From positions 477,652 through 541,651 of the forward strand of contig NZ_JAAOEN010000001.1 in assembly GCF_011320225.1 (NCBI RefSeq): 64,000 nt of DNA, given 5' to 3'. Below, one piece after another: positions 1-64,000 of the stretch. Positions within the stretch are counted from its first letter, which is position 1. Every line of letters starts with the position of its first letter. The notes beneath the pieces were generated by a model. The model saw only the letters and a program-made list of their open reading frames with translations, was not told the DNA's origin and searched no databases. This DNA is from Phytoactinopolyspora limicola. GTDB lineage: Bacteria > Actinomycetota > Actinomycetes > Jiangellales > Jiangellaceae. The position numbers were made by a program, and so were the translations under genes.

Positions 1-456
1 ACGGCCGAGGGCACACTCGTCGATCTCGCTCCCGGCTTCGATCTCGTCACCGAGACACGTGCCCTGGCCGGACAGTACATGAACGAACAGTTCGGGCCGG
101 ACCGGCTCAGGCAATCCGCCACCGAGGAGCTGACTGCTCTGCTGCCGGTGCTGCGTCGGCTCCCCCGCCGGATCGAACGCATCGCCAATGCCGCCGAACA
201 CGGCCGGCTCGGACTCAACGTTCGGCTGCTGGCCGACGAACGTGATCGCGCGGTGGTCACCGACCTCTTGCACGAGGTCCTCGTGGCCTTCCTCGCCGCT
301 ACCACCGGCGTCATGGCCGTTCTCCTACTCGGCACCAACGGTGGTCCGTCCGTGACTGATGCGGTCAGTCTCTTCGAGCTGATCGGATACAACCTGCTGG
401 CCGTCAGCGCCATCCTGGCGTTGCGGGTGCTCGTGCGGGTGTTCCGCCGCTCCTGA
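1..456 (+). CDS. UbiB/ABC1-like kinase family protein, C-terminal part
   Basis: The frame is open from the first base, so the gene is cut at its 5' end; an internal ATG lies at 79. About 151 residues remain. The visible part is a helical stretch followed by two hydrophobic segments (roughly residues 92-112 and 125-145) separated by a short polar loop, ending in an Arg-rich tail. This is the layout of the membrane-anchored C-terminus of UbiB/AarF-like (ABC1) atypical kinases, but the kinase core lies outside the window, so the assignment is an inference from the tail alone. Its last 132 bases overlap the convergent membrane-protein gene that ends at 325. Confidence 0.5.
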   Translation, partial: TAEGTLVDLAPGFDLVTETRALAGQYMNEQFGPDRLRQSATEELTALLPVLRRLPRRIERIANAAEHGRLGLNVRLLADERDRAVVTDLLHEVLVAFLAATTGVMAVLLLGTNGGPSVTDAVSLFELIGYNLLAVSAILALRVLVRVFRRS

Positions 457-1653
457 CCCCTCGGTGAACGCCGCCGGCGGGTGTTCGCCGTCCGACCGGC
501 CACAGGTGTCGCACCCGCCCCGACGACGGAGGTAGTAGGCATACGTAGCCGCGGCCAGCGCCACGCCCCACAGAGGCCAGAGCAGGGCCGGACCGATAGC
601 TGCCCAGTCGTCCGCGGACAGCGCCAGGGAGTCGTCCTCGAATCCGATCTTGATCAAGCTCATACCCGCGGAAACAACAACCACCGACACGAACGACGCC
701 GGGATGACCGCCGCTTTGATCGGCACCGGCCGGCCGCGGAGCCCGATGACCCAACGCGGGAACACCTCACCCCAAGGCCGCACTAGTCCAATCGTCAGCG
801 CCGCTCCGACCAGAGCGAACGTCCCGAGCCAGGCGCCGCCCCACAGCGACCCGTCCGCCGAGCCGTCGGCGAATACCTCGCTGTCGATCCCGAGCGGATA
901 TCCCGCCACCCAGACCCACCTGGTCACGGCGTAGATGGCGGGAATGGCGACCGCGATGCCGACGGCCCACCCGCCCCACCGCGCCGCGGCCGCCGGATGT
1001 GTCCACCTACGCCGCCTCATACCCCGGCCACAACTCACGCAGGCCCCCGATGTACGCCTGGCGAAGACCACCGTTGCCACTGCCCACAGGAATCCGCCCA
1101 CGAGAACGGCCAGGTGGTTCAGATAGATCGGCCCGAGCGCCTCCATAAACGACTCACGCAGTTCGGCGTCGAACGGTGCGGCCACGAGCACCATAGGTAA
1201 ATATCCGACTATCGCCAACACCCGACCGTCGGGCACCACAAGCAGCCAGCCGAGTGCCGTGAGTGTACCGATGACGATCAACGTCACTCGCCACCAGGCG
1301 CGCAACTGACTCCTGGCCAGATCGGCGCGGTTGTGCCGCCGGGCGGCCCGACCGACCGACGCCGCCTGGGCGGGAGACGGCCATCGGGCCATCAAGAAGG
1401 CCATGCCGGCACCAGCCAGGGCGGTCGCCGCGAACAGCGGAGCACCGACGTCGGCGGGCACGTTGTCCAGCATCGACAACGCACCGTCCGGATCGTTCTC
1501 GCCAAGCGGATAACCCCGTCCGGTGATCGTCCAGCCAAGCGCCAGCAGGCCGTACGCGAAAGACCAGGCCGCGACCGCGTACGTCACCCAGTGCAGGCGA
1601 TGCGAGGAGCGTGGTGCGGAGTCGGCCGCCGGGGTGGTAGTCGTGTGCGCCAT
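325..1653 (-). CDS. Polytopic membrane protein with internal duplication and two CxxCGR motifs
   Basis: Product of 442 residues with about nine hydrophobic segments. It appears to be two related halves: each has a first helix followed by a GYPLG sequence (near residues 53 and 252), further helices, and then an Arg-flanked CxxCGR motif (C205/C208 and C381/C384). The paired cysteines on Arg-rich loops could bind metal or form disulfides. The ATG at 1653 is chosen because the protein becomes hydrophobic soon after it, while the open frame upstream (to 2157) runs through the repeat-rich region and looks non-coding. No family is recognised. The last 132 bases overlap the convergent UbiB-like gene. 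Function unknown. Confidence 0.7.
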   Translation of the reverse strand: MAHTTTTPAADSAPRSSHRLHWVTYAVAAWSFAYGLLALGWTITGRGYPLGENDPDGALSMLDNVPADVGAPLFAATALAGAGMAFLMARWPSPAQAASVGRAARRHNRADLARSQLRAWWRVTLIVIGTLTALGWLLVVPDGRVLAIVGYLPMVLVAAPFDAELRESFMEALGPIYLNHLAVLVGGFLWAVATVVFARRTSGACVSCGRGMRRRRWTHPAAAARWGGWAVGIAVAIPAIYAVTRWVWVAGYPLGIDSEVFADGSADGSLWGGAWLGTFALVGAALTIGLVRPWGEVFPRWVIGLRGRPVPIKAAVIPASFVSVVVVSAGMSLIKIGFEDDSLALSADDWAAIGPALLWPLWGVALAAATYAYYLRRRGGCDTCGRSDGEHPPAAFTEGSGAAEHPHEHPQRQDGADGQQVVSDQLEETDRISHGRTTVGAE

Positions 1654-1855
1654 GTCGTTTAGCCTGCGCTTGGTGGCGGTTCGCGGAGATCCCCCGAGAC
1701 CGTGAACCAACTCCCTCCTTCGGGGGACCCCCGGCCATCTCCCACCCCGTTGTGCACCTGATCTCCGTTTGTACACCTGATCGTCGCCACGAAACGATCT
1801 GTGAGTGTGGCGATGTCGGACCGGATGAGGGCAGATTCCCGGTGCTTCATCGTGC

Positions 1856-1923
1856 ACTTCGCTACCGCCAGATGGTGTTAACGCCCGAATCTGGCCTTTA
1901 ACCCCATCTGGCGGTAGCGAAGT
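1856..1923. repeat. Long hairpin with 20-bp perfect stem
   Basis: Positions 1856-1875 are perfectly complementary to 1904-1923, and pairing resumes inside (1877-1881 with 1898-1902) after one mismatch, leaving a loop of about 16 bases. It has no T-run and lies over 200 bases upstream of the nearest start (1653, minus strand), so it is not an obvious terminator. Confidence 0.85.
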
Positions 1924-1983
1924 CCGGGGCTGGGCCGCACCGTCATCGCAGTGAGGGACGCGTGATGCTTTGCCCGGGCCACA

Positions 1984-2062
1984 ACAAGGACGCTTACTGC
2001 CCACATCCACCCCGGCACAAGGACGCTTACTGTCGCCAGGGCAACAACAAGGAGGCTTATTG
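1984..2062 (+). repeat. Three direct repeats of ACAAGGACGCTTACTG
   Basis: The 16-base unit occurs at 1984-1999 and 2017-2032 identically and at 2047-2062 with two changes; spacing is 33 then 30 bases. A related inverted sequence (GTAAGGAACCTTGTTG) follows at about 2079-2094. No coding role is apparent. Confidence 0.75.
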
Positions 2063-2170
2063 CACACGGCAACGCGCCGTAAGGAACCTTGTTGCGGCCG
2101 TCCGAGGGGTGGGGGTCGCCACAACGTACGCGACGCCGACATCCGCGACACCGACACCGACGTCCGGCGA

Positions 2171-2278
2171 CGGGTGTGGCGAACGCGACGGTGCGACGGA
2201 TGCGCGGGCGATCAGATGCATGAACGGGTGTGGCGAACGCGACGGTGCGACGGATGCGCGGGCGATCAGATGTATGAA
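2171..2278 (+). repeat. 54-bp tandem duplication
   Basis: Bases 2171-2224 repeat directly as 2225-2278 with a single C/T difference. Each unit contains one inverted GATCAGATG core. The unit length is a multiple of three, which keeps frames open across it and explains the long spurious open frames here. Confidence 0.9.
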
Positions 2279-2455
2279 CGGCCCCGCCGGGCCCGTTGGT
2301 GCATCTGATCGTCGAGCTGTCCGTATCTTGGTCGGCGCCGGACGCTGCTACCGCGGGTTGACCAGGAGCGTCGCCATAGCCCGTGCATCTGATCGTCGCC
2401 CCAGAAACGTCAGGCGTCCGAGCACAACGTGTGACGCCAACGGACGCGCGCTCCA

Positions 2456-2494
2456 GCACCTGATCGTCTCCAGTATGTGGAGACGATCAGGTGC
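2456..2494. repeat. Perfect 17-bp hairpin of the GCACCTGATC family
   Basis: 2456-2472 pairs perfectly with 2478-2494 around a five-base loop. A second, imperfect hairpin of the same family spans 2522-2565, with the CACCTGATC-type ends as its arms. Confidence 0.9.
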
Positions 2495-2681
2495 AGAAAA
2501 CGCCGCCGATGGCGCGGTCGTGCATCTGATCAGCTTCCGTCCACATAGTGGAGACGATCAGGTGCGCGACACGAGATGCGCGGGGGCCGCGGAGGCCACG
2601 GGGCCCGCTTCCTTCGCCTACCTGCTATCCCAGATCCGACCGAGGTGAGGACATTCACCGAGGATCAAGGACCGGGTGGCG

Positions 2682-3368
2682 TTACGGCATTGTGGGACGG
2701 ACGAAGCCGGATTCATAGGCGGCGATAACCGCCTGCGTCCGGTCCCGGACTCCGAGTTTGGCGAGCACGTTGCCCACATGTGTCTTGACGGTCTCGACGC
2801 CGAGGTAGAGGTCGGCGGCGATCTCGAGGTTGGACTTGCCTGCGGCCATCAAACGCAATACCTCACCCTCACGCTCGGTGAGCCCGGACTCGGCCAAAGC
2901 GCCGGCGGTGTCGGCTGGACTCCGGCTGGCATGCCGCGCGGCCAGTTGCCGGATGGCATCCGGAAACAGCAGCGAGTCCCCCTTGACCACCAGCCGGATC
3001 GCCTGCACGATCTGATCCGGTGGAGTGCGTTTGAGCACGAATCCATGGGCACCGGCCTGAAGGGCGTCGTACACGTAATCATCGTTCTCGAATGTCGTAA
3101 TCACGACGATTCGCGGCGGATTGGGGCGCGCCATCAACAGCCGAGTGGCTTGAATCCCGTCGACGGCCGGCATCCGGACGTCCATCAGCACAACATCCGG
3201 GCGTAGCCGCGCCGCCAGCGGCCCCACCTCCGCGCCGTCGCCCGCTTCGCCAACGACGGTGAGGTCGGGCCGCGCGTCGATGATCACCCGCAGACCCGCA
3301 CGGACGAGTTCCTCGTCGTCTACGAGCAACACCGAGATGGGAGCACCATTCATGTCAGGTCCGTTCAT
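2682..3368 (-). CDS. NarL/LuxR-family response regulator
   Basis: Product of 228 residues: an N-terminal receiver domain (phospho-acceptor Asp in the LMDVRMP stretch, conserved Lys in VLKRTPP) and a C-terminal LuxR helix-turn-helix ([11 protein letters not shown] through [14 protein letters not shown]). It should be phosphorylated by the kinase encoded just upstream and then bind promoters as a dimer. The ATG at 3368 is preferred because a GGGAG ribosome-binding site lies six bases upstream; an internal ATG at 3353 is the alternative. The start overlaps the kinase stop by 14 bases, implying translational coupling. The target genes are not visible; no ABC exporter lies beside the pair. Confidence 0.93.
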
Positions 3369-4719
3369 CGTTGGCTCCCGGCAGGTGGGCCCGCACCACC
3401 CACACGTCGGCATCAGGTCCAGCGACGAAAGAACCGCCCAGGACGTTCACCCGTTCGCGCATACCCAGGAGCCCTCGGCCACCACCTGCCGGATTCTCCC
3501 ACTGACCCGTGCTCTTCGTGCCGCCAGGCTGGCCATGATGTGCGACGTCGAGGGGGTTGATCATCTCGATGTCCACGCCATCGGCATCGCCCACGACGCG
3601 CAGCGTGACAGCCACCCCACCGGCATGCCGTAGCGCATTGGTGAGACCTTCCTGGGCGATGCGATACGCCTCCCGTGACGTCACCGCCGGCACTCGTGTG
3701 GCATCCACCTCGATCATGGCGTCGACCTCTAGTCCGGCCACCCGCATCTCGTCCACTAGGCGGCCGATGTCGTCCAACCTGCGCTGCGGTGTGATCTGCC
3801 GACGCTGACGGGCTGCGGTGGACACCGTCACCTCGGAGCGTCCGTCACCCTTGGTACGTCTGTCACCCTGGGCGGGCCCGTCGTGCACCGGGTCGTGCTC
3901 GCGCAGCAAGCCGAGGACATGATCAAGATCGTCCATAGCGGACCGCCCGGCGTCTTCGATGGCCTGTAGAGCACGCCGGACGAGTTCGGTATCGGAATCG
4001 AGGACCTGCCGGGCTGCCGCTGCCTGGAGAGTCGTGACCGTGAGGGCATGCCCGACGGAGTCGTGCAGTTCTCGGGCGAGCCGGTTGCGTTCGGTCAATC
4101 GCTGGGCTTCGGCTTCCAACGCCCGGATCTGCTCCAACGACGAGGGCTCGAGCAGCACTGGCGCCACCGTCGCCAGGACCCGCCCGGTGATGGAGACGAC
4201 GTAGATCAGAGCGACGGTAAGACCGATCCCGACGATCACCGCTGGCACCCCGTCGAACAGGTGGAACGGCGCGAGGTCAACGTCGGCGAGCCAGCCGTCT
4301 TCGGCGCCGATACCCTTGGTGACCAGCATGGCGACCACTGGCGCCACGAAGAGCATCGCCAGCATTATTCCGCCACCGCAGATCAGGTGGAGTCCGTACC
4401 AGCTGGCACCGCGCCATCTGGTCTCCCAGGGCGGATTCCGTTCCGGCTCCGGAAGCGGCACATCCAGCAAGCTGCGGGCTGCGGCGATCTCCAGAGCACG
4501 TGTCACCGGTAGAAACGCGGGAATCGTGCCGATGGCGACCGTGACAGCAGCGAGCACAGCCACCGGAATCAACGGTGTCTCGGGGTCCGCGAACATCTGC
4601 ACGAATCCGAACGCCAGCAGAACGTACGGCAGCAGGATCACGCCACCCAGCAGCAGGTGCACACCTCGGCGAAAGGTGGACCGGCTGACCAGCGGGGTCA
4701 GGATCCAGCGCAGGCTCAC
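3355..4719 (-). CDS. NarL-type sensor histidine kinase (HisKA_3)
   Basis: Product of 454 residues. Five or six membrane helices occupy residues 20-190, then a short coiled coil, the HisKA_3 dimerisation box RELHDSVGH (phospho-acceptor about H219) and a HATPase_c domain with the N box ([10 protein letters not shown], about 355) and the G-rich [11 protein letters not shown] box near 420. The membrane region shows no recognised sensor domain, so the signal may be in the membrane or cell envelope. GTG start at 4719. It forms an operon with the overlapping response regulator downstream. Confidence 0.92.
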
Positions 4720-4798
4720 GTAGGTGATTGTTCCCTACATCGGCTCGTCGGCCGGTCAGGGCCGACGAACCGACATGGCTAAGAGGCCCGCGCCTCTA

Positions 4799-4867
4799 AG
4801 GTCCCGTGGACCAGACTGCATCGGATCCAGCCCGGTGGGCCAGGGCCGAGTCTGGTCGACAGGACCT
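4799..4867 (-). terminator. Nested hairpin downstream of rplI
   Basis: AGGTCC (4799-4804) pairs with GGACCT (4862-4867) and GACCAGACT (4809-4817) with AGTCTGGTC (4849-4857). A second small hairpin, AGAGGC/GCCTCT with a four-base loop, is at 4782-4797. Lying just after the rplI stop, these probably end the rpsF-rplI transcript; there is no T-run. Confidence 0.6.
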
Positions 4868-4878
4868 CAGCGGTACCT

Positions 4879-5325
4879 TCAGGAGGCGACGATATTCAGC
4901 CGGACATCGGCCGACACCTCAGGGTGCAACCGGACGGTCACGGTGTGTTCGCCGATGGTCTTGATCGGCGAACCGACCTCGATTCGACGTTTGTCGACGT
5001 CCGGTCCGCCGGCCGAGACCACGGCCGAGACGATGTCGGCAGGTGTGATGGCGCCGAACAGTCGCCCGGTGTCGCCAGCCTTCGCGGCCAGCCGGATGGG
5101 GCTCTGCTCAAGCCGGGCTTTCACCGACCGGGCAGTGTCGAGGTCAGCGATCTCCCGAGTGGAGCGAGCCCGCTGGATTGTGTCGATCTGCTTCTGGCCA
5201 CCCTTGGTCCACGGGATGGCATAGCCGCGCGGCACAAGGTAGTTACGGCCGTAGCCGTCCTTGACCTCCACGACGTCGCCAGCGGCACCGAGGCCGGAGA
5301 CCTCCTGGGTGAGGATGAGCTTCAT
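4879..5325 (-). CDS. rplI: Ribosomal protein bL9
   Basis: Product of 148 residues, the usual length for bL9. The N-terminal rRNA-binding domain is intact, with the family motif [17 protein letters not shown] and the Ala/Arg/Lys-rich connecting helix, followed by the C-terminal domain ([10 protein letters not shown]). It belongs to the large subunit, reaching out from the L1 stalk base. It is last in the rpsF-ssb-rpsR-rplI operon, 14 bases after rpsR, with a short AAGG-type ribosome-binding site before the ATG. Confidence 0.98.
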
Positions 5326-5339
5326 GTCTACAGCCTTCC

Positions 5340-5576
5340 TCAGCGAGCCGTCGAGGTGTACGGCAAGAGCGCAACCTCGCGGGCGTTCTTGATCGCGGTG
5401 GCGACGTCACGCTGGTGCCGCGTGCAGTTCCCGGTGACCCGGCGAGCCCGGATCTTGCCGCGATCGGAGATGTACTTGCGGAGCAGCGCCGTGTCTTTGT
5501 AGTCGACGTAGCCCGATTCGTCCTTACAGAACGCGCAGACTTTCTTCTTTGGCTTGCGCACTGCGGGATTGGCCAT
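5340..5576 (-). CDS. rpsR: Ribosomal protein bS18 (zinc-binding type)
   Basis: Product of 78 residues. The hallmark [21 protein letters not shown] is present in full. A CAFC pair near residues 14-17 and a CTRH sequence near residue 51 make this the cysteine-containing (C+) form that binds zinc; many actinobacteria also keep a zinc-free paralogue elsewhere that is used under zinc limitation. It binds next to bS6 on the small-subunit platform, in keeping with its operon with rpsF. Confidence 0.98.
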
Positions 5577-5668
5577 CGTGGTGCTCTCCCTTCGAAGAGC
5601 CCGGTCACCTCAGGTGGCGGACCGGGATGGGGTTGGTTCGGTCGGATAAGCGAGGCGGGTGCCTCGGG

Positions 5669-6184
5669 TCAGAACGGCGGCTCCTCAGCGGCGGCCGGAG
5701 CGTTGCTGGCCCAGGGGTCGTTGGCGGCCGGCTGGCCACCCTGACCCTGTGGTTGTCCTTGGCTGGCCCAGGGGTCAGCGCCGCCTTGCGGAGCTCCACC
5801 ACCGAACCCGCCGCCCTGCCGCTGGGTCTTGGTGACCTTGGCGGTGGCGTACCGCAGGCTGGGACCGACCTCGTCGACGTCCATCTCGACAACCGTTCGT
5901 TTCTCGCCCTCGCGGGTTTCGAACGAGCGCTGCTTGAGCCGACCAGTGACGATCACCCGCATGCCTCGTTGTAGCGACTCGGCGGCGTTCTCCGCCACCT
6001 GCCGCCACACCGAGCAACGCATGAAGAGGGTCTCGCCGTCTTCCCAAGCGCCGGTCTGCCGGTTGAACGTGCGCGGTGTCGATGCGACCGTGAAGCTGGC
6101 CACTGCTGCACCGCTAGGCGTGAAGCGGAGCTCGGGGTCGTCGGTCAAGTTGCCGACAATGGTGATGACGGTCTCGCCTGCCAT
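5669..6184 (-). CDS. ssb: Single-stranded DNA-binding protein
   Basis: Product of 171 residues: an OB fold over residues 1-110 ([15 protein letters not shown], then [16 protein letters not shown] and GRLKQRSFE), a Gly/Gln-rich disordered linker, and the acidic tip ending EEPPF that recruits replication and repair partners in this family. It coats single-stranded DNA at forks. It sits between rpsF and rpsR, the standard bacterial arrangement, with a 92-base gap before rpsR. Confidence 0.97.
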
Positions 6185-6246
6185 GTCTTGCTCCCTAGGT
6201 CGGGTAGGTCAGTTGCTTCGTCGAGGACACCGACCCGTGAGCCCGT

Positions 6247-6537
6247 TCAGTGCGCTTCTGGCCGGACGACCTTGGTGCGCAGGATGGTTTCCGACAGCCC
6301 GAGCTGGCGGTCTAGCTCAGCGACGGTGTCGGCTTCACAGGTGACGTCGAGCACCGCGTAGATGCCCTCGCTTTTCTTGTTGATCTCGTACGCGAGCTTG
6401 CGGCGGCCCCAGATGTCGACTTTCTCGACCGAGCCGCCAGCGTCGCGCACTACCCCGAGATACTGCTCGAGGGTCGGGCCGACGGTACGTTCCTCGGCCT
6501 CCGGGTCGAGGATCACCATGACCTCGTAGTGACGCAT
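6247..6537 (-). CDS. rpsF: Ribosomal protein bS6
   Basis: Product of 96 residues beginning [12 protein letters not shown], with the family core [22 protein letters not shown] and a C-terminal helix ending [10 protein letters not shown]. It pairs with bS18 on the 30S platform. First gene of the rpsF-ssb-rpsR-rplI operon; an AGGAGGTG ribosome-binding site lies just before the ATG. The promoter should lie in the 283-base gap shared with the divergent MFS gene. Confidence 0.98.
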
Positions 6538-6820
6538 GCCGGTTCACCTCCTGTGGTCTTCGCGGCCGCGGTCTCTCCGCGGCAGGAGGGCGATGTCGTC
6601 CAGCCCGGGTATTGCCACCGTCGACGACAGTGATTCACCAGGCCGCGAGCAAGCGTACCAGCGAACCCCGTCATTGTTCGATTCGTTCGTCCACAGGCCG
6701 CGAATGATCACGTTCGGCGGGTTTGTCGGTGCCATACCATACCTTTTGGAGCTTCAGCCACCCGTCGACGTTCGAGGAACCCACCATCATGATCATCACC
6801 GTGATCATCCGGCCCCGCCG
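6538..6820. promoter_or_regulatory. Divergent control region between rpsF and the MFS gene
   Basis: No stable gene is seen beyond a 12-codon leader frame at 6789-6824. The segment must hold the rpsF operon promoter (leftward) and the MFS promoter (rightward). I could not assign hexamers with confidence. Confidence 0.5.
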
Positions 6821-6824
6821 GTGA
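6789..6824 (+). CDS. Possible 11-residue leader peptide before the MFS gene
   Basis: ATG at 6789 is preceded by GAGGAA ten bases upstream, and the frame encodes MIITVIIRPRR. Its TGA (6822-6824) overlaps the proposed GTG start of the transporter at 6821 in a four-base GTGA junction. This layout would couple the two, so the ribosome-binding site of the leader could load ribosomes for the transporter. Ile-rich content could also be regulatory, but that is speculation. Confidence 0.35.
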   Translation: MIITVIIRPRR

Positions 6825-8098
6825 CCGCGACGGACACTGTCGCGGCTATCCAACGCCGCACTCTCATCCTGCTCGTCACCGCTCAGATATTGGGCGGCCT
6901 CGGCATTGGCTCGGCCATCTCGGTCGGGGCCATCCTCGCGCTCCGCCTCTCCGGATCGGAACAGTGGTCCGGGCTGGCCGGCACCATGATCACCCTTGGC
7001 GCTGGCGCCATCGCCCTCCCGCTCTCCCGTCTGGCCGCCGCCCGCGGCCGCCGGGTGGGCCTCAGTCTGGGGTGGATCGTGGCTGGGTCCGGTGCGTTCG
7101 TCACCCTCATCGCGGCCACGGTGTCGTCATTCCCGCTGCTTCTTCTGGGCCTTCTGCTGATCGGATCAGGGACAGCCACCAACCTTCAGTCTCGCTACGC
7201 CGCCACCGACCTCGCCGAGCCCAGCAACCGGGCCCGCGACCTTTCGATCGTCGTCTGGTCGACCACCGTCGGTTCGGTGCTCGGCCCCAATCTCACCGGC
7301 CCCGGCGAGGTTGTCGCCGACTGGCTCTCCATCCCGCCCGTCGCTGGGCCATTCGTCTTCTCCGTCGTCGGGTTCGTGTTGGCCGCCGTAGTGATCGCCG
7401 GCTGGATGCGGCCCGACCCGTTGCGCCTGGCACACTCCCGACGACAGGCCGCCGTCGTCACCGCCGCCGCCACACCTCCCGCGCCTGGATCGGCACTCGC
7501 GATCATCCGGCGCCGCCCAGCCGCGCTGGTCGGGCTCAGTGCCATGGTGCTCAGCCAGGGAATCATGGTCGCGGTCATGACCATGACACCCGTGCACATG
7601 GACCATCACGGCGCCGAGCTCCGCATCGTTGGCCTGACCATCAGCCTCCACATCGCCGGCATGTACGCACTATCGCCGGTGGTCGGCTGGCTCGCGGACC
7701 GGCTCGGCCGCCGTCCCGTCATCGTGGCCGGACACATCATTCTGGTGGTCTCCGCCGTTCTCGCTGGAACCGCCGGCCACTCCACACCACAACTGATGGC
7801 CGGTCTGATCCTCCTCGGTCTCGGCTGGTCAGCCGGTCTCGTCGCCGGATCGACGCTGCTCACCGAGTCGGTGCCGGACGAAGCCCGGACCCGGGTACAG
7901 GGAACCTCGGACGTGTGTATGAGCCTCGTCGGTGCAGCTGGTGGTGGGATGTCCGGCGTGGTGCTGGGCGCGACGAGCTTCGGGGTGCTCAACGCCGTCG
8001 CGGCCATTCTGGTCGTGCCCACCCTCGTACTCATCGTCATCGAGGTCATGCGTCGACGGCGGCACCGCGACGACGTTCCTGTCGGTCCGGCGCGATAA
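6821..8098 (+). CDS. Major facilitator superfamily transporter
   Basis: Product of about 425 residues with 12 predicted membrane helices. The cytoplasmic loop motif between helices 2 and 3 reads SRLAAARGRRVGL, and the second half carries the matching GWLADRLGRRPVI. It is a proton-linked efflux or uptake carrier of unknown substrate; the drug-efflux type is likely. The start is uncertain: GTG 6821 directly precedes the first helix and overlaps the leader stop, whereas longer in-frame starts (for example ATG 6704) would add a His-rich tail. The divergent neighbour is rpsF; the endonuclease IV-like gene follows after 10 bases. Confidence 0.85.
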   Translation: MTATDTVAAIQRRTLILLVTAQILGGLGIGSAISVGAILALRLSGSEQWSGLAGTMITLGAGAIALPLSRLAAARGRRVGLSLGWIVAGSGAFVTLIAATVSSFPLLLLGLLLIGSGTATNLQSRYAATDLAEPSNRARDLSIVVWSTTVGSVLGPNLTGPGEVVADWLSIPPVAGPFVFSVVGFVLAAVVIAGWMRPDPLRLAHSRRQAAVVTAAATPPAPGSALAIIRRRPAALVGLSAMVLSQGIMVAVMTMTPVHMDHHGAELRIVGLTISLHIAGMYALSPVVGWLADRLGRRPVIVAGHIILVVSAVLAGTAGHSTPQLMAGLILLGLGWSAGLVAGSTLLTESVPDEARTRVQGTSDVCMSLVGAAGGGMSGVVLGATSFGVLNAVAAILVVPTLVLIVIEVMRRRRHRDDVPVGPAR

Positions 8099-8108
8099 CG
8101 TTCGGCGC

Positions 8109-8900
8109 ATGGTCGAGCTACGTATCGGTCCCCACGTCAAGCAGGACGATCCGATCGCCGCCGCGGTGGCCGTCGGCGCCAACGCCGTCCAGCTCTTCCT
8201 TGGCGACCCTCAGGGCTGGAAGGCACCCACCGTCTCGTATCCCGGCGGTGCTAGCGCATTGCGCCAGGCCGCTGCCGACGCCGACGTCGCGCTGTACGTC
8301 CACGCGCCGTATGTCCTCAACGTCGCCACCACCAACAACCGTATCCGCATCCCGAGCCGCAAGATCCTCCAACAACAGGTGGATCTCGCCGCCGAGATCG
8401 GGGCCCAAGGGCTGGTCATTCACGGCGGCCACGTCCTGAAGGACGACGCACCCGAGGTTGGCATCGACAACTGGCGCAAGTGTGCCGAGAGGCTCGACGC
8501 GAAAGTGCCGGTGCTCATCGAGAACACCGCTGGCGGAGACCACGCTATGGCGCGCACCCTCGAGCGCATGACCCAGCTGTGGGACGCGGTGGGTGAGCAC
8601 GGCATGGGCTTCTGTTTCGACACCTGCCACGCCTTCTCGGCCGGCCTCGACCTAGCGGAAGCGGTCGACAAGATCATGGCGATCACTGGCCGTATCGACC
8701 TGGTCCATGCCAACGACAGCCGGGACGAGTTCAACTCCGGCGCAGATCGGCACGCCAACCTCGGCGAGGGCACCATCGGACTAGAGCCCATCGGGGAGGT
8801 CGTCCGTGCCGCGGGGGCACCCGTCATCCTCGAGACCCCGGGCGCGAAGAACGGCAACGCCGACGAGATCGGTGCGCTGCGGCGATACCTGGCGACTTAG
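8109..8900 (+). CDS. nfo: Endonuclease IV (AP endonuclease family 2)-like protein
   Basis: Product of 263 residues with the xylose-isomerase-like TIM barrel fold of AP endonuclease family 2. The trinuclear metal-binding motifs are visible: HAPYVLNVA, IHGGH, the IENTAGG glutamate, CFDTCHAFSAG, the HANDSRDEFNSGADRH stretch and the ILETPG glutamate. Family members cut the backbone 5' to abasic sites during base excision repair. ATG 8109 is chosen as it starts the conserved fold; a TAACGT element seven bases upstream suggests a leaderless transcript. Confidence 0.92.
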   Translation: MVELRIGPHVKQDDPIAAAVAVGANAVQLFLGDPQGWKAPTVSYPGGASALRQAAADADVALYVHAPYVLNVATTNNRIRIPSRKILQQQVDLAAEIGAQGLVIHGGHVLKDDAPEVGIDNWRKCAERLDAKVPVLIENTAGGDHAMARTLERMTQLWDAVGEHGMGFCFDTCHAFSAGLDLAEAVDKIMAITGRIDLVHANDSRDEFNSGADRHANLGEGTIGLEPIGEVVRAAGAPVILETPGAKNGNADEIGALRRYLAT

Positions 8901-8975
8901 CGGCGGCACCTCTGAGCGTCCGTGGCGCTGCATGGTGGCCGATCGTGCAACTCGGCTCCCGCCCTGCCCAACAGG

Positions 8976-8981
8976 TACGCT
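8976..8981 (+). promoter_or_regulatory. -10 element (TACGCT) for leaderless femX-like gene
   Basis: TACGCT ends six bases before the GTG at 8988, placing the transcription start at or next to the start codon. No convincing -35 hexamer was assigned. Confidence 0.5.
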
Positions 8982-8987
8982 CGGGCC

Positions 8988-10127
8988 GTGACGAAAGCGC
9001 CAGCCCTCACCGTTCGGAAGATCACCCGCGAGGCCCATCTCGCCGCCATCGCCGACCGCCCGTCCGTCAGCTTCCTGCAAACGCCGGCCTGGGCGCAGGT
9101 CAAACGCGACTGGAAGGCCGAGTCGATCGGCTGGTTCGACGGCGACACCATCGTCGGTTGTGCTCTCGTCCTCTACCGGCAAGCCCCCAAGGTGCGCCGG
9201 TACCTGGCATACGTGCCGGAAGGTCCAGCCATCGACTGGGAGTCTGCCGCCAAGGACGGTGATCTCTCGCGCTGGCTGGAGCCACTCATCGCTCATGTCA
9301 AGGAGTACGGGGCGTTTGGGCTCCGAATGGGCCCGGGGGTCGTCGCTCGGATCTGGCAGAACACCACTCTCAAAGCGGCACTGGCCGACGGCACCGTCAA
9401 ACGGTTGCGCGACGTTCCGGCGGACGAAACCACCGAGATCGGCGACGCCGTTGCCCGGCAGCTCCGAGACGCCGGGTGGCGACCACCGCCGGACGGCGAC
9501 GGATTCGCGGCCGGACAACCCCGGTACGTCTTTCAGCTACCGCTGGACACCGACGCCGAGGACGACGTGCTGCGCGGCTTCAACCAGTTGTGGCGGCGCA
9601 ACATCAAGAAGGCCGACAAGTCCGGGGTCGTCGTGTCGTACGGCGATGTCGACGACCTACCCGCATTTCACGAGCTCTACACCGAGACGGCCGGGCGCGA
9701 TGGCTTCACGCCGCGCCCCCTGAGCTACTTCCGGGGTATGTGGGAGGCGATGCGCACCGAGTCACCGGACCGGCTGCGGCTATATCTGGCGCACCACGAA
9801 GGCGACCTCGTTGCCGCGACCACCATGGTCCGCGTTGGCACCCACGCGTGGTATTCGTACGGCGCGTCGTCGACGGCCAAGCGCGACGTCCGCGGGTCCA
9901 ACGCGGTGCAGTGGCGGATGATCCGCGACGCTCTGGCCGACGGCTGCGACGTGTACGACCTGCGTGGCATCACCGACACACTGGACGAGGCCGACCCGCA
10001 CGCCGGCCTGATCCGCTTCAAGCTGGGCACTGGTGGCCGGGCAGTGGAGTACGTGGGTGAGTGGGATCTCCCCATCTCGAAGCTTCTCTACAGTGCGTTC
10101 GATCTCTACATGAAGCGCCGGAGCTAA
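8988..10127 (+). CDS. FemABX-family peptidyltransferase
   Basis: Product of 379 residues with the two GNAT-like folds of the Fem family: SFLQTPAWAQVKRDWKAE near residue 25, the central FNQLWRRNIKKADKSG helix, and the C-terminal half with YLAHHEGDLVAATTMVR, WYSYGASS and YDLRGITDT (near 324). Fem proteins use aminoacyl-tRNA to add an amino acid to the lipid II stem or bridge; in actinomycetes with LL-diaminopimelate, FemX adds glycine. The GTG at 8988 follows a TACGCT -10. The racemase-like gene starts three bases after the stop, so the pair is probably one transcript acting on cell-wall precursors. Confidence 0.88.
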   Translation: MTKAPALTVRKITREAHLAAIADRPSVSFLQTPAWAQVKRDWKAESIGWFDGDTIVGCALVLYRQAPKVRRYLAYVPEGPAIDWESAAKDGDLSRWLEPLIAHVKEYGAFGLRMGPGVVARIWQNTTLKAALADGTVKRLRDVPADETTEIGDAVARQLRDAGWRPPPDGDGFAAGQPRYVFQLPLDTDAEDDVLRGFNQLWRRNIKKADKSGVVVSYGDVDDLPAFHELYTETAGRDGFTPRPLSYFRGMWEAMRTESPDRLRLYLAHHEGDLVAATTMVRVGTHAWYSYGASSTAKRDVRGSNAVQWRMIRDALADGCDVYDLRGITDTLDEADPHAGLIRFKLGTGGRAVEYVGEWDLPISKLLYSAFDLYMKRRS

Positions 10128-10130
10128 CCT

Positions 10131-11162
10131 ATGCCGCTGACCTTGCATGTCGACACCGCTCGTTGGCGCGATCATCTCCGCGCTTTCACCGAGTCCGCGA
10201 CTCCCGACATCGTGCCGGTCGCGAAGGGCAATGGCTACGGATTCGGCAACGCCGTACTCGCCGCCGAGGCGGCTAAGCTAGGCACCTCCACGCTGGCGGT
10301 GGGGACGTACGAGGAGCTGCCCGACGTCGGCCCCGGGTTCGCCGGCGATCTGCTCGTCCTCACGCCGTGGCGGCCCTGGTCGGAAGCTCCGGCCGACGAG
10401 CACGTGATCCACACCGTCTCCCGGATCGCTGATCTCCAGGCACTGGTGGAACGGGGTGGCCGGCCGCGGGTGGTAGTGGAGATCATCACAAGCATGCGCC
10501 GCCACGGCATCGAGGCCGCACAGCTCGACTCCCTCGTCGAATTGTTGGCCGGTGTCCGGTTCGAGGGATTCGCTCTGCATCTGCCGCTCGCCGGCGATCA
10601 CGCCGACGAGGCCCGCGTATTGGCGACCGCGGCGTTTGCTGCGGTGCCCGACGTACCCCGGCAGCTCTGGGTCAGTCATCTGGCCCCACCCACCGCGGCG
10701 ACCCTGGCCAGCCAGGTAGGCGGCGAGGTCCGGCTCCGGGTCGGCTCGGCGTTGTGGCTTGGTGAACGTGGTGCGTTGCACGCCCGGGGCACCGTGCTCG
10801 ACGTCCATGTGGTGCGCCGCGGGGAGCGTTATGGCTACCGGCAACGCCGGGCCCGGCGCGACGGCACACTGGTCGTCGTCGCGGGCGGCACGGCCCATGG
10901 CGTCGCGCTTGAGGCGCCGTCGCCGGCGGTGAGTGCACGCCAGCGCATGGTGTCGGTGGCCAAGGGTGGTCTGCAGGCGACTGGCCGGGTGCTGTCGCCG
11001 TTTCACGTGGCCGGCCAGCAGCGTTGGTTCGCTGAACCTCCACACATGCAGTGTTCGATGATCTGGCTACCGAGTGGGGTCACGCCGCCGGCACCGGGTG
11101 ATGAACTCGACGTCGACGTCCGGTTCACGACGACCACATTCGATCGGATCGCCTGGTCTTAA
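10131..11162 (+). CDS. Alanine-racemase-like PLP protein
   Basis: Product of 343 residues with the alanine racemase two-domain plan. The PLP-binding lysine lies in VAKGNGYGFG (near residue 31; the usual form is KANAYGHG), and the C-terminal domain has a GERYGYRQRR motif where alanine racemase carries its second catalytic Tyr. The protein is shorter than typical Alr (about 370 or more) and diverges in both motifs, so the substrate may not be alanine. Immediate coupling to the FemX-like gene suggests it supplies or edits an amino acid for peptidoglycan. A main alr gene should exist elsewhere. Confidence 0.75.
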   Translation: MPLTLHVDTARWRDHLRAFTESATPDIVPVAKGNGYGFGNAVLAAEAAKLGTSTLAVGTYEELPDVGPGFAGDLLVLTPWRPWSEAPADEHVIHTVSRIADLQALVERGGRPRVVVEIITSMRRHGIEAAQLDSLVELLAGVRFEGFALHLPLAGDHADEARVLATAAFAAVPDVPRQLWVSHLAPPTAATLASQVGGEVRLRVGSALWLGERGALHARGTVLDVHVVRRGERYGYRQRRARRDGTLVVVAGGTAHGVALEAPSPAVSARQRMVSVAKGGLQATGRVLSPFHVAGQQRWFAEPPHMQCSMIWLPSGVTPPAPGDELDVDVRFTTTTFDRIAWS

Positions 11163-11170
11163 CCACCGAA

Positions 11171-11215
11171 TGATCGTTGCCGGATCTCAGCTCTCAACCC
11201 CATGATCGTTATGGG
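11171..11215. repeat. TGATCGTTGCCGGAT repeat and CCCAT/ATGGG hairpin
   Basis: TGATCGTTGCCGGAT at 11171-11185 also occurs in the arms of the large palindrome at 19.8 kb. A small hairpin (11199-11203 with 11211-11215, seven-base loop) follows. The pair lies in the convergent gap between the racemase-like and stress-protein genes, where it could serve as a two-way terminator. Confidence 0.6.
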
Positions 11216-11694
11216 AGTAGCCCGGCCTGCCCCAGCTCGATACGGGCCCGGTCCGTGTATCCACCGCGGGCGACGAGGTCGTAGCGCTGTGCCACGAGAT
11301 TCTTGGTCGAGGAGAATTCCTGCCGTCCCGCCACGGAGACGGACGACGCGAACCCGAACGCCGCCCCCCACGTCGCACCCACCGCCGCCCCTGCCATCAC
11401 GAGACCGAGCCAGGCAAAGCCAGGTGAGAACAGACCCAACAGCAATCCGAAGAAGAGACCGATCCCCGCCCCGGTGAATGCGCCGTTCAGTACCGCCCGG
11501 GTACGAGTCATCCGCCCCGTCACCCGCTCGACCAACCGAAGGTCGGAGCCGATGATGTCGAGGTTCTCCACGGGGAACCCAGTCTTGGACAGGTGGCCAA
11601 CCGCGGCCCGGGCGTCGTCGTACACGGGGAACGATGCCACGGTGTTCCACGCGGCCTTGATGGGGTCGTACTGGGACGTCTCCGCATGTGTCAT
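11209..11694 (-). CDS. General stress protein 17M/YflT-like membrane protein
   Basis: Product of 161 residues. The N-terminal part (FPVYDDARAAVGHLSKTGFPVENLDIIGSDLRLVERVTG) matches the heat-induced stress protein YflT domain, and two hydrophobic Gly-rich segments lie at about 70-115. A strong GAGGAGG ribosome-binding site precedes the ATG at 11694. Function within the family is unknown; related genes are often under general-stress sigma factors. It converges with the racemase-like gene and shares its 3' hairpin. Confidence 0.85.
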   Translation of the reverse strand: MTHAETSQYDPIKAAWNTVASFPVYDDARAAVGHLSKTGFPVENLDIIGSDLRLVERVTGRMTRTRAVLNGAFTGAGIGLFFGLLLGLFSPGFAWLGLVMAGAAVGATWGAAFGFASSVSVAGRQEFSSTKNLVAQRYDLVARGGYTDRARIELGQAGLLP

Positions 11695-11789
11695 GGTGAC
11701 CTCCTCGGGTGAAGACTCCCCAGAATCATCGCCTACTGACCTGAAACACCCCTGTGCACCACCTGTGAATTACCCAAGAAGGTCGACGC

Positions 11790-12287
11790 TCAATCACCGT
11801 CAGGTGCGGCGCGGCGTTGGTCCTGTGCCCCGGCATCCGGACCAAGCGGTTTTGCGAGATGGACGAGACGGCCTCCCACGATCATCTCGACCCCGGTCAC
11901 GTCGTATCCCAGCTCCGCGTAGAAGCGCAGGTTGCGCACCATCTTCTCGTGGGTGAACAGCCGGACCTGGTTCAGGCCGAGCTCACGGGCCCGCGCCTCG
12001 GCGAAGGCGAGGAGCTGCCGCCCGATGCCACGTCCCTGCGACGACGGTCGGACGGCGACGTTCTCAACCAGAAGGGTTGTGGCCTCGGCGGTCAACACCA
12101 ACACGCCGACCGGCTCGGGCTCGCCCGTGACGTAGACCCGACCTGCGGCGATTAGGGCACCATAGTCCGCGTCCAGCGGCGCCGGCCGGCCACCCACGAT
12201 AGCCACCCACGGTTGGTACGCATCCTGCACGATCGCTTCGACGACGCGCTGCCGCCCGGGCTCGGCGAGCCGTACCCGATTCGGCAT
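11790..12287 (-). CDS. GNAT-family N-acetyltransferase
   Basis: Product of about 165 residues with the acetyl-CoA site VRPSSQGRGIGRQLLAFAEARARELG (near residues 85-110) and the NLRFYAELGYD C-terminal motif. It transfers an acetyl group to a small molecule or protein; the substrate is not evident. Two adjacent ATG codons (12290 and 12287) follow a GGAGGG site; 12287 has the better spacing of six bases. It stands alone, transcribed towards the stress-protein gene. Confidence 0.85.
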   Translation of the reverse strand: MPNRVRLAEPGRQRVVEAIVQDAYQPWVAIVGGRPAPLDADYGALIAAGRVYVTGEPEPVGVLVLTAEATTLLVENVAVRPSSQGRGIGRQLLAFAEARARELGLNQVRLFTHEKMVRNLRFYAELGYDVTGVEMIVGGRLVHLAKPLGPDAGAQDQRRAAPDGD

Positions 12288-12492
12288 CATCAACCCTCCG
12301 GACGAGGCGGTCATAGCGGCCCCCGGTCTGCTGGCGCGGCCGGTATTCCGGCGCCACGATAGCCGCTCGGTGTCCGGCTCGCCACCAAGGAGATCACGGG
12401 GCTACAACAGGGCGGAGGGTGGGAGGGACCGTGGAGCTTGGGGTCCTGAGCAGGACATTGGTGGTGGACTGAGCTGAACCACCCGATCCGGG

Positions 12493-13677
12493 TCAGCCGG
12501 CCCATCGACCGGTGAGGAAAACCACCACCCAGACACACATGAGGGGTGCGCTCACCGCCAAATAGACCCACAGCACCCATCGCCGGCGGGCCGCCGCCAC
12601 CCCCACCGCGATCCACAGCGGCCACCACAGCAGGGTGGCTCTCGGAACCGAGAAGAACCAGTACGACGTCGCGAACGCGATCACCTGAAGTCCAACCCAC
12701 GTCGCCTCGCCCCAGCGCCGCCACCACACCAAACCCACCGTTAATGCGGCGCCGACCAGGATGGCGACGATCTCGGCGGCGAACATCCAGGCGAATCCCG
12801 GTGACTGACCTCCACCGAACGCCGCCCGCCAGGTGTTGGCCCACGCGTCCCAGGGCCAGGTGAACTCGCGGTTCCACTCCTGGGCTTGCGCGTCCAGCCA
12901 GGCCAGCCAGTTTCCGGTGAGGTTCTTCAGATAGATCATCCAGGCGCCAAGCGGAACCAGCGGCAGGAACAGCCATCCGAAGCCGGACCAGTCACGGGTG
13001 GTCCGGCGGGTGGCCAGCCAATGCACACCAACCGCAACCACCAGAAAGATGCCACTGACCCGGACCGTGCAGGCCAACCCGGCCAGTACCCCGGCAGCCA
13101 ACCAGTGCCCACGGCGGGCGGCCAACCATGCCGGTAAGGCGCACGCGACGAACAAAGCCTCGGTGTAGGGCGCGGCGAGAAAGACAGCGGGTGGGGCGCA
13201 CACCCACGCCAGCACGGCCAGCCGCCCGGCCCGCGGACCACCGTCGAGTGTGGCCAGCCGGCTGAGCGCGACGGCCGCGACGCCACCTGTGACCAGTGAG
13301 ACGAGCAGGCCGGTCACCACGTGGGAGATGCCTAGCTGGGCTCCGAACCACAGCAGTCCCGGCAGCCCGGGGAAGAACGCCTCGTTGGGCACGCCCGTCG
13401 GTTCGCCCCCGTAGCCGTGTGTTGCGATGCCACGGTAGTGATGGAAGTCCCACTGGACCCACCGGTCCAGCCATCCGACGACGTCCTGCCCGTTGACGGC
13501 GAACAACAGGCCGGTCGCTGACGCGATCACGACAATCGAGACCCGGCTGAGTAGCCAGATGGCCAGAGCGTCACGATCCTCGGGGCGGTTACTCAGCCAA
13601 CCACCGAGCGTCGCGCGGCCCCCTGCCGCTGGTGAACTGGCTGTCGCGGCCACCACTTCGGCCCCGTCGCGGCTCAC
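12493..13677 (-). CDS. Membrane mannosyltransferase of the PIG-V/GPI type
   Basis: Product of 394 residues with roughly ten helices. The first extracytoplasmic loop holds WDFHHYRGIATHGYGGEP and EAFFPGLPGLL, matching the WD and acidic catalytic loop of GT-C mannosyltransferases related to eukaryotic PIG-V. It would use a polyprenyl-phosphate sugar donor outside the membrane. The GTG start at 13677 overlaps the TGA of the preceding glycosyltransferase gene (GTGA), implying coupling. The open frame upstream of this start runs antiparallel to that gene's 3' end and is a shadow. Substrate is inferred only by family. Confidence 0.8.
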   Translation of the reverse strand: MSRDGAEVVAATASSPAAGGRATLGGWLSNRPEDRDALAIWLLSRVSIVVIASATGLLFAVNGQDVVGWLDRWVQWDFHHYRGIATHGYGGEPTGVPNEAFFPGLPGLLWFGAQLGISHVVTGLLVSLVTGGVAAVALSRLATLDGGPRAGRLAVLAWVCAPPAVFLAAPYTEALFVACALPAWLAARRGHWLAAGVLAGLACTVRVSGIFLVVAVGVHWLATRRTTRDWSGFGWLFLPLVPLGAWMIYLKNLTGNWLAWLDAQAQEWNREFTWPWDAWANTWRAAFGGGQSPGFAWMFAAEIVAILVGAALTVGLVWWRRWGEATWVGLQVIAFATSYWFFSVPRATLLWWPLWIAVGVAAARRRWVLWVYLAVSAPLMCVWVVVFLTGRWAG

Positions 13678-15146
13678 CGGCGTGCCCGCCGCTGGCTGGC
13701 ACCGGCACCGGCACCGGCACGACCATGGGACAACGGCGGCGCCGGCCCAGTCACGTATGCCCGCACGGGATCGTGGCCAGGCGCCTGGATATCGCGGACG
13801 ACGAGGATCATCAGCCAAATCAACGCCGTCGTACGGATGAGGATCGACAACGCGTACACCTCCGCGGAGATCACCTGGTCTCCGTAGAAGCCAGCCAGGT
13901 ACAGCCAGACCGCGATGAAGTAGAGCACCTCCGTGGCCTGCCAGATCAGCAGCTCGCGCCAACGCGGCCGGGCCAACGCGGCCAGCGGCAGCAGCCACAG
14001 CGTGTACTGCGGCGACCACACCTTGTTGATCAGTAGGAAAGCGGCCACCGCCAAAAACGCCAGCTGGGCCAGTCGCGGCGGCTCGGGTGCGGTCATGGTG
14101 AGGACGATGATCAGGCCCAGCAAGATGAGGCCGGCACCAATCGCCAGCCGATTGATGTCGTCACCGGCCGGCATCGAGATGCCGAGGCTGCCGTCCAGAA
14201 TGCCAAGCGCATACCAGACCGAGCCGAACTCGGCCGCACGCTCGACGTTGAACTCGAAGAAGGTCGACCATCCTTGGGGAGAGTGCATGGCCACCGGCAG
14301 ATTGACGGTCGACCACGACACAACGGCCGCCACCACCGTGCCACCCAGGCGGCGCAACGCCCGCGCCCGGTCCGGGTCACGCATAGCCACGAGCAATAAC
14401 GCGCCCAGGATCAGCACCGGATAAAGTTTGGCCGCCGCACCAAGCCCGAGCAGGATGCCCGCCCACCCTGGTCTTTCCCTCGTCCACGCCAGTATGGCCA
14501 GGCTCGTACAGGCGACGGCCAGCAGATCCCAGTTGATCGCGAAACTGAGCAACAGTACCGGCGAGGCCGCCACCACCATCGCGTCCCATGGCCGGCGCGG
14601 CACCGTCCGCGCGGTAGCGACGACGATGACAATCGCCGACAGTCCCATCAGGATGACAGTGATCTCGTAGAAGCGGACACTCTCGGCCAGCGGCCGGTCT
14701 GGTGAATCCGGTCCGGTCACCGACTGGATGGCCCGGGCAAGCACCGCGGACCCTTGCATCACCGCCCCAGTGAGCACCGGATACTCAAGCTCGCGGTCGA
14801 CGTACACGACCTCGCCGTCGGCCAGGCCACGCTCCCGGTACAAGAAGGGCACGTCGCTGTAACACAGCGACGTCCAGACGCTAGGGTCCTCGCGGCTCTC
14901 CCACGACTTCTCGTGGCACGGCTGGTTGGTGACGAATCCAACCGCCAGAACGAGACACGCCACCGCCACGGCTACCCGAACCGGGCTCCACCATCCCCCA
15001 CCGACCAGTGCGTACCGCCCGACCGGCCCGCCGACCCACTCGCTGGCCGTGGCCACGACCGGGTCTTCGCGGCTCGGCTGGGCGATGCGCGGGCTCACGG
15101 GGCTGTGCGGGCAGGTCCGGGAGCGTGGGCGCCGGTGGGTCTCCAT
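13674..15146 (-). CDS. Membrane glycosyltransferase, GT87/DUF2029 type
   Basis: Product of 490 residues with about ten to twelve helices from residue 55. The loop after helix 1 contains CYSDVPFLYRERGLADGEVVY then LEYPVLTG, the DUF2029/GT87 layout where an acidic residue is catalytic; KLYPVLILG and VWSPQYTLWLLPL are also family-typical. In mycobacteria and Streptomyces an equivalent gene follows the bifunctional PBP gene, so it may add mannose or another sugar to envelope glycans. It lies 48 bases after the PBP gene; the ATG at 15146 has only a weak ribosome-binding site and a start further in is possible. Confidence 0.85.
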   Translation of the reverse strand: METHRRPRSRTCPHSPVSPRIAQPSREDPVVATASEWVGGPVGRYALVGGGWWSPVRVAVAVACLVLAVGFVTNQPCHEKSWESREDPSVWTSLCYSDVPFLYRERGLADGEVVYVDRELEYPVLTGAVMQGSAVLARAIQSVTGPDSPDRPLAESVRFYEITVILMGLSAIVIVVATARTVPRRPWDAMVVAASPVLLLSFAINWDLLAVACTSLAILAWTRERPGWAGILLGLGAAAKLYPVLILGALLLVAMRDPDRARALRRLGGTVVAAVVSWSTVNLPVAMHSPQGWSTFFEFNVERAAEFGSVWYALGILDGSLGISMPAGDDINRLAIGAGLILLGLIIVLTMTAPEPPRLAQLAFLAVAAFLLINKVWSPQYTLWLLPLAALARPRWRELLIWQATEVLYFIAVWLYLAGFYGDQVISAEVYALSILIRTTALIWLMILVVRDIQAPGHDPVRAYVTGPAPPLSHGRAGAGAGASQRRARR

Positions 15147-15194
15147 GGTGACTGGGTCTGCCGCTGGCCGCCCGTCGACCGCTCAGGACCGACG

Positions 15195-17837
15195 TTAGTC
15201 CCAGCCGTCGCCACCATCGTCCTCGTCGCCACCATCGTCCGTGCCGTCGTCACCCTCTCCACTATCCGTGCCGTCATCGCCGCCAGGGCCACCACCGGTG
15301 TCGCCGCCGGGACCGCCACCAGGGCCGCCACCGGGACCGCCACCAGGGCCGCCACCGGGGCCGCCGCCGTCATCGGTGCCGTCATCGCCACCTTCACCCC
15401 AGATGTCTCCGCCGCCGTCGTTACCGCCACCGTCGTTGCCGCCACCGGGGCCCCCACCAGGGCCGCCGCCGTCGTTACCGCCACCGTCGTTCCCGCCACC
15501 GGGGCCCCCACCGTCGTTGCCGCCGTCCTGATCGCCTCCGCCTTCGTCACCGTCGTCGTCGTCGCGTGGCGGGTCGGGGTCTCGTGGCGGATCAGGTGTG
15601 GGCTCCTCGGTGGGTTCCGGGTTGATCGGCTCGCCGACGTCCGCCCGTTCGGCGAACTCCATCACCTCTTCACCCTCGAGCGCGGCGGCCATAAACGCAG
15701 TCCAGATCCGGGCCGGATACGCCCCGCCGGGGAAGGTGCTCTGGCCACCAACACCTTGCAGCGACTCCGTACCACCGGCTTCGCCTTCACCGCGAATGAA
15801 AGAGACCGCTGCCGCCAACTGCGGGGTGTACCCCGCGTACCAGGCGGTCAATCGCTCATGGGTCCCGGTCTTGCCCGCCGAAGGACGGCCCAATTCCCGG
15901 GCGGCGTGCCCGGTGCCGTTCTCACCCTCGACGACCTGGGTCAGCGAGTAGGTGGTGTCGGCGACGACGTCGGCGTCGAACACCGTCTTCGGCTCTGGCT
16001 GGGCAGCGTGCAGAACATTTCCACCGCGGTCGGTGACCCGGCGCACCGTGTACCAGTCAGCCTGTCGGCCGCCGGCGGCCAGCGTGGCGTAGATCTCGGC
16101 CATCTCGACGGTAGAAACCTTGCCGATTCCCAACGTGACCCGAGCGTTGTTCTCCAAGTCCTCGGCACCTTCTGGCACTCCGGCCCGGACCAACGCGTCG
16201 ACCACCCGGCTGGGACCCATCTGCATCGTCAAGTCGACGAACGCGGTGTTGACCGACCTTTCCATCGACTCGACAAGGTCGACAGCTTCGCCGTAGTCGG
16301 CATCGTTCTGGTTGTTGACCGGCGGGCCGAGCTCCGGTGGGTCGAACGGTGAGTTCCCCCAGTACCGGCTCTCCAGCGAGATACCTTCTTCGAGGGCTGC
16401 TATCAGCGTGAACGGCTTGAACGCGGACCCGGCTTGCTGTTTTCCATCGACGGCGTCGTTGAACGGTTGCTCAACGGCGTCGGGTCCGCCGTACATCGCG
16501 ATGACCGCGCCGTCGTTAGGTATTACCGCGGCGAGTCCGATCCGAACGCCGTCGGCGTCCTCCGTGGGGCGCTCCTCTTCCACCGCCTTGACGGCCGCGT
16601 CCTGAGCGTCTTTGTCGAACGTGGTGACGACGCGCAGTCCACCGGTGTCGATCTCGGCCTCGTCCAGCCCGAGCGCTAGCAGCTCTCGGCGAACCTGCTG
16701 GAGTAGATAACCCTTGGCGCCGGCATACCGGTTGGTTCGCTGCTCGGGTTGGATCTCTGGCGGCTCGATGCTGGCCGCCTCGCCCGGGTCGAGCGCGCCC
16801 GTCGCCACCATGCCATTAACCACGTACTCGAAGCGACGCTCGAACCGCTCGGTGCTCTCCGGTCCGAGTGTGGGGTCGTACCGGCTCGGCGATGGCAGCA
16901 ACACGGCCAGAGCAATACCCTCCTCCACGGAGACATCGCTGATCGGCTTGTGGAAGTACGATCTCGCCGCGGTCTGGACCCCATGCAGACCGTTCCGGCC
17001 GAACCATGACGTGTTGAGGTAGGCCGCCAGAATGTCGTCCTTCTCCAACTGCCGGTCGATCTTGATGGAGACGAAGAGCTCGTTGAGTTTACGGCTCCAG
17101 TTTTGGTCCTGGGTCAGGTAGTAGTTCTTGACGTACTGCTGGGTGATGGTGGAGCCTCCACCATCGATCTCGCCGCCGGACCGGACGAAGTTCAGCCCGG
17201 CACGGGCGATGCCGGCCATGTCGAACCCAGGGTTGCTGTAGAAGCCGCGGTCTTCGGCCGCGATCACCGCGTCGCGGACGTGGACGGGGATCTGGGAGAG
17301 ATCGACGCTTTCTCGGTTCTCCGAACTGAACCGGCCGAGTTCGGTCTCACCGTCGCTGTAATACACGATCGTGGTCTCGGACAGCGCGAAGTCGTTGGGC
17401 TCCGGGATCTCTGTTCTGGCGTAGACGATGCCGATCCCGATGATTCCGAGGAAACAGAACCCTAGGAAGTAGAGGAACAGCGCCTTGATGCCGAGGAACT
17501 TCCGCCAGCCCCGTTTACGCGCCTTGCCATTACGGCCACCGCCGCTACGGCCAGAACCGCCATTGCGGCCAGCACCACCGTTGCGCCCGGGACCACCCGT
17601 CCCGCTACCGCCGCGTTCCAGGGCACCACGCCCGGCGCCGCCTTGACCAGCACCACCGGCACTTCCAGCACCTCGGCTCGGGCCGCTCCGACTACCTCCA
17701 GAGCGGCTGCCACCTTGGGGGCCGCTGCCACGACCACCGTCATTGGTGGCACCACTACGGCCTTTTTTGGAATGCGCCGCGTAGCGCCGGCGGGTGCCTC
17801 CGCGTGCGGCGTCTGTGGTGCGTTCTGCGTCCGTCAC
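15195..17837 (-). CDS. ponA: Bifunctional class A penicillin-binding protein
   Basis: Product of 880 residues. A Gly/Ser/Arg-rich cytosolic tail (1-115) precedes one membrane helix (about 118-141). The glycosyltransferase domain has catalytic E195 in EDRGFYSNPGFD and the GGGSTITQQYVKNYY motif. The transpeptidase has S471-A-F-K474, S528-V-N530 and K656-T-G-T659, so all active-site motifs are intact. From about 771 to the end the protein is a disordered tail of repeated GGGND/GGGPGGG units and acidic residues. It polymerises and cross-links peptidoglycan outside the membrane. GTG start at 17837, divergent from padR-ino1. Confidence 0.95.
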   Translation of the reverse strand: MTDAERTTDAARGGTRRRYAAHSKKGRSGATNDGGRGSGPQGGSRSGGSRSGPSRGAGSAGGAGQGGAGRGALERGGSGTGGPGRNGGAGRNGGSGRSGGGRNGKARKRGWRKFLGIKALFLYFLGFCFLGIIGIGIVYARTEIPEPNDFALSETTIVYYSDGETELGRFSSENRESVDLSQIPVHVRDAVIAAEDRGFYSNPGFDMAGIARAGLNFVRSGGEIDGGGSTITQQYVKNYYLTQDQNWSRKLNELFVSIKIDRQLEKDDILAAYLNTSWFGRNGLHGVQTAARSYFHKPISDVSVEEGIALAVLLPSPSRYDPTLGPESTERFERRFEYVVNGMVATGALDPGEAASIEPPEIQPEQRTNRYAGAKGYLLQQVRRELLALGLDEAEIDTGGLRVVTTFDKDAQDAAVKAVEEERPTEDADGVRIGLAAVIPNDGAVIAMYGGPDAVEQPFNDAVDGKQQAGSAFKPFTLIAALEEGISLESRYWGNSPFDPPELGPPVNNQNDADYGEAVDLVESMERSVNTAFVDLTMQMGPSRVVDALVRAGVPEGAEDLENNARVTLGIGKVSTVEMAEIYATLAAGGRQADWYTVRRVTDRGGNVLHAAQPEPKTVFDADVVADTTYSLTQVVEGENGTGHAARELGRPSAGKTGTHERLTAWYAGYTPQLAAAVSFIRGEGEAGGTESLQGVGGQSTFPGGAYPARIWTAFMAAALEGEEVMEFAERADVGEPINPEPTEEPTPDPPRDPDPPRDDDDGDEGGGDQDGGNDGGGPGGGNDGGGNDGGGPGGGPGGGNDGGGNDGGGDIWGEGGDDGTDDGGGPGGGPGGGPGGGPGGGPGGDTGGGPGGDDGTDSGEGDDGTDDGGDEDDGGDGWD
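15225..15530. repeat. Tandem Gly-rich codon repeats in the PBP tail
   Basis: Short repeats encoding GGGND, GGGPGGG and DDGTD (read on the minus strand) recur through this stretch; unit copies such as the GGGPGGG coding block occur back to back. Repeat slippage is likely to change tail length between strains. Confidence 0.8.
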
Positions 17838-17938
17838 GTTCGCGTCTCGTCTGGTCTCCGGGCCGGTCCGTCGCTGACAGCGTGATCACTTACAGATCTA
17901 TGTCAATGGGCCACGGTACATGGTCACCTCCGGACCCG

Positions 17939-17967
17939 GTGACACTCAAGGGTCATGGATGTACTAT
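17939..17967 (+). promoter_or_regulatory. padR-ino1 promoter
   Basis: GTGACA at 17939-17944 and TACTAT at 17962-17967 are separated by exactly 17 bases, a good sigma-70-type pair. The expected start site (about 17974) falls inside the PadR palindrome. Confidence 0.65.
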
Positions 17968-17994
17968 CTCGATGTATCATTTCGATACATCGAG
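17968..17994. promoter_or_regulatory. PadR operator
   Basis: CTCGATGTATC (17968-17978) is the exact inverted copy of GATACATCGAG (17984-17994), with a five-base spacer. The ATGT...ACAT core fits known PadR-family operators. It lies directly after the -10 element, so binding should block transcription of padR-ino1. Confidence 0.75.
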
Positions 17995-18022
17995 ACGTCA
18001 GTACCGAGACGGGAGTGTAGTC

Positions 18023-18670
18023 GTGGGTAAGCGTGCCGAAGCCTTGGAGCTCGCCGTCCTCGGCCTGCTTCACGACGGCCCGCTGCACGGCTACGAACTC
18101 CGAAAGCAGGTGAACTCCCTGCTCGGCTGGGGTAGAGCGTTCTCCTACGGCACGCTGTACCCCACGTTGAAAGACATGGTTCGGCGCGGACATCTGGCCG
18201 AGGACGAGACTGTGGATAGTCCGGGAGCGGCCCGCAGCGGCCGACGCAGCCGGATCGTCTACAAGCTCACTCCAGAAGGTAAAGAACACTTCGTCGAGCT
18301 ACTCAGCGAGGCGGGTCCATCGTCGTGGGACGACGAACGCTTCGGCGTCCACTTCGCCTTCTTCGGCCGGGCCGATGCCGACACCAGGATGCGAATCCTC
18401 GTCGGCCGCCGGTCTAGGCTCCAGGAGCGCCTGGAGCAGTTTCGCTCTGCTCTGAATCGCACCCGCGAACGGCTTGACACTTACACGCTCGAGCTGCAAC
18501 GACACGGCTTGGAGTCGGTCGAGCGCGAGGTCAAGTGGCTCGACGGCCTCATCAGCGCGGAGCAGCGCACCACCACACCAGAAGTTGATCATGCGCGGGG
18601 ACAGGATCCCCGCTCGAACACCGGTTCGGGGCCGGATAACCCCAGTCACCAAGAAAAGGAGAAGAGCTGA
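18023..18670 (+). CDS. PadR-family transcriptional regulator of ino1
   Basis: Product of 215 residues: the PadR winged helix at the N-terminus ([20 protein letters not shown], then [17 protein letters not shown] and [14 protein letters not shown]) and a longer C-terminal dimerisation region with a coiled coil ([22 protein letters not shown]) of the PadR_C2/Vir type. GTG 18023 has a GGGAG site eight bases upstream. The stop overlaps the ino1 ATG (TGATG). A PadR-type palindrome at 17968-17994 over its own start site implies autoregulation and control of inositol synthesis. The same padR-ino1 pair is found in mycobacteria and Streptomyces. Confidence 0.92.
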
Positions 18671-19749
18671 TGAGCTCGCTTCGGGTAGCCATCATCGGCG
18701 TCGGGAACTGCGCCGCCTCGCTCGTTCAGGGCGTTCATTACTACCGCGACGCCGACCCGGCCGCCAAGGTTCCGGGCCTGATGCATGTGCAGTTCGGCGA
18801 CTACCACGTCCGCGACATCGAGTTCGTCGCGGCGTTCGATGTCGACGCCAAGAAGGTCGGACAAGATCTCGCCGACGCCATCGGCGCCAGCGAGAACAAC
18901 ACCATCAAGATCTGCGACGTTCCCCCCACCGGCATTACCGTTCAGCGCGGGCCCACCCTCGACGGGCTCGGCAAGTACTACCGCGAAACCATCACCGAAG
19001 CCGACGGTGATGCGGTCGACATCGTCGAGACGTTGAAGGCCACCCGCGCCGACGTGCTGGTGTGCTACCTGCCGGTCGGCTCCGAGCAGGCCGCGAAGTT
19101 CTACGCCCAGTGCGCCCTCGATGCCGGTGTCGCCTTCGTCAACGCCCTCCCGGTGTTCATCGCCGGCACGAAAGAGTGGGCCGACAAGTTCACCGAGGCC
19201 GGAGTGCCAATCGTCGGCGACGACATCAAGTCGCAGATCGGTGCCACCATCACCCACCGTGTGCTGGCTCGCCTGTTCGAGGACCGCGGCGTAACCGTCG
19301 ACCGCACTTACCAGCTGAACGTCGGCGGCAACATGGACTTCAAGAACATGCTCGAGCGCGATCGCCTGGAGTCCAAGAAGGTCTCCAAGACGCAGTCGGT
19401 CACCTCCCAGCTGGCCAACGGCCTGGAAGACCGAAACGTCCACATCGGCCCGTCTGACTACGTCGCCTGGCTGGACGACCGCAAGTGGGCATTCATCAGG
19501 CTCGAAGGCCGCAATTTCGGTGATGCGCCACTCAGCCTGGAGTACAAGCTGGAGGTCTGGGACTCCCCCAACTCCGCTGGCATCATCATCGACGCGATCC
19601 GCGCGGCCAAGATCGCCAAGGACCGCGGAATCGGCGGGCCGATCCTGTCGGCGTCCTCGTACTTCATGAAGTCGCCGCCCGAACAGTACGCCGACAGTGT
19701 CGCGCGGGATCTCGTCGAGAGCTTCATCGCTGGCGAGATCGAGCGCTAG
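18670..19749 (+). CDS. ino1: myo-Inositol-1-phosphate synthase
   Basis: Product of 359 residues, matching the short actinobacterial form. The NAD-binding N-terminus [16 protein letters not shown] is followed by [28 protein letters not shown], the [17 protein letters not shown] motif, [12 protein letters not shown] with catalytic-site lysines in [11 protein letters not shown], and [20 protein letters not shown]. It converts glucose-6-phosphate to inositol-1-phosphate for phosphatidylinositol and mycothiol synthesis. Its start overlaps the padR stop by one base, so the two are co-expressed. The 19.8 kb palindrome lies 22 bases after the stop. Confidence 0.98.
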
Positions 19750-20176
19750 CCCGGCCGTTCAACCCTCCGGCCCAGTGATCGTTGCCGGATTTCTGCCCCC
19801 AGCCCCGGTGATCGTCGCCCAGATGGGGTCGCTATAGCGACCTGAAGCTGGCGACGATCACCGGGAGGTTGGGCAGAAATCCGGCAACGATCACTGGGGC
19901 TGGGGTAGGTTGAGCCGTGGTCGGCCCACCACGTACGCCGTCATCAGCAAATGCGTAGTTCGCCCCAGTTACTGGCACGTGGCATCGAGCGTTTGGCCCA
20001 CTCGACTACCATTCGATTGTCCGGCTTATCGGTCGTCTATTGACAGAGCGGGTACGAGACAGCCAGCGTCGACTATTGTCCCGTGTCCTGTCGCCATGTT
20101 GGTCGGCGGCCGTGAGGGATCTCGCGCGATCCACGCGTGAGGTCCGGGGACGCCAGACCAAGGGAGGATAAGTTCG
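19750..20176. other. Intergenic region between ino1 and the conservon
   Basis: No gene is seen. The left part is filled by a 128-base inverted repeat; the right part should hold the promoter for cvnA, where a TTGACA occurs at 20040-20045 but no good -10 at normal spacing was found. An AGGGAGG ribosome-binding site is at 20161-20167. Confidence 0.6.
19771..19898. repeat. 128-bp inverted repeat
   Basis: Left arm 19771-19819 is nearly complementary to right arm 19850-19898 (about 49 bases each, with a few mismatches in the middle), and the loop itself contains a smaller palindrome, TCGCTATAGCGA, at 19829-19840. The arms include GTGATCGTTGCCGGAT and GTGATCGTCGCC, linking it to the repeats at 11.17 kb and 1.7-2.6 kb. 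It may act as the ino1 terminator but is far larger than needed. Confidence 0.9.
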
Positions 20177-23155
20177 ATGACGCGGACCGCGCGAGGCCGC
20201 CGGGGGACAAGCGCCGACCCGAAAAGAGCGCGTACCACCCAGGACTCCTCCGAGCGTGCCCAACCGCCACAGGCGGGTGGCCGCGAAGACTCCCGTCCGA
20301 CGTTCTGGCACACCCTGCTCCATGACCGCAGCGTCCGTTCTCGTGTCGCTGCCCTCGTGATCGTGCCGCTGCTGGGCACACTCATCCTGGGCACCTTGTT
20401 CTTCAAGAACGCGTTGGACGACGCCGGATCCGCCGCCGAGGTCGAGCGGCTCGCCTCGGTCGGCATAGCCGCCACCGATCTCCTCCACCGGATCCAGGAC
20501 GAGCGCGACATCAGTGGTATGGCCGAGGCCGACGCGACCGGGGTCAGCGCGGTGGCGGAGGCGCGGGACAACACTGACAGCGCGGTCCAGCGGTTCCGGG
20601 AGCAGCTCGGAGACGTCCGGTCCGCCGGCGGTGGGGCAGCCGTACTGGCCGACGCGTTCGAACAAGACATCGCCCAGCTCCAGGACTACCGCTCGGAGCG
20701 TGACGCGGCAGAACCGGCCTTCGACGCCGGTGGAGCCGCGGCCTACCACGAAGTAGCCGAGTCGGTCCGGGCTATCGTCACCGCCTCCGGCCTGGTGGTC
20801 GACGACGGCGAGACCACGAGGCTCATCAGCGGTCTGGACAACATCTCCCAAGCCGTCGAAGCCGCGTCCATGGAACGCGCGCTCGTCGCGTACCACCTGG
20901 ACCCCGGAGAGTCGGCGTCGTCCGCACTCACCACCAGCGCCGTCGTCTATCGCGGCCAGCAGGATCTCCTGCTCGGACGTTACCTGACCAGCATCGACGA
21001 CCCCGCCGTGGCCGACTCCGTCGCCAGCCGGCTGGCCGGGGCCGACGACCTCACCACCGACACCTTGGACGCGATCCGCGCCGGCGATGACGTCGGGCAG
21101 TCTCACGACGAATGGTTCGCCGCCGCCACCGACCGCCTCGATACGCTCCGCTCCGTCGAGAACGAGGCCGCCGAGAACGTCGTCAGCGAGGCTTCCAGCG
21201 CCGCCAACGGTGCTCGGATGACGGCCATCCTGAGCGCCGTCGCGGTGCTTCTAGTCCTAGGTCTCACCGTCTTCCTCACCGTCGTGGTCGCCCGCTCCAT
21301 CGTCGGCCCGCTACGCCGCCTGCGAGGAGCCGCCGAGCAGACGGCCACCCACGACCTCCCGACCGTCGTCGAGCGGATCCAACGAGATGGCCCCGCCGCC
21401 GCGACCGATCTGGACTCGTCGAGTGAGGTCATCACCGCGGAGGGCGACGACGAGATCGGCGCGGTCGCGAAGGCATTCAACGACGTCCACGCGATGGCCG
21501 TGCGGATCGCCGGCGACCAAGCGCTGCTGCGCCAGAACCTCGACACCATCGTGGTCAACCTGTCTCGCCGGACCCAGTCGCTCGTCGACCGGCAGTTGGG
21601 CGAGCTCGAAGGACTCGAGCAGCGTGAGCGTGATCCTGATCAGCTCAGCGCCCTGTTCCGGATCGACCACATGGCCACCCGCGTCCGCCGGCACGCCGAG
21701 AGCCTGCTGGTGCTGGCCGGCGTACAGGAAATGCGCAAGCAGACGTCGTCGGCACCGGTATTGGACGTCGTCCGGACCGCCGTGGGAGAGGTCGAGCAGT
21801 ATCCCAGGGTGAAGTTCGGTGTTATGCCCACCGATCTGGTGTCGGCCAACGCCGTCGACGACATCGCCCACTTGCTGGCCGAGCTCATCGACAACGCCAC
21901 CGAGTTCTCCGCACCGTCTACGCCGGTACGCGTCACCAGCCAGCCCCTGCTGGGCGGAGGTCTACGCATCCAGGTCACGGACAGTGGCCTAGGAGTCCCC
22001 GCGGACCAGCTGGAGATGCTCAACCAGCGGCTGGCGGACGTCAGCGACATCGACGTCGCCACGTCCCGCACCCTCGGCCTGTACGTCGTCGCGCGGTTGT
22101 CGGCCAAACACGGCATCCGAGTGCGTCTCGAACCAGGTGCTTCCGGAGGCATGGTCGCCCAGGTCGACCTCCCGGCCAACCTCATCCACTCACCGCTCGA
22201 CTCCGAGGTCGACCTCCCGGGCGCGCCGGCCACCAATCAGTACGACCCACTCACCGCTCCGGCCCATGACCACCTGTCCACGCCGTCACGTCCGGCCTAC
22301 CCACCGCCGGAGCCCACCACGGACCCATTGGGCCGGCCAGCCGCGGCACCCACCCCTGAGCCCACACGTTTCTCGCCCGCGGCGCCATCGGCCCGGCCGG
22401 CACCCGAGCCACTCCACAGCGCACAGGCGTTCACCCCGGAGAGCACGCAGGCCTTGACCCCGGAGAGCACGCAGGCCTTCAGTCCGGCCACCAGCCCGGC
22501 CGAAAGCACCGGGCCCATGTTCCCCTCGGCGAGCTCCGACCAAGCACAGGGAGATTCGCCGATCTTCGAGTCGGTCCGCTCGGCCTGGTTCGGCGGCGAC
22601 AAGAGTTCCGACTGGTCGAGCCCGGCCGACGCGGGCTGGAAGCGCGCCGCCGAGGTCCTCCGCAGTGCCGAAGAGGCAGCCGCGGCGCGCTGGAGCCAGC
22701 CACCGGCCCAGCAGCCCACCCAGCAGCCGGGGCAGCTTCCCGCGCAACCATCCACCCGTCCACCGAGCCACCGCCGGGCCCGCCCGCCCGCCGCGGGCAC
22801 CGAGTGGCCGGCCAGCCCCAGCCCGTCCAGTCCGGCCGAACCCACGCGGGTCGACGCCAGCGCCCCCGCCGGCACTCCCGTCGGCACCGCCGGTGTCGCC
22901 GGCACGGCCGAGAATCCGGCGGTCAACGCAGCCGGATTGCCGGTTCGCCGACGCGGAGCGTCGCTCGTACCCGGGTCGATTTCCGAGCAACCAGAATCTC
23001 AGGCAAAAACTCGGCGGCCCACGCCTCCCACAAAGAGCGCGGACTCCGTATCATCCACACTGGCAAGCTTGCAGCGCGGTGTTGGTCGCGGGCGTCAGGA
23101 AACCGGTGGCTGGGTCCCAAAGCGGCCCAGTGACCCCGAGAGGAGCAGGCAGTGA
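20177..23155 (+). CDS. cvnA: Conservon sensor kinase-like protein (CvnA type)
   Basis: Product of 992 residues. Two membrane helices (about 58-80 and 348-372) flank an extracellular helical sensor of the nitrate/nitrite type (RIQDERDISG). A HAMP-like linker, a helical region and a HATPase_c domain follow, with the N box LIDNATEFS near 570 and DSGLGVP near 608. The C-terminal third is a Pro/Ser/Thr-rich tail with the short repeat ALTPESTQA. A typical phospho-acceptor H box is not clear, as usual in CvnA proteins. ATG 20177 follows AGGGAGG. Its stop overlaps the next gene by GTGA. Confidence 0.92.
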   Translation: MTRTARGRRGTSADPKRARTTQDSSERAQPPQAGGREDSRPTFWHTLLHDRSVRSRVAALVIVPLLGTLILGTLFFKNALDDAGSAAEVERLASVGIAATDLLHRIQDERDISGMAEADATGVSAVAEARDNTDSAVQRFREQLGDVRSAGGGAAVLADAFEQDIAQLQDYRSERDAAEPAFDAGGAAAYHEVAESVRAIVTASGLVVDDGETTRLISGLDNISQAVEAASMERALVAYHLDPGESASSALTTSAVVYRGQQDLLLGRYLTSIDDPAVADSVASRLAGADDLTTDTLDAIRAGDDVGQSHDEWFAAATDRLDTLRSVENEAAENVVSEASSAANGARMTAILSAVAVLLVLGLTVFLTVVVARSIVGPLRRLRGAAEQTATHDLPTVVERIQRDGPAAATDLDSSSEVITAEGDDEIGAVAKAFNDVHAMAVRIAGDQALLRQNLDTIVVNLSRRTQSLVDRQLGELEGLEQRERDPDQLSALFRIDHMATRVRRHAESLLVLAGVQEMRKQTSSAPVLDVVRTAVGEVEQYPRVKFGVMPTDLVSANAVDDIAHLLAELIDNATEFSAPSTPVRVTSQPLLGGGLRIQVTDSGLGVPADQLEMLNQRLADVSDIDVATSRTLGLYVVARLSAKHGIRVRLEPGASGGMVAQVDLPANLIHSPLDSEVDLPGAPATNQYDPLTAPAHDHLSTPSRPAYPPPEPTTDPLGRPAAAPTPEPTRFSPAAPSARPAPEPLHSAQAFTPESTQALTPESTQAFSPATSPAESTGPMFPSASSDQAQGDSPIFESVRSAWFGGDKSSDWSSPADAGWKRAAEVLRSAEEAAAARWSQPPAQQPTQQPGQLPAQPSTRPPSHRRARPPAAGTEWPASPSPSSPAEPTRVDASAPAGTPVGTAGVAGTAENPAVNAAGLPVRRRGASLVPGSISEQPESQAKTRRPTPPTKSADSVSSTLASLQRGVGRGRQETGGWVPKRPSDPERSRQ

Positions 23156-23547
23156 CGAACGGTACGAACGATGAGCTCAGTTGGCTCCTCGATCGCTTCG
23201 TCGAACGCACGACCGGTGCCGCGCACGCTGTGGTGGTCTCAGCCGACGGCCTTCAACTGGCCGGCTCGTCCGGTCTTCCCCAAGATCGGGGCGAGCAGCT
23301 AGCGGCAGTGGTCTCTGGGCTGGCCAGCCTGACGGTCGGCGCGTCGCTGATTCTCAACGCCGGCGAGGTCCAGCAGACCCTTGTCGAGATGGCCGACGGC
23401 TTTCTGCTGGTGATGGCGGTCGCCTCAGGTGCACACCTGGCCGTCCTCGCCGCTGCCGGCTGCGACCTCGGCCAAGTCGGGTACGAGATGGCGTTGCTGG
23501 TCGAGCGGGTTGGCGCCACGTTGAACCCGGCCGTCCGCGTGGGGTGA
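23152..23547 (+). CDS. cvnB: Roadblock/LC7 domain protein (CvnB type)
   Basis: Product of 131 residues, one roadblock/LC7 domain: ELSWLLDRFVERTTGAAHAVVVSADGLQLAGS, then the GASLILNAGEVQQTLVEM middle and a C-terminal helix. In conservons this protein is thought to act as a regulator or scaffold for the small GTPase CvnD at the membrane kinase. The GTG start at 23152 overlaps the cvnA stop (GTGA) and a GAGGAG site precedes it. Confidence 0.95.
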   Translation: MTNGTNDELSWLLDRFVERTTGAAHAVVVSADGLQLAGSSGLPQDRGEQLAAVVSGLASLTVGASLILNAGEVQQTLVEMADGFLLVMAVASGAHLAVLAAAGCDLGQVGYEMALLVERVGATLNPAVRVG

Positions 23548-23612
23548 CGGCTAAGGTGCCGAGGGATCCGGGGGGTCAGCCGACGTGATCGGAAGAGAAC
23601 ACGGGGACGACC

Positions 23613-23975
23613 ATGCCGATACCTGACTCCGGCCGAATTCGGCCGTATCTTGCCACGCGCGGGCGCACCAGACCGGTGCAGGACATCGCTATCGAAGCCC
23701 TCGTCTCAACGACTCACGCCGGCCGGAATCATGGGATCGACCCGGAGCCGGAGCGAGACCGGATCCTGCGGTTGTGCCATTCACCGCGATCGGTGGCTGA
23801 GATAGCCTCGCTTGTCTCCACGCCTTTGGGCGTTGCTAGGGTGCTTGTCGCCGATCTTGAGGCCGAAGGCCTCACCCGCGTCGCAGATCCGCACGCGGCG
23901 TTCCACGGGTCGGCTGAGCCGGCTCGCGATCTGAGTGTGCTGGAAAGGGTGAGGGATGGCCTCCGTCGACTCTGA
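23613..23975 (+). CDS. cvnC: DUF742 protein (CvnC type)
   Basis: Product of 120 residues. It begins RIRPYLATRGRTRP, the DUF742 signature, and continues through a winged-helix-like core (SPRSVAEIASLVSTPLGVARVLVADLEAEGL) to a C-terminal VLERVRDGLRRL helix. The partner role in conservons is not biochemically settled. It is the third gene of the unit, and its end overlaps cvnD by 20 bases. Confidence 0.95.
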   Translation: MPIPDSGRIRPYLATRGRTRPVQDIAIEALVSTTHAGRNHGIDPEPERDRILRLCHSPRSVAEIASLVSTPLGVARVLVADLEAEGLTRVADPHAAFHGSAEPARDLSVLERVRDGLRRL

Positions 23976-24552
23976 AATGTCTCGCGGGACACACGCCTCG
24001 CAGGACGCGCTGTCGGTGAAGATCGTGGTCGCCGGCGGATTCGGCGTCGGCAAGACGACGTTCGTCGGTTCGGTGAGCGAGATCGAACCGCTGCGAACCG
24101 AAGCGCTGATGACCGACGCCTCGTCGAGTGTCGACGATCTCACGATGTTGCCGGAGAAACGCACCACCACGGTGGCGATGGACTTCGGCCGGATCACACT
24201 GGCCGAGGACCTAGTGCTGTATCTGTTCGGCACCCCCGGGCAGAACCGCTTCTGGTTCATGTGGGATGACATCACCCGCGGAGCCATTGGTGCGGTGGTG
24301 CTGGTCGACACCCGGCGGCTGGCCGACTGCTTCGGCGCGATCGACTACGTCGAGCAACGCGGCATCCCGTTCCTGGTTGCGTTGAACGCCTTCGACGGTG
24401 TTCAACAGCACTCGGTGGAAGAGGTCCGCGACGCCCTGCAGATCGGGCCCGAGGTTCCGTTCGTTATCACCGATGCCCGAGACCGCGAGTCGGTGAAGAC
24501 CGTTCTGGTGACCCTCGTCGAACACGCCATGGCGCTCGTTCAGCGCACCTGA
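23956..24552 (+). CDS. cvnD: Conservon small GTPase (CvnD type)
   Basis: Product of 198 residues. P-loop GGFGVGKTTFV lies near residue 29-39, the switch region has KRTTTVAMDFGRI, and FGTPGQNRFWFMW replaces the DxxGQ box. The base-recognition motif is NAFDG rather than NKxD, as in other CvnD proteins, and TDARD ends the fold. It is a Ras/MglA-like switch that should cycle with GTP under control of CvnB and CvnA. Overlaps cvnC by 20 bases, and a strong hairpin follows it. Confidence 0.95.
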   Translation: MASVDSEMSRGTHASQDALSVKIVVAGGFGVGKTTFVGSVSEIEPLRTEALMTDASSSVDDLTMLPEKRTTTVAMDFGRITLAEDLVLYLFGTPGQNRFWFMWDDITRGAIGAVVLVDTRRLADCFGAIDYVEQRGIPFLVALNAFDGVQQHSVEEVRDALQIGPEVPFVITDARDRESVKTVLVTLVEHAMALVQRT

Positions 24553-24558
24553 CCACCC

Positions 24559-24584
24559 GGTGCCCGGCTCCATGGCCGGGCACC
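24559..24584 (+). terminator. Hairpin terminator after cvnD
   Basis: GGTGCCCGGC (24559-24568) pairs perfectly with GCCGGGCACC (24575-24584) around a six-base loop, seven bases after the cvnD stop. No T-run follows, as is common in GC-rich actinobacteria. Confidence 0.8.
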
Positions 24585-24635
24585 TACCGCTCGGCCGCAC
24601 CGGAACGGATGATCGTCGGGGCGCGTCCAAGCGGT

Positions 24636-25526
24636 ATGCGTACTTCCCTGTGGTTGGTTCTCCCCCTCGCACTGGTGCTGGCCGCCTGTGGTGGAGGGGA
24701 CGACGAGGCGCCCGTCGCGAGCAGCGATCCTGACCCCGACGGCGAGAAGAAGATCTACACCGGTGTCGGGACCGTGCTGGAGAGCCCTCAGCATGGTCCA
24801 CAGTTGTGTCTCGGTGGGATCGCGACGTCCTACCCGCCTCAGTGTGGCGGCCCGGACATCGAGGGCTGGTCCTGGGAGGATGTCGACGGCCACGAGACGG
24901 CCAATGGCACCACCTGGGGGACGTACGTGGTGACCGGCCACTACGACGGCGCCCGGTTCACCCTAACCGAGCAGGCGGCGGCCGCGGCTGACACCACCCC
25001 CGTGCCGGGCGATCAGCCACCCGAGCCGGATTTCAGCACCCCGTGCCCTGAGCCAGCCGGGGGGTGGACCGTCGTCGACGAGTCGAAGGCTACTCAAGCT
25101 GCCCTGGACGAGACGCTCGAACGGGCCAGCGCCGAGGCCGACTACGCCGGAGCCTGGGTTGACCAGTCGATCAACCCGGCTATGGACGACGGTCTCGACG
25201 ATGACGACGAACTGGCCATGAACGACCCGACGATGATGATCCTCAACGTGCGGTTCACCGGCGATCTCGACCGGCATGAGACCGAGCTTCGCGAGCTATG
25301 GGGCGGTTCTCTCTGCGTCAGCCAGGCGGAGAACACGGAGGCCGAGCTGCGAGAGATCCAGGAGAGCCTCGATGTCCCGGGGATGCTCAGCTCCGGGGTT
25401 GACGTGAAGTCCGGTGCACTCGAGGTCAGCGTCATCCTCGACGACGGCCTACAGCAGCAGTTGGACGAGCAGTACGGCACCGGCAAGGTCAAGGTCTACT
25501 CGGCGTTGACCGAGGTGACGTCATAG
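24636..25526 (+). CDS. Secreted lipoprotein of unknown function
   Basis: Product of about 296 residues starting at ATG 24636 (an upstream ATG at 24609 would add nine residues). The signal peptide ends in a LAAC lipobox, giving a lipid-anchored mature protein with an acidic linker. The N-terminal half (YTGVGTVLESPQHGPQLCLGG through WGTYVVTGHYDG) looks like a small beta-rich domain with paired Cys; the second half has no family I recognise. It lies between the conservon terminator and cca; a functional link to the conservon is possible but unproved. Confidence 0.8.
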   Translation: MRTSLWLVLPLALVLAACGGGDDEAPVASSDPDPDGEKKIYTGVGTVLESPQHGPQLCLGGIATSYPPQCGGPDIEGWSWEDVDGHETANGTTWGTYVVTGHYDGARFTLTEQAAAAADTTPVPGDQPPEPDFSTPCPEPAGGWTVVDESKATQAALDETLERASAEADYAGAWVDQSINPAMDDGLDDDDELAMNDPTMMILNVRFTGDLDRHETELRELWGGSLCVSQAENTEAELREIQESLDVPGMLSSGVDVKSGALEVSVILDDGLQQQLDEQYGTGKVKVYSALTEVTS

Positions 25527-25568
25527 GTCCAGCACGTCGGCTCCAACCACCACCACACCCTATGACCA

Positions 25569-25606
25569 CCGGCCCTCGGCCGGGCCTCGCTGGTCGGGCC
25601 CGGCCG
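25569..25606. terminator. Two-way terminator between lipoprotein and cca
   Basis: CGGCCGGGCC (25577-25586) pairs with GGCCCGGCCG (25597-25606); a competing hairpin CCGGCC/GGCCGG is at 25569-25583. It lies between convergent stops at 25526 and 25609. Confidence 0.75.
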
Positions 25607-25608
25607 GG

Positions 25609-27078
25609 TCAGGTGGAGTTTTCCGGTTGGCTCTTCCACCATTCGAGCAGTTCAGCCGCGGCTGCGTCAGGGCCGAGGGGCCCCCGGTCCATTCGCAGCT
25701 CGAGCAGATACCGATAGGCCCGGCCGACCACCGGCCCGGGTCCGAGTCCGAGGATCTGCATGATCTCGTTGCCGTCGAGGTCCGGCCGGATGGCGGCCAG
25801 CTCTTCCTCACCGGCCAACCGCTCGATACGGGCCTCGAGGTCGTCATAGGCGCGCCGAAGTGTCTCCGCTTTCCGTGGATTCCGGGTGGTGCAGTCGGAA
25901 CGGGTCAAAACGTGCAGCCGGTCGAGCAAGTCACCGGCGTCACGTACATACCGACGCACCGCGGAGTCGGTCCACTGGCCGCCGCCGTAGCCGTGGAAGC
26001 GTAGGTGCAGCTCGGTGAGGTTGGCGACGCCGTCCACCACGGCCGATGGGAATCGCAGCGCGGTGAGGCGCTTGCGCACGAGTTTGGCACCAACCACGTC
26101 GTGATGGTGGAAGCTCACACCACCACCCGGCTCGAACCGGCGGGTCTTGGGTTTGCCGATGTCGTGCAGCAGAGCGGCCAGTCGGATCACCAGATCCGGG
26201 CCACCCTCGGGAAGCCGGTCCTCCAGCTCGATGGCTTGGTCCAGGACGGTCAGCGAATGCTCGTACACGTCCTTGTGCCGGTGATGCTCGTCGATCTCCA
26301 ACTTGAGCGCGGGCAGCTCGGGCAGCATCCGGTCGGCCAGGCCGGTGTCTACCAGCAGCCGCAGCCCGGCCCGCGGCCGCCGGGTAAGCAGCAATTTGGT
26401 GAGTTCGTCCCGGATCCGCTCGGCGGACACGATGTCGAGACGTTCGGCCATATCCCGCATCGCCGAGACGACCTCCGGTGCGACGTCGAAGCCGAGCTGG
26501 GCGGAGAACCGGGCGGCGCGCATCATGCGCAGCGGGTCGTCGGAGAACGACGCCTCGGGGGTCCCCGGCGTGCGGATGATCTTGCGCCCGAGGTCCGGCA
26601 GACCACCGTGCGGATCGATGAACTCCCGCCCCGGGAGTTTCACCGCCATCGCGTTGATGGTGAAGTCGCGGCGGACGAGGTCGTCGTCGATGGTCTCGCC
26701 GTAGGCAACCGCCGGCTTCCGGCTGGTGCGGTCGTAGTTCTCCGACCTGTACGTGGTGATCTCGATCTGGAACCCCGACTTGATGGCGCCGATGGTGCCG
26801 AAAGCTTGGCCGACGTCCCACATGTTGTCAGCCCAATCGGCGAGCAGCCGTTTGGTCTCCGCGGGCCGCGCCGACGTGGTGAAGTCCAGGTCCTGGCCGA
26901 GCCGGTCCAACAGTGCGTCGCGGACCGAGCCGCCGACCAAGGCCAGTTCGTGCCCGGCGGCGCTGAAGCGCGCGGCGAGGTCGTCGGCCACCGGTGCGAT
27001 GCGGAGCAACTGGCGTACGGCACGGCGCTGGGCCGCATTGAGCGCCTGCTGCTGGTCGGTCAACTCAGAGCCTGTCAC
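25609..27078 (-). CDS. cca: CCA tRNA nucleotidyltransferase
   Basis: Product of 489 residues. The nucleotidyltransferase head has LVGGSVRDALLDRLGQDLDFTT with the catalytic DxD pair and the RRDFTINAMAV and DPLRMMRAARFSAQLGF motifs, then an HD domain with LLHDIGKPKTR and HHHDVVGA. It adds the 3' CCA to tRNAs; the window's own tRNA-Ile lacks an encoded CCA. The GTG at 27078 is chosen because a TACGCT -10 element (27087-27092) lies eight bases upstream, giving a leaderless transcript; the open frame further upstream is unsupported. Confidence 0.95.
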   Translation of the reverse strand: MTGSELTDQQQALNAAQRRAVRQLLRIAPVADDLAARFSAAGHELALVGGSVRDALLDRLGQDLDFTTSARPAETKRLLADWADNMWDVGQAFGTIGAIKSGFQIEITTYRSENYDRTSRKPAVAYGETIDDDLVRRDFTINAMAVKLPGREFIDPHGGLPDLGRKIIRTPGTPEASFSDDPLRMMRAARFSAQLGFDVAPEVVSAMRDMAERLDIVSAERIRDELTKLLLTRRPRAGLRLLVDTGLADRMLPELPALKLEIDEHHRHKDVYEHSLTVLDQAIELEDRLPEGGPDLVIRLAALLHDIGKPKTRRFEPGGGVSFHHHDVVGAKLVRKRLTALRFPSAVVDGVANLTELHLRFHGYGGGQWTDSAVRRYVRDAGDLLDRLHVLTRSDCTTRNPRKAETLRRAYDDLEARIERLAGEEELAAIRPDLDGNEIMQILGLGPGPVVGRAYRYLLELRMDRGPLGPDAAAAELLEWWKSQPENST

Positions 27079-27390
27079 GACCCACCAGCGTACGACGTTC
27101 GCTTCGGCGGCTCGGGATGGGTCGCGGTCCATACCGCGGTGTCGCACGGCAGCAGACTCCACTCGGCCACGCCGGTGCGATCGCCGGTCCGTCGATCCAT
27201 GATCGTGTCGGCGGCCTATGCCGCCCCGATACCCCGCCGGCACCCATCCTGTTGTTCGAGGCGAAGGCACGGATCCGGGCTCGATGACCACCGCCTTGAC
27301 GCACCCTCATGCCGCCTTTCGAGGCTGGCCGCGGACGGTTCCCAGGGGTCATTCCCGCCAATACCTCGGCCCGCCCTCTACCCTGGACGT
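27079..27390. promoter_or_regulatory. Divergent promoter region between cca and the DUF6049 gene
   Basis: 312 bases without a gene. It carries a leftward TACGCT -10 (27087-27092) for cca and a rightward TACCCT -10 (27379-27384) for the DUF6049 gene, each six to eight bases from its start codon. In mycobacteria a NUDIX hydrolase gene (mutT4) occupies this place; no NUDIX box is visible here. Confidence 0.6.
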
Positions 27391-29517
27391 ATGCCCGGCC
27401 GGACAGTCCTGACCCTCGCCGCGGTGGCCGCAGTCACAGTGATCTTCACAGCTACGGCCCCGGCGGCTGACCGGCCCGACGCTCGCGACAGTGGCGCAGC
27501 GGGTTCAAGCTACCTGCACACGGTCGAGCCGTCCGTGCTCCGCCCGGGTGACACCCTGACCCTCGCCGGCGTCATCGAGAACACCGGTGACGAGCCGTTA
27601 TACAACGTTCAGGCGCTCCCACGCTGGAACACCGTACAGCTTGAGACCCGCGACGAGATCCCACTCATAGCCGACGACCCCAGCGTGCGCTGGGGCTTCC
27701 GGTACGACGATCCGTTCCAGGTGGTAGCCGAGCGGTTAGGCCCGGGCCAGAGTGCGGAGTACCGACTCGACATCGATGCCGAGCAGCTCTCGTTCGGCAG
27801 CCCCGGCGTCTACGCGGTGGGCGTGGACATCCGCGGGTCGGCCTCCGACGGCGAGCGGCTCACCCTTGATACCAGTCGCACGGTGCTGCCCTGGATCCCT
27901 GAGGAGCCGTCCAGCACCGTCCAGGTAGCGCTGTTCTGGCCGGTCGAGGCACCACCGTCCTTGCTTCCCGACGGCGGGCTCGGCAACGATGCGCTGGCCG
28001 CCAGGATTTCCCCGGGGGGCTCGCTCGATGCGATGGTCGATGGTGCGGGCTCGAGTCCGGTCACCTGGCTGGTGGACCCGGACGTACTCGACACCGTCGA
28101 TGCCATGAGCACCAACTCGGACGGCGACGCCGCAGCCGCGGCACAGAGTTGGCGGTCGACGTTCGACGCGGCCACTGGTGGTCACCTCTACGTCCTGCCG
28201 TATGCCCGGCCGGACCTGGCGGCGCTGCGAGCAGTGGACCCCCCATTGGCGGCACGTCTCGCCACCGAGTCGGTGGACGCAGCGCGGCAAGCGGTCGCCT
28301 CGCAGTCCGGCGCCCGGACCGGCGTGGCTCGGCCTGATGCCAGCGCCGACCCGGGCATCCTGGCGATCCTCGCCGAGGCTGGGGTTCGGACCATCGTGAT
28401 GTCGGCGACTGCCGCCACACCAGCCAACCATCCGCTCGCTCAGCTGGACACCCCGGAAGGTGAGCTCGACGTCGTGCTCACCGATCCGGGCCTGGACGGC
28501 ACCATCACCGACGCCTATAACTCCACCAACACCGAGGCTGGGTTGCTGGAACTTCGCCAGCGCTGGGCGGCGGAGACGGCTATGGCGACGCTTCAGGCCG
28601 ATGTACGCGGCGGGTCGGTGGTGCCGATGGTGGCCGCCCCGCCGGCCAGGTGGACACCCGACGAGGAACTCACCTCTGCCATCGTGGACGTCTGGACGTC
28701 GCTCCCATGGGTGGATCCGGTCACCGTCGATGAACTCGACGCCCCGGCACAGCGCGCCATGGTTGCGCCGAACCCCGGGGATCCGGTGAATACGCTCCCA
28801 GCGGAGAACATCACCGCCGCCGGCGAGCTCGACGAGGCCGTCCGCAGGTATACCGATCTGCTCGCCGAGCCTGACCCGGCACAGAGCCGCGCCCTCGGCC
28901 TAGCCGCGCTGCGTGCCGCCTCCACGGGCTGGCGGGACGATCCGGCCGCTGGACTCGATTACGCCTCGGAGATCTCCGACGAACTCACCGAGCGGCTCGA
29001 CGGCGTGCACGTCACGGTGCCCGAGTCGGTCACCCTGTCCAGCCGGACCGGTATCTTCCCGCTCACCGTCACCAACGACCTCGACGAGCCGGTGACCGTC
29101 AAGCTCGCCATACAGGCGGCCAACCCCGACCGCCTGCGTATCGACGACGTGCCCGAGCAGTGGGTCGACGCGGGTTCACGTGAAACCATCGAGATCAAGG
29201 CCGAAGCCGCGACGAACGGCCGAGTACCCATCACGGTGCAGCTCGTCACCCCCAGTGGCGCCGCCCTCGGACCGGCGACGCAAGCTGTGGTTCACGCCAC
29301 CGACTACGGCGCCATCGGCTGGATCATCATCGCGGGTGCCGGAGCTCTGTTCGGCGCGGCCATGATCCGGGCTATGCTGCGCCGGCGCAATGCTTCCGAC
29401 GACGAACCCGACCAAGGCCATGAGGACGTTCCCGAGCCGGCCCAGCCCAACGAACCGACGAGCTACGCACCCGCCGACCGGCCGATGACCGCCCATACGC
29501 CGGAGGTCAGCCGGTGA
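27391..29517 (+). CDS. DUF6049 family secreted/membrane protein
   Basis: Product of 708 residues: a signal peptide (about 1-26), a large extracytoplasmic part with an Ig-like N-terminal region (LRPGDTLTLAGVIENTGDEPLYNVQ), a central alpha/beta region (TWLVDPDVLDTVDAM, then HLYVLPYARPDLAAL), a second Ig-like domain near 570-650, and one C-terminal membrane helix (about 646-668) with a short acidic cytosolic tail. It corresponds to the conserved gene between cca/mutT4 and murJ in mycobacteria (Rv3909 position). Function is unknown; conserved linkage to murJ suggests a role in envelope assembly. Its TGA overlaps the murJ start. Confidence 0.9.
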   Translation: MPGRTVLTLAAVAAVTVIFTATAPAADRPDARDSGAAGSSYLHTVEPSVLRPGDTLTLAGVIENTGDEPLYNVQALPRWNTVQLETRDEIPLIADDPSVRWGFRYDDPFQVVAERLGPGQSAEYRLDIDAEQLSFGSPGVYAVGVDIRGSASDGERLTLDTSRTVLPWIPEEPSSTVQVALFWPVEAPPSLLPDGGLGNDALAARISPGGSLDAMVDGAGSSPVTWLVDPDVLDTVDAMSTNSDGDAAAAAQSWRSTFDAATGGHLYVLPYARPDLAALRAVDPPLAARLATESVDAARQAVASQSGARTGVARPDASADPGILAILAEAGVRTIVMSATAATPANHPLAQLDTPEGELDVVLTDPGLDGTITDAYNSTNTEAGLLELRQRWAAETAMATLQADVRGGSVVPMVAAPPARWTPDEELTSAIVDVWTSLPWVDPVTVDELDAPAQRAMVAPNPGDPVNTLPAENITAAGELDEAVRRYTDLLAEPDPAQSRALGLAALRAASTGWRDDPAAGLDYASEISDELTERLDGVHVTVPESVTLSSRTGIFPLTVTNDLDEPVTVKLAIQAANPDRLRIDDVPEQWVDAGSRETIEIKAEAATNGRVPITVQLVTPSGAALGPATQAVVHATDYGAIGWIIIAGAGALFGAAMIRAMLRRRNASDDEPDQGHEDVPEPAQPNEPTSYAPADRPMTAHTPEVSR

Positions 29518-32500
29518 CGACCACGTCCAGCACGGAGTCGCCGGAACCACGGCGGCCCAGTCTTCTAGGGTCGAGCGCGGTGATGGCCGCGGGCACGGTG
29601 GTGTCCCGGCTGACCGGGTTCGGGCGGGCCGCCATCATCGCGGCTGCCCTCGGCCTCACGGTCACCACAGCCGACGTCTTCAACGTACCCAACGTCATCC
29701 CCAACATGATCTACATCTTGGTGGGTGGTGGTGTTCTCAACTCGGTTCTCGTGCCGGTCCTCGTCCGCGCCATCAAGAACGACGCCGATGGCGGAGCGGC
29801 GTATTCGCAGCGGCTCTTCAGCCTCACCGTGACCGTGCTGGCGGTCGCGACCGTTGTAGCGGTGCTGGCCGCGCCATGGATCATCAGGGCGATCGCCGAC
29901 TCCCGGTTCCTTGAACCGGATATGCGACCGTACTACGACAACATGGTCATGTTCGCCCGGTTCTGCCTGCCGCAGATCTTCTTCTACGGGCTCTACGTGC
30001 TGATCGGCCAGATCCTGAACGCCAAGGGCAGGTTCGGGCCGATGATGTGGGCGCCGATCCTGAACAACGTCGTCGCGATCGCTGTCTTCGCGCTGTACCT
30101 GGTGATGTTCGGCACCAAGTCGCCGGGCGCCTTCGAGATGTCCGAGATGTTGTTGCTTGGGCTCGGTTCTACCGCCGGGGTGGTGGCGCAAGCCCTGATC
30201 CTCATTCCGGTGCTCCGCAAGACCGGCTTCTCATTACGCTTCCGGACCGACTGGCGTGGTTCCGGGTTGCGTGAGCCAATCCGCATGGGGTTGTGGAGCG
30301 TCGGGTTCGTCATCGTCAACCAGATCGCCTACATGTTCTTCGTCAACGTGGCGACGGGCGCCAGCGCCACCGCGGGAGCCGACGGGGCCGGTTACACGGT
30401 CTACCAGAACGCGACGTTGATCATGATGGTGCCGCACGCGATCATCACGGTGTCGCTGGCCACCGCGATGCTTCCGCGCCTGGCCGACCTCGCCGCCGAT
30501 GGCTACCTCGACGAGGTCCGGGAGAAGCTCGTCTCGGTTGTCCGGATCTGCCTGGCGATCATCTTGCCGCTTGCCGCGCTGATGGCGGTGCTGGCCTTCC
30601 CGCTCACCGCGATGATCTTCGACTACGGCGAGGCACGAGGCCAAACGGGCATGCTCGCCCGCACCCTCATCGCGTTGCTACCCGGTCTGCTCGCGTTCAC
30701 GGTGCACTACCTGTGTCTGCGCGGCTTCTACGCCCTGAAAGACACCCGGACACCGTTCTTCACCCAGTTGTGGATCGCGGGTGTCATGATCGTGTGGGCG
30801 GTCGGGCTCAGCGTGATCTCTCCAAGCCCGCATATCGTGACGATGACGCTGGCCACCGGATACAGCGCGGCCTATCTGGTCGGCGCGACGGTTAGTGTGA
30901 TCCGGCTGCAGCGAGAGATCGGCTCAGTGCAGTTCGCCCCACTGGTGCAGCATCTCGTCCGCCTGGTGATCCCCACCGGTATCGCGGCCGTCGTCGCATG
31001 GCTCATCTGGCGGGGCTGGTCCGAGCTTGGCCTGCTCAGCTTCCTCCCATCACTCATCGAGCGTCTCGTCGAACTCGCTGTCAGCGCGTCGGTCGGCGCC
31101 GCGACCTTCGTCGCCCTTGCCTATGCCTTCCGCATCACCGAGGTTCGACGGGCCATGGAAATGGTCCTAGCCCGGCTACGGGGCCGGACTACCGGCGTCG
31201 ACACTCCCGCGGGCGCGGAGGCGACGAGCGTCCCGGACGACATGCTGGAGGAAACCGCCGACTACATCCCGCCTGTGGTCGAGACCGGAACCCTCAGCCT
31301 CTTCCGGCCCACGTTCGACCCAGACGTCACGATGGAGTTCTTCCTCGACGAGACCATGCACGGCGCCACGATGCACGGCATGCCCAGCGTGGCCGGCGCG
31401 GCGGACCGCCCGCGGACTCCAAGCATCCTGGAGGAGGGCCGGATCGGGCGTCGACACCACCACCTCGACGTCGACACCCAACCAGAACTGCCGGTCACGC
31501 CGGGGGGCACGTCCGCCCCACCGCCGGCCGGCCAGACACGCACCCTCGCCGGCCGGTATCGCGTCGACAATCTCCTCGACGACACCGCCGGGGTGCGTTC
31601 GTGGTACGGGTTCGACAACGTCTTGCAGCGGCCGGTGTTCGTCCAGACCATCCCCGCCGACGACACCCGCGCCGACGAGTTCGTCCGGGCCGCCCGTAAA
31701 GCGTCCACGGCAGAGGACCCCCGGTTCCTGCGGATCCTCGACATCGGTACCGAAGAGTGGTCGTATCTCGTCCGGGAGTGGACACCTGGTCGCAGCCTGG
31801 CCGGACTGCTCTCCGACGGCCCGCTGCATCCCGAGCACGCCTCGGCGATCGGCCGTGAGGTAGCAGATGCTCTTGCCCTGGCCCACGGCCAAAGACTGTC
31901 ACATCGACGGCTCGTGCCCACGTTGGTGTTCCTCACCGCGGAGGGCTCCATCAAGATCGCCGGGCTGGAGACCGAGGCCGTACTCTATGGTCCAGCCAGC
32001 CTGGCCCCGGACAGCACACAGCCACCGGTTACCGATCCAGCCATGCTGGACGCCGCGGGGGTGGGCGGGATCCTGTATGCCTGCCTCACCGCGCGGTGGC
32101 CCAACGGCAGCAGCGGCGGGCTCGATGCTGCCCCGCTGATCGACGGCCGGCTGGCCTCCGCCCGTCAGGTCCGCCCGGGTGTCCCGACGGCGCTGGACAC
32201 CATCACCGACCGCGCCATCGGCAACGCCGGACGTCATCACGCCGTCCCACTCCGGTCCCCGTTCGAGGTGGCCTCCGAACTTGGCGCCGGCCCAGGAACC
32301 GACCAGTTCGAGATCGTCCGGCCGGTCGCCCACGCCGCTGGTGGAGGCGCGTTGTTGGACGCCGTCGGCGGCAGTCACGGCAATGGAGGCTCCGGTGCGG
32401 CGTCCGGTGCGGTTCGATCCCGGCGCGAGCGACGGAAGCCGAGCCGGCTCAACCGGTTCCTCGGTGTGTTCGGTGCCGCCCTGCTCCTGGTTGGCGCCAC

Positions 32501-33092
32501 CCTCGTCGGCCTCCAGCTGATGCTCAGCGCCTTCGACGATCCCGACCGTCCGCCCCCTGAACAGCCCAGCGCCACCGAGCCGGGCACCGACACCACGTCG
32601 CCGTCGCCGGACGACGACATCGAACTCGTTCCCCTGAGTCGGACCAGTTCCGACTACTTCGACCCCTTCGGCTCCACACCGGAGAGCCCGGAAGTCGTCG
32701 GCAACGCCATCGACGGCGACGCCGAGACGATCTGGCCCACCCTGCGGTATTACAGCCCACTCGAAGACCAGAAACCCGGTGTGGGGTTGTGGATCGACCT
32801 CGGCGAAAGCCGTGAGGTGTGGGGTTTCGAGCTGACTCTGATGAACGAGGACACCGACATCGAACTGCTCGTCGCTCCACCCGACGCCGACACCCCACCA
32901 GGCGCGCTCGAGGGCTGGACCCAGGTTCACACCGAAGAAGAAGCCGACGTCAGCTTCGCTCATACACTTGAGGAATCGGTCACAACACGCTATGTCTTGG
33001 TGTGGTTCACGCGGCTACCGCTGTACCAGGGGGAATATCGCAGTGGTATTGCTGACGTCACCGTGTTGGGCACCGAGGGAGGTTCGGATTGA
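29514..33092 (+). CDS. murJ: Lipid II flippase MurJ fused to a pseudokinase and extracellular domain
   Basis: Product of 1192 residues. Residues 25-560 form the 14-helix MurJ/MviN core (SRLTGFGRAAIIAAALG, FNVPNVIPNMIY, RGFYALKDTRTPFF). A cytosolic linker leads to a protein-kinase-like domain (about 675-920) in which the ATP lysine position reads FVQTIP, the catalytic loop is SHRRLVPT and no DFG is seen, so it is a pseudokinase. A helix near 985-1005 leads to a discoidin-like extracellular domain. This matches mycobacterial MviN, whose phosphorylated pseudokinase recruits FhaA. Start GTG overlaps the previous stop; stop overlaps sigM. Confidence 0.95.
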   Translation: MTTTSSTESPEPRRPSLLGSSAVMAAGTVVSRLTGFGRAAIIAAALGLTVTTADVFNVPNVIPNMIYILVGGGVLNSVLVPVLVRAIKNDADGGAAYSQRLFSLTVTVLAVATVVAVLAAPWIIRAIADSRFLEPDMRPYYDNMVMFARFCLPQIFFYGLYVLIGQILNAKGRFGPMMWAPILNNVVAIAVFALYLVMFGTKSPGAFEMSEMLLLGLGSTAGVVAQALILIPVLRKTGFSLRFRTDWRGSGLREPIRMGLWSVGFVIVNQIAYMFFVNVATGASATAGADGAGYTVYQNATLIMMVPHAIITVSLATAMLPRLADLAADGYLDEVREKLVSVVRICLAIILPLAALMAVLAFPLTAMIFDYGEARGQTGMLARTLIALLPGLLAFTVHYLCLRGFYALKDTRTPFFTQLWIAGVMIVWAVGLSVISPSPHIVTMTLATGYSAAYLVGATVSVIRLQREIGSVQFAPLVQHLVRLVIPTGIAAVVAWLIWRGWSELGLLSFLPSLIERLVELAVSASVGAATFVALAYAFRITEVRRAMEMVLARLRGRTTGVDTPAGAEATSVPDDMLEETADYIPPVVETGTLSLFRPTFDPDVTMEFFLDETMHGATMHGMPSVAGAADRPRTPSILEEGRIGRRHHHLDVDTQPELPVTPGGTSAPPPAGQTRTLAGRYRVDNLLDDTAGVRSWYGFDNVLQRPVFVQTIPADDTRADEFVRAARKASTAEDPRFLRILDIGTEEWSYLVREWTPGRSLAGLLSDGPLHPEHASAIGREVADALALAHGQRLSHRRLVPTLVFLTAEGSIKIAGLETEAVLYGPASLAPDSTQPPVTDPAMLDAAGVGGILYACLTARWPNGSSGGLDAAPLIDGRLASARQVRPGVPTALDTITDRAIGNAGRHHAVPLRSPFEVASELGAGPGTDQFEIVRPVAHAAGGGALLDAVGGSHGNGGSGAASGAVRSRRERRKPSRLNRFLGVFGAALLLVGATLVGLQLMLSAFDDPDRPPPEQPSATEPGTDTTSPSPDDDIELVPLSRTSSDYFDPFGSTPESPEVVGNAIDGDAETIWPTLRYYSPLEDQKPGVGLWIDLGESREVWGFELTLMNEDTDIELLVAPPDADTPPGALEGWTQVHTEEEADVSFAHTLEESVTTRYVLVWFTRLPLYQGEYRSGIADVTVLGTEGGSD

Positions 33093-33751
33093 CCAGCGGG
33101 TCCTCGGGCTACCTCGAGTTCGACGACGAAGAGCTGCTCCGGCGGCACGTCGATGGTGAGCACGACGCGTTCGGCGAGCTGGTCCGGCGCCATCAGGATC
33201 GGCTCTGGGCGGTAGCGCTACGTACCCTCGGCGATCCCGACGACGCCGCCGACGCTCTGCAAGACGCCCTGGTCAACGCGTTCCGTCGGGCATCATCGTT
33301 CCGGTCGGAGTCTGCGGTGACCACCTGGCTGCATCGGGTGGTGGTCAACGCCTGCCTCGACCGGGTCAGGCACACCGCGGCCCGCCCGTCCGATCCGGTT
33401 GCCTTCGATGGCACCGAGTCGCCGGCCGTCACCGCCGCGGCCGCGCCGGGCGCGGATCCGGCGGACATGACGCCGCTCCGGCTCGACCTCGAGGCGGCCC
33501 TCGCCACTCTCCCGCCCGAGCAACGGGTCCCGCTGGTGCTCGTGGACGTCGAGGGATACCGCGTGGCGGAGGTAGCCGAGATGCTGGGCCTTCCCTCGGG
33601 AACCGTCAAGAGCCGGTGCGCTCGCGGGCGGGCCCGGTTGCTGCCTCTGTTGACATCGGACGATCCGCGGTCATCCGGGCGGAACCATCCGGACCACGGC
33701 CGCGTCCCACCAGCAGCAACCAGTGAAACGGGAGGAGGTGAGCGTCGGTGA
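33089..33751 (+). CDS. sigM: ECF RNA polymerase sigma factor, SigM-like
   Basis: Product of 220 residues: region 2 (FGELVRRHQDRLWAVALRTLGDPDDAADALQDALVNAF) and region 4 (LATLPPEQRVPLVLVDVEGYRVAEVAEMLGLPSGTVKSR) separated by an Ala/Pro-rich linker. The TTG start overlaps the murJ TGA (TTGA), and the next gene starts at GTG inside its own stop, so it is coupled to both neighbours. Genomic position equals sigM of Mycobacterium and Streptomyces. The partner anti-sigma factor is encoded immediately downstream, so activity is released on envelope or redox stress. Confidence 0.93.
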   Translation: MTSGSSGYLEFDDEELLRRHVDGEHDAFGELVRRHQDRLWAVALRTLGDPDDAADALQDALVNAFRRASSFRSESAVTTWLHRVVVNACLDRVRHTAARPSDPVAFDGTESPAVTAAAAPGADPADMTPLRLDLEAALATLPPEQRVPLVLVDVEGYRVAEVAEMLGLPSGTVKSRCARGRARLLPLLTSDDPRSSGRNHPDHGRVPPAATSETGGGERR

Positions 33752-34614
33752 GCTACACCGGGGCACATCCTCCTGACCATGTTCTCGCTGAGCTGGCCGA
33801 GGGAGTTCTCGATGCTCACGATGCGGCCGGGGTGCGCGAGCACACGAGTACCTGCCAGGCCTGTTCGGTAACGCTGGACCGGCTCGCACACGTCACCCGT
33901 GCGCTGCGGGAGGCACCAGCCGAGATCAGCATGCCAGCCCACGTCTCGGCCCGCATCGGGGCCGCCCTGACGGCCGAGGCAGCAGCGTCGACGGCCGAGG
34001 CGGCCGGCGGAGCCGCCACGGCTGGGGCGACATCATCGGCGGCAACCACCGACGAGCACGACGCCGTGATCGTCCCCTTTGACGACCGCCCGGTCGCCTG
34101 GTTCCGCAAACGACTACCCCAACTGGTCGCGGCCGCCGCGGCCGCCGCCGTCGTTGGGTTCGCCGGGTACGCCGTCTTCTCCGACAACGATCCTTCGGTG
34201 CCGGCCGCTGGCCAGAACCCGGACGATGCCGCTGAGTCCGCGGAGATGACGGCCGCCGATGAAGACGAGGACTACGCGGGCGACGCCGCCGACGAAGATC
34301 TTGACGACGACGCTCCGCGGCTGGCCGACGCGCCGGAACGCGACGGAGACGACAACATCTCGGCCGAGGACGAGGATCTACTCGCCGACATCGCCCTTGA
34401 CATCTGGGCGACGGGATCCGAGGTCTCTCCGGGCTGTGGCGACATCCTGGCCGACGACCTCCAGTACCCCCTGGTCGGCAGTGCGGAGGTGGCCGATGAG
34501 GTGCTGGTGGTCTTCGCCGATGGTGGTGAGCTGTTCGGATGGATGCTCCCGGACTGTGAGTCCGGGCCCACCACCGGTGAGCCGGTCGTAGCGGTGCCCG
34601 AGCCGCAGGACTGA
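33748..34614 (+). CDS. ZAS-type anti-sigma factor
   Basis: Product of 288 residues. The N-terminal zinc-binding anti-sigma motif is H32-x3-C36-x2-C39, as in RsrA-like factors that sense thiol oxidation. An Ala-rich linker and one membrane helix (about 124-146) follow; the outer part is strongly acidic (many Asp/Glu from 150 to 215) and then forms a small domain with two cysteines (SPGCGD and PDCESG). It should hold SigM at the membrane. GTG start overlaps the sigM stop; location beside trxB/trxA fits a disulfide-stress circuit. Confidence 0.9.
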   Translation: MSYTGAHPPDHVLAELAEGVLDAHDAAGVREHTSTCQACSVTLDRLAHVTRALREAPAEISMPAHVSARIGAALTAEAAASTAEAAGGAATAGATSSAATTDEHDAVIVPFDDRPVAWFRKRLPQLVAAAAAAAVVGFAGYAVFSDNDPSVPAAGQNPDDAAESAEMTAADEDEDYAGDAADEDLDDDAPRLADAPERDGDDNISAEDEDLLADIALDIWATGSEVSPGCGDILADDLQYPLVGSAEVADEVLVVFADGGELFGWMLPDCESGPTTGEPVVAVPEPQD

Positions 34615-34793
34615 CGGCCACCGCTCGCCGCTGGCCGTGGCGACCCTCAATCTGGCTCCCACCGGCCGGTTAGTCGCCCGGGACGCGGCGCTCCTGAGCG
34701 GCCCCGGCGTGGCGGTTCGGCGCCGGGAATTCTCGGCGCCTAGGATCCGTTGGGCCAGATGGATTCATCACTCGTCCCGCGGAAGGCTCCAAC

Positions 34794-35771
34794 GTGACCG
34801 ACATTCGACAGGTGATCATCATCGGTTCTGGCCCAGCCGGTTATACAGCTGCGGTCTACGCTGCGCGGGCCCGCCTCGATCCGATCGTCCTCGAGGGTGA
34901 GATCGACTGGGGCGGCGCCTTGATGAACACCACGGAGGTAGAGAACTACCCCGGCTACCGCGATGGCATCATGGGGCCGGCCCTGATGGAGGAGATGCGG
35001 GCCCAGGCCGAGCGGTTCGGGGCGCAGCTCGTCACCCGGGACGCCGTGGAGGTCGACTTGAGCGGCCCGGTCAAGTTCGTCAAGGACAGCGACGGCAACG
35101 AGTACCGGGCGCACGCGGTCATCCTTGCCATGGGTTCCGGTTATCGCAAGCTCGGGCTGGTCAATGAGTCTCGCCTATCCGGACACGGCGTATCGTGGTG
35201 CGCCACCTGTGACGGGTTCTTCTTCCGCGAACAGCAGATCGCCGTCGTCGGCGGGGGCGACTCCGCGGTCGAAGAGGCGACCTTCCTCACCCGGTTCGCC
35301 AGCAAGGTGTATCTCGTCCACCGCCGTGACGAGCTGCGCGCCTCGAAGGTGATGCAGGAGCGCGCGTTCGCCGACGAGAAGATCGAGTTCGTCTGGAACA
35401 CCGAGGTCCTTGACGTCCTGGGCGAAGAAAAGGTGTCTGGCCTGCAACTACGCAATACCTCTACCGGTCAGGAGAGCACTCTGGACGTCACTGGACTGTT
35501 CGTGGCCATCGGTCACGATCCCCGGTCCGAGCTCGTCCAGGATCAGGTCGATCTCGACCCGAATGGTTATGTTGTGGTCGACGCTCCGTCCACGCGCACC
35601 AACCTGGCGGGGGTGTTCGCTGCTGGAGACCTGGTGGACCACATCTACCGACAGGCTGTCACCGCGGCCGGAACCGGTTGCGCGGCGGCGCTTGACGCCG
35701 AACGTTATCTGAGCGAGCTCAGGTTGACGCCCACGGCCCAGATCGGCGAATCCGAACTCGTGCCGTCCTGA
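34794..35771 (+). CDS. trxB: Thioredoxin reductase
   Basis: Product of 325 residues, standard for low-Mr thioredoxin reductase. FAD-binding GSGPAG at 11-16, active-site C136-A-T-C139 in [15 protein letters not shown]-binding [10 protein letters not shown] and the C-terminal [10 protein letters not shown]. It reduces thioredoxin with NADPH in the cytosol. GTG start at 34794. The gap of 179 bases from the anti-sigma gene probably holds its promoter, a likely SigM or SigR-type target; trxA follows after 78 bases. Confidence 0.97.
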
Positions 35772-35849
35772 TGTCGATGGCCTCAAGGGCTCCTAAGGGG
35801 TCCTTGGCCAGCCGCGACGTACCGCACCATTTATAGATGAGGAGTACCC

Positions 35850-36173
35850 ATGGGAACCATCCAGCACGTCACCGATGCCGACTTCGAGGAGAAGGTGCTG
35901 AAGAGCGACAAGCCGGTCCTCGTCGACTTCTGGGCGGAGTGGTGCCGGCCTTGCTTGATGATCGCTCCGGTGCTCGAGGAAATCGCGCAGTCGCAGGACA
36001 AGCTACAGATCGTCAAGCTCAACATCGACGAGAATCCGGCCACGGCCGCGGCCAACCGCATCACCTCGATCCCGGCCCTGAACGTCTACTCCGGTGGTGA
36101 GGTCGTCAAGCAGATCATCGGCGCCAAGCCGAAGTCCCTCCTGTTGAACGAGCTCTCCGACTACGTCGGCTAG
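35850..36173 (+). CDS. trxA: Thioredoxin with WCRPC active site
   Basis: Product of 107 residues with the thioredoxin fold. The active site reads W31-C32-R-P-C35 instead of the usual WCGPC; the cis-proline is present in SIPALNVY. The Gly-to-Arg change should alter the redox potential or partner choice but leaves the dithiol intact. It accepts electrons from the trxB product encoded upstream. A GAGGAG ribosome-binding site precedes the ATG. Confidence 0.96.
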   Translation: MGTIQHVTDADFEEKVLKSDKPVLVDFWAEWCRPCLMIAPVLEEIAQSQDKLQIVKLNIDENPATAAANRITSIPALNVYSGGEVVKQIIGAKPKSLLLNELSDYVG

Positions 36174-36182
36174 TCTCGTTCG

Positions 36183-37319
36183 ATGACCACGGTTCGTTAC
36201 CGGCTGGGCGACACCGGACCCGCCATCTCCGAGATTCGCACCAAGCTGACCCTGCTGGGGCTGCTGGACGACACGGCGCCCGGGCCACACACCTTCGACG
36301 AGGATGTGGACCGCGCTGTCCGGCAGTTTCAGCAGGAGCGGGGGCTGACGGTCACCGGCGTGGTCGACGCCACCACGTACCGGGTCCTTGACGAGGCTCG
36401 TTGGCGGCTGGGTGACCGGCTGCTGTCGTACGTGGTCGCCAACCCTCAAACCGGTGACGACGTCCTGGCGTTGCAGCGCCGGCTGTCCGAGCTCGGCTTC
36501 GATGTCGGCCAGGTGGACGGGGTGTTCGGTCCGCGCACCGGCGAGGGTGTCCGTGAGTTGCAGCGTAATGTCGGACTGTCGCCGGACGGTACCTGCGGCC
36601 CGAGTACGTTCAAAGCCCTGGATCGGCTCGCGCCGATCGTCACCGGGGGCCGGCCGGACAGCCTGCGCGCATCGGAGAAGCTCCGGCAGGCCGGCAAACG
36701 GCTGCCCGGCAAGGTCGTCGTGATAGATCCCGGACATGGTGGAAGCGACCGCGGCAATACCGGACAAGGTTTGGAAGAGGCCGCGATCGTCGAGGATCTC
36801 GCGGTCCGGATCGAGGGCCGGCTGGCGGCCACCGGCGTCCAGGCATACCTGACCCGCGGCCCAGGCTCCGACACCGAGCTCGATGAAGCCGCGCGAGCGT
36901 CATTCGCCAATGAAACGGGCGCCAACCTCATGGTGTCCTTACACGTCGATGCCCATCCGAATCCGGCGGCCTCAGGTGTCTCCACCTACTACTACGGCGG
37001 AGACCGCCCTGGCACCACCAGCGCCATCGGAGAGCAGTTCGCCGGGCTCATCCAGCGTGAGATCGTTGCCCGGACCGACCTGGTCAGCTGCCGCAGCCAC
37101 GCCAAGACGTGGGATCTGCTCCGCCACACCAAGATGGCCACCGTCCGGGTGGAGCTGGGTTACATCACGAACGAACGTGACGCGGCGCGGTTGGCCGATC
37201 CAGACTTCCGTGACGTGGTCGCCGAGGCGATCGTCGTCGCCGTCCAGCGGGTATACCTCCCCACCGGGGAAGACGCACCCACGGGTGTGCTCAATCTGCG
37301 TGACCTCGCCCAGGCTTAG
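36183..37319 (+). CDS. cwlM: CwlM-like N-acetylmuramoyl-L-alanine amidase
   Basis: Product of 378 residues: two peptidoglycan-binding domains (about 8-70 and 85-148) and an Amidase_3 domain with zinc ligands in DPGHGG (H185), the EEAAI stretch (E199) and SLHVDAH (H254) and the catalytic Glu in VRVELGYITN (E324). No signal peptide is seen, so it may stay in the cytosol as CwlM does in mycobacteria, where it controls MurA. The position after trxA matches that gene. The catalytic residues appear intact. It ends where the cupin region begins. Confidence 0.92.
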   Translation: MTTVRYRLGDTGPAISEIRTKLTLLGLLDDTAPGPHTFDEDVDRAVRQFQQERGLTVTGVVDATTYRVLDEARWRLGDRLLSYVVANPQTGDDVLALQRRLSELGFDVGQVDGVFGPRTGEGVRELQRNVGLSPDGTCGPSTFKALDRLAPIVTGGRPDSLRASEKLRQAGKRLPGKVVVIDPGHGGSDRGNTGQGLEEAAIVEDLAVRIEGRLAATGVQAYLTRGPGSDTELDEAARASFANETGANLMVSLHVDAHPNPAASGVSTYYYGGDRPGTTSAIGEQFAGLIQREIVARTDLVSCRSHAKTWDLLRHTKMATVRVELGYITNERDAARLADPDFRDVVAEAIVVAVQRVYLPTGEDAPTGVLNLRDLAQA

Positions 37320-37438
37320 TGTCGTGCGACAGGGCCCGCCCGCGCAGATCACATCACGTTTCCACGCCCTCCAGGACGGGCCAGCTCCTGCTCATTGGCC
37401 CTGTGTGGTCCAGCTGCACACCTGAGACAATGGGCGAT

Positions 37439-37840
37439 ATGTCCACAGCATCGAACCCGTCTACCGAGTCGGTACCAACCACCACCACATCGGCTTCGGC
37501 AGAGACACCCACCGCCGGTACCCCACCAGTATCGATCTCCGAGGTGATCGCGTCGCTGCCCGGTCCGTGGCAGCAACGTGAGCTGGCCCTCGTCAACGAC
37601 GCGGTGGTCCGCCTGGCCCGGTTCGAAGGTGAGTTCCCTTGGCATCATCATGACGAGGACGAGCTGTTCTTGTGCTGGGACGGACATTTCCGGATCGAAC
37701 TCGAGGGTCGCGAGCCCGCGGAGCTGAACCCGGGTGACATCTTCGTCGTCCCACGTAGAGTCAGGCATCGGCCGGTGGCCGATGAGCCTGCGCACGTCTT
37801 GATGGTTGAGAAGCCTGAGACGACACAATACGGAAGCTAA
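37439..37840 (+). CDS. Cupin domain protein
   Basis: Product of about 133 residues with a Thr/Ser-rich N-terminus and a single cupin barrel. Metal-binding residues are visible in FPWHHHDEDELFLCWDG and the second motif RHRPVADEPAHVLMVE. Function is unknown; such small cupins include mannose-6-phosphate isomerase-like and dioxygenase-like folds. ATG 37439 is chosen because GACAAT at 37426-37431 fits a -10 element eight bases upstream; another ATG at 37430 overlaps that element. Confidence 0.8.
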   Translation: MSTASNPSTESVPTTTTSASAETPTAGTPPVSISEVIASLPGPWQQRELALVNDAVVRLARFEGEFPWHHHDEDELFLCWDGHFRIELEGREPAELNPGDIFVVPRRVRHRPVADEPAHVLMVEKPETTQYGS

Positions 37841-37977
37841 GCAGCCCGCACGGATGGGAGCACGCGTGCCCGGCGACGCCTTATTCACGCGGGTTCAAAC
37901 ATCCGGCCAGGGTCTCCCGGCTCGACTGGGCCCTGGTGATGTGCGCAGGCGGCCAATTTGAGGCATTGTTAGAGGTT

Positions 37978-37998
37978 GGCACCGCAGCGAGCGGTGCC
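37978..37998. repeat. Hairpin before the aminotransferase gene
   Basis: GGCACCGC (37978-37985) pairs with GCGGTGCC (37991-37998) around a five-base loop, 33 bases upstream of the aminotransferase start. It may terminate the cupin transcript or lie in the leader of the next gene. Confidence 0.6.
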
Positions 37999-38031
37999 CG
38001 CGTATGCGATGAGCGAAGGTGGAGGTGTGAG

Positions 38032-39369
38032 ATGGGCCAGGATCCCGACGCGACGCAGAGGATAACCGCCGCAGCACCCGCCACCGGCTCCCGCCTCGAC
38101 GCTTACGTCGATCGGTACGCCACCCGAACCCACGGCATGACCGCCTCCGAGGTGCGTTCGCTGTTCGCGGTCGCGTCCAGGCCTGAGGTCGTGTCCCTCG
38201 CGGGGGGAATGCCGAACATCTCCGGTCTCCCGCTGGACATCGTCGGCTCCCTGCTCAGTGACCTCGTCAGCACCCGGGGCCAAACCGCCCTGCAGTATGG
38301 CTCCGGTCAGGGTGATCCTGGCCTGCGTGAGCAGATCTGCGAGGTCATGCAGGCCACCGGGGTCCGCGGTCATCCCGACGACGTCACCGTCACCGTCGGC
38401 TCACAACAGGCGCTCGACCTCGTCACCCGCATCTTCATCGATCCCGGCGACGTGATCCTGGCCGAGGCGCCGTCCTACGTAGGCGCATTGAGCACCTTCC
38501 GGTCCTATCAAGCTGACGTCGTCCACGTCGAGATGGACGACGACGGATTGGTGCCGGAGCGGCTGCGGGAGGCCATCACCACCGTGACGGCCAGTGAGCG
38601 TCGGATCAAGTTCTTGTACACCATCCCGAGCTTCCACAACCCCGCCGGGGTGACACTCACACCGGAGCGCCGGGCCGAGGTCCTCCAGATCTGCCGCGAC
38701 GCCGATGTGCTGATCATCGAGGACGACCCTTATGGTCTCCTGGGTTTCGATGGCGCGGTGCCCCGTGCTATCCGGGCCGACGGCGACGACGGCGTGGTCT
38801 ACCTGGGCTCCTTCTCCAAAACGTTCGCACCGGGATTCCGGGTGGGCTGGACGCTGGCGCCACACGCGGTGCGCGAGAAGCTGGTCCTGGCCGCCGAGAG
38901 CAGCGTGCTGTGCCCGCCCGCCTTCAGCCAGCTGGCGGTGTCACAGTACCTGTCGGCATTCGACTGGCGGGGCCAGGTCAAGGCCTTCCGTGAGCTCTAC
39001 CGCGAACGTCGCGACGCGATGCTCGACGCCCTCGACGACCTCATGCCCGATGGCACGTATTGGACCCGACCCAACGGTGGCTTCTACGTCTGGCTGACGT
39101 TGCCCGACGGCTTGGACGCCAAGGCCATGCTGCCCAGGGCGGTCACCAATCGAGTGGCGTATGTCCCGGGCACCGCGTTCTACTCCGACGGCTTTGGCAG
39201 CCGCTCCATGCGGCTTTCCTACTGTTACCCCACCCCTGAACGTATCCGGGAGGGGGTCCGCCGCCTGGCTCAAGTGGTGGAGCAGGAGATGGAGCTACGG
39301 GCCGCCTTTGGTGCTTCCTCGTCGTCGCGTCGGCCCGGACTCGATGCTCCGGCACCTGACCAGCACTGA
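38032..39369 (+). CDS. PLP-dependent aminotransferase (MocR/LysN-like fold type I)
   Basis: Product of 445 residues, fold type I. SLAGGMPNISGLPLD and QYGSGQGDPGLREQI at the N-terminal side, TIPSFHNPAGVTL, DPYGLLGFDG, and the PLP lysine in LGSFSKTFAPGFRVGW (near residue 263). It resembles 2-aminoadipate aminotransferases and the aminotransferase half of MocR regulators, without a DNA-binding domain. ATG 38032 follows a GGAGGTG site at the right distance. An equivalent gene lies near parB in Streptomyces; substrate cannot be fixed. Confidence 0.92.
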   Translation: MGQDPDATQRITAAAPATGSRLDAYVDRYATRTHGMTASEVRSLFAVASRPEVVSLAGGMPNISGLPLDIVGSLLSDLVSTRGQTALQYGSGQGDPGLREQICEVMQATGVRGHPDDVTVTVGSQQALDLVTRIFIDPGDVILAEAPSYVGALSTFRSYQADVVHVEMDDDGLVPERLREAITTVTASERRIKFLYTIPSFHNPAGVTLTPERRAEVLQICRDADVLIIEDDPYGLLGFDGAVPRAIRADGDDGVVYLGSFSKTFAPGFRVGWTLAPHAVREKLVLAAESSVLCPPAFSQLAVSQYLSAFDWRGQVKAFRELYRERRDAMLDALDDLMPDGTYWTRPNGGFYVWLTLPDGLDAKAMLPRAVTNRVAYVPGTAFYSDGFGSRSMRLSYCYPTPERIREGVRRLAQVVEQEMELRAAFGASSSSRRPGLDAPAPDQH

Positions 39370-39420
39370 CGCCTGCGGCACTCGACCGGCTGGTATCTCA
39401 TGACGAAAGAAGGCGATCAG

Positions 39421-40377
39421 ATGAGCGACCTCGGGCATGTGCTCGTGTTAGCCGGTGGCCTGTCGCATGAACGAGACGTCTCCTTGCGCTCCGGCCGGCG
39501 GGTGGCCGAGGCACTTCGGGAGATCGGTGTCGACGTCACCCAGCGCGACGCCGATGCCGATCTCCTAGCCACTCTTGCCGCGGATCCACCAGACGTGGTC
39601 TTCCCACTGCTCCACGGAACGCAGGGTGAGGATGGCGCCATCCAAGAGGTTCTCACTCTGGCGGGTATCCCGTACGTCGGCTCACCCCCGGGTGCCTGCC
39701 GGCAGACGTTCGACAAGCCGGTAGCCAAGGCGTTGGTGGAGAAGGCCGGGCTGGCCACGCCGCCGAGCGCGGTGCTGTCCCAGTCAACGTTCCGCGAGTT
39801 GGGCGCCGCGGCACTCTTGGATGCCATCGTCACTAAACTCGGGCTCCCTCTGGTCGTCAAACCGGCTCGGGGAGGATCCTCACTCGGTACGTCGGTGGTG
39901 ACTGACGTGGCGGTCCTGCCATCCGCGATGGTCGAGTGTTTCGCCTATGGTGAGGCCGCACTGATCGAGCACATGATCGAAGGCGTCGAGATCGCCGTAT
40001 CGGTTGTGGATACCGGCGATGGCCCGGTTGCGCTGCCACCCGTCGAAATCGTCGCCGAGTCCGGTACATATGATTACCACGCCCGCTACACCGCCGGCGC
40101 CACCGAGTACTTCGTCCCCGCTCGGCTCAGCACTGACGTCGCGGCGATGGTCGCGCAGGCCGCCGTCACTTCACATCGCGTGCTGGGGCTTCGAGATCTC
40201 TCCCGGACTGACATGATCGTCGACGGTACCGGCCGGCCGTGGCTGCTCGACGTCAACGTCGCACCGGGCATGACGGAGACCTCGTTGCTGCCACAGGCAG
40301 TCCAGGCGGCGGGTATCGGACTTGGTGAGTTGGCACGCGACCTATTGGTCGCGGCTACCCGACGCCCCGGTCCGTGA
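39421..40377 (+). CDS. D-alanine-D-alanine ligase family protein
   Basis: Product of 318 residues with the ATP-grasp ligase order: LAGGLSHERDVSLRSGRRV, VFPLLHGTQGEDGAIQEVL, the VVKPARGGSSLGTS loop, ALIEHMIEGVEIAVSVV, the YDYHARYTAG omega-like segment, and DMIVDGTGRPWLLDVNVAPGMT. These are the Ddl catalytic motifs, although the N-terminal GG(x)S(x)E motif is slightly changed (GGLSHERD). It likely joins two D-amino acids for the stem peptide; a main ddl may exist elsewhere. ATG 39421 has an AAGG site; ATG 39400 is an alternative. Confidence 0.88.
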   Translation: MSDLGHVLVLAGGLSHERDVSLRSGRRVAEALREIGVDVTQRDADADLLATLAADPPDVVFPLLHGTQGEDGAIQEVLTLAGIPYVGSPPGACRQTFDKPVAKALVEKAGLATPPSAVLSQSTFRELGAAALLDAIVTKLGLPLVVKPARGGSSLGTSVVTDVAVLPSAMVECFAYGEAALIEHMIEGVEIAVSVVDTGDGPVALPPVEIVAESGTYDYHARYTAGATEYFVPARLSTDVAAMVAQAAVTSHRVLGLRDLSRTDMIVDGTGRPWLLDVNVAPGMTETSLLPQAVQAAGIGLGELARDLLVAATRRPGP

Positions 40378-40439
40378 TCCGGTCTTCGCCGGTCCTCAAG
40401 CTCTCGGTCCTCGAGCTATAGAGATTCGCACGCAGCACA

Positions 40440-40469
40440 CCCGGCGGCCACACAGGGATGACCGCCGGG
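40440..40469. terminator. Hairpin between convergent ddl-like and protease genes
   Basis: CCCGGCGG (40440-40447) pairs with CCGCCGGG (40462-40469) around a 14-base loop, between stops at 40377 and 40497. A two-way terminator is likely. Confidence 0.6.
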
Positions 40470-40496
40470 CAGCGTCGTGAAGGAACGTGTCAGCCG

Positions 40497-41909
40497 CTAG
40501 GGCCCGGACACGCCGAGGGTGTACTCCCCACCCTCGCTCCACGCTTGGACGTGCACCCGGTACGTACCCGGGGCACCGTTATAGGTGATGCGTTTCTCCG
40601 TCTCCGAGCCTGCGGCATAGTAGACGAAGTGCCACTGGTTACCGAACTGGCGTTCGAGGAACACGATGAATCCGGCTGGAGCGGCCAGGCAGATCTCGTG
40701 CACCCCTGCGGGGGCGGTGTAGCCGCCGGCCGGGTGGTAGGCGCTGCCCTGCAGCGATAGCGATCCGGTGTAGGTGTTGTTGTAGTCCTCGCACCCCTCG
40801 GGCGGCTCGGGTTCGGGCCCACCACCATTGTCGGTGGTGACGAGGTTGAGGTTCAGGGCGCTGAGCACCGGGTTGAGCGGCTGGAAGTACATAATGCCGC
40901 CGCCACCACCAGAGGTCATTCCCTGGGCTTGCCCGGCCCGGGTGATGATCGACCCGCCCGAGTCGCCGGGTGCGGCTGGCACGTTGGTGCGGGTCAATCC
41001 ACAGATGGTGCCCTGCGGATACGTGACGCAGGTGTTGAACTGCAACACCTGCCCCTGGCACGTGAACCGGCTGGTCGAACCCGATCGGCACAGCTGCGAG
41101 CCCACCGGGGCTACCGTGCTCCCGCGCACGTCCATGGTGCCTGGGTAGGTGTTGACCCAAGGACGAACTGTCCAGTTCTGGTTGATCTGCACAGCGTTGT
41201 AGTCGTTGCCCGGGAAGCTGCGTCGGACGATGGTTCCTTGGGGTTGCTGGTTGTGTCCACGCACGGCCTGGTTGAGCGAACCACAGTGGCCAGCGGACAC
41301 GTATCCGTGGACGGCGCCGGTCACTGAGAAGCCGACCGAACACCTCCCCTGGCCAAAGTAGTACGCGTCGCCGCCGCGGATGTCCTGTAGTAGTTGAGGC
41401 TCCTCATTGGAGTATTCGTATCGCACCACATCGGCATCGACGCCGCTGGACTCGACCCACTCGGCCGCGGCATCGGTGTCAGAGGTGAACACCACTACGC
41501 TGTTGGTTGGGGCGTCTGGCCCCCACGAGGCCACCGCATCCGGCGGGTCGGCGGCATCGGCGAGATCGGCTGTGATGTCTTCCAGGTCGGATAGCGGACG
41601 GTCCGCGTGGACGATCTCCACGTCTGATGGGACGGCGCTGAGGACCGCGTGGCCGGTGGTGGTCGCGGCAACCTTGAGCACATCTCCGTCGATCCATGCA
41701 CCGGCATAGTCGTCGCCGAGCGCCACTTCTAGCGCTTCTGCGGTCAGACTTGCCTCGTACTCTGCGTCAGCCTTGGCGTCGGCCACGGGCGCGGCCCGTT
41801 CTTCGGCCGGCGCCGTCGTGTCGCCGGCAGCGCCGGCAGCCGAGAGCGGCACCAGCGCCAGAGCGGAACACGCGAGCACCGCTCCGATCGGTTTGAGGCG
41901 AAAAGTCAT
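40497..41909 (-). CDS. Secreted S1 serine protease, streptogrisin-like, with C-terminal PPC-like domain
   Basis: Product of 470 residues: signal peptide (about 1-27), a prodomain with the streptogrisin-type AEALEVALGDDYAGAWID start, then a chymotrypsin-fold protease with His in YVSAGHCG, Asp in GNDYNAVQI and Ser in APGDSGGS, plus pairs of Cys for disulfides. A Gly/Pro/Glu linker leads to a C-terminal beta-sandwich of about 95 residues (LSLQGSAYHPAGGY through GTYRVHVQAWSEGG) like pre-peptidase C-terminal domains. ATG 41909 has an AAGGAGA site nine bases upstream. It degrades extracellular protein; its place beside parB is unusual. Confidence 0.93.
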   Translation of the reverse strand: MTFRLKPIGAVLACSALALVPLSAAGAAGDTTAPAEERAAPVADAKADAEYEASLTAEALEVALGDDYAGAWIDGDVLKVAATTTGHAVLSAVPSDVEIVHADRPLSDLEDITADLADAADPPDAVASWGPDAPTNSVVVFTSDTDAAAEWVESSGVDADVVRYEYSNEEPQLLQDIRGGDAYYFGQGRCSVGFSVTGAVHGYVSAGHCGSLNQAVRGHNQQPQGTIVRRSFPGNDYNAVQINQNWTVRPWVNTYPGTMDVRGSTVAPVGSQLCRSGSTSRFTCQGQVLQFNTCVTYPQGTICGLTRTNVPAAPGDSGGSIITRAGQAQGMTSGGGGGIMYFQPLNPVLSALNLNLVTTDNGGGPEPEPPEGCEDYNNTYTGSLSLQGSAYHPAGGYTAPAGVHEICLAAPAGFIVFLERQFGNQWHFVYYAAGSETEKRITYNGAPGTYRVHVQAWSEGGEYTLGVSGP

Positions 41910-42042
41910 GGGATGGGTCTCCTTGACGGCTACGGAGCTGAGGGCGCGCACCTCAACGGGACAGTTACTGAAAACATAACTGCCAATTCCCGGTCCGAAG
42001 GAGCTGTCAGATTCCCCCTAACACTGAGTTATGTCCCACTTT

Positions 42043-42102
42043 CCCCATGATCATTGGCTTCTAACTACCGGATCCGGTAGTTAAAAGCCAATGATCATGG
42101 GG
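42043..42102. repeat. Near-perfect 60-bp palindrome downstream of parB
   Basis: The two 30-base halves are complementary apart from one position, centred on GGATCC at about 42070-42075, so the stem can close almost without a loop. It begins one base after the parB stop (42104, minus strand), so it is probably the parB terminator. The outer CCCCATGATCATT resembles the 11.2 kb repeat. Confidence 0.9.
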
Positions 42103-42103
42103 C

Positions 42104-43123
42104 CTAAGGGGCGCTCGTGTCCTTGGGAGGCGTCAAAGAGGGGTCGATGGCACCGACGATACGATCGAGATCGTCAATGCTGGCGAACTCGATGGTGACC
42201 TTCCCCTTGTTTCTGCCTAGGTCCACCTTCACACGTGTCTCTAGCCGTTCAGAAAGGGCATCTGCGATGTCCGTCAGCCGTGGAGCCACCGGTTTGGGAC
42301 CGCGGCGCGGCTTGGTTGACGGTGTGGCATCGTCGCCGATGGCCACGATCTCTTCGACGGAACGTACACTCAGCCCCTCGGCGACGATCCGCTGCGCAAG
42401 CCGCTCCTGCGCACCTCCGTCACTAAGGCCAAGTAGAGCACGCGCATGTCCGGCCGAGAGAATACCCGCGGCGACACGACGCTGAACCAGAGGCGGGAGC
42501 CGGAGGAGTCGCAGTGTGTTCGATATCTGTGGTCGGCTGCGGCCGATCCGCCCAGCTAACTCGTCATGGGTACACGAGAAGTCGTCCAGTAGCTGCTGAT
42601 ATGCGGCGGCTTCCTCTAGTGGGTTGAGCTGACTGCGGTGCAGGTTCTCCAGCAGCGCGTCCCGCAGCATGTCGTCGTCGGACGTTGAACGGACGATCGC
42701 TGGGATGGCCGTCAGACCGGCGCGCTGTGACGCTCGCCAGCGGCGTTCTCCCATGACGAGCTCGTATCGGTCACCGTCGAGGCGCCGTACCACGATTGGT
42801 TGGAGTAGGCCGATCTCCCGGATGGAGAAGGCCAGCTCCTCCATCGCTTCCTCGTCGAAGTCTTGACGTGGCTGTTTGGAGTTCGGGGCGATCGCTGCGA
42901 CCGGGATCTCGGCGAATGTCGCGCCGTCGACGGGCACGAGATCGTCGACGCTGTCCGTTGTTTCACGTGAAACAGTGCTCGACGGGTACACACTCGGCAC
43001 AGCCGGAGCCGACGATCTGTCCCCGTCAACATCGACACCGGGCGGAGCTCCATTACCGTCCACTGGCGCCGTAGGGATCAGCGCTCCCAGTCCGCGACCG
43101 AGCCCCCTGCGCCGCTCCGTCAT
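42104..43123 (-). CDS. parB: Chromosome-partitioning protein ParB
   Basis: Product of 339 residues beginning [17 protein letters not shown]. The N-terminal CTP/parS domain has [27 protein letters not shown], then GERRWRAS and [20 protein letters not shown], the HTH (TRxEL-type [24 protein letters not shown]) and a C-terminal dimerisation region. It binds parS, spreads and loads SMC. The ATG at 43123 overlaps the parA stop by four bases. A perfect parS lies inside the gene. Confidence 0.97.
42959..42974. promoter_or_regulatory. parS site inside parB
   Basis: TGTTTCACGTGAAACA at 42959-42974 matches the bacterial parS consensus at all 16 positions. Confidence 0.95.
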
Positions 43124-44253
43124 TGGTGGTCCCCCGTCCTCGACTCGAAGTTTCCGACGCCGCGTTCCGCAATCTCCCGCGCTGCCTCCAGATACGACAA
43201 CGCACCGCTGGAGCCAGCATCGTAGGTCATGACTGTCTGCCCATAGCTGGGAGCCTCACTGATCCGGACCGAACGGGGGATCGCGCTCTTCAGTACGGTG
43301 TCTCCGAAGTAGCGACGTACCTCTTCCGCCACCTGAGACGCGAGCCGGGTACGTCCGTCGTACATCGTGAGCAGAATGGTCGACACCGCGAGATCCTGGT
43401 TCAAATGGGCGCGCACCATATCGATGTTCTTGAGGAGCTGGCTCAAACCCTCCAGGGCGTAATACTCGCACTGGATCGGGATCAACACCTCGTCGCCACC
43501 GACCAGCGCGTTCACCGTCAGCAGGCCGAGTGATGGAGGGCAGTCGATGAAGACGTAGTCATAACGTTCCGGGTCGGCCTTCACATGCTCGGCAATCGCG
43601 TTGCGTAGGCGCGCTTCACGAGCCACGGTGGACACAAGCTCGATCTCCGAGCCTGCGAGGTCGATAGTGGCGGGCACACACCACAACGTCTCGAAACCTT
43701 CCACCGCCTGCACGACCTCGCCCATCGGACGCTGATCGATCACGACATCGTAGATACTCGGTATCTCCGCGTGGTGATCGATGCCCAGGGCCGTAGACGC
43801 GTTTCCCTGCGGATCGAGATCGACGACAAGCACCCGTAGTCCACTGACCGCCATGGCCGCAGCCACGTTGACCGCTGTGGTGGTCTTGCCCACGCCGCCC
43901 TTCTGGTTAGCCACCACCATCACCCGCGGCGCACTTGGCCGAGGCATTGGCATACGAGTGCGCCCGGCCGCGATCAACGCGGCCGCCGCCTCGCGGGCGA
44001 TCGGGGTGTCGACGTCCATCAACGATCCAGGGCCTCCGATGTCGGCGAACTCAGCCGCCGTACGCACCGTAGGAACGTCGCTGTTCTCCACGTTTGGTTC
44101 TTCACCGCTCACCGGGTCATCCTCCGGAGGTCGTTCCGCCACGACAGACGCTGGCGACCGGGTGATCGCCATCCATCCCACTGGTCCGTCCCCCGGACCC
44201 CTGCTGCCACCGTCCATCTGTGGCCAGCCAAGTCCACGCACCACCGTCGTCAT
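43120..44253 (-). CDS. parA: Chromosome-partitioning ATPase ParA
   Basis: Product of about 377 residues. A variable N-terminal extension (to about 110) precedes the deviant Walker A motif [20 protein letters not shown], the [19 protein letters not shown] motif, Walker B in [15 protein letters not shown] and [14 protein letters not shown]. ParA moves ParB-parS complexes. Start is uncertain: ATG 44253 is chosen (downstream of a GAGAG sequence); GTG 44304 and later ATGs are alternatives. Four-base overlap with parB; rsmG ends upstream at 44336. Confidence 0.95.
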
Positions 44254-44335
44254 ACTCTCAAGGTCGTCCTTCCAGGCCACCTTTGCCCCCGTCGCGCCTG
44301 CCACGGTTCATACCATTAGTCACCGGCGCCCCCGT

Positions 44336-44998
44336 TCAGCGTCCGAGTGTTACCACTGCCACCAAGGTAGCCGGATCGACGACATTCCTCCCGACGCTTT
44401 CCACGCTCCAAGACGATGCGCCGGCCTTACGTAGATCATCAGCCGCCGTCCGTAGCTCGTCACGCACCGACTCACCCTTCAGCGCCAGCAGGCGCCCACC
44501 TGGCCTCAGGAGCGGAACACTCCAGCGGAACAGTTGGCCTATCTTGGCCACGGCACGTGCGGTCACCACGTCGAAAGGCTCCGGCGCCCGGTATTCCTCA
44601 GCCCGCGATCGGACAACGTCAACCGATTGGAGGCCGAGTAGCGCCACTGTCTCTCGGAGAAAGTCAGCCCGCCTCAACATCGGCTCGATCAGCACTAGCC
44701 GCAGGTCAGGGCGGGCGATGGCGAGCGCGATGCCCGGCAAGCCTGCTCCCGCTCCGACGTCCGCGACGAGTTTGCTCCGGCCTATCAGCTCGCTGATGAC
44801 CACACAGTTCAGGAGATGGCGATCCCACAGCCGCGAGACTTCTCGTGGGCCGAGAAGCCCCCGCTCAATGCCGGCAACCGCCAGCCACTCCGCATACCGT
44901 TGAGCGATCGGCAGCCGCTCACCGTAGATCTCAGCCGCAGCAGCGGGCGGCCTCACGTCAGTTTCACGTGAAACCGGCTGCCCGCTTTCCTCGGTCAC
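44336..44998 (-). CDS. rsmG: 16S rRNA (guanine-N7) methyltransferase RsmG
   Basis: Product of 220 residues with the SAM-binding core VADVGAGAGLPGIALAIARPDL, VLIEPMLRRADFL, the DVVTARAVA motif and LLALKGES. It methylates G527 of 16S rRNA (E. coli numbering); loss gives streptomycin resistance in many species. The N-terminus begins MTEESGQPVSRETD; the VSRET codons are part of a parS-like site. Overlaps khpB by four bases. Confidence 0.96.
   Translation of the reverse strand: MTEESGQPVSRETDVRPPAAAAEIYGERLPIAQRYAEWLAVAGIERGLLGPREVSRLWDRHLLNCVVISELIGRSKLVADVGAGAGLPGIALAIARPDLRLVLIEPMLRRADFLRETVALLGLQSVDVVRSRAEEYRAPEPFDVVTARAVAKIGQLFRWSVPLLRPGGRLLALKGESVRDELRTAADDLRKAGASSWSVESVGRNVVDPATLVAVVTLGR
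44960..44975. promoter_or_regulatory. parS-like site inside rsmG
   Basis: AGTTTCACGTGAAACC at 44960-44975 carries the full 14-base GTTTCACGTGAAAC core of parS and differs from the 16-base consensus only at the outer bases. Confidence 0.9.
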
Positions 44999-45510
44999 GC
45001 CGGAAGTACCACCACGTACCGTCGCGGCTCAACGCCCTCGGACTCGCTTCTGAGTCCCGCCGCTCCAACGGCGTCATGGATCACCTTGCGTTCAAACGGG
45101 GTCATCGCGCCAAGCGACTCTGGCTCGCCGGTCGAACGGACGGTCTCGACGGCCTGTTTGGCAAGGTCGATCAGCTCACTCTTACGTTGTGCCCGGAACT
45201 GACCCACATCCAGCATCAACCGACTGCGTTCTCCCGTTTCACGGAGCACCGCAAGGCGGGTCAACTCTTGAAGCGCCTCAAGCACTTCACCGTTAGAGCC
45301 GGTCAGCGTCTCCAGGCCATCACCAACTACCGAGACCACAGCCCGGTCGTTCTCGACGTCCAAGTCGATGTCACCGTCGAGATCGGCGATGTCGAGCAGT
45401 CCTTCCAGGTAATCGGCCGCGACATCACCCTCGTGCTCCAACTGGCTCACGTCTCGTCCCGCCGCACCCTCGGTGTCTGGTGTGGCTGTACCCGATTCCG
45501 CTTCACTCAC
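44995..45510 (-). CDS. khpB: KhpB/Jag family RNA-binding protein
   Basis: Product of about 171 residues. An acidic N-terminus is followed by a KH domain (DIDLDVENDRAVVSVVGDGLETLTGSNGEVLEALQELTRLAV) and an R3H domain (MTPFERKVIHDAV through SESEGVEPRRYVVV). It binds RNA, usually with KhpA, and affects cell-wall and envelope gene expression. GTG 45510 has a GAGGAG site six bases upstream; the alternative GTG at 45570 overlaps the yidC stop (GTGA) and cannot be excluded. It is also called Jag or SpoIIIJ-associated protein. Confidence 0.94.
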   Translation of the reverse strand: MSEAESGTATPDTEGAAGRDVSQLEHEGDVAADYLEGLLDIADLDGDIDLDVENDRAVVSVVGDGLETLTGSNGEVLEALQELTRLAVLRETGERSRLMLDVGQFRAQRKSELIDLAKQAVETVRSTGEPESLGAMTPFERKVIHDAVGAAGLRSESEGVEPRRYVVVLPA

Positions 45511-45566
45511 CAATGACTCCTCAACAACTGACCTCGTACCGACCTGGCCGTCCCTTGGCCCGGAAC

Positions 45567-46505
45567 TCACCTACGCTTCTTCTTACGCTGCGACCTACTC
45601 GTGCGCTTCGGTTGCTGGCGTCGGGCTTCACCGTTCTCCTGGCCCGGCTCTACCTCTGGCTTCTCCTCCGGATCGGCCACCGTCAACCCCTTACGGCGCG
45701 CTTTCTCCGCCTGCCGGCGCTGTTGTGCCTTCTCGGCATCACTCCCTGGAGCCGGCATCCGCCGGATCACATAGAGCTGTTGTCCCATCGTCCAGAAATT
45801 GGAAGTCAGCCAGTAAAGCACGGTGCCGAGCGGGAAGTAGACACCCGAGAACAGGAACACCAGCGGTAGAACGTACAGAAGGATCTTCTGCTGTTGCGCG
45901 AACGGGCCTTCCAGCGCTTCCTTGGGCATGTTCTTGCGCATGATCTGCCGCTGCGTCACGTACTGCGACACCACCATACCCACGACCATGATCATCGCGA
46001 GCACTCTGGTCTGCATGACGTCGGTGGTCAGGAACGAGTCGGCTAGCTTCGCACCGAATACCTCGGCTCGTCCGGCCGACTCGAACAGGTCCTCGTGGTT
46101 CGGGAAGGCACCACGGGGCCTGTCTCGGGCGATGCCATCCAGCACCCGGAACAGCGAGAACAAGAACGGCGCTTGAAGCAGGATCGGCAAGCACGAAGCA
46201 AACGGGTTCGTCCCCGTCTTCTTGTAGAGCTTCATCATCTCCTGTTGGAGACGCTCACGGTCGCCTTTGTACTTCTTCTGCAACTCCCGCAGCTGCGGCT
46301 GCAGAAGCTGCATCTTTCGCTGCGACCGAATCTGGCGCACGAACAGCGGGATGAGCAGCGTACGGATGACGATCACCAGGCCGATGATCGACAACGCCCA
46401 GTTGACGCCGTCGTGATTAATACCGAGCAGCTCCGCAAAGACCCAATGCCAACCCATCATGATGTAGCTGACCAGCCACAAAAGCGGCGCGAGAACGGTA
46501 TCCAC
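45567..46505 (-). CDS. yidC: Membrane protein insertase YidC
   Basis: Product of 312 residues with five or six helices. The cytoplasmic hairpin after helix 1 (RKMQLLQPQLRELQKKYKGDRERLQQEMMKLYKKTGTNPFASCLPILLQAPFLFSLF) is the YidC/Oxa1 signature. The C-terminal tail is basic (KKKRR). It inserts membrane proteins with or without SecYEG. GTG start at 46505, seven bases after the yidD stop region; the stop overlaps the possible khpB start. Confidence 0.97.
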   Translation of the reverse strand: MDTVLAPLLWLVSYIMMGWHWVFAELLGINHDGVNWALSIIGLVIVIRTLLIPLFVRQIRSQRKMQLLQPQLRELQKKYKGDRERLQQEMMKLYKKTGTNPFASCLPILLQAPFLFSLFRVLDGIARDRPRGAFPNHEDLFESAGRAEVFGAKLADSFLTTDVMQTRVLAMIMVVGMVVSQYVTQRQIMRKNMPKEALEGPFAQQQKILLYVLPLVFLFSGVYFPLGTVLYWLTSNFWTMGQQLYVIRRMPAPGSDAEKAQQRRQAEKARRKGLTVADPEEKPEVEPGQENGEARRQQPKRTSRSQRKKKRR

Positions 46506-46511
46506 GGGTGC

Positions 46512-46838
46512 TCAGGCTCCTCGACAAGCAGGGATGGCGGAGATGGACTCGGGCTGCCGGTGACCAGCGGACGGCTCGTCTTCGCCGTCCGTCCCGGCGG
46601 CCCGTCCCCACCACAGGTAATTGTCCGTCGTCGGCACGAGGTCGACGCCCCCCGCACACCACGGATGGCATCGCGCGAGCCGTCGAAGCGCCAGCCATGA
46701 GCCTCGAACCGCTCTATGCGTCTCGACCGCACCAAGTGCGTAGGCCGAACAAGATGGGTAATAACGGCACGTCTGGCCGTACAGCTGGCTGACCACCAAC
46801 CGATAGAGCTTCAGGACGGCGACGATGAGCTTGGTCAT
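46512..46838 (-). CDS. yidD: Membrane protein insertion efficiency factor YidD
   Basis: Product of 108 residues with the compact family core LYRLVVSQLYGQTCRYYPSCSAYALGAVETHRAVRGSWLALRRLARCHPWCAGGVDLVP, including its conserved cysteines. It is a small membrane-associated protein that aids YidC. It lies between rnpA (stop one base upstream) and yidC in the standard order, and the C-terminal tail is longer than average. Confidence 0.96.
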   Translation of the reverse strand: MTKLIVAVLKLYRLVVSQLYGQTCRYYPSCSAYALGAVETHRAVRGSWLALRRLARCHPWCAGGVDLVPTTDNYLWWGRAAGTDGEDEPSAGHRQPESISAIPACRGA

Positions 46839-47189
46839 CTAGCGGCTCCGAACTCGACGAAGCGCACCGGAAAGTGCTCTGTCCAGCTCGCCGGCTAGCT
46901 GGGACGACGAGGCACCGGCCGCCCGCGGCAACGCGCGCACCACCAGGGTGGAGCCGGCCGGCAGGTGATCGACCTTGTCGGCCATCAGATGACGCAACCG
47001 GCGGCGCACGGTGTTTCGGACCACTGCGCCTCCTACTGCACGTCCCACAACAAAGCCAACCTTTGCCGGGATCGGTTCTTCCGTTACCGCCACATGCACG
47101 ACCACCGAAGCCGCTCGCGCCGCGGAGCCCTGCCGGACCGCCGTCGTGAATTCACGCGACCGTCGCAGCCGATGCTCAGGCTTCAGCAC
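46839..47189 (-). CDS. rnpA: Ribonuclease P protein component
   Basis: Product of 116 residues. It starts MLKPEHRLRRSREFTTAVRQG and has the RNA-binding RNR-type box AVVRNTVRRRLRHLM. It is the protein subunit that helps RNase P mature the 5' end of tRNAs. It follows rpmH by 15 bases and is followed directly by yidD; the ATG at 47189 matches homologues. Confidence 0.97.
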   Translation of the reverse strand: MLKPEHRLRRSREFTTAVRQGSAARAASVVVHVAVTEEPIPAKVGFVVGRAVGGAVVRNTVRRRLRHLMADKVDHLPAGSTLVVRALPRAAGASSSQLAGELDRALSGALRRVRSR

Positions 47190-47204
47190 TCTCGTGCCGT
47201 CGTG

Positions 47205-47339
47205 TCATGCCGACAGCCGCGCTCGACCCTTACGCCGCCGGGTGGAGACGATGGCACGGCCGGCGCGGGTGCGCATGCGCAGCCGGAAGCCGTGGGTTCG
47301 GGCACGACGGCGGTTGTTCGGCTGAAAGGTGCGCTTCAC
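47205..47339 (-). CDS. rpmH: Ribosomal protein bL34
   Basis: A 44-residue frame on the minus strand reads [18 protein letters not shown], then [13 protein letters not shown] and [13 protein letters not shown], the invariant bL34 sequence. GTG start at 47339 with an AGGAG site seven bases upstream, TGA at 47205-47207. It is the first gene of the rpmH-parB series, divergent from dnaA. Confidence 0.98.
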
Positions 47340-47833
47340 GTCCGGGCTCCTGGTGATCGAGAGACTGGCTGTCTTTACGTACACGATAGATCAGGCGACC
47401 GACGCCACACTCAGCCAGCACACCGTGCACTTGTGTCTTAGGCACACTGAACAGAGCCCCCGTCGGACCGATCAACGGTACGTGTTGAGGGTTGCTCAGG
47501 TCAAACTGCCCTCGTACCAGCACCTGGAGCCACGCAAACCTGCTAGCGTCTCATCTGCTCGCGCGTCGACACGATTACGACACGCCCACCTAACTGGACC
47601 GAACCTGTGGACATCGGTTGAACGCACGGCCGCATGTTGTTACCGTCACGTGTTCTATAGCCCGACCCCGCAGGACGTGACGTGATCTTCGGACGACAAC
47701 ATCGTTGCAGGTCAAGGATGATTGCATCGGTCGACTGAAGCGTCTCAGATGTCCTTCCACACCCTGTGGAGGACGATGTGGACAACATATTACGGGGGGC
47801 AGTGCCACAAGCGCTGCCAGTTTGGAGTACGGA
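47340..47833. promoter_or_regulatory. Divergent rpmH-dnaA control region
   Basis: 494 bases with no gene. It must hold the leftward rpmH and rightward dnaA promoters. DnaA-box-like sites are at 47606-47614 (TGTGGACAT) and 47777-47785 (TGTGGACAA, perfect), the second 48 bases before the dnaA start, fitting autoregulation. I could not assign promoter hexamers with confidence. Confidence 0.7.
47777..47785 (-). promoter_or_regulatory. DnaA box upstream of dnaA
   Basis: TGTGGACAA is the complement of the actinobacterial consensus TTGTCCACA. Confidence 0.8.
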
Positions 47834-49339
47834 GTGACGGATCAGCCGCTCGGCGATTTCGCCGTCGCCTGGGCCAAGGCTCTAGATGCGCTTGACCACG
47901 AGCACATCGGGCCCCAGCAGCGCGCTTTTCTCGCGCAAGCCCGCCCGGTCACGCTGGTCGAAGGCACCGCGGTCATCGCCGTGCCAAGCGAGTTCGCCCG
48001 ATCACAAGTGGAACAGAGGCTACGGGCGCCGATCATCGAGGCGCTCACCGTCGTCCTCGGTCAACCGATCGCCCTCGCCATCAGCGTCACCTCACCATCG
48101 GAGCCACACGGCAACGGCCCCGCACCCGCTGAAGCCGCCGACCTCTCGCCACCGAGCGATACGGGCGCGGCTTACCGACGCGAAGCACCTCCCGACGGTG
48201 AACTCGCGCCGGCCACACCCACCCGCACCTTCGACGGCCAGTCTGGTCCGGCCCGTGGCGCCTCGACCTCTGGCGCCGCCCAGAATCGCGCCGACGCCGA
48301 GGCACCACATCTCAACTCGCGGTACAGCTTCGACTCGTTCGTCATCGGATCCAGCAACCGGTTCGCACACGCTGCCGCGGTGGCGGTCGCCGAAGCACCG
48401 GGCAAGGCCTACAACCCGCTGCTGGTGTACGGCGAGTCCGGATTGGGCAAGACCCACCTGCTCCACGCCATCGGCCACTACGCCCATGACATGTATCCCG
48501 GAACCCGGGTCCGCTACGTCAGCTCGGAAGAGTTCACCAACGACTTCATCAACTCCATCCGGGATGACAAAGCGTCCGCGTTCCAGCGCCGCTACCGCGA
48601 CGTTGACGTCCTGCTCATCGACGACATCCAGTTCCTCGAGGGCAAGATCCAGACCCAGGAAGAGTTCTTCCACACGTTCAACACGCTGCACAACGCCAGC
48701 AAACAGATCGTCATCACCTCAGACCGGCCACCTAAACAGCTGTCGGCACTCGAAGACCGCCTGCGCAACCGGTTCGAGTGGGGCCTGATCTGTGATGTGC
48801 AGCCCCCGGACCTAGAGACGCGGATCGCGATCCTGTCGAAGAAGGCCGCCCAGGACAACCTCAATGCCCCGCCCGATGTTCTCGAGTACATCGCCAGCCG
48901 GATCGCGACCAACATTCGCGAGCTTGAGGGTGCCCTGATCCGGGTCACCGCGTTCGCCAGCCTCAACCGACAACCGGTCGACGTCAATCTCGCCGAGGTC
49001 GTGTTGCGCGACCTCGTGCCGACCGACACCGGGCCGGAGATCACCGCCGCCACCATCATGGCTCAGACGGCGGGATACTTCGGTCTGACTATCGAGGACA
49101 TCCAGGGCACCAGCCGCAGCCGGGTGCTCGTCACCGCTCGCCAGATCGCCATGTACCTCTGCCGAGAGCTCACCGAGCTGTCGCTTCCGAAGATCGGACA
49201 GCACTTCGGCGGACGCGATCACACGACGGTCATGCACGCCGAACGCAAGATCCGAACACTCATGGCCGAGCGCCGCAGCGTGTTCAACCAGGTGACGGAG
49301 CTCACCAACCGGATCAAGCAGCAGGCTCGGCAGGCGTGA
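47834..49339 (+). CDS. dnaA: Chromosomal replication initiator DnaA
   Basis: Product of 501 residues: N-terminal domain I (1-90), a Pro/Ala-rich linker (about 90-165), the AAA+ domain with Walker [10 protein letters not shown] (near 200), Walker [10 protein letters not shown], and sensor motifs to about 370, then the DNA-binding domain IV with [15 protein letters not shown] (near 465). It binds DnaA boxes and melts the origin. GTG 47834 is preceded by GGAG sequences; the long upstream frame is rejected as it runs through the control region. Confidence 0.98.
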
Positions 49340-49778
49340 CCACCATGGCTCCGGAACTACACAGTGAGCAACTGATCCATTGCTCACAGGATGTGGACAA
49401 CCCTGTGGATCACGTCGGTCGAGCGGTGGATCGCCGGGGGACATCCACACCGCGCTCGTGGACAACCGTGCGCCGTCCACGTCGTGCACGTTCGCTGCCC
49501 ACAAGTGGAGTGGACAGAAATCCCCGTACCGACGAGGGCCGATACCGCTTTTCCACAGTATCCACCGACGCTATTACCCAGACGAGACTCTCTATGAGGC
49601 ATGAAGACCCACAACTCCCGTCCCGTCCCGATTCTGTGGAAACCGGGTTCGCGTCATCTCATGTCACCGGGTACGACGCCCACGTGTCAGCTCCGCGTGT
49701 AAGGATGAACGCCAGCAACTCTCACGACCCACACATCACACACGACACATCCGGCGGGCTAGTCCTGCGGGGAGGACG
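49340..49778. other. Putative oriC (dnaA-dnaN intergenic region)
   Basis: 439 bases without a gene, between dnaA and dnaN as in other actinobacterial origins. DnaA boxes: a perfect TTGTCCACA (complement) at 49392-49400, and close variants at 49404-49412, 49441-49449, 49457-49465, 49549-49557 and 49635-49643, in both orientations. No long AT-rich tract is obvious, so the unwinding element was not located. Confidence 0.85.
49392..49400 (-). promoter_or_regulatory. Perfect DnaA box in oriC
   Basis: TGTGGACAA, complement of TTGTCCACA; a TGTGGATCA variant follows four bases on. Confidence 0.9.
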
Positions 49779-50921
49779 GTGAAACCGGTGAAGTTCCGGC
49801 TCGATCGCGACACGCTTGCCGATGCCGTCGCCTGGACGGCCCGGTCGTTGCCCAACCGGCCCACGGTGCCCGTCCTGGCCGGCCTACGCCTCGATGCCTC
49901 AGAGGGCGAGGTGTCGTTCTCTTCGTTCGACTACGAGGTTTCCGGGAAGGTGACGGTCGACGCCGAGGTCGCTGATCCCGGTACCGTCCTCGTCTCGGGC
50001 AAGCTGCTCGCCGACATCGCCCGATCCCTCCCCGGCAAGCCGGTGGAATTCTCCGCGGATAGTTCCAAGGTGGTTATCACCTGCGGGAACGCCAGGTTTA
50101 CCCTGGTCACCCTGCCCGTCGAGGAGTATCCGAACCTCCCGGCCCTTCCGGCGGCGTCCGGCACGGTCGACGGAACAGTCTTCGCTGAAGCCGTCACACA
50201 GGTGGCCGTCGCTGCTGGGCGAGACGACATGCTGCCGACCCTGACCGGTATCCGGATCGAGATCGAGGGCGAGATGGTCACCCTCGGCGCCACTGACCGC
50301 TACCGCCTAGCCGTGCGTGAACTCACCTGGAACCCTGGGCGGCCGGACATCTCGGCGCTCGCGCTGGTTCCCGCCCGGACACTCGTCGACGCGGCCAAGA
50401 CACTCGCGCCAGCAGGTGAGATCACGCTGGCCCTCGGTGGCGAGGCCGACGACAGTCTCATCGGCCTGGCCGCGGGTGGCCGGCACACCACCAGCCGGCT
50501 GATCGACGGTGAGTGGGTGCCCAACTATCGCCGCCTCTTCCCAGCCGAGACGGCCACCGTCGCCAAGATCGAGATCGATGCGTTGATCGACTCCGTCAAA
50601 CGAGTCGCGCTGGTCGCCGAGAGGAATACCCCAGTCCGGCTCGCCTTCGACGACAATCAGGTCGTGCTGGAGGCCGGTAGCGGCGAAGACGCACAGGCTT
50701 CGGAAGCACTACAGGCACATGTCGACGGCCCGGCTATCGCCACCGGCTTCAACCCGACCTACCTGCTCGACGGTCTCCAGGCGCTTGGCACCCCCTTCGT
50801 GCACATGTCGTTCACCGACACCCCGCTCAAACCGGTGGTTGTCGAGGGCATCGACAGTCTCGAGGCCCAGCCGACATCTGGCTACCGTTACCTCGCCATG
50901 CCGATCCGTCTATCCAGCTGA
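49779..50921 (+). CDS. dnaN: DNA polymerase III sliding clamp (beta subunit)
   Basis: Product of 380 residues forming three clamp domains. Landmarks: RDTLADAVAWTARSLPNRPTVPVLAGL at the start, VEEYPNLP, TLTGIRIEIEG with LGATDRYRLAVRE, RLIDGEWVPNYRRLFP, and the C-terminal YRYLAMPIRL end. It forms a ring that tethers the polymerase. GTG 49779 follows GGAGG closely; GTG 49788 in the same frame is an alternative. Confidence 0.98.
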   Translation: MKPVKFRLDRDTLADAVAWTARSLPNRPTVPVLAGLRLDASEGEVSFSSFDYEVSGKVTVDAEVADPGTVLVSGKLLADIARSLPGKPVEFSADSSKVVITCGNARFTLVTLPVEEYPNLPALPAASGTVDGTVFAEAVTQVAVAAGRDDMLPTLTGIRIEIEGEMVTLGATDRYRLAVRELTWNPGRPDISALALVPARTLVDAAKTLAPAGEITLALGGEADDSLIGLAAGGRHTTSRLIDGEWVPNYRRLFPAETATVAKIEIDALIDSVKRVALVAERNTPVRLAFDDNQVVLEAGSGEDAQASEALQAHVDGPAIATGFNPTYLLDGLQALGTPFVHMSFTDTPLKPVVVEGIDSLEAQPTSGYRYLAMPIRLSS

Positions 50922-50933
50922 GAGGACTCATAC

Positions 50934-51854
50934 GTGGAACTTGGGCTTGTCGGACTCGGCCGCATGGGCGGCAACATGCGAGACCGCCTGCGTGCCGCTG
51001 GCCATACGGTCGTCGGGTACGCGCTCGATCCGGCCACCACCGATGTCACCAGCCTGGCCGAGATGGTCAAGCAACTGGCCGCGCCGCGCGCGATCTGGGT
51101 GATGGTGCCGGCCGGCGAGCCCACCCGTTCCACCATTGCCGAGCTAGCTGGATTGTTGAGTGAGGGGGACATCGTCGTCGAGGGCGGAAACTCCCGATTC
51201 ACCGACGACATCACCCATGCCCAGACCTTGCGAGAGCATGGCATCGGATATGTCGATTGTGGTGTCTCGGGAGGTGTCTGGGGCGGCGAGAACGGCTACG
51301 GGCTGATGGTCGGGGGCGATGCCGACCACGTCGAACGGCTTATGCCGGTCTTCGATGCGCTGCGTCCAGAGGGTCCACGTGCCGAGGGTTTCGTCCATGC
51401 TGGAGGGGTGGGCGCCGGGCACTACGCCAAGATGGTCCACAACGGCATCGAATACGGCTTGATGCAGGCCTATGCCGAGGGATACGAGCTGCTCGCCGCC
51501 TCCGACGTGGTCGATGACGTGTCGGGGGTGCTCAAAGCTTGGTCCCGAGGTACTGTCGTCCGGTCCTGGCTGCTCGACCTCCTGGTAGAAGCGCTCGACG
51601 CCGATCCCGGCCTGGCTGCTCTGAGTGGCTACGTCGAAGACTCCGGCGAGGGACGGTGGACGGTCGAGGAAGCCATCAACAACTCCGTTCCAGCGCCGGT
51701 GATCACCGCGGCCCTGTTCGCTCGGTTCTCGTCGCGGCAGGAGAACTCCCCCGCCATGCGGGCAGTGGCCGCGCTGCGCCAGCAGTTCGGTGGGCACGCG
51801 GTCAGGGCGGCCGAGGCAACCGGATCCCCGGAGAATCCCGGCACGACCGGTTGA
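50934..51854 (+). CDS. gnd: 6-Phosphogluconate dehydrogenase, decarboxylating, short form
   Basis: Product of 306 residues: NAD(P)-binding GLVGLGRMGGNMRDRL, WVMVPAGEPTRSTI, DIVVEGGNSRFTDD, the DCGVSGGVWGGENGYGLMVGGD substrate motif and GAGHYAKMVHNGIEYGLMQAYAEGYELL. It is the roughly 300-residue type, often NAD-dependent, of the oxidative pentose pathway. A gene of this kind lies between dnaN and recF in Streptomyces as well. Start GTG 50934. Confidence 0.93.
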   Translation: MELGLVGLGRMGGNMRDRLRAAGHTVVGYALDPATTDVTSLAEMVKQLAAPRAIWVMVPAGEPTRSTIAELAGLLSEGDIVVEGGNSRFTDDITHAQTLREHGIGYVDCGVSGGVWGGENGYGLMVGGDADHVERLMPVFDALRPEGPRAEGFVHAGGVGAGHYAKMVHNGIEYGLMQAYAEGYELLAASDVVDDVSGVLKAWSRGTVVRSWLLDLLVEALDADPGLAALSGYVEDSGEGRWTVEEAINNSVPAPVITAALFARFSSRQENSPAMRAVAALRQQFGGHAVRAAEATGSPENPGTTG

Positions 51855-51857
51855 CCG

Positions 51858-53027
51858 ATGCATGTCAGCCACCTCTCGCTCGTCGACTTCCGCTCGTATG
51901 CCGAGGTCGAGCTCCCTCTCGACCGTGGGGTGACGGCCTTCATCGGTCCGAACGGCCAAGGGAAGACCAATCTGATCGAAGCCGTCGGGTATCTCGCCAC
52001 ACTGGGTAGCCACCGGGTGGCCCAAGACGCACCGTTGGTCCGGCTCGGCGCGGAGCGTGCCGTCGTCCGCGCCAATGTCGTAGCCGGGTCGGAACCGGAC
52101 GCGCGGGCGGCCTTGCTCGAGATCGAGATCACGCCGGGCAAAACCAACCGAGCGCGGATCAACCGGGCCCCCGCGAGCCGCCCCCGGGACATCCTGGGGG
52201 TACTCCGGACCGTCTTGTTCGCGCCGGAGGATCTGGCCCTCGTCAAGGGGGATCCCAGCGACCGGCGCCGTTATCTCGACGAGTTGTTGGTCGCTCGAGC
52301 ACCGCGGTTCGCCGGGGTTCGGTCGGACTACGAGCGGGTCCTCAAGCAGCGTAATGCGTTGCTGAAGTCCGCGTCCGCCGCGATGCGCGCCAGGCGCGGC
52401 GGAGCCGGTACTCCGGATCTGAGCACGCTGGACGTGTGGGACACCCACCTGGCCCGGGCCGGGTCCGAGTTGCTGGCCGCTCGGCTGGAGCTGATCGAGG
52501 CACTACGCCCGCTGGTGGCGAAGGCCTATGAGTCGGTGGCGGCCACGGAGTCAGGCACCAGCAACGTCGACATCCGGCTGGATTACAAGTCTTCTCTCGG
52601 CCCGGATGTCCATCTCGCCGCGGATCGGGAACATCTGGCCGCCGCGTTGACCGACGCCGCCGCGCGGATGCGGAAGGACGAACTCGAACGTGGTGTGTCG
52701 CTTATCGGTCCACACCGCGACGATATGGTGCTCAGCCTTGGCCCCATGCCGGCGAAGGGGTATGCCAGCCATGGTGAGTCCTGGTCGTTCGCGTTGGCGT
52801 TGCGTCTGGCGTCGTACGAGTTGCTCCGTACCATGGGTGGTGACCCTGTACTCATCCTCGACGACGTCTTCGCCGAACTCGACGCGGGCCGTCGACACCG
52901 GCTGGCAGAGTTGGTCAGCCAAGCGGACCAGGTGCTGGTCACCGCGGCGGTGCCAGCCGACGTCCCGGCAGCGCTCAGCGGTGTACGGGTGGACGTGTCC
53001 GACGGGGTGGTTCGGAGGGCAGCATGA
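51858..53027 (+). CDS. recF: DNA repair and recombination protein RecF
   Basis: Product of 389 residues with Walker [16 protein letters not shown] near residue 30, the [25 protein letters not shown] motif, the signature [16 protein letters not shown] near 305 and Walker B in [17 protein letters not shown]. It loads RecA at gaps with RecO and RecR. It begins four bases after the gnd stop, and its stop overlaps the DciA gene ATG. Confidence 0.97.
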
Positions 53028-53554
53028 CCGATCAGTGGGATCCCGATGGCGTCGACCTCGCCAAGGCGATGCTCGCGCGGGCCAAGGCCAATGGCAGGAA
53101 CACACCGAACCAGGCCGGCCGCCGGGGCACTCGTCGTCGGCCCGGTGCACGGGGCCGCTCGTCGCCAGGTGCCGGATGGAGTGGTCCGGCGCACGACGAT
53201 CGCGATCCACAACTGCTGGGGGCGGCTGTGGAGAAGCTGGCCAGTGAGCACGGTTGGGAGGAAGATCTGGCCGTACACGGGGTCATGGCCCGATGGGACT
53301 CGTTGGTTGGCTCGGACGTGGCCGCACACGTCACACCGGAGCGGTATGAAGACACAGTTCTGACGGTGCGTGCCGACTCCACCGCGTGGGCGACACAGGT
53401 TCGCTTGCTTGCTGGTGAGTTGGTGCGGAAGATCAATGTGGTCGTCGGTCACGGCACGCTCACCCGAGTCGAGGTGCTCGGCCCTCAGGGCCGCAGTTGG
53501 AGCAAGGGGCCGCGCACTGTTCCGGGCCGGGGGCCTCGAGACACCTATGGCTGA
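53024..53554 (+). CDS. dciA: DciA family protein (DUF721)
   Basis: Product of 176 residues. A basic, Gly/Arg-rich N-terminus is followed by the DUF721 domain ([59 protein letters not shown]). DciA is the helicase operator that loads DnaB in most bacteria lacking DnaC. Its ATG overlaps the recF stop, the standard actinobacterial order before gyrB. Confidence 0.92.
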
Positions 53555-53953
53555 ACCGTTGGGCCTGCGAGCTGCCCATACCCTGCATGGGACGTCGTCG
53601 TGTCGCCCGGATCCGCCGCCCAGGTGGTGCGTCGCCGCAGTCTCGTCGCGGGTCGATGCGGTGAAATCGACCTCATCCTCGGCACCTGTTGCTAGTCTGC
53701 CGCGGCATTCGGAGGCGCTTCCAGAGAGCCAAGGGCCGGCCCTGACGTGTACGAAAGTCCGTCTTGCGTATGGGGAGTAACAGATGGTGATCTATGGCGC
53801 GCAAACAGCAATTCTGGGCTGCTGAGGCAGCATTCAGAGGCCTCTACAGGGTAGACTGGGCGGGTCCAAACAGGCCGCTTGGTCTCCTGGGGCTCTCAGC
53901 GGCCTACAGGTGAGTAGGGCGCGCTGTGCAATCTCGGCAGGAGGTCTCCGTTC
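53555..53953. promoter_or_regulatory. Region upstream of gyrB
   Basis: 399 bases with no confident gene. It should contain the gyrBA promoter; TAGTCT (53693) and TAGACT (53852) are possible -10 elements without clear -35 partners. A 13-codon frame with a GGGGAG site lies at 53784-53825. An AGGAGGT ribosome-binding site eight bases before GTG 53954 fixes the gyrB start. Confidence 0.6.
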
Positions 53954-55957
53954 GTGACGGACGATATCGCGTCCTACGATGCCAGTGACATCACCGTTCT
54001 CGAGGGTCTCGAGGCAGTCCGCAAACGCCCCGGCATGTACATCGGCTCAACCGGTGAGCGCGGATTACACCATCTCGTCTATGAGGTCGTCGACAACTCC
54101 GTCGACGAAGCGCTCGCCGGGGTGTGCGACACCATCGAGGTGGTCTTGCTGGCTGACGGCGGTGTTCGCGTCTTCGACAATGGCCGCGGCATTCCCGTCG
54201 CGGAACATCCGATCGAGAAGAAGCCGGCCGTCGAACTCGTCCTCACACAGCTACACGCGGGTGGCAAGTTCGGTGGCGGTGGGTACAAGGTCTCAGGTGG
54301 ATTGCACGGTGTGGGTGTCTCGGTTGTCAACGCCCTCTCCGCCCGCCTCGAGGTGGAGATCTTTCGAGACGGCTACCGCTGGACGCAGGCGTTCGTGGTT
54401 GGAGTGCCCGAGGCGCCCCTGCAGCGGCACGAACCCACTGATCACCATGGCACCACCGTTACCTTCTGGGCCAGTTCCGAGATCTTCGAGACGACGGTCT
54501 ATGACTTCGAGACGTTGTCCAATCGGTTCCGGGAGATGGCGTTCCTCAACAAGGGCCTGGCCCTCGTGTTGCGGGACGAGCGCCCGCAGGGCCGTGACGA
54601 AGGTGCTGAGGAAGACGTCGAAACCGACGACGCCGGTGGCCCGCGCGAGGCCCGTTACAGGTACACCGACGGCCTGGTCGACTACGTCCAGCACCTGAAC
54701 TCCGCCAAGAGTCCGGTCCACCGCAGCATCATCTCGTTCGAGGCCGAGTCGGAGGACGGCGACGGCCAGCCGATGAGCCTCGAGATGGCGATGCAGTGGA
54801 ACGACCAATTCACCGAGTCGGTGCACACCTTCGCCAACACCATCAACACCCACGAGGGCGGCACCCATGAAGAGGGTTTCCGAGCGGCGTTGACCACCCT
54901 GGTCAACCGGTTCGCCCGGGACTGGGCGGTGCTCAAGGAGAAAGACCCGAACCTCACCGGTGACGACGTCCGTGAGGGTTTGACCGCCATCGTGAGCATC
55001 AAACTTGCCGAACCACAGTTCGAGGGGCAGACGAAGACCAAGCTCGGCAACACCGAGGCGAAGGGCTTCGTCCAGCGCATCGTCAACGAGCAATTGGGCG
55101 CATGGTTCGAGCAGAACCCGGCGGAGGGCAAACTCATCGCCCGCAAGGCGCAAAGCGCAGCGGTGGCGCGGGTCGCGGCGCGCAAGGCGCGGGACGCGGC
55201 GCGTAGCCGTAAAGGACTCATGGGTGGGGCTGGACTGCCGGGCAAGTTGGCCGACTGCCAGTCGACCAACCCGGAAGAGTGCGAGCTCTTCATCGTCGAA
55301 GGAGACTCGGCGGGTGGTCCGGCCAAGCAGGGCCGCGATCCGCGGATCCAGGCGATCCTGCCGATTCGCGGGAAGATCCTGAACGTCGAGAAAGCCCGCA
55401 TCGACAAGATCCTTCAGAACCAAGAGGTCCAGGCCATCATCAACGGCCTCGGTACCGGTATTCACGAAGACTTCGACATCAACCGGCTGCGCTACCACAA
55501 GATCGTGTTGATGGCGGACGCCGATGTCGACGGCCAGCACATCCGCACGCTGCTGCTGACACTGCTGTTCCGGTTCATGCGGCCGGTGGTTGAGCATGGC
55601 CACGTATTCCTGGCCCAGCCCCCGCTGTACAAGCTGAAGTGGTCCGGGCGGGATGCACCGTCCGAGTACGCCTACTCCGACCGTGAGCGCGACGCGTTGA
55701 TTACGGCAGGTAGAGAAGCCGGAAAACGGCTGCCGAAGGACGACGGCATCCAGCGGTACAAGGGTCTCGGCGAGATGAACGACGACGAGCTGTGGGACAC
55801 GACGATGGACCCAGACCAGCGGCTCTTGCTGCAGGTGACGCTCGACGACGCCGCACAGGCCGACGACGTGTTCAGCACACTCATGGGCGAGGACGTCGAG
55901 AGCCGTCGCAAGTTCATCCAGCGTAATGCCCGGGACGTTCGTTTCCTGGACATCTAA
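53954..55957 (+). CDS. gyrB: DNA gyrase subunit B
   Basis: Product of 667 residues. The GHKL ATPase has [32 protein letters not shown] and [14 protein letters not shown]; the transducer domain follows; the TOPRIM domain has [26 protein letters not shown] near 450 and [20 protein letters not shown]. The C-terminus ends [17 protein letters not shown], a complete gyrase type. It supplies ATP-driven strand passage with GyrA, whose gene starts 25 bases downstream. Confidence 0.99.
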
Positions 55958-55982
55958 GCAGCGATCTTAAGAGGACCATTCT

Positions 55983-58526
55983 GTGACTGACGACATCACC
56001 ACCGCCGAAGAGCCTGGCGGTAGCCGGATCGAGCCCGTCGACCTTCAGGTCGAGATGCAACGCAGCTATCTCGACTACGCGATGACGGTCATCGTGGGGC
56101 GAGCCCTGCCAGACGTCCGCGACGGCCTCAAGCCGGTCCACCGCCGGGTTCTCTACGCGATGTTCGACGGCGGTTACCGGCCCGAGCGTGGATTCTCGAA
56201 GTGTTCGCGCGTCGTGGGCGACGTCATGGGCAACTACCACCCGCATGGCGACTCCGCGATCTACGACACCCTGGTCCGGTTGGGCCAATGGTGGTCGATG
56301 CGATACCTGCTGGTGCAGGGCCAGGGCAACTTCGGTTCGCGTGGCGACGACAAACAGGCCGCCATGCGTTACACCGAGTGCCGGATGGCGCCGTTGGCCA
56401 TGGAGATGGTCCGCGACATCGAGGAAGACACCGTCGACTTCTCCCCCAACTACGACGGGAGGGGTGCTGAACCGAACGTCCTGCCGAGCCGGTTCCCCAA
56501 CCTGTTGGTTAATGGGTCCGGCGGGATCGCTGTCGGGATGGCCACCAACATTCCGCCGCACAACTTGCGTGAAGTGGCCGCTGGCGTCGATTGGTATCTC
56601 GAGCACCCGGATGCTTCTAGTGAAGAGCTGTTGGAGGCTCTGCTCGAGCGGATCAAGGGCCCGGACTTCCCTACCAGCGGGCTCATCGTCGGCACCAGCG
56701 GGATCGAGCAGGCGTATCGGACCGGGCGCGGATCGGTCACCATGCGCGCCGTCGTCGAAGTCGAAGAGGACAGCCGGGGACGCACCTGTCTGATCATCAG
56801 CGAACTGCCGTACCAGGTGAACCCGGACGCACTAGCGCGCAAGATCGCCGATCTGGCTGACTCTGGCAGGGTTCCTGGGATCGCCGACCTGCGGGACGAC
56901 TCCTCGTCGCGGACCGGTATGCGGCTCGTCGTCGTGTTGAAGCGCGACGCCGTGGCCACGGTTGTCCGGAACAACCTGTACAAACACACTCAGCTGCAGG
57001 ACAACTTCGGCTGCAACATGGTGGCGTTGGTGGACGGTGTGCCGCGGACGCTGTCGTTGGACGCCTTCGTCCGGCACTGGGTCACCCATCAGGTCGAGGT
57101 GATCCGCCGGCGTACGGAGTTCCGGCTCCGCAAGCGCCGGGACCGGCTGCACATCGTCCGTGGCCTGCTCAAGGCGATCGACGCGATCGACGAGGTCATC
57201 GCCCTCATCCGGCGTTCGGTCGACGTCGAGGAAGCCCGCACCGGATTGATGCAGCTGCTGGACATCGATGAGGTGCAGGCTACGGCCATCCTCGACATGC
57301 AGCTGCGCCGATTGACCGCGTTGTCGCGCGACGAGCTGCAAACCGAACATGACACGCTTCTCGAAGAGATCGCCGACCTCGAAGGCATTCTGGCGTCGGA
57401 CGCCCGGAAATATCAGATCATCCGCGACGAACTGGCCGAGATCGTCGACAAATACGGTGATGAACGACGCACCCACATCATCCCGGCTGAGGGTGACCTG
57501 ACGGCCGAAGATCTCATCACCGAGGAGCCGGTGGTCGTCACGATCACCCGCGGCGGGTACGCCAAACGGACCAAGGCCGACCTTTACCGGGTGCAGAAGC
57601 GCGGTGGCAAAGGGGTCCGTGGGGCACAACTACGCGAGGACGACGTCGTCGACCAGTTCTTCGTGACCACTACTCACCACTGGGTGTTGTTCTTCACCAA
57701 CCGGGGTCGGGTGTATCGGGCCAAGGCGTATGAGCTGCCCGAGTCGGCTCGCGACTCCAAGGGCCAGCACGTCGCCAACCTGCTTGCTTTCCAACCGGAC
57801 GAGAAGATCGCCCGGGTGATGACGCTGCGCGACTACGAGCAAGCGCCGTACTTGGTGCTGGCCACGAAGTCCGGCATGATCAAGAAGACTCGGCTCACCG
57901 AATACGACTCCAACCGATCTGGAGGTGTCATCGCGCTCATGTTCCGGCATGATGATGACGAGCTGATCGGCGCCGAGCTGGTGAGCTCCGAGGATGACAT
58001 CCTTCTGGTGTCGCGTAAGGCGCAGTCCATCCGCTTCACCGCCACCGACGAGCAGTTGCGTCCGATGGGGCGCCCAACCAGCGGTGTGGTGGGGATGAAA
58101 TTCCGGGACGGTGACGAGTTGTTGTCGATGTCGGTCGTCCAGGACGGAACCGAATCGTACGTCTTCACCGTCACAGATGGTGGGTTCGCAAAACGCAGCG
58201 CTGTCGAGGAGTATCGGGTGCAGGGCCGTGGCGGACTCGGCATCAAGGCAATGAAGATCAACGAGGATCGAGGTTCCCTGGTGGGTGCTCTGGTGGTCGG
58301 CGAGGACGACCAAGTACTTGCTATCCGCGCGAGCGGAGGGGTCACCCGTAGCGCCGTGAGTGACGTTCCGGCCAAGGGACGTGACACTATGGGCGTTAAA
58401 TACGTTTCGTTGGGTAGCGACGACACCATCGTCGCTATCGCGCGAGGAATAGGCGAGGAAGACGAAGCGGCCGAGGTCGCCGAAGCGCTGGAGACCGAGA
58501 CCAATTCGGAAGGTGATGGCTTGTGA
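55983..58526 (+). CDS. gyrA: DNA gyrase subunit A
   Basis: Product of 847 residues: breakage-reunion domain with catalytic Tyr130 in [13 protein letters not shown], a coiled-coil region, and the C-terminal beta-pinwheel with the GyrA box [10 protein letters not shown]. The quinolone-resistance region reads [38 protein letters not shown]: serine and aspartate at the E. coli 83 and 87 positions are present, but the QWWS and LVQGQ/GSRGDD parts differ from the PWS and LVD/GSPGND forms I recall for other actinobacteria. GTG 55983; the stop overlaps the next gene (GTGA). Confidence 0.98.
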
Positions 58527-59509
58527 CGAGCACCGGCGGGACCGGACGTCCCGCGGCTGAAGAGGCGACAGAAGCGCCCTCCGGGACTTCCGCCAACCCG
58601 TCGGGCGGCGCCACTACCGGTGCCGGCCCGGACCCTGCGGTGCAGGCTCGGCGGCCGTCGTCGAACGGTCCGGTGGCGGGTCCTCGAGGGGCTGCGGCGG
58701 CTCGGACGGCCACGCCCAACCGGCGCAAGACGCGACCCAAGTCGGCCCAGGCGTCGCCACCGTCGCCTCCGGAGGTCTCTCCCCCACCTCCGCAGCAACA
58801 GCAGCCGGCCCAGCCTGTCAACAACGAAGGACCGGCGTACTCGCCGCCGGCCGTCGTGCAGGCGGCCGAGGCCACGCAGAACCGGTCTCGGCATCCGGCG
58901 CCGAAGCCGCCGGGTCCGGCGCGCGGTCCACGCCCGGAGCCGGTTCCTCCGCCGTCGGCGGTCCCCACGTACGCCGCACCCGCGCCGGCCGCTCCGGTGG
59001 CGCCCGCGGCGCCGCGGCCGCTGCCCGACGACACCCAGTCGAGCTTGGATGCCCGCCCGCAGGTTCACGAAGACCCTCGGGTGGTCGCCGAGCGCTCCGC
59101 GCCGGCACCGCGTGGTCAGACCGGCCGCCGCCCGCCGCGGGTGCGTAAGGCCCGTTTGCGGCTGGTCCGGGTGGATCCGTGGTCGGTCATGAAGACGGCT
59201 TTCCTGTTGTCGGTGGCGTTGGGTATCGCGCTGTTCGTGGCCGTGGCGGTGCTGTGGTCCGTCATGGACGCCGCGGGTGTCTTCGCCTCGATCAGCGACC
59301 TGGTGACGGACTTCACCGCGTCGAGCACGAGCGAAGGCGTCGACGTCAACCAGTATGTCGAGCTGTCTCGGGTGCTCGGGTTCACCACTCTGATAGCGGT
59401 CGTGAACGTGGTCCTGATCACCGCGCTGGCAACACTGGGTGCGTTCTTGTACAACTTGTCGGCCAGCCTGCTCGGTGGTTTGGAACTGACACTGGCCGAA
59501 GACGACTGA
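58523..59509 (+). CDS. DUF3566 membrane protein
   Basis: Product of 328 residues. A long disordered Pro/Ala-rich region (1-205) precedes the DUF3566 domain ([38 protein letters not shown] near 213-250, and a second helix [30 protein letters not shown] at the end). It sits at the place of Rv0007 after gyrA in mycobacteria and its counterpart elsewhere; a cell-wall or division role is suspected. Start GTG overlaps the gyrA stop. Confidence 0.92.
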
Positions 59510-59591
59510 CCGGCGGTGGTCCGCGGGCGTAGGGCCGGTTTGGGTCGGCCGGCCACTCTGCGGTAATCTGCTGAACGCACATGGTGCACGC

Positions 59592-59665
59592 GGGCCTATA
59601 GCTCAGTTGGTTAGAGCGCATCCCTGATAAGGATGAGGTCACTGGTTCAAATCCAGTTAGGCCCA
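59592..59665 (+). tRNA. ileT: tRNA-Ile (GAT)
   Basis: Cloverleaf of 74 bases: acceptor GGGCCTA pairs with TAGGCCC, D arm GCTCAGTTGGTTAGAGC, anticodon arm CATCC-CTGATAA-GGATG with GAT, and T arm with GGTTCAAATCC. The discriminator is A and CCA is not encoded. Its place after the gyrA-DUF3566 genes is the usual actinobacterial one. Confidence 0.98.
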
Positions 59666-59711
59666 CTTCTGGTTTCTGTTCGACGCCGGTCGGGATCCGC
59701 CCGGCACCTGG

Positions 59712-60824
59712 TCATGACGCAGGTGGTTCCCATTCGCCCGTGGCGAGGAACTTCTCGATGGTTGCCAGATATGGCGTGAGATCCCATTCTCTGTCGGCGA
59801 CCCACTCGTCGGAGTAGTAGCTGTGCCGATAGCGTTCTCCACCGTCACAGATCAACGTCACGACGCTTCCTCGTTTCCCGGCCGCGAGCATCTGGGCGAT
59901 CAACTGCCACACACCCCACAGGTTGGTGCCGGTGGAGCCACCCGCGGTCAGTCCACTGACCTGATGGAGGTGGCGCATGGCGGCGACGCTGGCGGCGTCG
60001 GGAACCGGAATCATCAAGTCGATGACCGATGGGATGAAGCTGGGTTCCATCCGAGGGCGCCCGATACCTTCGATTCGCGACGGCATGCCGGTGGCGAAGT
60101 CGGAGGTGTTGGTGACCCAGCCGGGCAAGAACGCTGAGTTCTCCGGGTCGACCACAGCCAGGCGGGTGTGGTGGCGCCGGTATCGAATGTAACGACCGAT
60201 GGTGGCGGACGTCCCGCCGGTTCCAGCGCCCATGACGATCCAGTCCGGCACGGGATAGCGCTCAGCCGACAGCTGATCGAAGATCGATTCGGCGATGTTG
60301 TTGTTCCCTCGCCAGTCTGTAGCCCGTTCGGCGAAGGTGAACTGGTCCATGTAGTGGCCTTGGGTTTCGGCCGCGATGCGCTCTGCCTCGGGGTAGATGT
60401 CCGGCGGGCGGTCGACGAAATGGCAGGTGGCGCCGTAGCGCTCGATCAGGGCGATCTTCTCCGGGCTGGTTTTGCGGGGCATCACCGCGACGAAGTCGAC
60501 GCCGATGAGCCGCGCGAAGTACGCCTCGGATACGGCAGTTGAGCCGGAACTCGCCTCAACGACGGTGGTTCCTTCGGTGATCCACCCGTTGGCCAGGGCG
60601 TAGAGGAATAATGATCGCGCTAGGCGGTGTTTGAGGCTGCCGGTCGGATGAACTGATTCGTCTTTGAGGTAGAGGTCGATGCCCCAGTCGGCCGGTAGTG
60701 GAAACACGTGCAGGTGGGTGTCGGCGGAGCGGTTGGCGTCGGCCTCGACCCGTCGCACCGCCTCGTCGACCCATGCTCGTGTCTTCGTGCATGAGCGGTC
60801 CACCCATGGTTCCGGCGTCGGCAT
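59712..60824 (-). CDS. Cysteine synthase-family PLP enzyme, Cds1-like
   Basis: Product of 370 residues, fold type [25 protein letters not shown] holds the PLP lysine (near 67), [15 protein letters not shown] binds the substrate carboxylate, [16 protein letters not shown] binds the phosphate, and [14 protein letters not shown] and [19 protein letters not shown] complete the site. The asparagine of O-acetylserine sulfhydrylases is replaced in EASSGST, and the length matches Cds1, the mycobacterial cysteine desulfhydrase. ATG 60824 follows a TACGCT -10 (60832-60837) by seven bases, so the transcript is probably leaderless. Confidence 0.88.
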
Positions 60825-60831
60825 GCAAGTC

Positions 60832-60837
60832 AGCGTA
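60832..60837 (-). promoter_or_regulatory. -10 element (TACGCT) for the Cds1-like gene
   Basis: Read on the minus strand, TACGCT ends seven bases before the ATG at 60824. Confidence 0.55.
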
Positions 60838-60920
60838 CCTGGACCAAGGTAGCCATCGAGTTTGGATTGCCACCCCAGATGATCTAGAGAATGGCGGACG
60901 TACTGTGTTGCACTGGCCTC

Positions 60921-61241
60921 ATGAACGGCGACGAGATCGAGGACGTCGAGAACAGATACAAGGTCGAGCTCCAGGACGCGCTTCCCAAGGTGCGGGAGCA
61001 AGCAGCGGCGTGTCGTACGGCCTTTGAACGCGTGACCAGGGCTTTGGAGAACGGGGCTTGGCAGAGCACGGCCCAGCAGGCCTTCGAGGAGGAACTCCGA
61101 GCCCGGAAGGACGGGGCCGAGGCGGCTGGCGACGATTGCCAGGCCGCTTTTGAGAACGCGGAGGCAGCCGAACCCGACAAGGTCCCCGACGACGACTGGC
61201 GGGCTCGGTTCGATCCGTATCCGCGCTACGGATACCAGTGA
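60921..61241 (+). CDS. WXG100-like small helical protein
   Basis: Product of about 106 residues, predicted as two helices with a turn: [80 protein letters not shown] Trp in the turn (AWQS, near 56) resembles the WXG motif of type VII secretion substrates, but the Gly is absent. An upstream ATG at 60891 would add ten residues. The next gene starts 30 bases later, so they form an operon. Confidence 0.75.
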
Positions 61242-61271
61242 TCGAACCGGATAGACGAGGCAAGAACGACA

Positions 61272-63368
61272 ATGGGAAACCTGGCACAGATCGTTATACC
61301 CGAGATGCACAAGCTAGTGACGAGCCTAGAAGAAGGGCGCTGGGAACTATGGGGTGCCCAGATCCTGCTCAAAAGCACCTACATTCCCAACTACCGGATC
61401 GACCACTCGTTCGGCGACCAGGTTCAGCGCGCCATCGACTGGGCAGACGACGAGCTGCCGGGCGTGCGCCGTCGGCTCGCACTGGCCGAGGCCATCGAGC
61501 AGCATGAGCCAGAGTTGGCGGGCGCGACAGTAACGATCAACGAGGACCACATCAGTGACCTCTCCCCCGACGAAGCCAAGCAACTTGGCAAGGATGTAGC
61601 AGAACAGCTGCGGGACAGCGACAACGAGATAGACGAGGAGCTGGCCACCCTACTCCAAGAGCACCAGAACGACCCCTACTTCGCCGAAGGCTTTGCCACA
61701 ACGATCAGTCCGGATGAACTCGCCGACGTCATCTGGGGACTTAACAACAACTATCACGGTCAGACCAGCGATTACGAACAACTGTTGGCGTCCCTGTCCG
61801 GGACCTTGGGCACGGGCACCCGCAGCACCGGCCGATTGGCGCTGCCGGATGGTTACGCCCAAGGATGGGTCGATGTCATCACCGGTCCCGAGCCTGGAGA
61901 AGCCGAGCCGGGCGGACGCTCGCAGGCATTGGCGATCCTGCTGGCGCAAGGTGTGTACTCGACGGACTTCCTGGACCACGTCGCCGCCGAGCTTTACGAC
62001 TTCGAGCGGTCGTTCGGCGGCGATCCGGTCTGGCGGCCCCGTGCCGACAACGGTTCGAGTAGTCGGGACACGATGCATGTCTGGGACAGTGCCGGCAACA
62101 TCGCGGTCGACGTCATGCCGTATCTGATGCAAGCGCTCGGCAACAATCCCGAGGCGGCGCAGAACTTCTTCAACCAGGGTGGCAACATCAAGGTCGAGAT
62201 CGGCGATCAGGAGCAGTACGTCAACGCACGTCTCCAGTACATGATCCAGGAACGTACATGGCGCCCCGGCGCTGGGTCCGACGGCGGCGCCGGGCTGGGC
62301 ATCGCATTGGAGACGGCGACGACCACGTTCCGGGACCGGTCGTCACAGGGCCGGATCTCGGCCCGGATCGCCTCGCAGACGTTCGCTTTAATCGGTTCGC
62401 AGACGGGTGAGGGAGCGAGCAATCGCTTGGGCCCCATCCCGGACAGCCCCGGCTGGCACATGTGGGAAGGCATGCGTGAGAACGTCGCGAACATGCTCGC
62501 CGACTACGCACCCGATCTGATTCAAACAGCAGGTCAAAACGGTCGGTTGAATTCCATCGCGGAACGAGGATGGACGGGCACAACCGACCGGTTCGGCGAA
62601 GATGCCCCGTACGGCGCGACGATGAACCGGGAGCTGATGGAACAGTTGCTGGGTACCCTCGGCCACGATGCCGAGCACATCGAGATCGTAATGGCCGGTG
62701 TTGTAGGTGCGTCCCAGCTACGTATGTCCGTCGCTCTGGAGAACGGCCTGACCGACGGGCACGAGTTGTCGGCCCCGGCGGCCATCTTGACCAATACAGC
62801 GGTTCCACCTGCCCTTGAGAATGCTCAGCATCAAGGTGCAGAGGCGCTGGGATGGTTGCTTAACAGTGCGTTCTACGGCGCCGAACAAGCGGACCGGATT
62901 GCTCAGCAGCATGCTGACCTGCTTGCTCAGGGTCTGGACGTCCTCACCGTCGTCCCCGGTGTGGCCCCTGGAGGACGATGGTCGAAGTTCGTCTTCGACC
63001 AGATCAAGCGCGAGACGCTGAACAGCATCAGGAATAGCGGCGCCACGGGTAACGCTGAAAACATCGCCAACCTAACGCCTGATCAAGTGCAGCAACTTGA
63101 GCGTAACTTGTTCAACCTGCTGCTTGCACACGGCTATTTCGATCAACAGTATGTCGACGAGGCGAACGGTGGTCCTGAGAGCACGCGCTTCTCAGCGCCG
63201 CCGGAAGATGCAATCGATCGCACGGTGGATCCGCCAGAGATCCTATTCGGCAGCGAAGCCTGGGACGAGTGGCGGCTGGACGACAGACCGCTCCAGAAGT
63301 GGGTGAACTCGTTGATCACCATTTCGTTCAAGCAGGCCCTCGAGCATGGATTTGAGCTGAGTCCGTGA
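61272..63368 (+). CDS. Large helical protein, possible type VII secretion-associated (DUF6571-like)
   Basis: Product of 698 residues, almost all alpha-helical, without signal peptide or clear membrane helix. A first segment (1-75) resembles a WXG-like helical hairpin; [13 protein letters not shown] and [24 protein letters not shown] follow, and the middle has many short helices. The overall plan resembles DUF6571-type proteins that accompany WXG100 genes in Streptomyces, but I cannot confirm this here. No catalytic toxin motif is visible. It is followed by a lipoprotein gene in the same operon (stop/start overlap TGATG). Confidence 0.7.
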
Positions 63369-64000
63369 TGAAGGTGACGAGCCGATACGTTGTTATCGCG
63401 GCGCTGGCGGTGACAGTAGCGGGGTGTACATCGGGGGATGACGCCTCGGCGGACGACGATGCTAACGGTGACGGAGTGACCAGCGCAGATGGACTGTGTG
63501 AGTTCGTTCCCTGGGAACATGTGCAAAATGCCCTGGGACTTGATGACTTAGAAGGTGACGGAACACTGATCGAATTCCGCCCACTGGCTCGCACCGCCGA
63601 TCAGGCTACCTCGGTGGTGCGGCGTGGCACCTGCTGGGTTCGTCGTTCAGGTGAAACCGATCGCGGAGGTGCGGTGCGCGTCCGGGTGGATTGGAACCTG
63701 GACGAGCGGCGGGACGATTTCGAGTTGGGGCTGAAGAATGAGGCCGCCGGCCGGTTCCCGGATGAGGTGGGGTTGGGTTATGCGTGGACGCGGGATGATC
63801 GTCCGCGTCCTGACGGGTCTGAGGGCCTGATTGGCGGCGCCCAGCTGGCGTATGGAGATGTCATCGTGTCAGCGGTGATTAATCTTCCTGCTGAGGGGAC
63901 TGATCCGAAAGAGAGCGGTACGGCGATTGTGTTGGAGATGGTCGAGTCGTTGAATCTTCCTGATCAGTGGACGCTGGATGACGACCCGCCCAGTCGACTC
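63368..64000 (+). CDS. Lipoprotein, 3' end outside the window
   Basis: The frame is open to the window edge (211 codons seen). ATG 63368 overlaps the preceding stop. The signal peptide ends in VAGC lipobox, followed by an acidic Ser/Asp linker; the mature part has CEFVPWEHVQNALGL and GTCWVRRSGETDRGGAVRVRVDWNLDERRDDFE, with two cysteines that may pair. It resembles small DUF3558-like lipoproteins only in outline. Third gene of the WXG100-like cassette. Confidence 0.8.
   Translation, partial: MKVTSRYVVIAALAVTVAGCTSGDDASADDDANGDGVTSADGLCEFVPWEHVQNALGLDDLEGDGTLIEFRPLARTADQATSVVRRGTCWVRRSGETDRGGAVRVRVDWNLDERRDDFELGLKNEAAGRFPDEVGLGYAWTRDDRPRPDGSEGLIGGAQLAYGDVIVSAVINLPAEGTDPKESGTAIVLEMVESLNLPDQWTLDDDPPSRL

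Follow-up and report, generated by a model that had tools for sequence, protein, structure and literature searches.

The inverted repeat that follows ino1 in Phytoactinopolyspora limicola is, at slightly better than even odds (a probability of about 0.55), a solo, non-autonomous copy of a dispersed, REP-like element that has a nuclease of homing type as its partner, rather than a transposase. Palindromes of this kind are scattered through the genome and bracket nuclease genes; the pairing of gene with palindrome is gene-specific; differing and inverted units occupy the same place in related genomes; and stems change species-wide. The window referred to below is the whole stretch of DNA analysed, 64,000 nucleotides long. 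G000 is the organism's own genome and G001 that of its sister species; loci carry the prefix L. The features with positions in the window are these:

18670–19749, plus strand: ino1, an open reading frame named from an earlier note on this DNA, without a family search; its stop codon lies 25 bp upstream of the element
19775–19894, no strand assigned: full family-A palindromic element, 120 bp, with outer ends GTGATC...GATCAC
19775–19807, plus strand: left outer 33-bp unit, the inner half-site repeated at 33-bp spacing
19808–19861, no strand assigned: 54-bp core, GTGATC-N14-GTCGC-N4-GCGAC-N14-GATCAC, the unit counted genome-wide (here G000:C1:497459-497512)
19828–19841, no strand assigned: central palindrome GTCGCTATAGCGAC, read from the sequence
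19862–19894, minus strand: right outer 33-bp unit, from the sequence and the half-site positions
11171–11215, plus strand: half copy of family A, degenerate, with profile E values of 2e-5 and 1e-4 on the two strands
42043–42102, no strand assigned: palindrome belonging to a second family, B (CCCCATGATCATTGGC...), which has a gene of its own type (L175) elsewhere, between two B palindromes

The inverted repeat with an inner palindrome that the earlier note had pointed out after ino1 is real, and far beyond chance. Complementarity around the element extends to 19764–19905, giving arms of 71 nt each (19764–19834 and 19835–19905), 80% complementary, that meet at the GTCGCTATAGCGAC centre with no spacer. 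When folded as RNA, 19751–19920 reaches −134.6 kcal/mol; 200 shuffles averaged −71.0, and none did as well (z −12.5). The element has four TGATCGTYGCC half-sites, at 19776, 19809, 19850 and 19883, the last two on the minus strand, with spacings of 33, 41 and 33 bp, so that each side of the inner palindrome has two of them, 33 bp apart. An Rfam search of 18000–21500 found nothing at gathering score; the only match, mir-3937 at 19777–19893 (38.6 bits against 84), is a chance hairpin resemblance, and loose annotation might report mir-3937 there.

Family A is dispersed. The core pattern GTGATC-N-GTCGC-N4-GCGAC-N-GATCAC, searched exactly with the N gaps free from 10 to 20, occurs 75 times in the organism's own genome and 14 times in G001 (reversed control, 0), and was absent from 391 other sampled genomes of the class, in a search for the exact pattern that misses diverged copies. 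The core measures 54 bp, the length that follows from gaps of 14, in 20 of 20 among the matches listed, and the usual design adds an extra 33-bp arm on each side. Some copies (L041, L029, L014, L036) have further outer units in tandem, at one end or at both. BLAST of the own genome, for which 40 of 190 first-look candidates were scored, found many copies, the matches across most of the query being 72 to 85% identical; among 59 relatives, BLAST matched family A in G001 alone. A covariance model built on 38 copies gave 143 matches in the own genome, both strands counted, with a best E of 3e-29, and 134 in G001, with a best of 1e-21. At E 0.001 it matched 10 of the 22 genomes of the taxonomic family; in the eight besides these two the matches were much weaker (best 1e-6, 2 to 32 matches). 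Plasmids searched held no family-A element, and a 19-mer scan of one genome per species, in which the organism's own record was possibly absent, returned nine single matches in unrelated bacteria.

In all 38 aligned copies, each of the four half-sites has GTGATC without variation, and the stem letters beside it covary (GTTGCCGG/CCGGCAAC, GTTAGCGG/CCGCTAAC and others). With at most one mismatch, TGATCGTYGCC occurs 31 times in the window (7.5 expected); exact, it occurs 427 times in the own genome against once for the reversed control. The arm sequence had earlier been thought to recur at 11.17 kb and in a nest at 1.7–2.6 kb. The former recurrence holds, as the degenerate half copy listed above. 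The latter holds for the 11-bp motif, which is exact at 1778 and 2390 and has one mismatch at 2461, 2479 and 2550, but not for the palindromes of the nest, whose stems are other than those of family A. One of them, at 1856–1923, belongs to another family (ACTTCGCTACCGCCAGATGG...), the stem of which is also present in L078 and L103, with related sequence beside L019; no partner gene was identified for it. At 2456–2565 and 1984–2032 are CACCTGATCGTCTCC palindromes and ACAAGGACGCTTACTG repeats, again with stems unlike family A.

That the repeat might be a mobile, MITE- or REP-like palindrome had also been proposed. The proposal is partly borne out: the palindrome is dispersed and REP- or MITE-like, with 75 cores and no fixed place at ino1, but neither a Y1 transposase in the genome nor a target-site duplication was found. 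A MITE, derived from a DDE transposon with terminal inverted repeats and target duplication, would supply the inverted repeat and the many copies; we consider this origin very improbable. Around 59 full and 16 short family-A copies there is no target-site duplication of 2 to 9 bp above chance, and the 151 ORFs beside 79 family-A cores contain no recurrent transposase-like cluster, the clusters being judged by eye from one sequence each. Low-GC3 ORFs were dropped from this comparison, apparently the partner gene too, as none of the ORFs matched its profile, and so it bears only on enzymes other than the partner described below.

Classical REP or BIME sequences moved by a RAYT (Y1 tyrosine transposase) resemble the present elements in copy number, extragenic position and imperfect stems. 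Here they are scarcely credible: the Y1_Tnp/RAYT family (PF01797) has no member in the own genome, which is 99.45% complete, in a search whose control was positive in 5 of 14 genomes, and the REP tags GTAG and CGTC are absent at the foot. The feet here are TGATC or TGATGG, and the elements about 48 to 128 bp. The gene linked to the palindromes, and bracketed by them, is instead one for a nuclease of AbiEi/DUF559 type. The likeness to the REP/REPIN-RAYT systems (TnpA-REP; REPtrons) is otherwise close: in both, high-copy extragenic palindromes have species-specific stems and conserved feet, and a gene is bracketed by the same palindromes. The partner differs, being a gene for an AbiEi-type, Vsr/DUF559-like nuclease and not for a Y1 HUH transposase. 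CGTC-tagged REPs are, according to PMC3733652, also palindromic repeats with no known transposase or RAYT partner; the present elements share that lack, and differ in their tag and in having a candidate partner gene.

Family-A cores keep almost entirely to the spaces between genes: 77 of 79 distinct cores with known surroundings are intergenic, and the other two lie at an edge and within a called ORF, the gene calls being those of a simple custom script. Such a distribution would suit a bidirectional terminator, or an mRNA 3'-end stabilizer under selection, whose good hairpins were copied by gene conversion; so would the share of cores between convergent genes (22 of 79, compared with 13 of 90 background gaps). 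That share is close to the convergent share of intergenic bases (8209 of 31607), however; the preference is weak. The ino1 palindrome has no T-run after either arm in the flanks as read, and thus lacks the mark of an intrinsic terminator; GGGGCTGGGGTAGG stands directly 3' of the right arm. In family-A stems, with strands not oriented by transcription, G-T mismatches (308) are no more frequent than A-C mismatches (332), contrary to what selection on RNA would give; the balance fits pairing at the level of DNA rather than RNA. This explanation also leaves the pairing with nuclease genes unaccounted for, and we judge it unlikely.

It draws some support from what follows ino1 in other genomes. Homologs of ino1 are present in 13 of 13 genomes searched, the own genome included, and of seven relatives from the same taxonomic family whose 3' flanks were read, four (G002, G003, G004 and G005, of another genus) have a TGATC-ended palindrome there, a different one with TGATCA-type ends and other stems. 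G006 and G008 have no TGATC-ended palindrome in this flank, and the sister species has an ordinary hairpin only. The family-A palindrome after ino1 is therefore neither single-copy nor conserved in place, as it would be were it a fixed 3' feature of this gene, and yet palindromes with such ends recur there.

Other places were compared in the two sister species. Family A is present in both, with differing stems, at L010/L123, at L012/L117, and at L030:3938 and 5178/L121; a more similar copy has been retained in both at L089/L119 (0.91 identical) and L090/L118 (0.77). Elsewhere the own copy is matched by nothing in G001 (L002/L160, L109/L150) or by another palindrome (L030:2311/L121, L104/L163), and at L004/L149 about 1 kb lies between the flanks in G001, so the site was left unclassed. 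In the four differing-stem comparisons, the own copy resembles 35 to 54 of 77 other copies in its genome more closely than it does its G001 counterpart. Inner half-sites are mostly TCGTTGCC (52 of 156) and TCGTCGCC (22) in the own genome; in G001, TCGTGAGC is commonest (20 of 34). Stems have thus changed across each genome.

The gene that accompanies family A in the own genome (G000:C12:364124-365137; L030:4125-5141) encodes a protein of about 340 aa and is bracketed by two copies of family A, the left arms of which are nearly identical. At the equivalent place in G001, between genes taken by eye to be those for fumarase and a DUF255 protein, there is a single solo element and no nuclease gene. 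The N-terminus of the own protein matches AbiEi_4 at the cut-off (25 bits), and its DUF559 score is 16 bits against a cut-off of 20.6. Among 26 aligned relatives, and allowing E up to 1, AbiEi_4 is matched in 24, DUF559 in 21 and REase_MTES_1575 in 20; PADLOC AbiEi models match all 26. Invariant in all 26 are G231, S234 and E237 (S-x-x-E), D268, E279, H286 and R298. Against the PDB, the profile finds 3hrl, an endonuclease-like protein, at E 6e-4. Its match to the mobile intron protein 3r3p, which we take to be I-Bth0305I, is at E 0.77, not significant and among other chance-level entries. NCBIfam had no match for four of the nuclease proteins. From these profiles, the partner is a predicted nuclease, with an AbiEi-like winged-helix N-terminus and a C-terminus that is weakly Vsr/DUF559-like, of the PD-(D/E)XK kind.

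Association between such genes and palindromes is strong across Actinomycetia. The own genome has nine nuclease loci. In one (L167) the gene lies between two family-A copies, and in three others (L168, L175, L177) each paralog lies between two copies of its own, different palindrome, the stems of which are also present away from nuclease genes (families B, C and D). Two more (L170 and L171; families E and F) have one large palindrome at the gene, and an exact-string search of 426 kb found no dispersed copies of either; at the place of L171, G001 has a short gap and no gene. In all, palindromes with shared 9-mers lie on both sides of 17 of 67 nuclease loci (12 among 37, and 5 among 30 from other families), and 26 of the 37 and 13 of the 30 have a palindrome on one side or both, at a distance from the gene of no more than 300 bp. 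The 254 control genes, drawn from two genomes (the 64-kb window and 400 kb of G001), have a palindrome on either side in 44 cases, on both sides in one, and with shared 9-mers in none. Ten of the 22 one-sided loci have a recognizable second copy, one that scores at least 20 when no more than 5 of 132 other flanks score as high; the remaining loci do not qualify.

In 10 of the 17 two-sided loci, no more than 5 nt separate the last sense codon from the edge of the palindrome downstream; in 8, the gap between upstream palindrome and gene, with start codons of our choosing, measures 61 to 70 nt. The palindromes therefore look like the ends of a unit. We lean, if only slightly, toward a complete unit made up of a palindrome, a leader (often 60 to 140 nt), the nuclease gene, and a palindrome at or near the stop codon.

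The genes might be passengers, nonetheless. Some other activity—a transposase acting in trans, template switching, or gene conversion—might spread the palindromes, and mobile genes might simply land there; IS elements are known to target REPs (PMC1525189). The nuclease activity is a predicted one, and 28 of the 67 loci have no palindrome by our detector, L169, L176 and L178 of the own genome among them. We regard this as possible, but rather unlikely. Four own genes pair with four different palindrome families, and homologs in other genomes (L180, L181, L229) keep the same kind of palindrome; nor does the own genome offer a Y1 transposase, or the neighbours of the cores a recurrent transposase-like cluster, to do the spreading.

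Related palindromes go with related nucleases. The nearest two homologs of the own gene, one in G001 and one in genus g6, lie between GTGATCG...CGATCAC palindromes, which in g6 are a pair of identical 54-bp copies, and L177 and L229, of different taxonomic families, have a common palindrome type (score 33). A pair of B palindromes brackets the own B gene, and another pair its syntenic counterpart in G001, with stems particular to each species. The match is not always complete: between the commonest G001 stem, TCGTGAGC, and the palindromes at its closest nuclease (GTCAGTG, GACAGTG), only the ends agree. Protein similarity correlates with palindrome similarity over 39 genes (rho 0.42; 0 of 2000 permutations), a correlation that arises largely through loci inherited in place, several of them in g3, and is inflated by them; the closest homologs in G001 and g6, and the pair L177 and L229, suffer less from this. 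One stem from the units of genus g3, allowed as many as 3 mismatches, is present in all 12 g3 genomes and in none of 10 from other genera (controls, 0 or 1). Its half-sites number 38 in G010, 27 in G014, 2 in G013 and 1 in G021; G020 has four, and no nuclease match at E 1e-10.

Two close species, G017 and G018, have different units at one place. The flanking DNA is 93 and 96% identical over about 1.4 kb on each side, and the genes between are inverted with respect to one another. Protein identity is 65% overall, 50% over the N-terminal 150 residues and 82% over the C-terminal 150, and their palindromes have different stems and common feet. Flank similarity enters the palindromes and fades inside them, not at their edges, and so the exact ends of the unit are not proved. 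In this one case the DNA-binding half of the protein and the palindrome differ together and the nuclease half is kept. A second inversion, L183/L186, involves a unit with the same palindrome and proteins 81% identical, and could be explained by recombination between the palindromes. One further chromosomal place holds different nuclease–palindrome units in three genera, in both orientations; both flanks are common to L187, L191, L206 and L207, and one flank to L190 and L192.

How might a nuclease spread a palindrome? If the partner protein is what its domains suggest, it would recognize its own palindrome and cut it, either as duplex or as an extruded hairpin, and repair would copy the whole unit, or just a palindrome, into the cut site. 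The gene would in this way spread into palindrome-bearing sites, in either orientation because the palindrome is symmetric. Loss of the gene would leave solo palindromes behind, and stems would become homogenized. Copies that stand alone, that after ino1 among them, would be relics or by-products, and any effect on ino1 transcript ends secondary. A cut-and-copy mechanism of this sort would explain the two orientations, the turnover at fixed places, the solo copies, the missing target duplication, and the homogenization of stems.

More broadly, and more tentatively, we suggest a widespread selfish unit of actinobacteria in which a nuclease and its own palindrome replace a transposase and its terminal inverted repeats. 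The palindrome would serve as target, end and scar, and cutting would drive insertion in either orientation, turnover of units, seeding of solo copies, and the concerted change of stem and DNA-binding half. This would be a route by which bacterial palindromes spread without a transposase. It offers a specific candidate partner gene for repeats in a large bacterial group, and gives a likely role to a protein family that was matched here only to an antitoxin and, weakly, to unknown-function and nuclease models. If each nuclease reads its own palindrome, these proteins would be a ready-made set of sequence-specific nucleases with candidate targets.

Two known systems invite comparison. Free-standing homing endonuclease genes of the EDxHD/Vsr-like kind are similar in the nuclease region, to judge by the weak match noted above, and in being present or absent at one place. 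They differ in that the presumed target here is a dispersed palindrome, which also forms both ends of the unit, in that there is no intron or intein, and in the AbiEi-like N-terminus. The antitoxin AbiEi, of the type IV toxin–antitoxin system AbiE, shares the N-terminal AbiEi_4 domain; the present protein, unlike it, carries a nuclease-like domain as well. A literature search by title and start of abstract, with sparse coverage of subscription journals, found no paper on palindromes bracketing DUF559 or AbiEi-type genes.

The nuclease gene is present in 20 of the 22 genomes of the taxonomic family (E 1e-10) and, at E 1e-20, in 33 of 55 genomes chosen from other families. Viral contigs, searched with six peptide patterns from one protein, held no such nuclease, and no homolog was found in phages. 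The sole plasmid homolog found lies on pmega_4 of Rhodococcus ruber (L279, 55503–56453); it is 31% identical, is annotated as a hypothetical protein, and has cell-wall and mycolic-acid genes for neighbours.
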